64,000 nucleotides of DNA, from positions 8,363,725-8,427,724 of the forward strand of contig CM034129.1 of the NCBI GenBank assembly GCA_019914995.1. The letters are read 5' to 3'. The notes under the pieces were generated by a model that was not told the DNA's origin, searched no databases, and worked only from the letters and a program-made list of their open reading frames with translations. Within the stretch, counting starts at the first letter, position 1; each line of letters starts with the position of its first letter. The DNA is from Acanthochlamys bracteata (lineage: Eukaryota; Streptophyta; Magnoliopsida; Pandanales; Velloziaceae). Of the stretch, positions 1 to 64,000 are shown in pieces. The position numbers and the translations under genes were made by a program.

Positions 1-2951
1 AATTAGAATTTCATACAAAATTAAAATAATAATTAGTTTAGTTCACGTGAATATCTAATTTGATAGATATTAGGTTGAAGCTCAACTTCACCAGCTTTAT
101 CATTTTTCTTAAAAACAATTTAAATAAATTTGGAAGAGGACTTGGGATCTAGAGCTAGAAAATGTTTGTGAAATCAATGTGTGGTTCTTGGAAGTTGAAA
201 GATCAAAAGTTTTTTTGTTTTAATTTTTATTTTTATTTTTTTGTTTATTTTTTTGAAGTGTTTGAAAATATTTATAAAAAATATTTTTATTTTATTTAAA
301 AAATAAGCTTATATCTGAGTTAGAAAAATAAAATATAAAATTTAATGTAAAAGTTTTTATATTTTCTAAAATTTCTAAATAAATTATATTATAATATTAT
401 ATAAATTTTATTGAAAATGTGAATTAAAAACAAAAGAAATACTTTTTCATAAAGCACTCAAAATTCGGTCTAAAGTCCGTTATAGAGAAGTATATTATGG
501 TGTCTGCCACATGAAATTTGCAAAGTAAAAAAAGCTATATATTTCTATTTATTTAAAAAGTGTAAAAATTGTTTGGAGCTATTTTTTAAAAAAATCAAAA
601 TATTTTAAAAACAAATTTATTATTAAATTTTTTTATAATGTATAATTTATATATTTCAAATTGAGAAAATAAATAAAATATCACAAAATTTTTTTTTAAA
701 TAAGTAAAATATTTCAGAAGTATTTTCAAATATATATATAGGGAACTTCAAATATTTTATTTATTATTATTTTTTTAGAAATAAAAAATTTTACTTATTT
801 TTAAAATATCTTTTAAATTATAAGAAAATAAAACTAATTAAAATAAAATATATTCAGTCAACTTTACGTCTTCCTTTTAATTGCTCTTTGAATTTTGCAC
901 TGCACAGTCAAAAGTCTTTACAGAAATCTAACATAAAGTCATCAAAAAGTAAAGAAAGACAGCAAAGAGAAAACCTTTCTAAGATAAGGCAAATAGTCTC
1001 CCATGCTTTATTTATGGATCAACGATAACGAGTATCAAATTAATTAATCAATAACGAGATAGGAAAGTTGTCATTGGGGTTTTAATAATAATGAAAGAGA
1101 TGACTGATTGCTTTTCTGGCAATTGTTGAATCATGTTACGAGTAAAAAGAAGTGAATCTTCTCACATGGGAATCAACAATTCCTAAATTTCAAGGCAGAG
1201 AGTACTATAATATTTGTTTTCACTGAATGCAACTGTTTCAGTTAACAAGGATAGTATGCTATCTATCCTGTCTTTATTTGGTCCAACTCTGACTTAAATC
1301 TCAATTGGCATCAATCAATAAATATATTTAATTTTTAAATTTATTTTTAAAAATATAAATTTATTTCAAGATAAATACGTACTTAAAAGTATATTTTAAT
1401 TACTCAAGATTCATTTTTTTAGTAACTTTTGGTTTCAATTTTAATTATTGTATTTCAATTTATTCAAAATTTATCGAATTTATTTCTAATCTATTTCTCA
1501 TCGAATTCAGTTCAATCAAAGTCAATTTTATAAAATTTATTTTTAATTAATTAAAATACACTCTAATTTAATTAATTCTGACTAGTAGGAAAGGGTCAAA
1601 AATAGTGTTAGTTGAAAATGAGTTAGCTAATTTAATATACGAACTAACTACTCGCTTTGAAGTGGTCTTAATAATATACGCTTTTTCATAGTTTCATGCT
1701 AATAAATATATATTCATATATATAAATATTATTATTTAAAAAGTTTTATCATTTTAATATGAAATTCTGAGCTAATATTAGAGTAGATATTCAAGCATAT
1801 AAGAGATTGCTAGGCAATGCTTTTTATCTTTATTTACTAGTTTATTTAAAAATTTAGTTTTTCTAAACTTCTACAATATTTTTTGTTAAAAAATTTAAAA
1901 TTTGAAAATGTAGAACTGAATCTTCATGCATATAATTTTTTATTATCTTTAAGTGTAAATAATTAAATTATTTCTTAGAAAGCTTTTTATTTTAAGCACT
2001 TTCAAACGAACCCTAAATATTTGAAGAGGATTATGTTATGATCACAACTTCTTACTTCTTAGACCTGACTTCATTTAGAGTATATTGATAATTGCACATT
2101 GAAATTAAAACTAAATTAAACAAACTTTCAAAAACTTGAATTAATATCATAGAATTTTTTTAAACTGTTAGGTAACATGTAGATGTCCAAAAATTTACTA
2201 TTAAATTCTGTTCGAAACAGCTCAATTCTAAATGCTCTAAGTTGCAAATGTCACGGAGGAAAATGTTTATATTTTAAACATATTCCAAACATTTGTTCTT
2301 TTATCTCTTTTTATTTTTTTATCTATGTTAAAATTTATTTTAATTTAATATTTGTTTTTATTTAATATTTTCTATTTAACACATGTTATTTTTTATATAA
2401 TAATTTATATTTATTTAATTTCAAATGATTTAATTGGTAGAGAAAAAAATAAAATTATATGATTATTTTTTAAATTTAATAATTGATATAATTTGTTAAA
2501 TTGTATATAATATTGTTTAGATTATATAAAAAAATTAATTTGAAAGTTATATTAATAATGCTTATTTTGAAATTATATTATTAAATTTATTTAAAATAAT
2601 ATTAATAAAAATTAGATTAATATAAATAAAAATAGCGTTTGAGTTATACAAAAACTACTATCGTTACTTATCTATTTATCCATTTTCAAACATAGTTAAC
2701 TTATTATTTTTATTATATATTCAAATATCGCAAAGTTAAATAACTATTTTTTTATATCCGTACTCTTATTTTTATTTTTTACCTATATATCTAAATAACG
2801 TTAGGATGCATTTTGTAGAACCGAATTTATGAGAACTTAACATAGGAGAATATAAATTTTATGTTTGGTTCGTCAAAATAGAATAATATGATTTTTGTAT
2901 GAAATGATTCCAAAAAATAAAAAAAGAAATTGATCACCATAGAAGAAGGTA
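1..2951. other. AT-rich intergenic DNA, no gene seen
   Basis: This stretch is strongly AT-rich with long runs of A and T. The open frames in it are short, of low complexity and unlike any family I know. I see no gene, RNA gene or bounded repeat. The last three bases (2949-2951, GTA) are the left target duplication of the CACTA element that follows. Confidence 0.6.
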
Positions 2952-2984
2952 CACTACTTACAAAATGACCTTCACCTATTGACA

Positions 2985-3205
2985 AAATACCGACTGAAAT
3001 AATATAGTCGGTAAAGTATCAAATACCGACTACATATAATTTAATCGGTAATATTTTTAAAATTACCGACTGAAATTTATTTTAGTCGGTAAATTACCAA
3101 TCGAATTTATTTTAGTCGGTAATTTACCGACCGAATTTATTTCGGTCGATAATTTACCGACCAAATTTAATTTAGTCGGTAATTTACCGGCTGATATTTT
3201 AATCT
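2985..3205. repeat. Left subterminal repeat array of the CACTA element
   Basis: About eight copies of ACCGACTGAAAT-like and AGTCGGTAAATT-like motifs alternate in both orientations, each pair able to form a short hairpin. In CACTA elements such arrays bind the transposase (TnpA-type protein), so this is the likely cis-acting end. Spacing is roughly 25-50 bp. Confidence 0.8.
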
Positions 3206-3888
3206 CAGTCTTTAGTTAAGCTCGTCTTTCCTATTTACTGTTTTTTTATCTGTTTTTTCCTTTTCCTTTTTCCTTTCCTATGCCTACTTCCTACATCGAC
3301 GATCTCTTTCGTGAGGCATGCCCATCACATCCGACATCTAGCATTCTTCTCTACCCTCTGGCTTTCATTCTTGTCGTCTCTGGCCGTTGCAGTCGTTTTT
3401 TTCTTTTCCTTCTTTCTTCCCCAACGCCTACTACTCATAGGAGAAAACCCTAAGTTTCGCCGGACTGCTTCGCCTGCCTTCCGGCCATGCCTAGCAACTG
3501 GAAACTCTTTCCTCATAATACTAAAGTTTTCTCCTCTTTCAATTTCAATGAATTGTTGCTCTGTTGTGTGAATTTATGGATTGTTGAGTGTTGATTTTTT
3601 CTATTGATTTTGTGAATTTATGGATAGTTTAGCTTTTATTGAATTACTCAATGTTGTTTAGCTGTGTCATGGATGTTTTACCTTGAATTTTCTTGCATAA
3701 ATCTAGTGATACGTGTTGGATGTCCTATATATGGAAATAGTGAAAGTTGCGGCAGAATTGAGGGAGATGATATTGAATTTTGTAGTCGAGGATCTAAAAG
3801 TGTTGGAGCAAATGAGAAGCATCTTTGTAGCTTCGCGACTCTGATTCTTCATAAGGACAATGTCAGTGAGAAGAAGGTGGAAGGCAGG

Positions 3889-3962
3889 ATATGCTTAGAA
3901 TGCTGATCAGAAGCTCAGTAAATTCATATGCTTAGAATGCTGATCAGAAGCTCGGTAAATTC
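3889..3962. repeat. Two-copy 37-bp tandem repeat inside the CACTA element
   Basis: The unit beginning ATATGCTTAGAATGCTGATC occurs at 3889-3925 and again at 3926-3962 with about one difference. It lies in the captured interior of the transposon. It looks like a recent replication-slippage duplication; no function is suggested. Confidence 0.75.
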
Positions 3963-4764
3963 TGATTTCATCAGCTTGCATATATGTGTCACTCCTTTTT
4001 GCATTACATATTTACTCCAGTAAATGATGGATGAAATTTGAAACAAAGGATAAAGCTCTTGTTGTCACAGTAGGTCATCAGTTTCAGGTAAATGTTATGT
4101 TTTCTACAGGTTAATTCATCAAAAGAAATAACACATACTTTGTTCTGATTTTTTTGTACAGTACCAGAAATAAATATAAATAATCTTGAACTCTGATTTT
4201 TTGGCAAGTTAATAACATACTAACATCAACAGTTTTCATATAAGCCATACTATAGAGAGTAGTCCTTCACCAAATAATCACAACATTGTTAATGTCAATA
4301 TTAGATCAGAGATTTCTCATGTCAACATAAGATAAGATTTTTCTCCTTTGTTCATCACATCTAGCAATAGCAACTGATCAGAAAATCATTTCATTTTTTC
4401 ATGAAAACATTATAGCGACATGCCTTCTCTGTTATACTATTGTCTATCTACGCACGAGGTTTTGATGCACTCCAACTTCAGCATGATTGCACTTGAAGAA
4501 GTAGTATTCTTTAGATTTTGCATATATATCATAGTCCTCTAAAAGATTTTTCCCATATAAGCTTACATATTTTATCAAAGGGGTTCTTTTAAGAATTGAC
4601 ATATCTTTACATATTTTATCGAGCATCTTAACAAATTTAGAATTATATTCACTATTTGATGTTTTGTTCATATTATTTTATCCTCAAACAGTGTCAAGAT
4701 TTTATATTTTTTAATAGATATTATTATCATTATTTGGATCAAAGTTGTTATTTACTTTATGCAG

Positions 4765-4920
4765 GGACAGCAAGCTCACCAAACTGCTTCTTGATTCCTT
4801 GGGTGGGAGAACAAATACTTGTATAATAGCTACTTTCACCTTCAGTACATTATCTTGAAGAAACTCTTAGTACCTTAGATTATGCCCATAGGGCAAAGAA
4901 TATTAAAAATAGGCATGATG
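4765..4920 (+). pseudogene. Kinesin-5 motor-domain exon fragment captured by the CACTA element
   Basis: An intron-like acceptor (ATGCAG) at 4759-4764 is followed by codons reading RDSKLTKLLLDSLGG, then TNTCIIAT, and, in a second frame, VHYLEETLSTLDYAHRAKNI. These match the conserved end of the kinesin motor domain (switch-II helix region through the HRAKNI neck), closest in my memory to the plant kinesin-5/BimC type. The shift of frame between the two blocks (about two bases missing after the IIAT block) means it cannot encode the motor as it stands. The preserved splice acceptor argues for capture of genomic DNA rather than of a spliced transcript. There is no ATP-binding P-loop nearby, so only a C-terminal piece of the motor was taken. 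Confidence 0.85.
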
Positions 4921-5104
4921 TATTTATGTAATGTTTGCCCTTCATATTTTCTTACTGTTATTATGTAATTGATATTTATGTAATGAAAATATTTATATAA
5001 TGAATATATAATTATGAATTTTAATGAATATTATATGTAATTTTGATGAATATATATGGATTTATTATAAATTTAGTACAAATTTTATAACTAAAATTAT
5101 GATG

Positions 5105-5540
5105 GATAAATTAAAATTATCCACTGAAAGTTCAGTGAGTAAGTCGAATTACCCACTGAAATTTCTAGTAAGTAAGCTGAAACTACCCACTGAAAGATTC
5201 AGTCGGTAAATTAAAATTACCCACTGAAAGATTCAGTAGATAAATTAAAATTACCCACTGAAAAATTCAGTCGGTAACTTTTGAATTATCCACTGAAAAA
5301 TTCAGTCGGTAAATTTTGAATTACCCACTGAAAAATTCAGTCGGTAAACTTAAAGTACCGATGAAAAATAACAGTCGGTAATTTACTGTATATACCGACG
5401 AAATTTTTCGTTTGATCAATAAGTCGTTTAGCAACTAGTCGTTGCCGACTAAATATCGACTAACACATATTCAGTTGGCAATTTGTGTTACCGACTGATT
5501 TGTTATCAATACCGACTGAATTTTGCAGTCGGTAAAAATT
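5105..5540. repeat. Right subterminal repeat array of the CACTA element
   Basis: A run of about ten motifs of the form CCACTGAAA and TTCAGTCGGTAA recurs about every 45-55 bp, ending in ACCGACTGAATTTTGCAGTC just before the right terminal repeat. It mirrors the left array but is longer and more diverged, suggesting local amplification. Confidence 0.8.
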
Positions 5541-5558
5541 CAATTTGTAGTAGTGGTA

Positions 5559-7204
5559 GTAATTTGGATTCCCTTATTTATGAGGATCATCTTTTTTTTT
5601 AATAAGAAATCATCCTTATTCAATTTTCTTTCTTTCTTCCTCTTTGTTTTTTGCTTTTATTTTTATTCTTTTCTTTCAACTTTTTATGATATTGCAACAT
5701 AATCAACAAAAACTTTATCCTCTTAAAGTAAAAGTTAATGTCTGACGTTTTATTTTGTTATGATGGTTAATTTGGATTGATGTATAACATGGCTTGATTA
5801 TTAATATACTATATAGAATTAGGCATTTGTTTAATTTGGATTAAATGAGTTAGTCTTTTATTGTTAATATAAGTAAGAGATATTTTAGTAAATTTGTAAT
5901 AAAAATTTGAGAATGTTGAATTCAAAACAAACGACATAATGGATAATTCCAACAATCAAATTGATAAAAATTAAAATTCTCATAAGTATGATTACCATGA
6001 TATTATTAACCTTAGGATTGAGTTGGAAATCATGGTTTTGAAAAAAAAAAATTCTTTCGGAGAAGTGCTTTTATGACTATAATTTGGGCTTTTTATTTTT
6101 TTCTTATTTTCTTGGAACTATATGGTTTGGTTCCTCACCGGAGATAAAAAAGCACTTTAGGAGTAAAACAATAAGGGAAGATAGTTTTTTCAAAATCACT
6201 CCCTCAGAAGTTCTGTTTTTAGGGAAACCACTCTCCAAACTTATTCCAAACAAAATTTTGTGCTAAAGGAGGGGCTACTATACTTGAAACTGTTTGAAGT
6301 GTCTCGTACCTGTTTCATGAAGTTTTATAAATCAGATCTACAAAACTAAATAAATGTTTGATAAAATTTTGGTTAAGATGAACAAGATGATTCTTTTGTC
6401 AGAGAAAGATAAAAAAAGCTGCATATCAGTAGAAAGTTAAAAACGAGAGCTTCTAAATTCCACCTTCTAACTTGGAATTTGATTATTAACCGTCACAACG
6501 GTTCTCTGAAACTTTTCCTATCTCCAAGAGGTTTATCGTGTTGCCTCTTCTCTTGAAAGAAAGTTTGGATGATAGTTTGGCCTTTTAACTTGAATCTTAC
6601 CAAAACTTTACAAAAAATTGCATAGAAACCTCACACACCATAGTCTTTTTAACAAAAAGTTCATCAAATCCATCGGTCCTTGAAGCATCTCCTCCAGTTT
6701 TTTACTACTTATGCCAGCTTAAACAAATAAACTTCAATGTTCACAAGAACCTTACGAAAACCATCTCATCCCGGGCTATCTTCTACAGTTCCTAGTTATG
6801 GAAATTCCAACATATTTTGTACAATGAAGATACAATTTCTCTTCCAAGAAATTTTATCTCTTAACCTCGTACAAACATCAAAAAGAAAAAAAAAAACACA
6901 ATGTTGCAACCAAATAATTTGGCCATTTCTGTTAAACAAGTCCTATTTTTTTTAATTAGAAGCTTAGTAAGGCAACATTCGCTAGGTAATAAACATAAAG
7001 TGTAATGTCGGGGAACAAGACGCTTCCTTCGCTATGCAAGAACATATTAACATGATAATAACATTAGGCCAATGTTGCTGCAGAGAGCATATATACATGC
7101 ATTATCAAAGTACCTATACATTATTAGCAACACATGCCTGATTGTTCCAACTTCAGTAAAGCTTGTTAACATTGGCTATGTGTAGCCCTCTCACCTGTCC
7201 AAAG
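5559..7204. other. Intergenic DNA and 3' region of SGF29
   Basis: No coding exon is visible. The part nearest 7204 should hold the 3' untranslated region and polyadenylation site of the minus-strand SGF29 gene. The open frames at 6084-6266 and 6737-6955 lack any family similarity I recognise and are treated as chance. Confidence 0.5.
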
Positions 7205-10200
7205 TTATTGGCGATGGCCTTCTGGAAGTGGGACCACCTTATGGAATGGTACAAGCTTCCTGGGCAATGAGCCATCTTCATCATCGTCATCATCAAACTC
7301 AAGTGTATAGCTGCATCAGAGAAATGGTGTTAAACAGTAAACCTATAAACAACGACATGCCTGGTTGATTGAAAGTATGAGATGAGGAAGTGAAATTAAT
7401 ACTTGCAGTTCCAAGTGAAACGAAGCAAAGAGGGTAATCTAATTTCAAGAGGTACTGTAACAGCTTAGGGTACCAGTAAAAGTACTTGCATTTTTTGCTT
7501 CAGTAGTATCAGAAAATGTTAAAATGTTGCCAACAATACAACAAAACCTGCTGGACCCATAAGCAATGCAAAGACAAATAACTGGGGAAAAGAAAGTAAA
7601 TTATAATAGAAATAAGCACTTACTCATCAGACTTCTTCTGAGATTTGCACGCCAGCAAGAACATCACAGAGAAAGGGAATACAAAAAAAAAAAAAAAAAA
7701 AAAAAAAGAAGTCAGTTCAAGTTTAACAAAACAAGCACCAAAAACTAAATATTCGCAAGGGAATAGTACCTTCAGCAAGCAAAATGTTATAGCTATATTC
7801 ATATACTCGTTTGGAATAATAAAGCAAACTGTAGAACCGTAGAGACTTCAAATAGAAAGTTTGCTGAAGGTTCCAGAGTTTATTTTACATGGATGTAGGA
7901 GCAACTTCTAAGGCATAAACAAAGAAGAATAATGGCACTATAAAGACTGCATATAACTAAATGATTTTACCACCAGATACTCTGTCTTTTATTAAACTAA
8001 ATTTTCATACATTTCCATTCATGGAACATCCCCTAGGTGCAGTCCACTTGTATCAAAGCAATATTCTTATATGAAGTCTCTACATTATGAAGTTGAGAAA
8101 AGAGAAACTTTTCTCAACTATATGTCAAAGTTCCCCAAACTACACAGTTAACTAAACAATAGTTATCCAAGACAGTATCTGTATAATTGTCATAGGAAGG
8201 AATTCATGCAACATATATCTCCTAAATATGTAGTCTACATGGAAGAGCAACCTTTTGAAATGAATACGAACTTCAGTTTTTTTTTTTTGGACGGTCAGAT
8301 TGAGGAATTTGTTAAGTACCACTCATTAAATATGAGAAGGCAGTTCAAGCTCATGTTGGCAAAAGTGCTTATGCGGTTGCCTGCTGACACATAAGCCCAA
8401 CTACACCCCTCAAAAGATGAAAAACTGGAATTCAACGCATGAAACCTAAGAACCCACATACTTGTAAATAGAAGGAAAACTAAATGGCACCAACAACATG
8501 GACTAACTATATCAAGGTTACCTTCCGATGACCATTAACAACAGTTGCTTTATATAAAGCTGTAGTCCCAGGATAGACAGCCAAGACATGCGTGCCTTGC
8601 GGAAAATCCTGTGCACTAGAAGGATCGTTTTTCTTTGGGAAAGGACGAATGCGTGTCATTGGAAGCTTATACTTTCTGGCAACATGTGTACAAAGGATCA
8701 AATTAGCAAAACATTCATCGAGACCAACAAAATGTCGATATGTTAGCAAAACGTACATAAATAAATAACAGAGGTTAAAGCTGCATTTAAAGCTTACCAG
8801 ATAAAACACATGAAATCCGCATATATACAAAACACAAGAAATGCAATAAATACCATTCATTAAAACGCACGGAACGAAATGAACATAAGAATGTCATGCA
8901 CAGGCCTCAACTTGGATAAATAAATAAGAAGGTATATGGGTTCAAACTCAAATAAATAGTAAATATACATGTACTTATATCTGGCCATTACTTAAGAGTA
9001 GGACAACATGCGAAAGGCTTCAACTGGACAAAGAAAGACACTTTATGAACTACTAGCCTCTTAATCATACATCCAGCTGTATGTAACGGTCATTCAAGCA
9101 TAGGGTAGCCGTACATTTAATAAATGTGAAAGCAGCTTAAGCATTGAAAATGAAGCAAGTTACAAAACAAGTACAGCCAAATAAAGTATGTCCAAAAGAT
9201 AAAATGATGTCATAGCAAATATCTATAGTTCACGCTATGATAAGAAAGCAAACTTGTCATGCTCACAAGCAAGTTACAACACAAGCTTCTTGTAATAAGA
9301 GGAGCTATTAGGATGAAAACGCTCAAAGAAATGCAATCTGATTTTGTTACGTCCAATAACACAGGAAGTTAGACAACCCCCAGTGTGCTTGTACAATACC
9401 CACTTGAAATGCATCAAGAATTAGCTGCCAAATCCTTTGAACCTTTTTTGTGAACAATATACTGAAAAATGATTCCTTTTTTAACATATAAGGCAAAATT
9501 GGTGAATGCTTGAATGACTTACACAAGCCTTTTGATCTCAAACTTGTACAAGCCAAGAGATACTATAGATTGTCTGGAATGGTCTAGTATATAGGGTTTG
9601 AAGTATTGATTATACTATAATAAAATAGAGTGCGGATAATCCTGCATTAAAGATTGAAATCAATTATCATTACTTGCCACTTGCGGATGGTTAACGAGAT
9701 GCAATGCTTTTTCATTGTTGAATGGCATGATAAGAAATGTGGATTACCATAACCCATCATGTAATCATCGATATCCCATTTTTAAAGGCACCGCAACTCA
9801 AAAATCCACGAACATCTACATCATCCTACGAGTGTGATAGAAATAAGCTACACAAATCTTAGACGAGATGGTCTCAAGTTTAAGAAGGTTTAGAATAACC
9901 TCGATAGAATTTGTCTAAAATAGTAGCAAACCTTCGATGTCAACTACCACCAAGAGGTCCTACAGGTTTAAAACCTGGATTTATATAGGCAAAAGATCAC
10001 ATGCTTTTTCTTAGAACTGGTGTTGTATGTTAGGTCAAAATATTAATATACATTACAAGCTTATCATTGATACATTTCTAATTGACAAGATCTTATTTAA
10101 TTCACCAACTTCAAAGCTTTATTTTATCTTCTATATAGCTGTCTATAAATGTTATAGGTAGCATTTTTATTCTTATTTAGACTCCAATCTAACATAAATG

Positions 10201-13200
10201 ACAAAGCCAATTTCTCTTCTAGAAACTTCACCAACCGATCAACCTAAAATCATCATCTTCTATTCCGATAACTTTGTAATAAGAAACTGAAGGTTTCCAA
10301 ATTTTGTAGGTGTTCTTAACATTACTTACGAGAACAGGATCACAATTCTAGGATATGATGTGGATAGAAGAAAGACATGTTATGCTATGAATTGAGACAG
10401 TTTTGTGAGATGACAATATCCATAATGAGTATCTTATATTTGGCCCAATTTAATCCTGAATTTGAAGCTACAAACATGCATGCTATAAAATTAGAACGAG
10501 GGGCAAAAAAGTCCACAACACGATACTAGATAAAATACTGGTATTATGGATCTTTCTTACGAATCTAGTAAGATTCACAACGGTGGCATCACAGGCTAAG
10601 GGGGTGTTTGGGATGCTTATGAAAAGGAGTTTTTCTGAAATGAAGAGTACTTTTATTCTATTTCGGAAAATGAGCTTTACTTTTATTATTTAACATAATA
10701 ATAAAAATAAGCAATAATAACATTTTACAACATAGAATTTTTCATACTTTCTAAAATTTTAGATAAATTCTGTAGAACATTTTAAAAGGTTAACTGGAAA
10801 ACGTGAACAAAAAATGAGCTTTTGAAAAGCTGGGAAAAGCTTAGCCAAACGCACCCTAAAATGGACACTAGAATTTTCCATATTAAGTTGGAAGTACTTC
10901 TAGCATTTTGCAAACCTTTCTCGAATTAATACATGCACAGAGAGAAAAAAAATGCAACACTCTGCCAATCTCGTTGCAACATCCCCATTTAAATCTTTCA
11001 GACAGCAGAACAACAGCATTCAACTCTTCCTAAGTCTGACAATTATTAAATGAAAAACTTCTTTCTTGTGCAAAACAATTCATAAGAAAGCATATTGATG
11101 GCCAATACGCTTGACATGTTTAATCCAGGAAAAACCTTTTGGAAATTGAATACAAAAGCGAATATGAAAGTAATAAGAGTCCTAAGGAACTGAAAGGTTC
11201 AATTCTGGAGCTTCAACCAATTACATGATCAATATTGACAAAAGATTGAAATCCCGGTTTTACCTGTAAAAGTCACCAACATGAGGTTAATCCTATTTCT
11301 CTTTCTGCGTAAGATATGAATGCACATCTTTGCTTCATGTCAAATCATTTGTTTATTTGTTTATCATTACCTAGAATGCCATAGATTCTTTTCCTTCAGA
11401 TTCCTACAATGGAAGATTGCACGCCCATTTTTTCCTCCCATTATGAAAAAGGTCTATATCCAAACTGAATCTCCTACAACAAAATATTAACGTGTAAAAG
11501 AACACCACAAACCTATGCCAGACAGTGAATGCGAGGGCTGTACAGTAAAAGCATCCATCATCATGAATTATGCAAATTGACAGCCAATGGCTTCGACAAC
11601 ATGAGAAGCCAGATAGTCACCAAATTGACCATAAAAAGGAAATATACGGAAGCTTTGTTTTGCCTGAAGACACATTGATAGAGTCGATCTCCTTAGCATA
11701 AAATTATCAAAGACAATTCCCAGGTTGATTACCCACATGCAAAAGAACTCACCAATATATCTAGAATAGGCATATAATAAGAGAGAGAGAGAGAAATTCC
11801 TTCTGATCAGGTAATACCTTTGGATGCTTTCTTCGTCGTCACCAGGTTCCTCATCAAGAACCTCAAATCTGAAAATTCAAAATTAATAAACATAAAGATA
11901 ACTACTCCATTAATTAATTAGTGAAACAAGTAACTAGGTATATTTACTCTATCAAGAAAATGATAGAAGCGTGTAAATAAACAAGTTATGTTTTAAAGTG
12001 CACCCAAAGCATAAAGGACAGGTTACAAGCTATTATGTATGTTCTGGAAGAAACATATCTAAAGATAGAAACAAAAAGATTAACGTTTATGAAGAAAGGG
12101 ATATAAACTGAGTTCACTATTGTTTACAAGTAGTATATATATTTTAGCCTTCACATATATCTGAAAGAGTTCATGTAAGCATATATCTCTACAAAACCAA
12201 GTGTCCTGATTGACCTATCCTAAGACAGTACCATCATAGAACATGAAACCACATTCTCCGAACACGTACCATAACCCTACACATGCCACAACCCGACTAA
12301 CATTGGTCAAAAAAAAATTTTAATGTCCTTGGCTAAGAAGTACAAATGGAAAAAGGGCCTTGATTGCACAAAAGTCTGTAAGATTAGACGATGCATAACT
12401 GCCAGAAATGTTATAGATCTCATCTTTCAGGACTATACTGAATTATTATGTCAATGAATTGAGTCCTGCCACGCGATGCGCAGGTGTCCTTGCTAGTTAT
12501 TATTTAAACAGAATTATAGATAATTCCTAAATCTATTGCTTTTCATTACTTATCAAATTTAGTTTGGAGGATTATAATTTTAAAATAATATTATAAAAGA
12601 TTAGAGTACGAATTAAGAGAAAGATAATAAGTAGTTTTGTCATCTCGGATATCAAAAGCACAAATACTTTCTGCCCCATAACATGCTTTCAAAAGCAACC
12701 CAAAACTTCCCCTAAAAAGTAGAACCAAGGATAATCAATGGTTACCAAACACTGGAATAACAATTCCTGAAATAAATAAATAAAAGCAGAATTAATCTAA
12801 AATAAGTACTAGAAACAAATAAGTCTACTATTTCTATATAGTCTTAGGGAATTCAGAAGCTTACATAATTTCAAAAAATAACGTGTTAGACATGACTAGC
12901 ACAACAATCTTAGCCAAGCAATAATAATTGAAGCTTCACTGTCCAGGTACTGAGGAATATAGTTCTAATGCAGCATTAGGGAAACAATCCAATTTAGTTA
13001 ATTCGAAATAAGTAGAACTCACTCTTTTGCCTCTTTATCAAAGTGAATTACTTTAACTACAAACCACTCATCCTTGTCAGCATCATCAGGTGTCACCCTA
13101 GCTGCTACCTGAAGATGACCTATATCAGAATATGAAATATATGGCCAGGGAGATTCTTTATTATAGAAAAGAAAGGTTCAAAACAAACTGAAGATGTTCT

Positions 13201-16200
13201 AATTCAAAACTAAATAACTCTTATTAAAACCATGATGCAAGATTAAAAGTAAAATAGAATGTAGAAAACAGTAAGAATCAGGCTACAAAATTTTCTCATT
13301 TGATCCTTAAATGTGATTTTACTCAAGCAACAAGGCACTACCAAGAAGATGTCATATCCCTGTCAATACATGTCATACATCACAAATCCTCAAAAACTTC
13401 TCCCACATGATTTTTAGTACATTGGATTGAAGTTTCCACAAGATTGCCATACCATATCTAGACAATTTATTTCAAAATGTCCTAAATCTTGACTACTCAA
13501 CACAAACTCGACATTCATTTGAAATTACCAATGCAAAAATATTACTTAGAATTCAGAAAGCTGGTTAATTTATAATTGGAAACCTGTTATTTGATTTCTT
13601 TTTAGTTCCTAATTAGAAATGTGCTTATATTCAATTTACATGTAAATAACTATGAATATTGATAAATATGCATGATTAGAGTATGCAAGTATCCAGTCTA
13701 TAATTTCTACAGTTGCTTTTGCATTGTACTTCTAATATACTGCATCAACAATATGCTCATGTGTGTATCCACACAGTTTCCTGTGATTTTATATGTTTTA
13801 AATCTTATCTTCTAGATAGCTTGACCCTCTTGGTGCACTACCAAAGACTTATGAAACAACTCACAGAAATAGATATAAATTAAAGAAACAAGGAAATTAA
13901 ACAAATTAATCTGCTCAAAGAATAATCTACAAGAACTACCTGTTCTCCCTTTAAATTAGCAGCAAGTTCAAGTTGGCTTCTCATGGATGAGGGAGGAAAT
14001 CTAGAGACATCAGCATCAGATTTCATCCGTTTCTTTTTCTGCTCGCTTACTTCTGAAAAACACCTCATGAAAGGTATTAAAGTGCATACATCACGACTTA
14101 GCCCTGGCATGTCAGATTGCGTACATACTAGATGACCAAAATGGAACTAGTCTTGGTGTCAACTTGAACATGTTGTGTGTTAAATAATTATGTCTATGTT
14201 TTTACGCAACCCTAAAAAGACTAATGGAAAAAGTTGTAAGTTTCTCATAGCTTAAGCATTCCTTATGAATAACATTTGCACAGAAGCAAATTTAATCATT
14301 AAAGACTATTTTAAAACACCTGCTCCCCACTTCACTTAAGACCTTTCTATGCTGGGTAGCAGGTTCTGTTAGCTGTATTTATTATTATTCCCTTGCTTGC
14401 AAAAGTTTGCTCGACTTCACCGTATGGTAACCAAAAGGCTCATGATGTTAAGATCATAGAATAACATCATAGTCTACTTCATAGTCTAATAGCAGTATGC
14501 TAAACAAAAAAATGGTTTGCAAAAGATTGCAGGGGACGCAGATGAGGTTGAGCTGTTAATATCTTCATAAGTAAGGGTTCAACCAAGTAATAATCCTAGC
14601 TGAAAAGCAAATGTATAAGCAAGATACTCTAGCAGATACCTATCTTTCTTCGCTGTGCAGCTGAATGTCCAGATTGTAACAAGGAATCTAATTGACTAAC
14701 CACGATTGCAGATGCGCTGCAAGGAAAAAAGACAACAAGTTGGTAATAAACATTTGCAATCTTTTGTTAATACATAATTTGACAACTTAAACAAATTGTA
14801 GTAACAAATAATTTAATATGTGCATTTCTGCAATGAGAAAAAGGCATTCCTACCAGCCTAAACTTCCTCACAAAATCTATATGAGGTGTAAATAAATCCA
14901 AACAGCTTTGGTTGCAGAAAATACAAACCAAATCAAATTTACTTTTATGAAATGTCCACATAAATACTTCATTAGATGTTTGGTTTATATGAGGTCCACA
15001 TAAATACTTCATTGGATGTTTGGCCTACGTGTTCACTGTTCAACGGCAAGATGCCTGCATCTCTTTTTTTCTTTTTTAATATTATAGCCATCAATCACTT
15101 TGCATCAGCTGGAAAGTGGCATAAGATATCATACTATGTTCATTAAGTAAATGATGCTCTAGGATCAGGTTTCAAGCTAAAATAATTGGTCAACCACTTA
15201 TGCTTAGCACTTTCCACGTATAAACACATGTCAATTCCAACACCTAACCAATGTGACACTATTAAAGAGCTTGGGTTCTTAAGCTCAACAAGTCAGGGTC
15301 CAACTTGTTCAGCTCAATGAGTTGCTAGCTCACTTTCAAATTAGCTAACTCGCTTTTCATTTTGACACTATTCCAAATCCCTACACTACTAACCTGAACC
15401 TATTCTACCAAATTAGTTCGTCTTTCACATAGGCACCTGACCATTCACGCTAGTCAGAACGAGGCTAACTTGGAGGTCCAACAATTTGCTCTCAGCAACA
15501 CGCCGGGTGACTCCACTCCACCGTGCTCTGATACCAATTGTAGGACCGAATTTTCAAGCTAAAATGATTGGCCAACCACTTACAAATTAGCATTTTTCAC
15601 ATATAAGCATATGTCAATTTCAACACATAGTCAATGTGATAAGAGACGTGCTTTGTCAAGTCCACAAGTCAGGACCCAACTTTGCCTAACTTTAGGTGAA
15701 TTATTATTCCATCTTCAAGTTATCTAATCCATTTTTCATTTAGAGCACCATTCCAAGCCCCTATACTACTAGTCTAGACATAACCCACTAAACTAGCTTA
15801 TTTTTTCCTCGAACCCACCTGTCCCCTCATTCTATTAGCCCGAATGTAGGCTAACTTGGAGACCGAATAGATGCCCTATACTCAAACTTGTAGATGACCT
15901 ATTAGTGAGGTCAATAACTTTGAAATCACATGAAGATACGGGTTGGCGCCATTGGAAGGATAAATCTATAGACACTCTATGTGTGTTTGGTGGAGCTACT
16001 GCAAGCAAAACATCTTTAGGCAAGTCAAAATCCCTTCCTTCAAACAACATGCTTACCTTAGATTCTACAAAGCTATATCCAGAACTATCAATCGAGATTG
16101 TTATTAAGCTTCCTAAACAGCTAATGCCAACAGGTGATTATAGGAAAGACTAGGAGATATATTCTTCAGCCTATAGTAGTTTTAATTGATGCACCTTCCG

Positions 16201-18718
16201 TTGCCATTTAGAAAATAATTCAACATAATATATAACTACCTTAAAGCATGCAAAATCCTTGATGAGGCAATCAGGTGAGAAAATATCAGTTCACCTAACT
16301 CAATAGTACTTCTTACTTTTTACAACACTCAATTCACTTCCAAGCACTAAAGCATTTCAAAAGCCCACACACTACATCCATCTTTTTGTTTTACCTATAG
16401 AAAATTATAAGGAAGATTACAATCTTTTTCCAAAGTATTGTTTTCCATAATATTGTTCTCATGCGTAACAAAAGCTGAAGAAAGAAAAACAATACTTAGC
16501 CACTCTTTTTGTATGCCTTTGCATTTAGTTTAGGGAGTGGGGATGAATTGGTTGTTCCAACTTCTCAAGGCCATCATCAATACCATCTATATCAGGAGTT
16601 AAATAGTAATTTGATATGATGATTGACTCTAACTCATAGTCCCCTCTCTCTCATCTTAATAGTCAGAAATACATCTAAAACTTGGGGGGCAACCGAGATT
16701 CCAACTAAAAACGGGGAAGCATTAAGTCATTAACACGTAGTATATCTCTTAAATTAAACAATCCATATAAACAAATGGAACGAACTATAGAAAGAAGGAG
16801 GGCAAAATAACAAACTCCAAGGAATACCTGATTTCACTCTCAGAAAGTTCTTTTGCCTTGCCATACAACACACGAAGACGATGTAATATGTTTTCCCCTG
16901 ACTTTTCGAGCATCTCTGGAGCTAGAAAAAGGATAGCCAAACCAAATATAAGAACACAAATTTCTAAACAAGTGCAATATACAAAAAGAATTCAACAATG
17001 AACAACAATAACAATGGGAAAACGCTATTAAGTTATTTACAATACATCTTATCCCCTTAAAGAAACACTTTAATTAAAGAATTTTTTCGTAATAAAGTCC
17101 TGTACTAATGCTGGAACACCATATGTCACAAATTTCATTTCATATAGCATTACAAGCAAAAAATTGCATCTAGAACCTTTTCTCCAGATGCAATTTAAGT
17201 ACAGATCTTCAGATGAGGTAAGACCTGACCATTTTCTAGTAAACTTTTCTCACAAAGGACACGAGTACTAGAATAGTAAAATAAACTTGTCTAAACAAAA
17301 ATCATGGCATAAGGTCACAATTCACCTTGCAGAGAAATTAAAAATCACCTCAAAATGCAAATAGAGAAAAACAAACAAATTGACGTACTCTTACAAATGC
17401 CAATAATAGGTTCAACCGTTCAACCACCATTTGCGCTCTATACATCATCATTTACAAAGACAAAAAAGATGAAAAATGACAAGTAAATCATTAGACAGCA
17501 GACACTGCAGAAACGTGTTAAAAGTATGTTCTGACTTAAAATTTTTACGTTTGTAAGTACAATGCTTTTAGTGCGTGAACCTTCTGCTAGTCAATCACTT
17601 CCAGCTAATCGATCACTTGAAGCGGTCAAGCAATTCTTATGTTTGTTTATAAAAGTCCATTGCAAACTTTAACCGAACTATTTAAAAGTGAGAGGAAGAG
17701 ATTTTGTGTGTGTTGACCTAATTTGCTACAGCCTTTTTCTCTCTCACACTCTCTCTAGCTCTCTAAAATCTCCATTGCTGGTCTAAGACTTTCGGGTTGT
17801 TTTGGAGGCCAGAACTTGTATTTCTTTTTAACTTTTAAGATCCTCTGCTCTTGTGGATCTATTCAAATGTTGGTTGACTCATGTTTTTACGCCAATCTTG
17901 ATCATTCTGTCTTTAGGAAAGACTTGGTACTCAAACCTCACACAAAAGCACAATCAAGCACCTAGAGATCAAAAGCACCTTGGTTGAAATACGTATCCTT
18001 CAATTTATTAATAATTTCAGATACATTTAAATTCTATTGTTGCATGTTATCTCTGCTCTTGCTGATCGATTGAAAGATTGATTAACTCCTAGTCTATGCC
18101 TACCTTGATCGTTCTATCTTTAGGAAACACTTGGTACTCAAACCTCACACAAACTTCCAAACAAGCCCTCAAGAAGAGCAAAAGCGCCTCTACTGAATAC
18201 ATATACACTGATAATGATAACTTCAGTGACAGTCAGATTATATTGTTGCATGTCATGTATTATGATTTCATGCTTAATGCAATATTGTTTTGAGCCTCTA
18301 GAATAGCTATATGCTAGTTTTACTAGTCCGGTAATTCCAAAATCTGTTGAGAAATTTTACAAGTGTGTTTACCTCTTGCATGTCAATATAGTTGATAGTT
18401 TCTTCTTAGAAACACTTTATTACGGTACTTAACAATTTATGCACATTTTTTCTGAAAATTTTGTGAAATTCTGCTACCATTTCACTTAGAAAACTACTCT
18501 CATTCTCAACAACAACACAGTGAGAATCAAAACACCAACCACATTGAAATTTTAAATAACAGTAAGAAATTCCCAACAAAAATGAAGAAAGATTTACTGC
18601 TGGATTGAATCTTCTTGTGCATTTTGTTGATCTCAGCAAGAACATCTTCCTGATCCTTCCGAAGCTGATCCAGCTCCTTTGCCTTCTCGAGCAATACTCC
18701 GATTTCCACTCCCGACAT
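7205..18718 (-). CDS. SGF29: SAGA-associated factor 29 (tandem-Tudor histone reader), nine coding exons
   Basis: Coding exons, in order: 18718-18598, 16921-16828, 14716-14640, 14052-13940, 13108-13023, 11868-11818, 8675-8522, 7637-7624, 7310-7205. They join in frame to 271 codons plus TAA, the usual plant SGF29 length. Residues 1-40 (MSGVEIGVLLEKAKELDQLR onward) look like a coiled coil. From about residue 133 (GEQVAARVTPDDADKDEW) to the end lies the tandem Tudor region, with the aromatic residues in VLAVYPGTTALYKA and LEFDDDDDED that in the human protein cage trimethylated H3K4. The end is LPEGHRQ. Known role: subunit of the SAGA histone acetyltransferase module in the nucleus, recruiting acetylation to H3K4me3 chromatin. 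All introns are GT-AG. Exon 8 has only 14 nt. Several introns carry transposons. The family call is very safe; the borders are manual. Confidence 0.93.
7681..7706. repeat. Poly(A) tract in SGF29 intron 7
   Basis: An uninterrupted run of A about 26 nt long on the plus strand, hence poly(T) in the transcript. It lies some 45 bp upstream, in transcript sense, of the acceptor of the 14-nt exon and may serve as part of its polypyrimidine tract. Confidence 0.6.
10600..10856. mobile_element. Tourist-like (PIF/Harbinger) MITE in an SGF29 intron
   Basis: The left end GGGGGTGTTTGG pairs with the right end, GGGTGCGTTTGG on the other strand. The element is flanked by TAA at 10597-10599 and 10857-10859, the 3-bp target duplication typical of PIF/Harbinger. 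It is 257 bp, AT-rich inside and has no coding capacity. It lies in the intron between SGF29 exons 6 and 7. Confidence 0.8.
12464..12496 (+). mobile_element. Probable 3' end of a Helitron (5' end not found)
   Basis: A GC-rich hairpin (CCTGC, then CACGCGAT, then GCGCAGG) is followed about ten bases later by CTAG and then T. A short hairpin close upstream of a CTRR terminus inserted before T is the hallmark of Helitron 3' ends. I could not fix the 5' TC end, so the extent is unknown. It lies in the SGF29 intron between exons 5 and 6. Confidence 0.4.
15158..15869 (-). mobile_element. TRIM (terminal-repeat retrotransposon in miniature), fossil, in SGF29 intron 2
   Basis: Two direct repeats, 15158-15483 and 15539-15869, flank only about 55 bp. 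Read on the minus strand, the upstream repeat ends in CA and is followed by TGGTATCAGAGC (15536-15525), the primer-binding site complementary to initiator methionine tRNA used by many plant LTR elements. A purine-rich GCTGAGAGCAAA precedes the other repeat. The host bases GATGC occur at both 15153-15157 and 15870-15874, a perfect 5-bp target duplication. There is no coding capacity, so it was always dependent on another element. The two repeats have diverged visibly, so the insertion is old. It sits in the same transcriptional sense as the host gene. Confidence 0.88.
17843..18261. repeat. Two-copy 208-bp tandem duplication in SGF29 intron 1
   Basis: Units starting CTCTGCTCTT at 17843 and 18051 share long blocks, for example CTTGGTACTCAAACCTCACA in both, with scattered differences and small gaps. 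Neither copy codes for anything recognisable. The divergence suggests an old duplication. Confidence 0.75.
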
Positions 18719-19752
18719 TTTTCACCGGATCGATCTCCCGAATCAGAAAAAGAAACAAAAAAGAAAAGACCTCAAGATCACTCTTCGCTGCCCTTCGGAA
18801 GCCGAGCGAAGCGAATGCTTGGGACTTGGGAGATTTTAGGTGTTCTACTTAACCACACAAAAATCCATTACTTATTTTTGTCAATTAACAACAGAAATAC
18901 AGAATTAGCAAAACCAACCCCAACATTTTGTGTTCACTTTAATTGCTATAATAGCCTCCTTAAGAAAGGATCATAATTCATAAGAACGTTTTCGTTAAAT
19001 GCGGGCCCACCATCTGTCTTTAACCAATAGCAGGCCACCACTTAGAAAAGGATTATCACTAGACGTAATTACACCAACTTCATGATAAACTTCAAATTCA
19101 AATGAATCCTAATTTGAATTTTGCGTAATGCATATTGATTGTTCATAAGAGATTAAAAAAGATACATTGAGATGAAGTTAATTAGTTCATTTACATTAAT
19201 TTTGTTTGATAAACTTTCAGAAAGATGAAATGCATACACTCCATTAGAGTGCAAGCGAGATAAACATTAAATTTCAAATTTTTTATTATTCCTTTTATTT
19301 ATATATGTTAAGTGTTTTTTTTAATTTGAAAATTAGCACCTATTATTTATTATAAGAACTATAATTTGTATCTTTATTTTACTTTCAATTTAAATTTACT
19401 ATAACAATTTATACTTTGCATATTTCTCAAAATAAACAATTTTTATATTAAATAATTAACTTATTTTTGATAAAATATCTATAAAAGTATTTTATTAATA
19501 AAATTTTATATTAACAAAAAAATTATATTAATATAGCTAAAAATTGAATTTTAAATTTTATATTAGAAATTCAATTTTATTATTCATAAAATTTTTTATC
19601 TTTTATTCAAATAAAATATATTTTTAATTTTAGTAATATATTCAACTATGATAACAATAAATAATATTTCTTCACTCAATTTCGTCCTAAATTTTGTTAT
19701 TAGTTTTATCTCCATTTTTAATTTTAATCTTGTTTTCAACAATGCGTTACGG
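18719..19752. promoter_or_regulatory. SGF29 upstream region and start of the divergent spacer
   Basis: The sequence just beyond the SGF29 start codon (18719 to about 18840) is relatively GC-rich and should hold its 5' untranslated region and promoter. Beyond about 19080 the DNA becomes very AT-rich with no gene seen. No clear TATA box could be assigned. Confidence 0.45.
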
Positions 19753-20535
19753 CATAGTTGTAAAAACCGGACCGGACATCGAACCGAAAAACTGTTAAGA
19801 TCACGATTCTCAGATTGGCCCATCGACTCAACCGATCGAACCGTCGGGTCAATAATATTAAAGCATTTTTAACTAATAATAACAATAATTACAATAAAAA
19901 ATCTACTGCTAATGACACTATCAATAATAATAGCAACAGTAATCAAAGCAAAAAATTAAAATATTTTTACTATAACATTACTATCAACAACAGCAGCAAT
20001 AATAATCACAGCAAAAATTGAAGTATTGCCACCACCAACAACAATAATAACAACTAAAATTTATAATGAGAAATACTTAAATAAATTAGGAGATTAGAAA
20101 AAGATAAAATAATAAGATAGATAAATCATAAAAGAGATATAACTAACTTTTATAGGTATACATATTTGAGTCTAAATATTTTACAATATAAAAATTTAAA
20201 AATTACTACTAATTAATATTTATAAATAAGACATAATCAATTATATTTTTGCATTATCACATCCAAATGCAAAATCTAAACTCATATTATTTTTCAAAAT
20301 AGAGCTATTAATAATTATTTTTGCATTAAATATATCATCAATTTAAAATTTTTAATTAACTTTTTAAAAAAAATTTTAACTTGATTTGACCCAGACGAGC
20401 GGGTCAAACGGGTCAAATCGGGTCGAAACGGATCAATTGCATAAACATTTTTTTTACAAATTCGGATCGATTTACCGTTTAGGTCGATGATTTTCGGATC
20501 GACCCAGACGGATCGGTCCGAATCTGACAACTATG
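19753..20535. mobile_element. hAT-type non-autonomous element with 8-bp target duplication
   Basis: The ends are inverted: CATAGTTGTAAAAACCGGAC on the left and, on the other strand, CATAGTTGTCAGATTCGGAC on the right. The 8 bases CGTTACGG occur immediately outside both ends (19745-19752 and 20536-20543), as expected for hAT insertion. Both subterminal regions are rich in CCGGACCGG, GGGTCAAA and GATCG motifs, while the middle is AT-rich with AAT/AAC runs that create spurious Asn-rich frames. It is 783 bp and has no transposase. Confidence 0.85.
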
Positions 20536-20641
20536 CGTTACGGTGGAGTTATTGTCGAAATTCTAGGATAAACTAGATGGAACAATTTGTTTTGACGCAA
20601 CATTTAAATATTCATAATTTGGTGTATCATATCGCAATTTA

Positions 20642-20768
20642 GAATGCGTTTGGAGTAATTTTCAAATAAATTTTTCTAAAATAATATATATATTCTAAAA
20701 TGAGTTTTATTTTTTATTTTAAAAATTAAAAATTTATTTTTAATTTAATGCTTTGCTAAAACGCCCTC
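20642..20768. mobile_element. Tourist-like MITE (127 bp)
   Basis: Left end GAATGCGTTTGGAG and right end, other strand, GAGGGCGTTTTAGC form an imperfect inverted repeat. TTA lies at 20639-20641 and 20769-20771 as target duplication. It directly abuts a second such element. Confidence 0.6.
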
Positions 20769-20771
20769 TTA

Positions 20772-20982
20772 ACCCGGTTTGGAGTTGCATTTTGAGAATT
20801 TTTTCCAACTTCACAAATATATTCTATAATGCTCTATAACTTTTTAAATGAAAAATATAAATTAAATTAAGTATCATATAACTATTCTATATGTATTTAA
20901 AATTTAAAAAAATTACGACTTTACTTTTTCAATAAACTCATGTCTTTAAAAGTTTTAGTTTTTTAACAATCTAAATATGCCC
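20772..20982. mobile_element. Tourist-like MITE (211 bp), back-to-back with the previous one
   Basis: It starts ACCCGGTTTGGAG after the shared TTA at 20769-20771 and ends CTAAATATGCCC before TTA at 20983-20985. The terminal repeats are only loosely matched, so this call is weaker than its neighbour. The shared TTA suggests insertion of one element at the target site of the other. Confidence 0.45.
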
Positions 20983-21126
20983 TTATCTGGTCAATTGAGA
21001 AAATATTTCAGCAGTATTAATTTCTACTTTATTATCCAAATCAATGCAGCACTATGAGAATATTTGAATTGAGCGTAAAACACAAAGTAAAAGAGGAGAA
21101 AATAATCAATTACTTTCCGTTCTTTG

Positions 21127-21356
21127 GGCGTTTGAGATTGAGTTTTTCAAATACTTTTTTTCTAATTTTTTATTTTATATTTTTAATATATATTTTATAT
21201 TTAAAATTTTAAAAGTGTAGAAAAATTTTACGTAATGAGATATTTTTATTGCATATTTTTTTAAGTAAACAAAATAGAGCTTATTTTTTTAAAAAATAAA
21301 AATATTTTGTATTTGAAAAAATTTTATTTTATAAATACTCTCAAACGCTCAATTTT
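21127..21356. mobile_element. MITE-like inverted-repeat element
   Basis: The left end GGGCGTTTGAGATTGAG and the right end, other strand, TTGAGCGTTTGAGAG are inverted repeats about 230 bp apart around an AT-rich core. No convincing target duplication is left, so the superfamily is uncertain; the end sequence resembles the other Tourist-like elements here. Confidence 0.5.
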
Positions 21357-22609
21357 AGTGAAAGTATTATAATAATAATGCATACTGATAATTCTACAAA
21401 AGAATAACTTTACAATAAACATACTCTAAGTTGGAAGTGATTTATAGTATTTTGTATAATTAAAGTGAGCAAAAATAATTTTTTTAATAAAAAGTGAGTT
21501 ATATGGATAAAAAGAACACACTAAATATTAGATTATTTTTGCTTCTTCATATATGCTCTCTTAAGAGATAGTTATTTGTGTAATCTTAATAATTTAAGTT
21601 ACTATTTCAAATAGCTTAAAAATAGACACTCTAACAATATTATTCATTAGTGCGAATAATTTTAAGAAAAATCAAACAACAAAATTTTGTAAACAATTTC
21701 AGAAAGTATTTAATAAAGAATAAGCAGAACAATCAGCTATTGAGTTTACCAAACAACAAAGTTAGAAAATAAATACTATTTGGCATATTACATTGACTTG
21801 TTCACTTTGAACCGTATGTATCCAAAGAATGATTATCAGATTATGGAGTACAACTACTATTGAAAATACTGAATGTGTTTGATTGTTGATAAACACAGCA
21901 AAATATAAAATATACTAAAAAATTTTGTATAAGTAATACAAAAATTGAGACAAAAATAAGACAAACGATTATGTGGAAAAAAATAAAAAAAAATCTTACA
22001 AAAAGACAAGTTAATCTAAAAAAATCACTAAATCAAAATAATTATAAATCTTTATGTTATATTTTAAGTGTGAACTCTTAATAGAACGTTTTGCTTTGTC
22101 TTTCACACATGATGTTGTGATTCATCTTTTAAACAAATACTTCTTACCTATACATATAGTGTGTCCAAAAAGGTTTTTGAATTTTAAAATCGTTATTATT
22201 CAATATTCTATTGAATTTTTTGACTTTCCATTTTCTAACAGATGTTTCAAATTATTTAACCGTTGATATTTCAACTTTTTGGGTAATGTTTTATATATTC
22301 TACCATAAATACATACTTAATTTTGAATGAATCACTAAATTTATATAGTGTTTTCACAATCTAATAACTACAAGTTCGAAGCTCTTTAACAATGCTGCTT
22401 TCTTATTATATTATTTCTAGATTCTTATTTAATAAAAAGCCCTTTTTAGTTAATTTCAACAACTTTAAGAAAATTTTAAAATAAAATAAAGTATAATTAT
22501 AAAATTATTATTATATATAATTTTGTTATTTTTAAGTTAGAAATAAATTTTTTAAAAAATTAACTCAAGATTTATTCACATATACAATTATAAACGATTC
22601 CTTAATTAT
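21357..22609. other. AT-rich spacer, nothing recognised
   Basis: The DNA is AT-rich without a plausible exon. The frame at 22054-22266 has no family similarity I know and no coding bias, so it was not called. Confidence 0.5.
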
Positions 22610-23025
22610 GGTGCCGTTTGGATAGACTTATTTCAACTTATAAGTAAAATAGTAAAATAAGAGTGCTTGGATGAATAACTTATAAATTACTTTTTTAACT
22701 TATAAGTCACAGAAATAAAAGTTACGTTGAGTAACTTTTTCAAAACTTTTTTGTCTGTTTAAAAAAAATAACATTATTGACCCTGATCCTATTAAATTAA
22801 CGTAATTACATATACATACATATATATATATATATACATATATATACATATATATAGATATATGTATATATACATATATATATTTTTTCAAAAAAAGTAA
22901 AATTTATTCAAATACATACCTCTTTTTTTTTAAAAAAATTTTCAGCTATCTTTTTCATAAAAAAATTAAAAAAATAACTTTTATTATAAAAATTAAAACT
23001 TTTAAATTTAGCCAAAAAAGGCTCC
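22610..23025. mobile_element. MITE ending about 150 bp upstream of the CSK start codon
   Basis: The left end GGTGCCGTTTGGATAGA and right end, other strand, GGAGCCTTTTTTGGCTAAA are imperfect inverted repeats. TAT flanks both sides (22607-22609 and 23026-23028). A TA-rich microsatellite lies inside. Because the right end is so close to the CSK coding start, the element probably forms part of the CSK promoter. Confidence 0.5.
22809..22883. repeat. (TA)n / (TACA)n microsatellite
   Basis: About 75 bp of TATATA interrupted by CATA and GATA steps, inside the MITE upstream of CSK. The Tyr/Ile-rich minus-strand frame over it is an artefact of the repeat. Confidence 0.85.
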
Positions 23026-23172
23026 TATATTCCTCCTTAAATAAAAACACAATCCAGAACTCTGTACTCCAATTGAACGCTTCCCTCCCCACTACAAAAA
23101 CTTCAAGTAATCAAACAAATTCTCTGAAAACCGATTCCAAAAATTTCTCACCAAATCTCTCGTTTTTGAGAA

Positions 23173-26100
23173 ATGATTCTAACTACCACAGCAGCAGCAG
23201 CAGCTCATCATCTCCCTCTCCTGCTTTCAAAATTTCCTTCTGTTAATTCTAGTAAACAGTTTCGATCTCCCACATCTAGATTAGTAAAGCTCTCTTTCTC
23301 AATCTCCGCCATTGAATGCGCGTTCGGACCTGAAATCGGCAGTGGAGATAGCAGTAGTGGTGGTGGCGGTCTCAGTCCAGCTTCTGCTGCTGCTGTAGCG
23401 GCAGCTATACGGCGTGCATCGCCTTCTTCACCAGTGGAGTTTGAACGGCGGGTGGGCAAAGAGAGTTCGTCGGGGAAGAACGGGACGGTGTTGCCAAGCC
23501 CGGATTTTCAGCGCCTATGTGCTGTGCAGCTTGACTTGTTCAGGATGACTGTGCACCCTGATGCTGTACTCTCGGTCGGTTGTTGCTAGCTTTTGAGATC
23601 TTGTCTTGTTTGATGGAAGTAGAGTTTATTCTGGATGGAAGTTTGAATAGATTGCTGTATGGAGCCACACAATCTATGCTTTCTACTTTTGATCAAATGG
23701 TGGAGTCACAATGCACACATCTCAGCTTTGTTCTTTTAGTGTGTGCTAAGTTGCAGTACCTTAGAAGACTTGTTGCCATTTTTCCAATTATTATTATTTT
23801 TTTGCATTCTTTTGTGAATTAAACCATTGAGGTAGGCAAGTTTGTTGTTTAACTCGATAGCCCATAAATAATTGCAAATCCTGCTTCAGATATTAGAGAC
23901 AATCACCTAGGTGTGTGGGAGCTGATTTTGGTTTATCTTTGTGCTACCACATTTAACTTCCTCTATAAACCCTTGAAAAAACTTGTGGGGAATGAGTCAA
24001 CTGTTTACATTTCCCAATTTCCTGTTTGCCTTGACTCTCTCAACTCAAGGATCTAAAAAATTATTCTTGGGGCTTAATTTGTGTAAGTCACTAATTCACA
24101 AAGGTGCACAAACTCATTTAACCTGCAAAGAAATAGTGCAGTGCCTTAAAGATTTTTGGAAGAATATTTCCATTTGAATTCTAAACTTGATTTCTGGTGT
24201 TGCATAGTGCATCCACTATCAGTTTGTTTAATTGGCAGCCATTGGAGGTGCCTTATGTACATACAAATGGTGGAGAATAACTTCACCAAGGCAACCAGAC
24301 TCTTCTTTTCTTTTTTTATTTGAAAGTTTCTGTGCTGAAGTTACACTCTTAAATCTGAAATCACACCCTTACTTGTGTCTTCAATATCCAGATATTAATT
24401 TTAAAGCTAGTCTCTAAAAGGGAACTACAGGTATACTTTGCGTACTATTTATCTAGTATTTTAATTGTGAAATAGCTCACACGTACATGGAAAAGTGAGT
24501 TTCAAAAATAAATTCATAGAAAAGCATACCCATTAGGAATTTAAATATAATCTGAGTTAAGTTGTTGTAAAATAGAGAAAATATACATATAGATTACGGT
24601 TAAGTGTATACAAGATTTTTAGAGAAATGCTTCAAAATCTAATGTCCAGCTGCCTCTGGGAATATAGTTTCCTGCATCTTTTGGATGACCAGGTTAGGGT
24701 TTCCTTGTCTATGACACGGATAAGATGATACAATCTAATAGCTAGTTACAGGTAAATGACTTCAAGATAATGCCGTGCAATATATTATAAATAGCTTTCC
24801 AACTGCATGATATTACCTAATAAAGTCTTGTTTGAAGTTCTCTTTCTATCATCTTGTTGACCATTTTAGCATATGACTACGGTTCTCTTACTCAAAAAAA
24901 TTGACTGTATCATATATGCTAAGTACGAAATTATGAATTTGTTTGTTATTATTCAATATTATGCCTTTGTACAGGTTTATGTGAGACCAGCTGGAAGTTA
25001 TGTCATGGATCAATTAGAACTACGACGCTCTACTTGTTATCCGGGCATTGATGCATCAGAAAATGCTGATAGTGTGACATTAATTGCTAATTTTCCAGTT
25101 CCTGCAGGCCTGCGTGCAACTGAAGCTGCACTTTCAAAACAACAAGTATGTTTTCTCTATGTATTACGGTATCCTTTGTCTATCCTTGGTTAACATGAAA
25201 GATACTTAATGTTGTTAAGATTAGGTGGATGTTATAGCCGAATTTGGAGCTTTGGTTCTACCCATGGTGAAAAACCCATTTGTTGTGGGATTTCTAGTTG
25301 CTGAGATACCGGTTCTTGGTATTCAAGCAAGCAAGGCTACTGAAAGTGACATACAACTTCCTCAGAAGGCCTTAGTTAGCAGTCATGATGATTCACAGGA
25401 GTCATCTCCATATTCCAGTGAAAGTACGTGCAGTATTCAACCTTTCGGTGACCATTTTGTAAGCAGTTATTTTCAACTCACAGCTGAGCAGAAAGCTAGA
25501 GCTATTATGATTTCATGCTCATTGGCTGCAGCATATGTCATGGATCAGGTAGCGCAGAATCATTGTATCTTTTTTATTCAGTAATGATTTTCTTTCAGAA
25601 CTTCCTTTGTTTTTTTGGTTGAACAAAACCATTAAATTTTACTTTTGCATCTGATGTATAGGCTGATATTTGAAGGTAGTCTGAACTTCTTGAAGCTTTG
25701 AATAAGAGCTTGTAGTTGAAGCTTGTGAAGCCACTTCATTACATAATAATCAAACAACTTTCTAAATAGAATCTCTTTGAATTAATCTACACAATGGTAT
25801 GCAAATATTGTTCAAATCTACTGAGGCATAAAATTTCTTGCTTCCTCAGGACTATTAAACCTTTTCCTGACATCATATAGTGCCAGCTTGATAAACTTTT
25901 GATGTCTTTTAGTTTCAAAATTCTTTCAGAATATAGGATACATGTTTTTCCGTGCTTTTAGAACCAACAAAACAATATATATAGTCAATTTCTACTATTT
26001 ATGTCATCTTAATCAAGAGGTCCGATGAAAATCGAATCGAGCTCCGATTGGACTAAAATTTTGTCAGCATATTTTTAACTCATAGTTCTTCATATCCAAT

Positions 26101-29100
26101 GATGATGATTAGATTTAGCGGTCTCCCGAGCTAAAAATTACTAGAGAGTGCGCATGGAGTGTAGGGAGTGCATGCATCCTATATATATATATAATGCAGT
26201 TGTGGTTGCAGCTTATAGCTACAAAGAAATTCTAACAAGTCAGAAATTGTAGGTTAGGGAGCTCTAGATTATTGTAATACTCTCCTGCTTCTAGTTTCTG
26301 TTTCTTTTTCTTTTTTTTTTTTTTAATTACAAATTTGGCACACACGCAAAAGCGTCTGAACTACTATAAGAATCATTTGTAAGCATGATTCTTAATTTCA
26401 TACGGAGATAGTACTTTGAAGAAAATGCTGCGCACCACGGATGCACCAGCTATATCATCTCACCTCATCATGGTTGTTGAAGTGCAATTTGATTAGTACA
26501 TGCATTCATTTTGCTTGTATTTCTAAACCTAAAAATTATTGCCGCATCAATCATGATTGTTTGTCATCGTGGTTGTCAAAATCCACATTTAAATCCTAAT
26601 ATCCTAATGTTTTCTTGATTTTATGGACTGGGACCTATGCTAGTTAAAATTTCGATTTTGACACATTTTGACTAACATGTTTGTCAAAGTTCAGATTTAA
26701 CTTCTAAAACCTTAAGATTTTACAGACGTGGACCTATTGTAGTTAAAATCCCTATTTTGACAAACCTTGTCTTTCATAATTTCAGATCCTTGTCTATGAG
26801 CAATAGTTTATTATTTCTGTATAAACTCTAATGTTTATGTGAATTATACCTAAAGATCTGACAAATTAATCTTGTATATTGGCATTATAATAAAATGCAA
26901 TTTGACACGACACAACACCACATTGTGTTCGTCCTGGCTCTTTAGGATATGTAACAATTTAAATAGAACAGATTTTTACATTCAAGTTGGTTTTTCATGT
27001 TTCAATGGCCATTGTATTGTACTTTGTTGACTAAGCTGTATTGGCACTAGGGATATCTCTTCTGCATCAAATGCAAGTCATTGGTTTGCTTGCTTTATGC
27101 AAACTGCCTGGCTAGATAGCTTATTGCATAGTAACTGTTATGCATAAAGTTGCACAAAATGGGATCAAAGAAACTTACATGATCGTATCCACATATTTGG
27201 ACTTGTTATGTCATCATGTGCATAGCATGTAATAAACAATTTGGTGCAACCCAGTGCACAAGTTGCTGTGATGATGAGTGGTTTGTGCTTCAGTGGGCAC
27301 ACTGGCCTCTTGATCTTAATGTCCTCTTGAGTTAATATTAGTTCAAATATTTAAAACCCTAATTCACAAAAATGCTCATAATATATAATTTTTCCGATTA
27401 CTAATGTAATTCTTAAATAAAGTAATCTTAGAAATTTAAATTAATAAATAATTGTGCCAAGAGTTGTACTAAAAATATCATCAAACCAGTTATAACAGAG
27501 GGCAGTGATAATGGAAAATCATTTAGTGGACTGCGGTTTAGTGGAGAACTCTTGGTTGTCTTTTGGAAAGTGTTGAAGTCATAGGAACTCATATGCTACT
27601 CTTCTGCACTATAGTTCAGTAAATTATGAAGAGAATTAATAGTTGTTTCAGTTGTGTTTAAATTTTGCAATCAACATCCTGAAACCTGTAAGTATCATGT
27701 GATTGTGAAAGAAATTTAGAACTTTATGTGGCAATTAATAACACTACAAAGTGTATAACTTATCTATATGGAGACAAGATTCATAGAGCCTTAGTAAATG
27801 TACCTACAAATACCAATCCTAGTTAATTGCCCTAGGACATTTCATGAAGCATTCCAAAACTGTAAAGTTTTAATATGAAATGGCTGACATATTTGAAACT
27901 TGCTTAGGTATTATGCACTTGGAGTTATGCAGATAGAAACCTACGCATTTTCCTCTATTGCTTCAAATCGTACTTTGGAAGTTGGCATTGATACTTTATA
28001 TCAAATCAGCAGTAGTATCAATTTCGATTGATTTGTTATTTGGAGGTTTACTAAGCTCTATGGACCAGGTTAATAGAGAAGTGCAACATTCGATGAGGTG
28101 ACACATTGTTGCAGTTTGGTTGTTAAAACATGGCTCTATCCAATTTGAACGATGTGATTGCTCACGGAGTATATATCGCTTTGAGATTCCTGGTTGACTT
28201 CCCCCCCAAAATATGACGTAAAAGACATAATAAAAAGACAAAGAGAACAACTGTGTTAGGTCTATTGTAAATCCTAATGGTTGGTCTGTCAATCATTTAT
28301 AGGTTTAGAGGTACGTTTACATCAAATGCATGTGGGTCCAACAAGTAAAAGGGAATCAGTCAAATACCTGCAACATCATGATGCAATAGCATGGCTAGTA
28401 GAACCCTGATAAATCGTATTTTTCTAGTACCTATCATTGACGCAAAAGAAAGAGCGACATCAAGCTCTCTTTGGGGCCTCAGCCCTCAAGCTTGTCGTCA
28501 ACAACTAGGGGAAGTTCTGGTTGAACATGTTGGAAGAAGGTATACCAACTGAATTATTAGAATATCTTATTCTGTAAAACAGCTTCAAATCCTCTAATGG
28601 ATAATGCTATTAAGTATTGACTCATCAAAGGAAATTTAGGGCGTGTTTGGCAACGCGTTCCAGAAAAGTAGCTTTTCAATTTTTTATTTCACGTTTTTCA
28701 ATAAACTTTCTACAATTGTTCTACAAAATTTATTTCAAAATTATAAAAAAATGCTATGTAGTCTAATCTATGGATGCCGGTGTAAATTCAAATGTACCCA
28801 GTAGTCTCTCTCTCTCTCTCTCTCACTCTCTCTCTCTCTTCGGGACTTGATAATCTGAAAGACCTTTGTAACTTATAAGCCTTCTTAAAGATGTTTATTT
28901 GCCAGAGTTCCTCCACCTCCAAAGTTAAAGTTAGTTGAATTAAAAAATAGATGAATGGAAAGAGAAGCACTTTGTTTTCTTGCTGTTCTTGCAAATGTGC
29001 ACCAGCACTTAAAGATGTTTATTTGCATGCCTTTAGTTAGGCGGGAAGTATTACTTGTTATAATATTCTTCATTCTTCTCAGAAAGCACTCTTGCTTCAA

Positions 29101-32100
29101 AAGTTATCATGGCACACTAATGTCAGAATGAATCAGCTAGTAGAGCAAGTAAGTCTGTTCACTGTTTAGACATTGTTGAATGGCACTCGCGAGTACTGTT
29201 TATTAAACTTAGCTACTGCAACAGATTCGTGGACCACTTTCTAGCATCAGAGCTCTTAGCCAAATGTTATCTGTACAAGTGAAGAAAAGTGAGGTTAGTT
29301 ATGCTAGGGAGCTGTATGCTTTTGTTGTTATCCTTTTGAATTTTTATTTTCTTCACGGAAGAACTTCTGTTTCTGACAGATTGCTCATGACATCATTGAA
29401 GACATACTTGTTCAAGGTGATCATATGAGAGATGCCTTACAAAATCTTCAAGATGCTGTTTACATCACCAAGGTACACGTTCCTTTTAACATCCTTAGTT
29501 GAACCTTATACTGCCTATTAAAGTGGTGGCAAATTTTGTTCTAATATTGATATTATACCATTTTGCAGGCAATTACATGTTTAATATGCATTCTTCAAGA
29601 TCTGCATATGCATGTTATTGTTTTCATCTAGTGCTGAATGGCATTGTCCACTGAAATATCTTTCAGTTTGCTGATTGGCGGTGTGTACATTTCAAAACAT
29701 CATTAAAGAGTAATTTGGTGCCTGTTATTAAGAAGTCGCAGCTGATTACCAATGTAGTGTTACCGATAGAACATTATTTGACAAAAGATACCCACCATCT
29801 CGTCATGAATATTGATAATTATATTTAAAACCCACAAATTTTCATCAACTCAAGTTGGGGCAAATAACTAGTTGATGTGGGTGTGACCAAACCATTGCCT
29901 TATAAAGGGTCTGTTGGTTCATGTTCACGGACTCATAATTGAAATTATGTTGGGGAACACATGTTAGGAAAAACCAGATTGAGTAGTGTCTCTCCACCAG
30001 GCTTCGTTACGTCTGTTTAGAAAAGAGGTTAAGGGAAAAGTGAGTTTTAAGCCATGACTACCGCACTCCAGTATGCATCATAACATTAGGGTGCCGGAAA
30101 GCTCATCAAAAGATTAGTAGAACTTAAAACCAATAATGTAAGTGAAGATAGGAGGTTTAGCGTTATAACTACTCAATCTGATCTTTATCTTCACATAATA
30201 TTTAGAAGAAATCAACTGCATATGCAAACTAACTAAGAATGTTTTTACCAAATCCAGGTCCGAGACTGTTTCATTTGTGAATCAAGAGAAACATAGTAAT
30301 AAGCGCTCTTTTGAATGAGACATTTCAATGTTAAATACATGCTAATCGTATGAACTGGAGAAGTCTAGGGAGGAAAAAGAAAATCATGAACCAGAGGATG
30401 GTTTTCCTTTCTTAAAATATACAATTCTATTTCATTTTCTTCGCATGTTTTGTTTTGGATCTTTTCCAATTCTCATTATTTGCATGTTGAATGGAGGTTA
30501 AATGGAAAATCTCGAGTATATGTTCAAGATGACCTTGTTTGTCTGCTATGACACTTTAAAACTTCTTTAATGTGATTCATTTCAATGTCAACTTGTGCTC
30601 GCTTTTCATCAGGCTAACATAGTAAGGTACAATGAAGATACACTTAACAAAAGGAATGGTGGATTGTCCAATTCTGGATCAAGTACACCAGAATTAACCA
30701 GTAACAACTTCAGTGAAAGGCGAAACTCTACTGGACAGAAATTGAACCCATTTTTGCCTTCTAGCGTTGGGAAAAAGGACATAGAGATGCCTATGCCACC
30801 ACTTTTGCTTGCACCCATTCAACAGAACATTGTGAGGTACTTTTAGCTCCATATGCCTTCTAAAGTTATGTTCTTTGTTTATGTCATTGGTTCGTTCTAA
30901 ATTTAGTTTGTTTATTGGTTGAGTGGATATGATGGTTCAAGATAGGCAAGCTGAAGCTATCTTGTAGGGACACATTTCTTCGCTGTTGTGGCCTTAGTTC
31001 TTGTGTGGAATTTTCATTGTGTATACTATTATAATTAGTTATGGGCTGTACCAAAATAAATATATCCATCTTCTGCAGAAATGAGTTCCTTTTGTGTGTA
31101 TAAGATGCATATAATAGGACATCTAATATTATGACATCTAATCTTAAGTACCGTTACCTTATTCATTATTTCTTGAGCTGATAGAGTGAAAGGAGCATGA
31201 TAGGGTACCACAAATTGGTAAGTGATCTCTTTTTAATTGATGTTTTACATCCTTTCTGTGGCTTATTGCTATTTATGCGCTTATAACCTAATATTCTATT
31301 ACTCAAATGAAGCTTCTATGGTTGATTATATCTTTGTCCATGATTTTAGAACCCATGCAGACTTTCCTTTATCTTACCCTTGTTCGTGTAATCTTAACAA
31401 GTCATATAGCTCGGTTGTTCCATTTGGTTTCATCTTCATGTAGTTCGTAGCTAAGTTACAAGTTGGTACATAGATTCTACTTCAAATCTCTTACTCCTCA
31501 AGACATTTTGGCGGAAACGTTCCTTAAACAAAAGATTCTTCCAATTAGATTAAACGCATGTAGTTTTGGCTCAAATTTAATAATCTATAGCTATTCTCTG
31601 TTTCATCTACTTTTTAAGGCCTGGGTTATTCATCCGATCTGGCCCTTATATCGCTGAATGGGGCTTGGTTGATAGAAGTCGGGCAGAGCTGTTAATTGTT
31701 CAAATGACTTGAGTAAATATAAGTGTACAGTGGCGAGCTTAGATCTCAATTGGCGACACTTCGTTTTTGTTTTTTGGTCATCGTTTCAAAATATATAATA
31801 TCTGTTAGCTTGTATTCAAATTTTCAAAGACAATAAAAAAGAAAAACATTCTAGATGAGCCTGTGGTTATCTGCATGATGAATAGTACAATTAGTATATG
31901 AAGGATTTGCTTGACAACTGCATAATTGCTTATGACTTGGTTCGGTATTGTGCGACTTTTGATCTTGATTGTACAATTAGCAAAATGGTCCGAAGAAATA
32001 TCCTTAATTCATTTTAAAGCTGCTTTGTGAAGTAGCGTTGTACATCCCCTCTTACCTAGGTTCCTCTTGAAAGCATCATACTCCCTGCAGTGAATTCTTG

Positions 32101-33719
32101 GAATATGATTATGCAATTCAAGTTAGATTTAGAGCACTCATGATTTTTCTTTGTTGTCTGTTGTAACTTTTGGTCTCATTTTTTTATTTAACCTGGTAAA
32201 TAATTGTGTTAGTTCATATAGTCCTCTCATCTGATATAAAAGTTATTTTCCTTCATGTATATAGACACTTAAACTGTTTCTATTGTGCTTGAGTGTTATA
32301 ATATGTGATATATGTCTCTCCCACTCATGCAAATTGTTTTGTGTCAACTGCTTAAAATCATGATTGTACCCGTCTCCTTTGAGTGTCAGGCAGACCATGC
32401 GTTGTGTCTGATGTTATAACAGAGCTGGTCGAGGCTGCTCTCCCTCTCGCCAAGAAGCAGCAAAAGGCGCTTGAAATAAGACTGCTGTCTGAGCAACTAC
32501 AAGTTGCTGTTGAAGAGTCCGCTTTGCGTCAGGCACTAAGCAATCTTGTTGAAGGGGCATTACTACGTACAAGTATTGGTGGTCAAGTAGAAATATATGC
32601 TACTGGAGCTCCTGCAGGAGGAGCCCTTGTTGTCATAGATGATAATGGACCTGACATGCAGTATATGGTAACCAAGATCATTAGTTCTTTGCCTTGATAT
32701 AGTAATAATTTCCTTGTAGGTGATAGAACATCAACAAGCAAAGAGGATTTCTTGTTTGTCTTTACATGTGCATCCATTTATATAATTGTGCACTAGGAGT
32801 AGAGAAGCACTCAAGCCTAGCTGTAAGTATCTGTTTAGGTTCACCATGGTTATATTTGCTTTACACTTTGTAGTTGAATTTGTTGGAGGTGTATTTCAGT
32901 TAAGCTTTCAAGTTGTGACATAAAAAGTAAACCAGACTGACTTTTAGTAAGCCAGATTGTGTCATCATATATGTTTGTTGTCATTGCACTGCAGCTCAAC
33001 ATCTAGCTTGATTCAACTACCTGAGCGCAGTTAACTTATAAATGTTATCAAAATTTGTTACTGCAATTAAGTAGATTTTTATTAGTTTGAGTCTACTCAT
33101 CTCTATGTTATTCTTTGGCGAGACTAAATATTTGCGGAGAATTAGTGATGATATCAGCTATGGAAATCTAGATACACGTGTAACATATAATTTACGCACT
33201 TGTTTTATATTGCTTGTTTCAAATTGTCATAGTTTCAACACAGTTAAATGATGTCCTATAACAAATGTCCAAAATAACTCGTATGTGTATCACCAAATTT
33301 CTCCAGGGTATTGATTCTATTAAAAGTGATGATTAATGCCTGTTATAAATGACTCATTATTTCTTATTTATTTTATCATAATTTTCTCGGGTATGGTAAA
33401 ACTGTCTTTCAAGTGACACAGTGAACTAACTACATGTGCTGATATATTGACATATTGTCATTACTATATGCAGACACAAATGCGTTCATTGATGCCATTT
33501 GGATTGGAGCTTGTCTCAGATGGCACTGTAGAGGACAACATGACTTGGAACTTTGTTGCAGGACTGACAGTTGCGCGTGAGATACTAGAGAGCTTTGGAT
33601 GTGTCATCCGTGTCATTTCACCCCGAGTAACCCATGTAGAGTTCAGCGCTGGAGGAACTCGTGTAGAGCTATGGTTGCCATCCCCAGCTGATTCTATGCT
33701 GCTTGCTCAAGAAGCATAG
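23173..33719 (+). CDS. CSK: Chloroplast sensor kinase, nine exons
   Basis: Exons: 23173-23574, 24975-25145, 25225-25548, 29083-29148, 29225-29293, 29380-29472, 30613-30836, 32394-32667, 33474-33719. Joined they give 622 codons plus TAG, close to the Arabidopsis CSK length. Residues 1 to about 50 are Ser/Ala-rich and short of acidic residues, as in a plastid transit peptide. About residues 115-300 (LPSPDFQRLCAVQLDLFR, VYVRPAGSYVMDQLELRR) are the GAF-like sensor domain, residues 300-380 the dimerisation helices, and 450-622 a histidine-kinase-type ATPase domain ending GGTRVELWLP. The H-box position reads LVEQIRGPLSSI, with Glu320 where classical kinases have His. Known role: stromal redox sensor linking plastoquinone state to chloroplast gene transcription. 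Exon 8 uses the second of two close AGs (GTCAGGCAG), forced by phase. Intron 3 is 3.5 kb. Confidence 0.94.
28639..28760. mobile_element. One-ended MITE remnant in CSK intron 3
   Basis: GGGCGTGTTTGGCAACG follows TTA, the same kind of end seen in the Tourist-like elements of this window, and is followed by an AT-rich stretch with TTCAATTTTTTATTTCACG. I cannot find the matching right end before the CT repeat, so it is probably truncated. Confidence 0.4.
28805..28839. repeat. (CT)n microsatellite in CSK intron 3
   Basis: About 35 bp of CT dinucleotides with one CA interruption, about 245 bp before the acceptor of exon 4. Likely to vary in length between individuals. Confidence 0.85.
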
Positions 33720-36337
33720 GATCTGTGCAAGCAAACACTTTCCATATGTTAGTCGTAACACTTCTTTATCCGCTTTAGCTGTTCATAAAGACAGGTAAGG
33801 ATTCTGTCGTTCCTTTCGCATTTTAGTTGGTGATATCAGTTGTATAGTTTTTTGTCTATATTTCCTCTTTGTGGCAGCTGATGCGATGACTTTGTCATAC
33901 AAAGGCATGCTGCAAAGAACTTTTGGGATGTATATAGATGTTAAACAAGTGATTCTTGTTTTCTTGTGAAATGGCAAATGTCTATCTATCTATCTATCTA
34001 TCTGATGATTTTCGGCATATTTTTGTGTTGTAGATATTTCCTGGCTGTTTGATAAAAACGAATGATATTTCCTTAAACTTGATGAAGTTATCTTTCAAGA
34101 ATCAATTGGATTCAATCTGTCCCAAATGAATACTTTCATTAGTTTCTATCTTTTCCATTAGAGTAGTTCTATATATCTGGGTTGAGCGCCAAGTTGGTCA
34201 CCAACCTCTGGCAACCACAACTTTGTGGCTTTACAAAAAATTGGAGTACATGATACATGAGTCATCTGCCTCAACCTAGAAAGCTTCCCCTATGTAGTCA
34301 AGTCAAAAGCTTTTTTCGTTTCTGTCTTAGCGGGAGGAACAGTTCAAGAAGCATTTACACGGGGCTAGGTTATGTAGTACAGAAAGTTTGTATTTTACTT
34401 AAGCTGTTTAAATTTGCACAACCTTTTCGTTTCTTTTTTTTTTTTTTTGAAGGATCACCTGCATCTATATACAGTTTCACAAGTTTTACTTATTTGTTAC
34501 TGCATGATTAGGTGAGAACTCAAAACAAAAGTTTCTCATTCAGCAGCTTCCCGTGTTTTGCAGTTCAACATTGACTTATTTCTCGTCGCAACCTGAAGAA
34601 GCAAGCTATGGGACGGAAGGATTCTAATAGTATGTGAAATTCTTGGCCTATAATTTCCATGGCTTTGCTTTACCGTATCTCAAATGAGATTCTGGAGAAT
34701 TTTCACCGTTCAAATTAGCACTTGGGAATTCAATGCAAAGCCGACTTGGATGTTTCAGTTTTCCACCAACGTTGTTTTTAGTCTTCAGGTCAATTTTGTA
34801 TTGATGATAAGATAGAAAATTTGTGGTCGCTAATGTTGTAGACTTCAAAAACATGCGAGGTCAAATGGCATTGTCGTTAGGACCTCGTACAAGTAAAACA
34901 TTCAATAATATTATAAAATTAGAAGACTTAAATACGTCTGGATTTCTTTTGTAGGACTAATTACGTAGCAGCATGAGCACGTTCGCTCAAGTTTAAGTGA
35001 ATTTTTAAAAGTAAATCAGAAAATGAGTTAAATAAGAGATAAATTTGTAAAAGTAAATTTACAAAAATAAATACAAAGTCATTACAATGTGATTTTTTAT
35101 AAGAAAAATTTTCTCTCACAATGAAATAAACATGCTCTACTAGAATTGTATATTGCTTTAGGTCCAATTCAATTTTTAGTGCATGTCTATTTATACTTTA
35201 AAATTTTTTTTATAACTCATTTTTAATAAAACATATACAAAAAAATTTAAACTGACTTTAGACTTCATATTTAACAGTCTTAATTTAAACTAAAACTTCA
35301 CTTTTAAACTCATTTCTAATAAAAGTTAAATATAAAAATTAAATTCATTTTTACCAATTATTTTTTACAACTCATTTTTCATAACTCCACTTTCAAGTTT
35401 CAAGTAAATTAGCAATGAATGGTGTAAAGAATTAATTCATGAATTTTTATGTATTTATAGTTTTCTTATATATATGGGATGTATTGGATCAATGAAACAT
35501 CCTAGGATTCACTGCAGAAAATTGGTGGTGATCTCAAAGCAGCAAAAATAATAAAAGAGATTGTATGTGAACTATAGTAATAAGCGTACTAAAATATTTT
35601 GCTCGTGATTTCAAAACTTTGATTCTCAAATCAAATAGTTCTTGACGTGAATAAACAATACTGTTGAATATAAGTTTAACTTTTATATTTTTAGTTAGAA
35701 GTTAGCTGAAAATAAATTTTTTGTATCTTTTATATAATAAGTCAATTGAAAATATTTTTTAATTAAAAATGTGAGTTATGATGTGAAAAGTTTTTTTTTG
35801 TTTGCAAATTTATCAATTCTTCTATAGATTTTACTATTTTATTAAAAAAATTCCAAAATTTCAATTTCAAAAGGAACGTTAATCTTCATTCTCCTCGTTG
35901 TTGAGCAAACTCTCATGGTTGCTCAACCATTTAATCAATATTCAAGCTCAAAAACTTAGCTCAATTTACAAATGAATATAAAAAAAATCTGCATTACCTT
36001 GTTAATAATCACACCGTAGAAGCCAAAACATATCTCTAATTTTGTTCATGATAAAATAGATTTATATTACCTACTACTTTGCACAGCCTAAAAGAGGAAG
36101 AAGAAATGCATATAAATTTCCTGTTCTTTCTACAAAAAAAATTTCACCATAAATTGGATCAGGATATTTATACATAACAGATGAATAGCATCAAGCCATC
36201 AACGTCCTATGATGATTAATGAAATAATTAAATTAGTTACATGTATGATACAATTATACATCATAAGCTATTAATGATTTCATTACTAGTATTTTATAGC
36301 CAAACAAGTTTTGTTGGGGTTGATTTAAACCTTAATT

Positions 36338-36341
<4 letters not shown>
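33720..36341. other. CSK 3' region and intergenic DNA, no gene seen
   Basis: The first few hundred bases should hold the CSK 3' untranslated region. Beyond about 34900 the DNA is AT-rich with repeated TAACTCATTTTTAATAAAA-like phrases and no exon I can support. Confidence 0.5.
33981..34003. repeat. (TCTA)n microsatellite downstream of CSK
   Basis: Six consecutive TCTA units, about 260 bp beyond the CSK stop codon, probably in or near its 3' untranslated region. Confidence 0.8.

Positions 36342-36418
<77 letters not shown>
36342..36418. repeat. Uninterrupted (GA)38 tract in the DUF707 core promoter
   Basis: About 77 bp of perfect GA dinucleotides end some 33 bp before a TATA box. GA repeats in plant promoters are bound by BBR/BPC GAGA-binding proteins (family knowledge), so it may regulate the downstream gene as well as being a microsatellite. 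The RE-rich and SL-rich frames across it are artefacts. Confidence 0.9.
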
Positions 36419-36423
<5 letters not shown>

Positions 36424-36450
36424 GAAAAAAAGAATAATTCCAGCGAATCT

Positions 36451-36458
36451 TATAAATA
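36451..36458 (+). promoter_or_regulatory. TATA box of the DUF707 gene
   Basis: TATAAATA lies just after the GA tract. A start of transcription would be expected near 36480-36490, where a pyrimidine-rich leader (CTCTTCCTCGTTCTCTC) begins. Confidence 0.65.
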
Positions 36459-36484
36459 CAAGATTAAACCGGGAGGGGAGGAAG

Positions 36485-38080
36485 ACAGTCTCTTCCTCGT
36501 TCTCTCTAATCAATCAATCCTCCAACGGTGTTCTTTTCTTCTCCTCCTTCTTCTCCGTCTCCGGTGTGAAACCAATTCTCTTCTCCAATTATCCCCCGCC
36601 GCCCTTCTCCACCCCAGTGATTTTCGCCTCCGCCGCCTCGCCGTCACCACCGGTATGGTTCTCTTTCTATCTCTTCTCTCTTCTCTTATTTCTTTCTTTC
36701 TCAATCATTTTTGTCTCCTCTGATCTGCCGGATCGTTCAGTCGTCCCTCTATAAATCTTCTTTCTAGTTTTTTCTCATTTGCTAATTCATTTTCTCTCTT
36801 GTTCGATATATCTCTCAAAGCTTTGTCTCGATTTCTAAATCGCTTTGTGATTTAGAAAAATTCTTGAGATCTAATTTTAGAGGAGAGAACAAAAATTGCG
36901 GTAGGTAGAGTTTGAATTGAAAGTCGAAATTACCGAGTTCTTGTGGATTTTGCAAAAAGTCATAACATGGACGGGAGTACAATAATTGGGTATGGAGCTT
37001 GTTGTATGCGTTCGAACAGTTACCGAGAATTTTTTTTCTCTGTTTTACCGAATTACAGAGAGAGAACAGAAGTAGTCAAAACTGCTTTGTTTTGTTCCTA
37101 TACATGTTCATGTTCGGTAGAAATTCGGGAAAGTCGATGTACGGTCTTAAACGTGATTTTGTTGTTTAGCTTACCTTTGATATTTCTCTTGGCTGAATCA
37201 GCAAGTTGTTAACTCACTGAGTGCCTAATTATTTCACAGACGCCATTGGCAAGACCTCAGGCGGAGTGAGATCTCGGTCTCGGCGCGAATATTGCTCAAT
37301 TATTTTATATTTCGTCGAATTTGATCTAATTATTTTTAGGCCTGTGGGGGTTTTCTTGTTTCCTCGAAATTTGCCCATCTTCGTAGATGTGCTTTTAGGT
37401 TGAGTTGATTTCGGTTACTGTTTCGCTTGCCCTAAAATATTCATGAGTTTCTTTGTTATTTAAAAATTTTTTTTGTTTGTGTATCTGCTTTGCCCTCTCT
37501 TTAAATGTGTTTTGCTTTCAGCTAATAAGAAGCTTCTTTTAGAATGTACTGGAGATTTCTGCTTTTTCTTCAGGTTATTGATCTTGGTCTCTTCACTCTC
37601 AGAAAATTTTCTTAATTCTTTCTCTCTCACTCACTTAGTCTAGCCTACTTTAATTCCGTATTAATTGTAATGCAGTTCTATCTCCCCTTTGAGGTTTTGG
37701 TTCAAAGTGAACATTTGCTTGCCTTTCTATAGAAGTGAAGGAATTTAAACAAGAATTGATTGGAAAGCCAAAATGGCTAAGTATTGTATTTTGTGTTTAT
37801 TTAAGGCGGACGCTTAGTTCCCAGCATATAAGTTTATTTAGTATCTTGTTATATCTAATTATTAATTTTGCATTTGATCACATTCATTTGTGGTTCTTGT
37901 CTCCATACAACTAATAAATTATTGCCTTTTCATGTTGAAGTGCACTTGCCCTGCTTCTTCTGCTATTTATACTCTTCAAGAAGGCTGATCTAATGATGTG
38001 GATGATACAACTTTCAGAAGCATGTGTTGGAGCTTGAACTTATTAGATCCTGTTTTTGTCGTCTTTAGAGTCAATAGGAC
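36485..38080 (+). other. Spliced 5' leader of the DUF707 gene (untranslated exon plus leader intron)
   Basis: A GC-richer, pyrimidine-rich exon runs to about 36652 and ends CACCACCG before GTATGG. The next coding exon appears to begin near 38069 after TCTTTAG. The roughly 1.4-kb interval is therefore a likely leader intron; long first introns in plant genes often enhance expression. No other start codon in it opens into the conserved protein. Borders are inferred only from splice-like motifs and change of composition. Confidence 0.5.
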
Positions 38081-41000
38081 ATGCCAAAACTTGGAACCAT
38101 GGCTCGCAGGTATGTTTTACTTGTTTGCATCTAGTTACTATGAACTATGCATTCAATTCCATTTCCATTTTCTGCAAAATCTTAGTTATACGTTCTTTTC
38201 TCCAGCAGTGGAATCTTTCGGAAACCAAATGAGAATTTCAGGATAGTCATCACAACATTAGTTAGTGTTGTATTTGGGTTCTTCATTGGGACTTCATTTC
38301 CTACTGTTAATATAACAAAGGTGCAGTTCTGGTGCATTTTTTTGGGTGTTTTTGTGCAACTTATCATTCTGGTTCTCAAAATGAAACATTTATGATTTTT
38401 TACTATGTAAAATTTTGCAGCTTCACTTTCCTTCTAGTATTCTTTCGTATGTTGAGGATAAGAATTCCGGAGTCTCAGCGCAAGCATTACTGAACCATGC
38501 CTGGACTTCTGCGAATAGGAACAATTCAATTGCAAATGAGACTACTAAGGTACTGGTCATCTAATTATTTTGATGTTGTTTGTGTTTTTTGATGTTGCAG
38601 ATTTCTTATGATTTTAAACACTTGTATGGGAGCTCTATAAATAAGATTCAGGTCTCTCTCATCGATGCTAGAAATGAAGCAAACAGAATGAAATTGGTTT
38701 GAAATATATGTAATAAATACAACGAATGCTTTACTTTCCTGAGATGCTTAGTAGTTGCTTTGTTTTTTAACTATCTTCTCCATGACATACTAGCTTGATG
38801 TTGTGTCACTAAATTTACACTGAACCAGTAGTTAAAAACGCTTATTCTAAATCATACAAGTGCTATAGTAATTTAAATTCAGGTAAGAAGGATACTGAGA
38901 AGACTAATTAAGAGGGCAGGAAGGCCTGCATATTGAGCTGCATGATTAACAGTTTGCAACTAGCAGCTAGTATGCTTTGAAAAGACTTAGGACAAAAGAA
39001 AATTGTATCAACATTAGTTTATAAAATTATATAAAAAATAGCCTTAATGTTCCTTCTTACTCTCATTTCAGGGTTTAATTTGTCAGCAAAGGGCTTGATA
39101 GTTCAGTTACTCTTTTCTTTTGAACAATTGCATGTCATAATATTTATCTAGAAACTGGCTACCTACCTGTGATCTGTTTTTTTGTTACCTTTCTTTTTGC
39201 CCAAAAAAAAAAAAAAAAAAAAGAAAGAAAAAGAAATCTTTTCCATGTGGTTGCTTCAAATTCAAATATTAATACGAGCACATCTTTGCTAAAGTTTGTT
39301 AACGAATAGTGAAATTGCTCAAAGCTTAAATTTAAATTTACTTTAATTTTGCTTTCCCAAAATAATCGTGCCATATGGGACTGGAGTGCAAGGATTAGAG
39401 GCAAGTCATTGTGGAATCTAACCATTTGTTAGTGTAATTATGCAACTCGATAACAATATCCTCCAACCAACTTTACTTTGTAAGTGACCAACTATGAATC
39501 ACAACATGTCCCCACTCTTTATAATTCACCATTCATCTCAGAACTAATCGAAAAGGATGTTTTCACCCCATCCAAGAAGCTGTACGCCAAAAGGTCCCAT
39601 TCAGTGGAATCATGACGTGACACATAGTATCACACTGTTGCTACTGCTCAAACAAGTGTCAGTTCAAAATAAATTTGCATATGAACATATTGCTTTGTGT
39701 AAGGTTCAACGTGAAACCCTCAATTTGGTGCAGTTACTGTTGGCCAGAAACTGTTGCCAATCGTCTCATATGAAGTAATGCAGCACAGGCTTTAAGCACT
39801 ATCGGTTCTGTTTTTTGTAATGCCATTATCTGAAATTAAAGGATGTCTTGTTTTGCATAATTTTGCTATTATGTCGAGATTTATGTAAGTAGTCATTTCA
39901 GTAAGTGTGGCGCTTACACTTTTTGTGATGTCATAACATCTTTACCTTCTCTGTGTAGATTTATGTCCCTACAAATCCTCGGGGAGCGGAAACACTACCT
40001 CCTGGTATTGTAGTATCTCAATCTGATCTTTATGGCCGCAGGCTATGGGGTAATCCGAGTGAGGTATTAGTTTTACCATTCTTCTCAGGAGAGTTTACTT
40101 TTTCCTTAGAAAAATATCTGTTTTTTAAATATAAGCAAGCTCATTGGTGAATATCATCCAAAATTGCATCTCTTCTCGGTTGATTCTATTTATTTACTTT
40201 TTGAATCACAATATTGGAGTGTGGAGAGCCTCCTTTTTACTCCATGTGTTACCGTTTATTATCTTTCAACCACAGACTGGGCCCTTCCTTGTTAGAGTCA
40301 TCCATCTTTATGTGATCTCTTGTTGGTGGAGTTTTAATAATTTGATTGCAAGCCATTCAAAATTGGAGGATCTTCTTTCCTTTGTAATCAGCATGTATAT
40401 GATACAGTTTTTGTGCATGCAGTTTTACAGCCTTTGTTTTTGGACTGGTTTTCATGCATAACCTTTTGTTTAAGAGAAAAATGTGAGCATCCATCTTTGT
40501 GTGAATTCTTCTTGGCAGAGTTTTAATAATTTGGTCGCAACCATTCAACATCAGGGGTCTCCTTTCTTCCTATTCTGCATTCATATGGCAAGCAGATGCT
40601 TGTGCATGCAGTTTTATAGCCTTTTTTGACATCCACTTCTATGTGTGCATGCAAAGCTGTTCTTATGCTTTCGTGATAAGTTTTGTAAAGTATTGAACTA
40701 AAGGGGGAGTCTATACTCTTGTGGAATATGGACTTTTACTTTTTCCTCAAATTTGGGTCTGTGGTGTACTTGGGCTGTGTTGTAGAACTGAAACCAAAAT
40801 TTGTCACACTGTATTGCCTATGGAGCATTATTGTTAGGGAAGTTCCAGTAGATCTGCGGCTTATGTTTCCTTACAATATTAGTTTCTCTCTTTAGGAGAG
40901 AGTCATGATTCTGGATTTATTGGCCTAAACAACTTACTTATAACAGACGCTGTTTCTTTGTGATATGGGTTCATATGTATATGAAGTGATTTCTGTTTCA

Positions 41001-44000
41001 TATAATAGAGTGTTGTATGTGAAAACTGCAGGATCTAACTACCAAGCCAAAGTATCTTGTCACGTTTACAGTAGGACTTAATCAGAAAAACAATATTAAT
41101 GCTGCCATGAAGAAGGTACGAGACTGAACTATGCCTTTATTTTGTGAGTTAATATTTTGTGAGTTAATGCTTTACATGTTTATGTTGAGTTTTAATAAGA
41201 TGGTTTCTGTCTTATTGTTATCAAACTGCCAACTGAACTGGCTGTCAATGGTGGCTCCAAAGAATTATCCAATTGATGTCTTGCATAAATTGCATTAAAC
41301 CATAGGAACAGAATGGCGGATAATTAACAAATGGCTGCTCTGTTAGCTTGTAACTAAGCTGTCGAGTTTAATATTTATACTTAAATTGGAGAAATTATTA
41401 GGTAATCCGGGAGTACATGCTCCCTACCCATATACACCCCAGTAACTAGATTTCTAAGTTGTTTGATCTAACAGTTATCAGAATAGGGATAACGTACTCC
41501 AGGAGTACCTAATAATTTCACGTCAAATTGCTACGAACTTTTCATTATGATTGGCTGAAGGATGCACTTAGTAAGCTTTAGGTGATAGGAGCTACAACTT
41601 CTGTCTGAAACTATATAACAGTGACAAGCTTATAGAGATGCAAAGACTAAAATGCGTTCTTGTTATTTTAGTTCTCAGGATACGAGTAGCATGTATCATT
41701 AAGACAGATGCTGTCTGTGATTTAGTGTGCCAAGTTAGACTGCATGAATCTTCTGTAATCTTCATCTGGAAGCTCAAAGTTAGACTACTAGAGATCGCAG
41801 ATTCCGATTCTGCCTTGAATCATCATTGTAATTGTAGTCCTAATGAGTTTTCTTAAGTGTTCACCTAATACCTTCTTGAAATTATATTTACTGACCAGCA
41901 GCAAATGCATTTTTGATGGCAGACTGTATCTCTTACTGGAGTCCATGTTTGATATCAGCTTACGTCAGTAGAAACACGGCAAGATAGTTGTGTCCATACC
42001 TCTTATAGGACTGGAAATTTTGTATAGAACTTCAATAATCAATTTCATCCCTGGAAACCATATTTTTCTTGTTTCTCATGTTAAGATAGCCCACAAATTC
42101 CTTTTTGGACAAATTCCCTAGATCCTTACACATGAAGAATTGGCAGAGTTGTGCTGATATCTTTTTGATGAAAGTTTATTGGTGGATGCCAGTTTAAATA
42201 GTTATTGCCTTGAATGCATCTGGATTCCTTTTTAAGATTGCTCTTGTATTTCAGTTTTCAGAGAACTTCACGATCGTATTATTCCATTATGATGGCCGGA
42301 CTAGTGAGTGGGATGAGTTCGAGTGGTCTAAGCAGGCCATTCATATTAGTGCAAGGAAGCAGACCAAGTGGTAAGAAGACTGTTTTCTCTGTCATTATTT
42401 AGCTCTTTTCTATGATTTGCATGGAGTGTGTAGTTTATTCCCTTAAAACATGTGTTTCTTGTATGGTGCGTCTAATTTTTTTGGTATCCTGTTCAAGGTG
42501 GTATGCGAAACGGTTTCTGCACCCAGACATTGTGGCACAATATGAATACATTTTTATCTGGGATGAAGACTTAGGAGTTGAACATTTTAACGCTGAAGAG
42601 TAAGGAGTAATCTCTTGAGCAGCAAACTCGCATTCTCTACACTTGAGTGGATATAATTGTGTGGAAACATATGCTTACTTTTGATATCTTGTTTTGATCA
42701 GGTACATTAAACTGGTGAAAAAACATGGATTGGAGATTTCACAACCTGGTTTGGAGCCTGATAAAGGGTTAACATGGCAAATGACCAAGAGGAGAGGTGA
42801 TCGTGAAGTACACAAGTATGTCCATGAGCAATTCACTTTTCCTTTTCAGTTCAGATAGAGCAACTCTTTTGCAGGTTTTTACTCCACTCTCTCGATAGTA
42901 ATATGGTCTTAAATTGTGATGGATCTCTTTTAGAGAAACAGAAGAAAAACCGGGCTGGTGCTCTGACCCTCATCTACCACCATGTGCGGCGTAAGGAGTC
43001 TACCATGTGTTTATCGGTTATGCTACTTCAATTCCTATTTTGATTATTAATGCTGTGAATGTTTTTGCTAATGTAGTTTTGTCGAAATAATGGCGCCTGT
43101 GTTCTCACGAGATGCCTGGCGTTGTGTATGGCATATGATTCAGGTGACTGATCTCTATCTGCAACTTTATTTGTATATTATGGTCCGATACTAATATTCC
43201 CTGTTTGCTTATTGAAGAATGACTTGGTGCATGGATGGGGTCTAGATTTTGCTCTTCGAAGATGTGTGGAGGTATTAAGCCAACCTCTCTTCCATTTTTT
43301 GAGTATGCATCTACAAGTGAACCTGAGTCATGCCAACCAAGAAAAACCCATGTATAGTTTGATCTACTTTTAAGTGCTGAAGTAGCAGAGAACTTAAAAG
43401 TTGTTTTTTGTTGTGTAAATTTCTTATGTTCTGTTTCTCTTATTATTGATTCTTCTGCTGCATGTGATCATTTGACTTGCAACTTCATTTGCTTATTGGA
43501 AATTTTTTGTTTAAAATTCTACAGCCGGCTCATGAGAAAATAGGAGTTGTAGATGCTCAATGGATTGTTCATCAAGTGGTTCCTTCACTTGGGAACCAGG
43601 TATATAATTTATATACAGCAGCAGCAGTAGTGGTAAAGGTAGCATCTTTGGTTCTAACTGTTTATATTCTTTAACGGTCGCAGGGCAAAACTCTAAATGG
43701 GAAGGCGGCTTGGGAAGGGGTACGTTTCCCAGTAGTAACAAATATATGTTTAAGCACGCATTGCTCTTTCTTCAGAAACTCTCTTGAAGAACTTATCTAG
43801 CCGATATTGTTTAATTATAAAACATGAAACTACCAGTTTAACTTTCCCCCTTACCTGCTTCTCATGTGGTTACCGTTCAAATTCATTATACATTAACCTA
43901 ATGAACATTGCTTTAGTTATGTACAGATATGTTCTCCCTATGTGCAATGTTAACACAAGCATTTCTATTTTGGCTAATCAGGTCCGAGAACGGTGCCGAA

Positions 44001-44098
44001 AAGAGTGGGGTATCTTTCAAAATCGCATGGCAGATGCAGAGAAAGCATATTACAAGAAGATGGGAATCACATTACCGAACTCAACAGCGACTACATGA
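38081..44098 (+). CDS. DUF707 family protein (type II membrane-anchored), fourteen coding exons
   Basis: Coding exons: 38081-38109, 38206-38320, 38421-38549, 39959-40063, 41032-41115, 42255-42370, 42498-42599, 42702-42815, 42934-42990, 43077-43143, 43218-43271, 43525-43599, 43684-43719, 43982-44098. They join to 399 codons plus TGA. The first ATG follows an in-frame TAG; a second ATG at 38099 has a better context (ACCATGG) and could be used. Residues 23-41 (IVITTLVSVVFGFFIGTSF) form one membrane anchor after a short basic tail. The rest matches plant DUF707 proteins, often labelled lysine-ketoglutarate reductase trans-splicing related: FTVGLNQKNNINAAMKK, TIVLFHYDGRTSEWDEFEW, YEYIFIWDEDLG, HGWGLDFALRRC. 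The acidic WDEDL (residues 214-218) resembles the metal-binding DxD of Golgi glycosyltransferases, but the activity is unproven. Exon 2 has a NAGNAG acceptor. Confidence 0.92.
40299..40628. repeat. Two-copy 189-bp tandem duplication in a DUF707 intron
   Basis: Blocks such as CATCCATCTTT, GAGTTTTAATAATTTG and TTGTGCATGCAGTTTTA recur in the same order at 40299 and 40488. Both copies are non-coding and diverged by substitutions and small gaps. Confidence 0.75.
41391..41520. mobile_element. Short foldback MITE in a DUF707 intron
   Basis: The left end GAAATTATTAGGTAATCCGG and the right end, other strand, GAAATTATTAGGTACTCCTG form inverted repeats of about 27 bp around an 80-bp centre. I could not fix a target duplication, so the superfamily is open. 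It is non-coding. Confidence 0.65.
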
Positions 44099-45783
44099 AC
44101 ATAGATGAGAGGTAGCTGATTTTTATTTCTAGCGTTTGATATAGCTGTAGTTATTCACACATGTAGCCCATACACGTTCTCTTTATAAAAAAAACTATAT
44201 GTTATTTATGTTTAGCATTCTTTATTTGAAGTTTACCTCAAGCATGATATTCTTGTATAGAATAGTTTCTTGGTATTTATTTTCATTTTTACATTTCCTG
44301 TAACACCGAATGCTGGAAGCATGGCTTAGGTGTACATTCTGGCAATCTGAATTAGGTACTCTATATTGGACTGATGCAGCGAGAATACTTGAAAATTCCG
44401 TTGCCTAAAGTTGGCAGATGTGATTTATTCGTACAAGTTGTGTCCTGCTTGTGCTTTTTAGGCAAGAATGGCATTCTCTATTCCATTTTTCAGCTAAAGT
44501 GGTAGTATACACCTCTAGAATTAGCATTTCGAACTTTCGGTTGCGGGTGCTTTCTCGTATAACTTCATTGCGCAACCTAGAAGCTGATCCATCTTTTCAA
44601 GTAAACGAAGACGTACGGGACTTTTCCCAAGGTTCTTCTGCCAGTGTAAAAATGACGAAGTAGAAATCATATATAAAGCTCCGGAGTGGGCGTTTGGCTA
44701 AATAATTTTTAATTTTTTAATTTATATTTTTAATATAATTTTAATAAGTATTTAAAAAAATATTTAAAATTTAAAAAATATAAAAAAAATTTTACATAAT
44801 AATTTTTTTAGTAATTATTATTATTTTTTAGATAAAAATAAAATTTATTTTTAAAAATAAAAAAAATTTTATTTAAAAAATTTTAGTTTAAAAATATTTT
44901 TAAACGTCGCTCAGAGACCGTTAATAAGCTCCGAAGGTGCAGATAATTGCTCAAAATCTGGATTGCGAACTGTTGAGATCAAAATGAGCACAAAATAACT
45001 TTCTTCATTTCGGTTGATCTAAGAAACTAAACCTATTTAGCTACCTCAATCACTATGTAACAGTAGATCATATCTCATATCTCACTGTTTAGTAGAATCA
45101 TAATTCACCGTATTATTCTGTCGATAATTTGATCAACCAAGGAAATAATATCTTTATGATGGAGAAAAATCATTATCTGTAACTCTTGAAAACTTCCACA
45201 TACTTCCCAATGTTCAATTTTGAATTGAGATTCTTAGTAAGTAAAGATACAAACAATTGACGAGAAATATATGATGATAGTAACGATTACAATAATGTCT
45301 CCTGATAATTACTCTGTTAATTCAAATTAAGAAATACTTAAATAACAAAGACATTTATAATATGCTAATCTTTGCAGTTTTCCTTTGAATCCTTCACTAT
45401 CAACTTAAGTTCCTAGTTGACATATTAGCCCAGCTTAAGATTGTGTATAACTTCACATTTTCTGAATTAGCACACATACTTGAAAAAAGAATAATAATAG
45501 TAATTCGGGGCATAACTTATGTTATAGTAAATTTTTAGTTTCTTTTAAATCTCTCTCTTTTTCGATGGTGATCTAACTGTTATGATATAACTTCGCACTA
45601 GGAAAATTTTGAAATTATATTATGTAATCAAAATCATTTTGCCTTGAACGGTGTAGTAGGTGAGGGCGAGGCTATATTAAAGAAGATATAACACATGTAT
45701 AGCTTGGTGTCAACGTGCCCATATTGGGTTCGCCTTGATGGCTTCTACATTGCTAGTGAGAAATAACTCACCCAAGTCATTTA
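44099..45783. other. DUF707 3' region and intergenic DNA
   Basis: The first few hundred bases should be 3' untranslated. A MITE-like AT-rich insert lies at about 44686-44916 (GGGCGTTTGGCTAAA at the left, AAACGTCGCTC at the right). The remainder to 45783 holds no exon I can support. Confidence 0.45.
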
Positions 45784-46052
45784 GGCGCTGTTTGGTTCTC
45801 CGTTCCAAAAGCTGCTTATCAGCTTTTTTCAATTTTTCTCCATTTCACATTTTTCAATATATATTTTATAAGTATATAAAAAATTTATTTAAAAATTTAG
45901 AAAGTGTAGAAAAATTCTACGAAGTGAGATCTTTTTATTGCATATTTTTATTATTTTTTTTGAAATAAAAAAAATAGCTCGTTTTTCAAAAAAGACAAAA
46001 ATACCTTCTATTTTATAAAAACTTCATTTCATAAGCAATCCCAAACGCCCCC
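45784..46052. mobile_element. Tourist-like MITE (269 bp)
   Basis: Left end GGCGCTGTTTGGTTC and right end, other strand, GGGGGCGTTTGGGAT are inverted repeats. TTA lies immediately outside both ends (45781-45783 and 46053-46055). The AT-rich core includes a GTGTAGAAAAATTCTACGA hairpin also seen in related elements of the window. Confidence 0.75.
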
Positions 46053-46589
46053 TTAGACTTTATGCAATAGTATCTGAGTGGTGGAAAATTTTCAGACTCC
46101 ATGCTCCTGCTCATTTCATTGAATCACGCACACTTCGAACGTGTAAACTTATTTTTTTAAAATTAAGTTTAAAAAAATAAATTTATAATTAAAAAATATT
46201 TAATAAAAAATTAATTTATATAAATTAATTTATTTTATATTAAACATAAATTTAAAACAAATAAAATTTGAATGGTAAGTAAATACGTTTTTTCATGACT
46301 GGGATAGATATTCTCTCGCGTGTGACGCGCTTTTAACACACCTTGTTGTCTTCGGAATATCATCTTAGTTTATTTATTTTATTTATTATTTAATTTGAGT
46401 TAAAAGTATAACTTCAATTCATTAGATAGATATGAATAACCCTAATTATTAAAAACTAGTTCAAGAGGTGATAATATCCAAACTATATGAACAATTAATT
46501 TAGATTGACAAATAAATAGTATAGAACAATTCAACAACTCTATACATAGCAGCAATACTGAACATAATCTTTTCATATGGCCAATTCTC

Positions 46590-46690
46590 ACGTGAAATCT
46601 GCTCTGATATCATATTAGATGAAAGAGAGTAAAAGTTAAAACACAAAAGCTAGCTCTAAAGTTAAGGGTTTTCAAATTCATAAACAATCA
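46590..46690 (-). mobile_element. Possible LTR-element edge with primer-binding site, relic
   Basis: Read on the minus strand, CTAATATGATATCAGAGCAG resembles an LTR end followed by a methionine-tRNA primer-binding site. Nothing else of the element can be delimited, so this is a weak call on a degraded fossil. Confidence 0.3.
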
Positions 46691-46769
46691 CCTAACTTTG
46701 ACAAATAAGCAATAGCTAACAAGTCAATGTATTCATCATAGGAGAATGGTTTGCCGGTTGAAGGTGTTG

Positions 46770-46953
46770 TATTTTACGCAATAGTGCGGATCATGTCATA
46801 GCATCAAGGTCCTTGTTCTTGGGGGTGAATGAGAAATCTTTGCAGCTTTAAGAGAAATTCAAATGGTCATATCCGGGCTAAAGCTTAGCAACATGATTTT
46901 AGAAGGAGATTGTTCTACTATGATTCAATGGACACAAACAAAAGACTCATGAA
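46770..46953 (+). pseudogene. RNase H-like domain fragment (LINE or LTR-type origin), relic
   Basis: One reading gives ILRNSADHVIASRSLFLGVN and a following one ALREIQMVISGLKLSNMILEGD, in the order and spacing of the RVT_3/RNase H domain found in plant LINEs and related proteins (ILR motif, then the helix, then the EGD acidic position). It is short and broken, with no reverse transcriptase around it, so it is a worn fragment. The family of origin is uncertain. Confidence 0.5.
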
Positions 46954-47402
46954 CTAATTCATGTTTGAATTCTACTTATTCTGTTAAAAACGAGTTTTCG
47001 AATTTAAATCTACAAAGAAGAAAATGCCGGCGCAGAATAGCCCTATTTGTATTGAAAACAGAGGAAAGATAACAAGTTTACAAATCAACTGCTAGATGGA
47101 TTAGAAGCTCTCTCAAAGACCTATTGTATCGTAAGGGAATAATGGTATCGTCTTTAGATTAACAAAAGAATTCATGTGATATTGTCCAAATATGGATTAA
47201 CCAAAGGAAAACCCAATCCATGGACAAGAAAAGCATAACAAAAGGCAGAAAATAAAACCATAATTCAATAGAGATAAGGGAGGCCACAAGAGATACAGTC
47301 TCCACATATTTTGGGCAAAAATTCTAGAAAGATTAGCAAGTGAAATCCTGAAAAGTGAAGGACCGGTGATTCTTCCAGAAAACAAAAACACAATGGTGCC
47401 TA

Positions 47403-47996
47403 TGTTGGTAGTATACTTAGTTATTGAATAAGTCATAGTTGTCCTGGTAAATAGTTTTTGCTGTTAGTGATTGTCCTATTTTTAGGAGTTAATAGGAGAG
47501 TGGTTATTAGTCAATAGGGAAGTTATTTTGTACGTTGAGTAGTGGCCTTGATTTATGGATCTATTTGTTGGTTGTAAAGCATATATAAAGGCAACTTAGT
47601 TGATGAAAAGGAGTGTAGAAAAATTTCTTTTTCTTCCTAAATTCAATATGTCCTTATTGTTCTGCAATTATATTTTTTATCAATTGGTATCAGATCGCGA
47701 TAGGATGAAGCCTTGCTGGGGGAGATTATTGGGCCTCCAAGTTAGATTAGACTCGAGTTAGTAAAGCATAAAAAACTAGGATGATGCCCAAGTGAAAAAC
47801 GGATTAGCTAATTTAGAGGTGGGCCATCAATTCGTTTTGAATGGACCAAGTGAATTCTGGCTTGGCGAGCTTAACAACCCATACTTTTTAATAGTCTCAC
47901 ATTGGTTGGATGCTGAATAGATATGTATTTATAAGTGAAAAATACTAACTCCTAAAAAATTGACTAATTTTTTTAGTGTGGGGATCCGATCCTAAA
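47403..47996 (+). mobile_element. Mosaic TRIM/LTR fossil related to the SGF29-intron TRIM
   Basis: Parts in order: an LTR-like block 47403-47682 (TG start, TATATAAAGG promoter-like site, CA end); primer-binding site TGGTATCAGA at 47685; a purine tract GCTGGGGGAGA; then a second LTR, 47727-47996, starting TATTGGGCCTCCAAGTTAG. The second LTR and the short internal part align with the TRIM at 15158-15869, read on its own strand. The first LTR does not resemble the second, so this looks like a recombinant of two related elements. GCCT lies next to both outer ends. It has no coding capacity and is old. Confidence 0.65.
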
Positions 47997-50207
47997 GCCT
48001 GTTAGTCAATAAAACAGCATTAACCCGAAACTATTATCCATTATCATCCATTACGAGTGCGGATCATTAATGGTATTATACCATACATAAGAGAAGCAAC
48101 TACACGTTGTTTAGCTTATTTGCAGGAGAAGTCCAGAATTTTGAAGGGTTATTTCAGCAGAAACGAGGCAAAGACAAGAAGTCTTAAAACTCTTAGGAAC
48201 GGAACTTGTAGCTTACCGTTTACAGATAACACTGCTTTAATTATATAACCAAGACAATCAAGGCAAAAACTGCTGGTAGAATAAACAGATAACTTCTACA
48301 TAAAGCACAATCACCTGTGCGAAAGTGGAGATAAGTAGCTGCTCGATGTGGTTATTATTATTTTTTAAAGATTTTGTAGTTGAATTAAAATTTAAAGTAG
48401 CAGACATGCTGAATAGCAAATTGCATGATAGTGTGGCATGCCTTAATCAAAGAGTTGAGATATACACGTCAAGGCCTTGAAACTATGAACAAGCAGATGA
48501 CTGGTAAAAGATAAATTCAAGATGAATGAGCACATGTTGACAAAAAGTACAGATCAATTTTGCATGTAGTATTCTATGAAACTTTCGCTGCTGAATTTAT
48601 GCCACCAACCATCCTACCGATTTTTGATGAGTTCCGTGGAGATAAAGAAACGGGACGATGAAGCTATTTCATAAGATACTACCATGTCTCAAATTCCCAA
48701 TCATTCTACAAGTTTTTACATAAACAAAGTTTAGAAACAGATAAGAATCTACAAGTTGAGCGCTCAGAAATATGGCATTTTGGTGCTTTACTGAAAATTT
48801 AATAGCTCCTTAAAACAACACAATATAAAAGATTAAAATAGACATTCTACCACAGGAAGATTAACCGCAAATTATGTTCAATTCAGTAGAGAAATTCATA
48901 TGTAATATCATATTTGCACTTCTCAGAGACGTAGTACTTTCACTACGGACGTGTTTTATTTGAGGTGGAAGTAGAGTTTTTTAGTGAAATAAAATTTTTA
49001 GGAAATAAATTTAAAAAATAAAATTAAAAATTAAAAATATTTAATAAAAATAATATTTTATATTAATTATATATTTATAGTAAATTTTAAATTTAAATTT
49101 TAAAAAAATTTTATTGATAAAAAAATTATTTTAATTTTTGTATGTATTTTATGTTGAAAATAAGTTTAAAAAAAGTGAAAATTTAGGGTGTTGGTAAACA
49201 CTTCCTACATGAAATGCCCATATATCAAGAAGCATGGTTCTAATTCAGGTTCCAAATCCAAAGAATTGCTGTGTCTATTATGGTACTGTATCATAACTAA
49301 GGGCTCAAAATGAAAGTCCTGGTGAACTCATCCAATCGTGGTGACAAAGATTACAGAAAAGGGACAAAAATACAACAGAACATTTTGTAAATACTCCTAT
49401 ACCAACAATAGAGATCACAGACATCTATATAAAGAAACATAAAGTTCAAAATGCTTGAAACAAAACCTGAAGCAATTTCTCAAGCATCCCACATTTGACA
49501 ACAAGACTAGCAGCAGAATAAGATATCTTTGTGTGAAAAGCGGAGGGTAGCCAATGTATAAATTAAGCCTTGGCCTGATAACCTAGCCTGCAATAATATT
49601 TGAAAAACTGATCATAATTATATGACCTGCATCAAACTAACTCCAAATAAAATTTGTTAGTACACATTAATTTCTTACTTGATAGTTATGGTTTGTATCA
49701 AGCAACTTGCTAATTCTTGCTCATGCCTGCACGAGAGTTTCTGGACTCTAGGACAAGTTTATTAGTACAGTTTACAGAAGTCCCTAAAGTTGTGTACTCA
49801 AGAGTTTGGTGTGGCAAAGAGCAGCTAATAAGCCTATACAAAGTACACAAGCGCGTAAGAAAGAATGCTTTGATCACAGTAAAAATCATGTCAAGCGAGT
49901 CCCCTAAGTATTGATATCAAGGTATAGACAACCACCATATGTTTAATAAATAAATGTCTGCAATCCTCACCCTCAACAATTCTGCAACCCAGTCAAGGAG
50001 GCAGCATAATGTAGAGTAGATCATATACAAAAGAATATCCTAGACCAAGTGATCATAGGATACCATGCTACAAGCTACATTCCAGAAACAATGAAGCATC
50101 ACAAAATACACACATAATGCACATTTCACTATACCAGTCGAAAATCTGCCACATGCTACAAATTACACTTCTTTCATACAACCTTCAAGTTTGGTTACAC
50201 AGTCAAA
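47997..50207. other. Intergenic DNA and 3' region of the 50208-51545 gene
   Basis: No exon found. The right-hand part should include the 3' untranslated region of the minus-strand gene. One MITE candidate lies within it. Frames at 48057-48248 and 49717-49914 show no similarity I recognise. Confidence 0.45.
48947..49205. mobile_element. Candidate MITE with TAC flanks
   Basis: The left end GGACGTGTTTTATTTG and right end, other strand, GGAAGTGTTTACCAAC share the GGA-GTGTTT pattern, with TAC outside both ends (48944-48946, 49206-49208). The core is AT-rich. Terminal match is short, so this is tentative. Confidence 0.35.
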
Positions 50208-51545
50208 TCAATTACACAAAGAGGTGACGAGAGATTTAGGACTTCCCCAAACTGGCAGTTCGAGGAGAGCTTGTGCTATTCTCTCCTCCTCCGCATTACA
50301 AATTGAATCTACATAATCACAAAGCTCTGACAGCTTCTGCAGCACCACCTCCTGAGCCCCTGCCTGCAACCATAGTCAACAGACAACTTAAACCAGATAA
50401 CTAAATGTCATATTGCTTTGCTTTATACAAGATAAAACAGATTAACACAAGGTGATGTTAAGTTCTTTCAAGAGTATTTTTGAGAGCTTCTCATGAGGTC
50501 AGATTTCGTTTTCAATGTTATGACTTAAATAACACAAATACAAAGGTACATTGAGTGCATTCATACATGATATATACCAGACAAGCATTTTAATAAATTT
50601 GAAAATAATTTGCAGGAGTTCTTCTTGAAATAATTTAGCTCAGAGACATAAATCTAAGTGAAACCTAGTGCTTCACCACAAAACAATCCCAGGCTGTTTC
50701 AGTGAAACCTAGTCATGACACTTCAACTATCCCAAGATAAACGGAATTCATGAACTACTCACAACTTATAAATTTCCGTTATAATGAAATAGCAGGAGTA
50801 ATCTAAATCTCCCAAAATCTAACTACTCAAACTTTAAAAATGGGGCTCTGAAATCCTTAATTCACAACTAAAATAATACATTCAAGTAACCTATCAATTT
50901 CCCTCTGAGGAGGTCATCAAAGAGTTTACTTTAAAAACCTACAACCATAACACTTAGGTAGTGATTTGAGTTTATAACCCTCTAAGTTTCTGTGTTTTCA
51001 ACTACTCTAAACCCCCTAATCTCTAAACTACTCCAAATACTTGTTTCTCGCTAATAATTATCTGTAAATATACAACGTCTCAACTGCTCTACTAACCCTA
51101 ACTTAATTTCAAGATCTGCAAAATTTCGTACCTGGGAAATAAGGTCATCGAGCAACCGCTCGCTCTCCTTTGAAGAAGAAGAAGAAGTCATACTTTCTCC
51201 ACCAGAAGCAGCTGCTGAGCACGTCGTCGTCGGTGGCGGTAGAACAGAACTACCAGCGACGATGAGCGAAGAAGAGGAGAGATTCTCCCATTGTGCGAGT
51301 TCTGTTTTATATCGATCTAGGAGGGAAAGAAGACACCGCTTCCGGTGAGCTCCTTGCTTGAGCTGGCGGTGTAGTTCGGAATCTGTGTCAGAAGAAGGGA
51401 TTGGTTGGCCGGCTTCAGCGGGAGTATCTGGTTCACGGCCGCGGCGACGGCGTTTGTAGACGAATCCGTTATCGTTGCAGACCTCCCACTGGTCGTTGTC
51501 TTCGTTTTCGCCGCCGGGTGTTGCCGCGCCGGCGGAGGCCGACAT
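50208..51545 (-). CDS. Uncharacterised plant protein, two exons, 189 aa
   Basis: Exons 51545-51132 and 50363-50208 join in frame to 189 codons plus TGA. I do not recognise the family. Residues about 19-36 read QWEVCNDNGFVYKRRRRG, ending in a basic run that could be a nuclear localisation signal. A hydrophilic middle (RKRCLLSLLDRYKTELAQWE) may form a coiled coil, followed by a Ser/Ala-rich low-complexity stretch. The C-terminal exon is acidic and helical (VLQKLSELCDYVDSI, then AEEERIAQALLELPVWGSP). The exon composition, GT-AG intron and conserved-looking N- and C-terminal blocks support a real gene. It is head-to-head with the TruB gene, 368 bp between start codons. Confidence 0.8.
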
Positions 51546-51913
51546 TTCCCGGTAGTGTTCCTTCTTTTTGCGAGAGAAACGCTTTGAATTTTGTGATTAG
51601 CTGAAGCGAGTCCGCTCTCACTGAGTTAGTTGTCTTTAAACACGTGGGCCACGCAATGGATTGTCGGGTCGGGTCTTGTTTTTGTTCAAACAGGAACTAA
51701 CCCGAATAAACTATCCGGGCAGAAATAACCGATCCACTGACTGCATTTTGAAACGAATTTGGTTCCTTCCATTTTATATTCGACACTTCCCTACCAACCC
51801 ATGATTGTGTTCGGGTATGGTTGGGTGAGAAAAATAACACTCACAGAGAGGCTCTGTTCTTCTTCCTTTCAAAAAAATCAAAACCCAAAATTGAATTGAA
51901 TTGAATTGAAAAA
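51546..51913. promoter_or_regulatory. Short bidirectional promoter region
   Basis: Only 368 bp separate the start codons of the divergent 189-aa gene and the TruB gene, so both 5' untranslated regions and promoters must share it. It contains CACGTGGGCC at about 51642, a G-box core (CACGTG) directly next to a GGGCC element, the latter common in promoters of housekeeping and translation-related plant genes. No obvious TATA box. Confidence 0.6.
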
Positions 51914-53726
51914 ATGTTCACCTCCAAACTTCATCACTTTCTTCTTCTCCATCTCCCTCTCCCTCTCCGGCGCCACTTCTTATCCACCTGCTCCACTCCT
52001 TACCCTCTCTACTATGAACTCGTTAACTACCGTCCTCCCCGTTCTTCTCGCCGCCGTCTCCCTTCCTCTGCCACCGCTGATATAAGCAGCAGCAACAACA
52101 ACAAGGAAGATTTAGAAGAATCTAATGGCGATACCGAGCCGATGGACCGCGTTAAGCGTAGGTACTATCGGAAACGGGAGAAGAGAATGTACGGTGGAAC
52201 AGCTGCCGATGATGATAGCTCGAATTCGAAGGACGAGGGTTTTGTTGAATTGAAGCCGGAAATTGTTGATTTCCCTCGGCTTCATGCAAGAGAAGAGGAG
52301 CTTTATTTTTACGATGCGTTTGCTTTCCCTTGGGAGAAGGATAAGCATTATCGTATGGTCTACCAGCTTGAGAAGAAATATTTTCCTGAGCAGTCGTTGG
52401 ATAAGGCTTTTGTTGACCCTGATTCTACTGAGACGCCTATAGTTAAAAAGAAGAAGAAGGCAGGAGTGAAGGGAAAGGACACGGGTAAGAGTGGCATTGA
52501 TGAAGCAGAGAGAGATGAGAGAGGGTTGGTTTTCTTTGATGATGAGAAGGAGAAGGAGAAGGAGAAGGTGAAGACTGTTAGTGGTTTTGGGGATGTGGCA
52601 CCGAGAAGTGATGTGATGGAGAGGAAGGTGGAGGATCTCTTTAAGTGCCTTAAGAAGGTGCCTAGTAGAGCCAGTGGAAAAAAGAGTGCAGTTGTTGGAT
52701 TGGAGGAAGGTGAAAGAGAGCCGTACCTTATGATGCAGAAGACAGAGCTTCCACCTAGGTGGGATGGGCCATCTGGCACAGTTGTTCTTATTGATAAGCC
52801 TAAAGGTTGGTTACTCTTAGAAAGAATTTTGCTTTATAGTATGTCCAGCTTGAAGTTCATTTACCTCTACATGTACCCCTTGCTGTTAGTTTAGCAGATT
52901 TACAGGTCATCTGTTGTCAGATATAAGTAGTAACTGAAATGCCCATGGCTATTATATATGCCTCTGATACTACACTACTATATTAAAATGACTTGCCTAG
53001 TTTGCAGGATGGACTTCTTTTACAGTTTGTGGGAAGTTGCGGCGCTTAGTCAAAGTGCAGAAGGTGATTTGTGTGTATGCTAATTTGTTTGATAGTCACT
53101 AATACATGCATTCTAATAATCAAATTATAGGTTGGGCATGCTGGTACGCTTGACCCTATGGCAACTGGATTGCTGATAGTTTGTGTTGGTAAAGCAACAA
53201 AATTGGTGGAAAGGTAGATCCTGGAGCCTTTTTCTCAGTTTAAGCTGTGCGAGTGTTACTTTTCATCCAGCAGATATCTTAGCTTTTGAACCTAGTAGAT
53301 ATAAATTCCAGAGAAAAGCACTCTACTTGTAAAAGTAAAATTTGACTGGTTAATAGCTATGTAGAGTCCAATCACTCCTGGGCATTACACTTGGTTATTT
53401 TATTTTTATTCCTTTTTTGAGAAGAGAGTGGGGGGGTGGTGGGTAGGGAGAATCTTCTTGCAAACGATTTATGATTTATTTTTGTATGCGTGGATATGAT
53501 GTGATTTGGACTTCAACTAAACATAGATGTGCTAAGATGTTGTGGAAGAGTGTCACTATACAACAGTGTATCTTGTTTATTTTTGGTTTTGTAGCCAACT
53601 AATTGCATTACAAGCAAGACATCGCGTGTCTGTATTATTTATGATCTGTGTGAAACAGTTATGTGAATTGTAGATGTTTATGGAACCTGATGGTTAGAAC
53701 ATTTGCAAATATATTTTGTGTGAGAT

Positions 53727-53771
<45 letters not shown>

Positions 53772-56700
53772 TTGTTGTTGTTGTTGTTGTTTTCACAGAT
53801 ATCAAGATATGGTAAAAGGTTACAGTGGTGTTTTCCGTTTGGGGGAGGCTACATCAACTTTGGATGCAGATTCTCCGGTTCGTACAATATGTTACTAGCT
53901 TGCTGCTTTCTAGAATGCAAAGTTCTTTTTCTTATTATTGTTGTTGTTTATTGTGGTGTTTCTCACTTGAGAAACTTTTGTTATCGTGAAATATAAGTAA
54001 CAAATTTCTAAATATGGAAACTTTTTAGAAAGCTTAGAATCTAGGGGGATAAACCGGATAAGGAATGATTTAAGCCATTTCTCTGCTGTTTAATTTTGTT
54101 TTTATATGATACACTAATCTGTTTTATCTTTATAAAGTTATTGATACTAGAAAAAGAAGATAGATGCTTTCACTCAAACCACTGTACTGTTCTTCTTTTC
54201 TTCTTTTCTTGCTAAGCGACATGTATATGAATATAGAAATTGAAAGGATTGTATTATTCTATTTATATAATATAACTAATAAACCACGTCTGAGTGAATT
54301 CTTCCACATAGTAAAGTCTGGGTAAAAAAGAGGTGAATTGGTTTTAGATTAGCTTCCTGATTCCTCTTTAGGGTCTCTTAAATTTAATAGACTCTATGTG
54401 GATGTTCTTTTCAGGGATAACTTTGGGAACTCTGCAGTTTTCTAGTACAAAAGTTGGGTTTGTTCCCAAAGTTATCCATGGAACGAACGACCCCAATGAT
54501 AGTAGGGTTGTTCCATCTACCTTAGTCAGCTGTAAATGTGTAAGGTAGAGAAAGGTTGATAGTAGGGTTGTTCTTACATTGAACTTTTTGAGAATATGGA
54601 ACTGATTTTGTTTAGAATGTATTGGTGTCTAAATCAAAATATTAGGTCACTGCTATGGCATGTTCACCTCTCATGTGCTTTCAGTTTCAAAAAGATGTCG
54701 CGTAGCAGAATATGTTGTTTAGAGAAATGCTATGCGCTTACTGTTCCTGTATCAATTTCTCCTTGAGTTCTATATTCTATTTCATTAGCATTAGTTTCTT
54801 TTCATTCTAATTGAAATCATACTAAAATCAATCATGTGTAGGTCATCCAACGGGAACCATGGGAACACATAACAGATGACAATATAAAAAGAGCTGTAGA
54901 ATCATTTTTGGGAGAGATATGGCAAGTTCCTCCAATGTTTTCTGCCATTAAAGTAAGTTCCTGTTGTAAAACTATAATTTTGTTATTGTCATCCTTATGC
55001 TATATTTGCTTGTGCATCAATCATGTATGTTGGTTATTCAAGTTCTAGAAACTTATTAATGTATGTTCTTTTGTTGCAATCGATTAGCCGACCCACTTAG
55101 TGTGATAAGGCTTTGTTGTTGTTGTTGTTGTTTTATTGCAAACAAAGCAGGTCTTATTATATGAATTCTTCATGGAAAATGACTTGTCCGATTGTAACTG
55201 TTTTTACCTCTTTTGGAAATCATGCGCATGGTTGCTCTATTATCTAATTATTCATTGTAAGAGAGGGAGAATTTTAATGGCATCAAACTTGGTTTACATA
55301 TTCACATTTTTTTGTAGTTGTCAGATTAAAATTTGGAAGTTTGTTGTCATATTACTTGAATGCTTGTTGTTTAGGCTGCAGGCCCAGTCTTTTTAGAACT
55401 TCAGAGTATTCATGGCTAGTTTTTGGTGCGCTAGATTCTTCAAAGTGATAGCTGTTATTGTATATGTATGATGTTCTTGGACATATTATACATCTGATGC
55501 AATTTACTATGAATCTTTGTGGTGCATAATCAATCTTATGCATCCAAGTGAATTGGGAAGTTTGTTGTCGTATTGCTTGAATGCACATCATTTTGACAGG
55601 ACCAGGTCTTGATGAAGTTTCAAAGTTTGGTAGGTGTGACTAATTATCTATTTGCTAGATTCTTCAAAATGATAGCGACTATTGTGTCTATCTTATACAA
55701 TCTTGGGACTAATCAATCTAATGGAATGTAATTTGAATCAATGTGTTACCAAATTTTTTGCTAGTTTGGTAGAGGATTACGAAAGTGTTGGCTTATAGTG
55801 TCTCTTTGTTAGAGACTTAGAGTGGGTACAGGTAGTGTGGTGCGCTCTGTCAAAATCATAATTGATTAAAACTATTACATGTATAAAATGAGCAGAAATG
55901 TGTCGCCTCTGTATTTATTACGGTACACATGGAAATCAATGAAAAAAATAAAGCGGGCCTAATTAAACAAAGAATTTTGGTTTATTGGTCTATATTAAGT
56001 ATGGGAAAGGCATTTGGCACACCACACTAAGCTTGTCTTAACAGTGGTTACCTTTTCAATAATTGGTTTTAATTGAGTTCAAGTTGTGATTTTATGAAAT
56101 TCGATTGAAAGGGGACATGGTTTATTAAAGAATACTGAATGGCTTTTCGTGATATCTAACATTTACTGTATATGTATGTATCTCTAAGCTCACCAATAAA
56201 AGGAAAGGTATGCTGTTTTAGTTCCATTTGAATTTGTAAATGAAGATTAACAAATTTACTAGGTAGTACCTTTTCATTGAGGAGGTCTCATATGGGTGAA
56301 ACAAGCTGCTGTGCATGATAAAGAGTATTAACTAAATGTATAACTTAGCGATCGTTATCTCTATAGTATCTGAGTGATTTCATTGATTTATGGTGTATAT
56401 GCTAATTACTTATATTTCGCGTCTTGTCTATGCAATACAACAGAATATTTACATAAATGGTTTTTGCATTCACTTGAGTTTTGTTATGTAAATGTCAACA
56501 TAGGTTGGTGGTGAGAAGATGTATGAGAAAGCAAGGAGAGGAGAGAATATTGAGCTCTCTCCAAGGCGAATATCAATCTTTCAATTTGATGTTGAAAGAA
56601 GCATGGAAGACAGGTTCTTCCTATTCTTTACTGCTGTAAAATCTTTTACATTTCTACCTATCGTGACTGGCGATCAATGTGTCAGACCTGCAACATTTAG

Positions 56701-59568
56701 GAGCCAACTTATTCATTGAAATAAAAGAGACCCATTCTGTTTGTGCATATGCACATAATAGTTGATGAGACCCTCACTATGACTATTCTTAAATTCGTCA
56801 TTTTAAATTTTACCCAACTATTTATTACTCTCGATCATTTCAAGGTGTTGTGGAAAAGTTTCTAGTTACCAAATCAGTGAGCTCTGTATTCTAAGAAACA
56901 TAAATAAAATAATCTTTAAAAATCGTTTTTACACTTCTAGTTCACACTTGTTTCAAATATGCATCATTCAGGGGCATGTACCATTTCTAGTCAGCCAGAA
57001 AGTAAAAATGGTACATGCCCCTGGATGCTTTTCTTTGTTTGGTACTAGGCTCTTTTCTTTGCCATCAATTGACCCCTAGCATGCTGGAAAAACCTAGTTG
57101 TATTATTATAGTTCTAGTCATGGGTTATTTTGAGCAAAAACTTTAGTAGTAACGTGGTACCGAGTGCTCCGATCATCCTTCTTTATGTCAAGGCAATCTG
57201 CACCTCAAAATTCAAAATTTTAAATGTGATACAAAGAATAAAACAACCCACATACACGATTTCATGTCGTTTATCTCATTTTGTATTTACAATGAAGAGT
57301 ATAAAAGCACATGGTTCTAGCACGGTACTTGTATGTCCTATGTACTTCGTATCGATGCAAGGGAGATGATAGAAGCACTTGGTTTGTTTGTACTAGATCT
57401 TTTCCTAGTCATTTGGATCGTACACATACACAAATATTTGGTAGCAAAGCTTCAAGACCTTGTTATTGAAATTTAGTGGGGTGATTTCATTGTTCTCTAC
57501 TACCTTACATGTATGTCGTCCTATGTTTGGTCATAACAATTATAGGTACTTTTTGCTATGATCAACATTTTAGAGCATTCTCATGGTTGACTGCAATAAT
57601 TTATTGGAAGGGTGCTTTGTACCAAGCATTAAGAAAATAGGATTTGTTTTACTCTGTAAATCCAATAGAGTGCTTCAGCTGATTGTTTTAAGAACTTGCA
57701 GACAGAATCTATTATTTCGAGTTACTTGTTCAAAGGGGACATACATTCGATCTCTTTGTGCAGACTTGGGAAAGGCCCTTGGCAGGTGAGTCCCAAAACA
57801 TCATCATTTGTTGTTGTACTAGTTCAATGATCATCAGTCTCCATCTATGACATGAATGATATAAAAAATACTGTTTTGCTAATAGTTTTTAATTTGCTTC
57901 TTTTAGCATGGATTTTTTTTAAAAAAAAAATCCTAGTGATTAATGTTTTTGTTGTACTAGATCAACGATCATCAAACTCCATCAACGACATATTATTTAC
58001 ATAGTTGCTTATACTAATTTGCTTCTTTTAGCAATCCTACTTTATATTTTAAAAAAATTCCTATGACTTGTACAATTTCGATTGCAATTCATGTTTCTTA
58101 TTTTTTAATTTGTTTCTGGCTAATGCTTGCGTTCTGAAAACATGCAGTCCTGTATATTTTTGCAAAGGACTTTAGTTTGGGCTTAATGCTGCTTTTGCAG
58201 ACAAAAGACATTGATAGGGGTTTGAGTATCGAAATATAGGCTACTTAGGAGAAGTTATGAAAAGCTGAATCTGCTTTTAAAATGCCACAAAACTTGCTTT
58301 CAACTTCTAAATTGAAACTGTCTTTAAATTTTAAGCTACAGTCAGAAAAGTAAGAAATAAAATTAAGTTCCCTCACAGAGGTACATCATTTTGAGGATGC
58401 TTCAATTTATTATCTTTACTAGTGTTTGTTTATCTATGAGCTTTCTGATTTCTGTTAATGTTTGCTTTTTGTACATTGATAATGTAGAAAATTTCTTTAG
58501 TTAGAAGTACTTGAATCAGTATATAGTTGATGCAGATAATCTCATCAAAATTCCTGAAAACTTTTCCTCCATCTGCGACAATTTGCCTTATCCAAATTTG
58601 TTCTATTTTCTAACTTTTACTTCCTTTCTTGTCTGCAGCTGTGCACATTTGACTGCTTTAAGAAGGGACTCGATTGGTAAGTCAATTGGTTATGAGGTTG
58701 AATATTGTCAAAAGTTTCTGAAGCTTCTCTTTGTGACTAGGCTTCGCTTTTACGCTTTTAACTCGACATACTTCCTGATATTAGTAACATTTGTGCATTC
58801 AGAATCTACTGCTCCATTCTCCTCTTTGAAATATTTACAGTATGTCATGCTTCTAGCTATAAATCCACGCTGTTTAGCTATATTTCCTCAACAATGTACA
58901 CTACTGTTCCAGTAGACCTCCCGCCATTCAATAGGCAGCTGGAGCATATAGCCCTTGCTTATTGTCAAGCCATTCAGGAAATATGGATGAGATTTTGGGA
59001 TTATAATACTTTTGCAATGGAAGTAAATACTAAGATACTGATTATGGTACTGTTAGCATGTTACTTCGTGTTTTATTATTAATGTAAACATGCGTACCTT
59101 CATGCTTGAATGATAATTATGATATCAGATAATGGACAATCTATAAGAAATGTTCTAGCTCCAAAGTAGAGAGATGGGATATGGAATTCTTGAGAAATAT
59201 AAAGTTAATGAAGAGTTGAATTCTTCCAGTTGACTGCATCATTTCCAAAGTTTTAGGACATCTAATATGTAACGTATGGTACATCATTAACCAGTAGGCA
59301 TCTTATAGATTGGAATGTTGAATTTGTCAAAGGACCATAAGATTGGTTAGTATTTTCAAAGGGCATAAAAGTGGTGCTTATGTAATAAACTTACTTGATT
59401 GGTCTTTCTCGATGTATGTTTTATTGCATGCGATATATATTGCTTGTAAACCATAAAATAGTATGTTACGGTAAATTTTCTGGGTTTTGTTTGTCAGGTG
59501 AATATTCAGTAAATGAAGCATGGGAATTTCAAGAATTACAAGATCAGATCACCAAGGCATATTTTTAA
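51914..59568 (+). CDS. TruB-family tRNA pseudouridine synthase, probably organellar, nine exons
   Basis: Exons: 51914-52805, 53008-53063, 53131-53213, 53799-53877, 54842-54952, 56504-56613, 57702-57785, 58639-58676, 59498-59568. They join to 507 codons plus TAA. The catalytic motif GHAGTLDPMATGLL lies at 318-331 with the nucleophile Asp324; IDKPKGWTSF at about 293-302, GVFRLGEATSTLDADSP, QVPPMFSAIKVGGEKMYEKAR and SKGTYIRSL (454-462) follow in the TruB order. TruB enzymes convert U55 of the tRNA T-loop to pseudouridine. The family core is about 230 residues; here a 280-residue charged extension precedes it, starting with a hydrophobic, Arg/Ser-rich segment fitting a plastid or mitochondrial presequence. 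No C-terminal PUA domain is seen. Most of the extension is in the large first exon. Confidence 0.93.
53735..53791. repeat. (TTA)n(TTG)n microsatellite abutting the exon 4 acceptor of the TruB gene
   Basis: About twelve TTA units run into about six TTG units, ending 7 bp before the exon that starts at 53799 (TTTCACAG). The repeat therefore supplies the U-rich tract of this 3' splice site. Confidence 0.85.
55335..55745. repeat. Two-copy ~221-bp tandem duplication in TruB intron 5
   Basis: GGAAGTTTGTTGTC and CTAGATTCTTCAAA, among other blocks, recur in the same order at 55335 and 55556. Copies differ by many substitutions and are non-coding. Confidence 0.7.
56969..57023. repeat. Perfect 18-bp inverted repeat (hairpin) in TruB intron 6
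   Basis: CAGGGGCATGTACCATTT at 56969-56986 is exactly complementary to 57006-57023, with a 19-nt loop. A few further bases outside also match imperfectly. In the pre-mRNA it would form a stable stem-loop. It could be a small palindrome from template switching, a MITE core or a young small-RNA precursor. Confidence 0.85.
57811..58040. repeat. Two-copy ~135-bp tandem duplication in TruB intron 7
   Basis: GTTGTACTAG, GATCATCA, CTCCATC and TTTGCTTCTTTTAGCA occur in the same order in both units, which start near 57813 and 57951. The second unit has gaps relative to the first. Confidence 0.7.
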
Positions 59569-60895
59569 AGTGGTGTTGCAGCGGAAGGTTGTTAATTTGC
59601 AGATGATAAACCACATACAAATTAGAGATTTCCCTATATTAATTGAGTAAAATATTTTGGCAGGTCATCGGTAGAGCCTGTTTGCATTGGCATTCTTGCC
59701 AAATGCCCAAGCAATGCTCCAGACTGGAATTCCAAGTTTTTCTTTCTGTTGCAGCTATTGATATAAAGCTGATCTACAGATAAATTACAGACAGCGAGTA
59801 GGTTACATTCAAGATTAAGATATCATTCTTTGCAGCGGCAGGTTATTGCAATGGTTCCAACATGGTGCGATTTCAAAGATGTAAAACATTCAATTAGCTG
59901 TGGAATTATTCCAATGTGTCTGCATATTCCAAGTGCAGTACATTCCAGTTTGCATCCTCATATTCCAAGATGCAGTACATTCAGAAAGCAACTAGTGATT
60001 GCAATTTCCAAACAACAATGTAGCACATAGCCTAGTAGTCTAATTTATCGCAAATCAACTTTGTTTATATTCTCATCCATAGCACTCAACCAGCACCATG
60101 TGCTTTGACTTGTATTGAAGGCAGGACTATTCGTTAAAGATAGAAGTACAAAGAGTCTGTATGAAGTCGTACCATAGAGCGGATTTGGTAGTTGGTAAGA
60201 TCTAGCATGGATCGAAGTTAGAGTCAGCGGCTCCCCAAGGTTCCCTCATCTAGGATCTCTGGGAAAGACGATCAAGTTGGCCCTTGCAAATAGCTTTATG
60301 CATCGTCTCCCCTCGGCCCTTGTGCGAGACGAAGAAGACGTTTGGTGGTGCTTATGAAATAAAGTTTTGATAAAATAGAAGTATTTTTATTTTTTTTGAA
60401 AAATAAGTTTTATTTTTTTATTTTTAAAAAATAATAAAAATATATAATAAAAATATTTTATTTTGTAAAATTTTTTTACATTATCTAAAATTTTAAATAT
60501 CTATAAAATATGGGATATTTTTTCAAAACAAACTTTTCTAGCCCATGTTCGACAAAATTAAGCAAAATATCTTTATTCAATTTAAACAAACTCAAATTGA
60601 TTATCATTCAATCTTACAGTATGATTTTGAGTGTACCAATATTTTGATAAATATTAATTCAAAAAAATATTATAAATATTTGTTTATGTGTTTAAACAAA
60701 AATAATCTCCAATTGAGCTCAGATATAAGAAATTACTAAAAAAATTTATAAAAGTTCAGAAGAAATTCAGAAACAAAGTATGTTCTTTATATTTTCTTGT
60801 TAAAATTTATTTTTAATTTCTATCAATATTGTCTTCTTCAATCCCAACCTTATCACCATGTTGTTACCAAAGTATGACCACTACTGACCTTACGA

Positions 60896-61020
60896 CCAAA
60901 CTACGACTTTACAACCTTACAGACATTACGAAGTTAATTAATATATATTATTATTTAGAGTTGTATCAATGCTAATTAATTTTGTAATGTCAATTAGGTT
61001 GTAGTAAAGTGGTCATAATT
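60896..61020. repeat. Imperfect foldback (arms about 47 bp)
   Basis: The left arm (60896-60942, containing GACTTTACAACC and GACATTACGAAG) is complementary, with mismatches, to the right arm (60973-61020, containing TTTTGTAATGTC and GGTTGTAGTAAAG), around a 30-bp AT-rich loop. It may be a worn MITE. Confidence 0.6.
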
Positions 61021-61860
61021 TAGTTGTATCGTCGTCATCATAGGTTGCTTGTTTGATGAAAGAAGAAAATATCAATAGAAATCTAGCTAGAATATAATTA
61101 AAAAAGAAAAATTCGAGTGTATTATTCTTAAAAAAATTTTATATTCTTTTAATCAACTTTCTTTAATAAATTTCTATTATATCGAGCTCTATTTGGTGTT
61201 GATTTCTTTATCATACATATAGATACATACCTATAGTAATTTTTTGAATTAACACCTGGTCGTAAATTTTCATCGGATGCACCCACGCTATAAGTTTGAA
61301 TAAAATTTATTTTTGAGTCAAGAGCAGTGTGGTTATTTTATTTTTATAAAGAGAATTTTAGTTATAGAAAAAATAGAAAGAAAATTTTATTTTGAAAAAA
61401 TAATTAAAAATATAAAATATAAAATAAAAAGATTATTTAATAAAAAAACTCTGAGAGCTTTGGACTCCATATAGAATTGGAATATATGTGGTTTGAAACT
61501 TATGTAAATTTTATTTTACATATATTATAATAAAATTTATAATGTAAATTTTATTTTACTTTTAAAACAATTGATAAAATATTCTAAAAAATTTATTAAA
61601 ACATATAAAATAAAATTAAAATAAAAAAGAGAAGATATAGAAAATGAGCAATCTCAATATCACCATATATTCTATATGCCACGTACAGTTTGTACCTGTA
61701 CCCTCTAGGCCACACTGTGAGAGTACCAAACAAAGGTATTGATGGATAGTACATACCTTACGATATGGCATACAAGTGCAATTTCCGTTAGAAATTTCGT
61801 GTGATGAACTTTTGACTTTTTCAAAATTATTTTACAATAAAAAAGTAAATATAAATTTTT

Positions 61861-62720
61861 ATAAATACCAACTTAGAACTATTAATAAGAGATATCAAAT
61901 TAACTCTCTTTTGACGTTTGCACTCGAACGGAGCAATATTTTTTAAAATGACTTAGACTATCTATTTTAAAATAAAATAAATTATTTTTTCAATAATAAA
62001 ATAAATAATTATTTTTAAATAAAATTGATTATTTGTTCCGAAGTGAAACGAATTATTTGCCACGAAATAAAATTAACTATGAGAGTTTCGAAATAAAATA
62101 GACTAATTATCTTAAATAAAATGAACCATAAAAGTACTTGAATGAAGCGAATTATCAAAGCTCTAAATAAAAAATATAATAAAATTAGAATTAGCTAGTA
62201 TTTTGGACTAATTTGGCCCAACCTATTTTTATAATTTTTTGAAATCAATTAATAAAAGAAAAAAATTGCATGAGCATTTTATAAATATCACTTTAGAACT
62301 GTTAATAAGTATGTAAAACTAAACTTCTATAATATCTGCTTTCTAACGAAAAGATTTTTTTTTTAAAGTAAAGCGAGTTATATTTTCAAAAATAGAGCGA
62401 ATTACTTACCATAATAACTAGACCATTGTTCTAAATATAGCGGATTATCTGTTTTAAATTGAGGCTAGCTAGTTGTTAAAAAATTAATAGTACTATTAAA
62501 AATCATGAAATAAAGTGAACACTTGCTACGAAATAAAGAAAAACGTTAACCCTATTAGATGAATCGTATAGTAAAGCTAAATTTAATCTATATTTTGGAT
62601 GAAATTGATTCAGTTTGTTATAATACTATGCGATAAATTTAAGATCTCTATTAAAACTAATTCAAACTAGAAAGAGTGAGTATAAAATTTTGCGAATATT
62701 ATTTCAAAATTATTGTAAAA
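61861..62720. repeat. Tandem repeat with a ~420-bp unit (two units and part of a third)
   Basis: ATAAATACCAACTTAGAACT at 61861 and ATAAATATCACTTTAGAACT at 62281 open two similar units, each continuing through short phrases such as AAATAAAATGAAC, GCGAATTA and GCGGATTATC and a TATTTTGGA segment near the end. A third start appears near 62690. Inside each unit a shorter internal periodicity is visible. Confidence 0.6.
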
Positions 62721-62997
62721 ATGTGAGACAAACATCTCTTAACATTCCACTTGCATAGAAAATTTATTTGTGTAATTACCAAGAAAGGCTGAGTACAAGA
62801 TATTAAAAGAAATCTACAACGTCTACAACTTGGATCAGATTTGTTCCGACATGGTTAAACGAATGATCCTAATTCATACACGCAGCTGAGATGAGCAATG
62901 ATGTCAATGATCAAACCTAAGCAATGATCCTCTCCACAAAAGGACCCACTTGTGAATTTAATAGCTGCTTTCTTTTCTTCCAAGTTCTTCTACTTCA

Positions 62998-63003
62998 TAT
63001 ATA
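62998..63003 (+). promoter_or_regulatory. TATA box of the P450 gene
   Basis: TATATA in the context TTCATATATAGC lies 92 bp before the P450 start codon, which would give a leader of about 60 nt. Confidence 0.6.
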
Positions 63004-63094
63004 GCTAAGCTAGGACTTGCAAACTACAAGCTACAACAATCACTCCCTCCCTCAAGCACAAGCACAATAGCACTACAAGTCTACAAAGGTAACC

Positions 63095-64000
63095 ATGCCA
63101 AACCTTCTGCTTCTTCTGTTCATCCCCATCTTCATTCTACTCATCATCATCAAAACTATATCATCATCATCATCAACCAATCCTAAACACTACAAGAATA
63201 AAACAGCAGTACTGCTCCCTCCTTCCCCTCCCAACAAGCTTCCGATCATCGGCCACCTTCACTTGCTCGGCCGTTTCCCCTACCGCTCTCTGCAATCCCT
63301 TTCATTCACATATGGCCCTCTAATTCATATCCAGCTTGGAAAGGTCACAGCAGTCGTTGTATCATCTCCTGCAGCAGTAAGAGAAATGTTCAAGGACCAT
63401 GACGTTGCCTTTGCGAGCAGACCGAAGCTTCGTGCAGCTAACCGTTTCTCATACAATAATCGCAACATCGCGTTCTCTCCTTACGGCGAGTACTGGCGTC
63501 AGGTACTCTTGTAATGAACTACTTCGTGGTATCAGTGTATAGTTTGTAAGAGTATTTGAATAAGAAATTCATATATACCTCACGATATGTAGTTCATTTT
63601 CGAATTATGAATTCGTAATGTTAAGGTTTTATCTTAATTTTGGTAATTTCTAGAATAAGAGATGGTACTTGAGCAATGACTACAATCAAACTATCTTAAC
63701 ATTACTTTACAATTTATATATAGGTTCGCAAAATCTGCGTGTTGCATCTCCTTAGTGCACGGCGTGTCCAGTCCTTTCGCCCTGCTCGTGAAGCCGAAGT
63801 CCTGCGCTTAACGCAAACGCTACGAAATAATTCTACGCTGCAAGCAATCAACTTGAGCGAAGCACTGAGCGACTATGCGTACAGAGTGCTTCATAGTGCT
63901 GCGCTTGGGAGGAAATGCAGTGACGAGAAGGAGTCAAGAGTGCTGGAGAAGATAGTGGAGGAGTCCTCAGCTTTGCTTGGAGCGTTCAATGTGGACGATT
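63095..64000 (+). CDS. Cytochrome P450, CYP71 clade, N-terminal part (runs off the window)
   Basis: Exon 1 is 63095-63502 (136 codons); after a GT-AG intron, exon 2 starts at 63724 and is open to the window end. Residues 2-20 are a hydrophobic ER anchor (LLLLLFIPIFILLIII), followed by the proline-rich hinge LPPSPPNKLPIIGH. Then come YGPLIHIQLGK, FASRPKL, FSPYGEYWRQ and, across the intron, VRKICVLHLLSARRVQSFR; the W-R of the C-helix contacts the haem propionate. This matches microsomal A-type P450s of the CYP71 clade, perhaps CYP71A-like. The I-helix, ExxR and haem-binding Cys lie beyond the window, so substrate is unknown. The phase-0 intron right after EYWRQ is additional to the single intron that most CYP71-clade genes have near the I-helix. 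Confidence 0.9.

Follow-up and report, generated by a model that had tools for sequence, protein, structure and literature searches.

How CACTA transposons take up pieces of host genes is still argued, the contending proposals being excision of tandem insertions and gap repair. The closest described systems are the Pack-CACTA and Pack-TYPE elements of Arabidopsis, rice and maize, for which PMC8903248 reports the combination that we also find here, of CACTA termini, a target duplication, host DNA from multiple loci and no transposase; the orientation of the captured pieces is not treated in the passages of that paper on Pack-CACTA. Tgm-Express1 of soybean is likewise a CACTA element that contains exon and intron segments of unrelated genes (five in that case), and its pieces are spliced as exons of one transcript and hence presumably lie in one direction (PMC1947982). 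The Tpn1 family of Ipomoea nil, as described in PMC5105172, comprises non-autonomous CACTA elements with conserved termini and host genic sequence in the interior, with some chimeric transcripts. In Chenopodium, captured gene fragments lie in the 5' region of the CACTA elements named Jozin, which have transposase domains and carry their captures upstream of ORF 1 (PMC8978399). For the Pack-TIR elements of animals, it was proposed that most single-copy cases arose by template-switching gap filling with microhomology at the junctions, and a fork-switching model was put forward for the multicopy cases (PMC8277862).

The element family described here is a well-documented example of this known phenomenon and not a new kind of element. 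Tgm-Express1 is one element in one gene, whereas here we have a multi-copy family with layered captures, known from sequence alone, and in contrast to Jozin the interior has been replaced. Compared with the published Pack-CACTA and Pack-TYPE cases, the order of capture and its footprint can be read from sister copies, because intermediate states of the family survive within one genome, along with breakpoints common to several copies and repeats at the junctions. The series of intermediates, the junction repeats and a record of captures in sense only may be new. Our literature search returned no paper linking CACTA gene-fragment capture with kinesin and ATPase.

The window analysed here is a stretch of 64,000 nucleotides from Acanthochlamys bracteata (C4:8363725-8427724; genome assembly of 195.5 Mb in 557 contigs). 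Positions 2952-5555 of the window are a non-autonomous CACTA element of the Pack-CACTA type with a GTA target duplication. The features of the element, in window positions, are as follows.

2949-2951, no strand: target-site duplication GTA, left copy (duplications are perfect in all seven exact-ended copies)
2952-2967, + strand: 5' terminal inverted repeat CACTACTTACAAAATG, from the ends of the element and of its relatives
2984-3197, + strand: 5' subterminal direct and inverted repeats of the ACCGACTGAA / TCAGTCGGTA type, from repeat and motif scans
3213-3611, + strand: GC-richer, pyrimidine-rich 5' block (17 genome matches, 10 copies aligned)
3567-3581, + strand: 15-nt exact repeat, first copy, within the 5' block (repeat scan)
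3611-3625, + strand: 15-nt exact repeat, second copy, lying on the junction of 5' block and oxygenase piece, offset 44 nt (repeat scan)
about 3624-4550 (right edge approximate, from alignment), + strand, sense: captured 2OG-Fe(II)-oxygenase-like piece, intron-exon-intron, 70-73% to C13:845k
3889-3962, + strand: 37-bp tandem duplication within the oxygenase piece that the C16 sister copy lacks
4563-4576, + strand: junction repeat between the oxygenase and H+-ATPase pieces, exact over 14 nt here and over 23 nt in the C16 sister, offset 44 nt (repeat scan)
about 4578-4690 (right edge approximate), + strand, sense: captured plasma-membrane H+-ATPase remnant, exon end and intron, 86% to C6:5640k over 4578-4668
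4607-4620, + strand: other copy of the oxygenase/H+-ATPase junction repeat, within the H+-ATPase remnant (repeat scan)
4707-4949, + strand, sense: captured kinesin-5 piece with 58 nt of intron, exon 4765-4919 and 30 nt of intron, frame broken, 90% to C16:215708-215952
5107-5385, + strand: 3' subterminal array, tandem repeat with a 34-bp period and 8.2 copies
5541-5555, - strand: 3' terminal inverted repeat, from the element ends
5556-5558, no strand: target-site duplication GTA, right copy, from the element ends

The 5' end at 2952 reads CACTACTTACAAAATGACC and the 3' end, whose last base is 5555, reads CACTACTACAAATTG on the reverse strand. The terminal inverted repeat consists of seven exact bases, a 1-nt indel and then ACAAA, with CACTACT at both ends. 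Within the 5' subterminal repeats there is an array with a 30-bp period (3063-3189), and the motif GTCGGTAA(N0-20)TTACC occurs seven times in the window, each time within the element, against 0.02 occurrences expected. A CACTA-type inverted repeat, a 3-bp duplication and direct plus inverted subterminal repeats are the marks of the CACTA superfamily, and the ends, GTA duplication and subterminal arrays on which the initial annotation had based the limits 2952-5555 were borne out by sequence inspection and by the repeat and motif scans. In keeping with the Pack-TYPE class, the element contains host coding-gene DNA with findable donors (kinesin-5, H+-ATPase and 2OG-oxygenase-like), and none of its stop-to-stop frames reaches 150 aa.

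Copies with the same ends were found elsewhere in the genome, as the initial annotation had anticipated in calling for a count. Exact CACTAC and GTAGTG ends stand at the expected places in seven of the 14 family members examined, the window copy included, and all seven are flanked by perfect 3-bp duplications (GTA, AAG, TGA, AAT, ACT, TGA and CCT); these are minimum copy numbers, since the copy search scored 40 of its 241 candidates. A short copy at C9:1810k has an altered 5' end (CGCTAC) and flanks, TCT and TCC, that agree at two of three bases. Six relatives (C11, C9a, C9b, C17, C19 and C9d) could not be delimited at both ends, and a scan of 29 loci, most of them single-ended, revealed no further end pair with equal flanks. 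The identical structure at separate loci with differing duplications indicates that the element was multiplied as a unit by transposition.

The genome contains 153 matches to Transposase_21. Among the matches listed none lies in the window, none falls in a family member (checked by eye against the examined elements) and none marks an autonomous partner with this family's ends (40 of 241 copy candidates scored). In this the family differs from Tpn1, which has a putative autonomous partner, TpnA1 (PMC5105172).

The kinesin motor exon and splice acceptor described in the initial annotation were confirmed by alignment to a host exon, which places the acceptor AG at 4763-4764 and the donor GT at 4920-4921. 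A DNA search with 4640-4960 gave 11 matches (all 11 candidates scored), eight in members of the element family and three in host kinesin genes (C16, C18 and C10). The C16 gene is a multi-exon kinesin-5 gene with motor exons in order plus downstream exons, and it matches 4707-4949 at 90% through the upstream intron, the exon and the downstream intron, so a host gene that has intron sequence upstream and downstream of the exon in common with the element, the proposed check on capture at the DNA level, does exist. Assignment to kinesin-5, which had been marked as inference, is supported by the best PDB matches (kinesin-5/Klp61F/KIF11) of both the host exon peptide and a 24-residue peptide from the window.

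A 2-bp deletion near 4834 breaks the kinesin frame and is common to seven of the eight copies; the C17 copy lacks it but has other frameshifting indels. Because seven copies carry the same frameshifting deletion, the kinesin piece reads as an ordinary broken passenger that encodes no motor, with a frame evidently broken before most copies spread. On the strength of the shared frameshift we also rejected the kinesin piece as a functional exon.

In a tree without outgroup, built on the whole kinesin segment, all eight copies are nearer to the C16 gene than to its C18 paralogue. In the intron parts the copies show 3 to 12 differences from C16 in 69-73 sites and 16 to 22 differences from C18 in 62-66 sites, and C16 and C18 differ from each other at 15 of 66 sites. 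The longest kinesin piece, that of the C17 copy, matches C16 at 86% over 792 nt and C18 at 77% over 611 nt. An exon-only tree with two outgroup kinesins, with branches of about 0.013 or less, gave no resolution in favour of C16: the outgroup lies beside C16 and the copies nearer to C18. Because this tree does not join the copies with C16, the donor assignment rests on the introns, which support the C16 gene as the likely donor and a capture after the C16/C18 paralogue split.

As an account of the captures, the initial annotation held for the kinesin piece but was incomplete, since three host genes are represented and two captured pieces had gone unreported. A search with 3612-4577 matched only the element itself, the C16 sister copy and C13:845k (all three candidates scored). 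The C13 match spans an exon and introns and lies downstream, on the same strand, of a DIOX_N exon (Pfam, E 5e-11). The captured exon itself has no Pfam match, and the label "2OG-oxygenase-like" is suggested by the neighbouring DIOX_N exon. Because the match is just 70-73%, C13:845k may be a paralogue of the true donor. For the second piece, the host gene at C6:5640k carries E1-E2_ATPase (Pfam, E 2e-11), and the fuller piece of the C10 copy matches plasma-membrane ATPase 2 (PDB, E 3e-4); it is this PDB match and the host locus that point to an H+-ATPase. A Pfam scan of one X-masked frame each from the middles of the C10, C12 and window elements gave no P-type ATPase or oxygenase match, and the C12 frame in the same scan matched DUF3675 (E 0.0016).

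The GC-rich block at 3280-3560, whose origin the initial annotation had marked as inference, turned out to be common to the family. GC content is 0.446 at 3260-3575 vs 0.303 in the remaining element. A genome search with 3260-3575 gave 17 matches (all 17 candidates scored), 16 of which adjoin terminal or subterminal sequence of the CACTA family; the match at C1:9160159 is tied to the family solely through a common serine-carboxypeptidase piece. An alignment of 10 of the 17 copies showed that the pyrimidine-rich stretches are conserved. This indicates that the 5' block is the family's own 5' region and no private capture of the window element, and given the position of 16 of the 17 matches beside family ends we rejected the block as a second captured gene. 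The block may still descend from an ancient capture in the ancestor of the whole family. As a function for the block we propose that it would serve as a transcribed leader. A bacterial promoter scan of 3000-3300 was uninformative, the host being a plant.

Eight family members, including the window copy, bear the kinesin piece, and their junctions can be compared in donor coordinates. The fullest structure is found in the C58 and C9b copies, with the 5' block, H+-ATPase sequence from about 440 to 1200, kinesin 7705-8127 and the 3' region; the 3' end of the C9b copy was not found. The C17 copy passes from the 5' block to kinesin 7345-8127 and has no H+-ATPase match. Four copies (C10, C11, C9b and C58) share the junction from the 5' block to H+-ATPase base ~440, and C58, C9b and C10 share the junction from H+-ATPase to kinesin at ~7703-7705. 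In C17, C9b and C58 the kinesin piece ends at 8127 and the following sequence is also common, and the 3' part of the piece is missing in C10, C11, C9a, C16 and the window copy. Of all the copies, only those of the window and C16 were seen to carry the oxygenase piece. A piece of a CRM-domain gene lies within the H+-ATPase piece of C10 and C11, with a short match to it in C9a; in the C10 copy (C10:5565500-5571000, positions 2560-2860 of the extracted L040) there are two non-adjacent pieces of this gene (C19:2466k).

The most likely order of captures in the lineage of the window copy appears to be kinesin first, H+-ATPase second and the 2OG-oxygenase-like piece third. That kinesin preceded H+-ATPase is suggested by the C17 copy, which has kinesin without an H+-ATPase match, together with the shared 3' breakpoint, so this step is drawn from one copy, whose termini were not found. 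The H+-ATPase piece probably replaced the 5' part of the kinesin piece, and the oxygenase piece appears to have replaced most of the H+-ATPase piece. Helitrons transpose by a rolling circle, differ in their termini and make no target duplication. In maize they resemble the present family in gaining several gene pieces stepwise over successive transpositions (PMC3288121).

A second subfamily (C12, C14, C9c, C9d and C19) carries Ca-ATPase pieces. In its C12 member (L049, C12:3690000-3696000), a piece of a DUF3675 gene from C8:4422k lies within the Ca-ATPase piece, at 2702-3477; we take DUF3675 to be of the RING-CH type. Two further groups carry paired pieces in sense, DEAD-helicase plus serine-carboxypeptidase (L018, 292-1251) and LEA-like plus filament-like (L013, 236-1315; also L016). 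The C19 relative is split at 3030-5660 (L053) by a 2.6-kb highly repeated sequence, with 2221 first-look candidates, which is probably a nested transposable element; being highly repeated, this middle was ruled out as a further capture and excluded before orientations were counted.

Twelve elements were scanned for exact repeats of at least 15 nt lying within 200 nt, with low-complexity sequence excluded. This gave nine rows, or seven distinct repeats after homologous ones were merged; no repeat of at least 15 nt occurred in 120 Markov-1 sequences, a simple control, and six of the 12 elements have no repeat of 15 nt. Six of the seven distinct repeats are no farther than about 30 nt from a junction (a capture junction in four cases and a deletion junction in two), and the seventh is the 37-bp tandem duplication of the window copy. 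The capture-junction repeats are found between the 5' block and the oxygenase piece in the window copy (offset 44), between oxygenase and H+-ATPase in C16 (23 nt, offset 44; 14 nt exact in the window copy), between the 5' block and H+-ATPase in C10 (offset 88) and C11 (offset 87) and between CRM and H+-ATPase in C10 (offset 30). The deletion-junction repeats lie between kinesin and the 3' region in C11 (offset 15) and within the Ca-ATPase piece of C9c (offset 88) and C9d (offset 87). At either end of the oxygenase piece the repeats (3567/3611 and 4563/4607) show an equal offset of 44 nt, and two other junctions have offsets of 87-88 nt. Gap repair in which the template is switched is expected to leave exact repeats of this kind at junctions.

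Taking together what we observe directly (termini, duplications, donor-like host genes, shared junctions, a shared frameshift, junction repeats and sense orientation), we consider it very probable that this is a Pack-CACTA family mobilised in trans, which acquired genomic pieces of host genes by stepwise, nested capture, most likely through template-switching gap repair, and in which kinesin is a broken passenger. Both termini, the subterminal repeats and the conserved 5' block would have been kept, and the interior replaced piecewise by host genomic DNA, introns included. Each newer piece would have entered nearer to the 5' block, trimming part of the older piece. The pieces were most likely copied in while breaks inside the element were being repaired, by synthesis-dependent gap repair with template switching, and mobility would need transposase supplied in trans.

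Our preference for template-switching gap repair comes from the short exact duplicates of flanking sequence that sit at several junctions, and these exact repeats appear to favour that mode of repair over excision of tandem insertions. In the latter model, developed for Arabidopsis Pack-CACTA, two nearby insertions lose their facing ends and move as a hybrid enclosing chromosomal DNA; it is the published proposal, and similar Pack-TYPE cases are known from rice and maize (PMC8903248, PMC13317346). It would sit well with the half of the scanned elements that lack a 15-nt repeat. However, the break in kinesin at 7345 falls within a host exon and would require insertion into the gene itself, and the nested pieces have the older piece on both sides (CRM in H+-ATPase in C10, DUF3675 in Ca-ATPase in C12). 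The repeats of 15-23 nt at the junctions resemble templated insertions and are not predicted by the tandem-insertion model as summarised in PMC8903248 and PMC13317346. We thus regard excision of tandem insertions as an unlikely source of these elements.

That the kinesin and partner pieces form a new spliced gene or regulatory RNA under selection, with the 5' block as first exon, seems to us very doubtful. The window copy retains both splice sites of the kinesin exon, the captured pieces are in sense, and Tgm-Express1 splices its captured pieces into chimeric transcripts (PMC1947982), but a frame broken by one deletion in seven copies and by other frameshifts in C17 speaks against this reading. 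Divergence from the C16 gene is higher in the exon than in the introns in six of the eight copies (K2P in the window copy: exon 0.097 over 155 sites, intron 0.042 over 73 sites), contrary to a spliced gene, and lower in two (C9b, 0.098 vs 0.189; C17, 0.105 vs 0.136), as such a gene might show; because the segments are short, this contrast is weak evidence either way, and the solid evidence is the frameshift. Had the kinesin exon been captured several times independently, this would explain why the C17 piece is longer than the others and lacks the shared deletion. Against this, C17 has the 3' breakpoint at 8127 and the sequence beyond in common with C9b and C58, seven copies have the 2-bp deletion in common, and the H+-ATPase/kinesin junction also recurs among copies, which makes repeated capture extremely unlikely. 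Capture by stepwise gap repair, followed by spread of the broken piece, remains our preferred reading.

The orientation of the captured pieces was scored by comparing the donor coding strand at the host locus with the strand of the element on which the 5' block is leftmost. All ten donor genes identified in the family have their pieces in the sense direction with respect to the 5' block (sign test, two-sided, ~0.002), as do all seven with firm coding strands (sign test 0.016), these tests assuming that the ten capture events are independent; the count leaves out the middles of L026, L028 and L030 and the C19 repeat. The firm strands are those of kinesin, H+-ATPase, oxygenase-like (via the neighbouring exon), CRM (two exons joined), Ca-ATPase, carboxypeptidase and helicase. 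The DUF3675 match is below the curated cut-off (21.6 vs 24.3 bits), and for the LEA-like and filament-like donors the Pfam matches are weak (E 0.01 to 0.05). For Pack-MULEs and Helitrons the question of orientation has been taken up before. Judged by titles and the opening lines of abstracts, our search found no paper on an orientation bias of CACTA captures.

One possibility, which we put forward tentatively and hold to be rather less than likely, is that the family acts as a directional capture cassette, in which pieces enter behind a 5' block that is conserved and transcribed, and only those in the sense direction persist. Antisense pieces would be purged, since transcription of the element would silence essential donor genes, or alternatively sense pieces would be favoured, since their splice sites would let the transcripts be processed. 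Recurrent break repair behind the block would then leave the templated repeats, two at 44 nt offset and two at 87-88 nt. Should a complete census uphold the sense-only pattern, either selection or a mechanism linked to transcription from the 5' block would be indicated.

Across the window as a whole, no Rfam match attained the gathering score of its family. Stop-to-stop frames of at least 150 aa number just four in the window, all at 51051-52894, and the two of these that were scanned have no Pfam match. A perfect GA dinucleotide repeat of 38.5 copies occupies 36342-36418.
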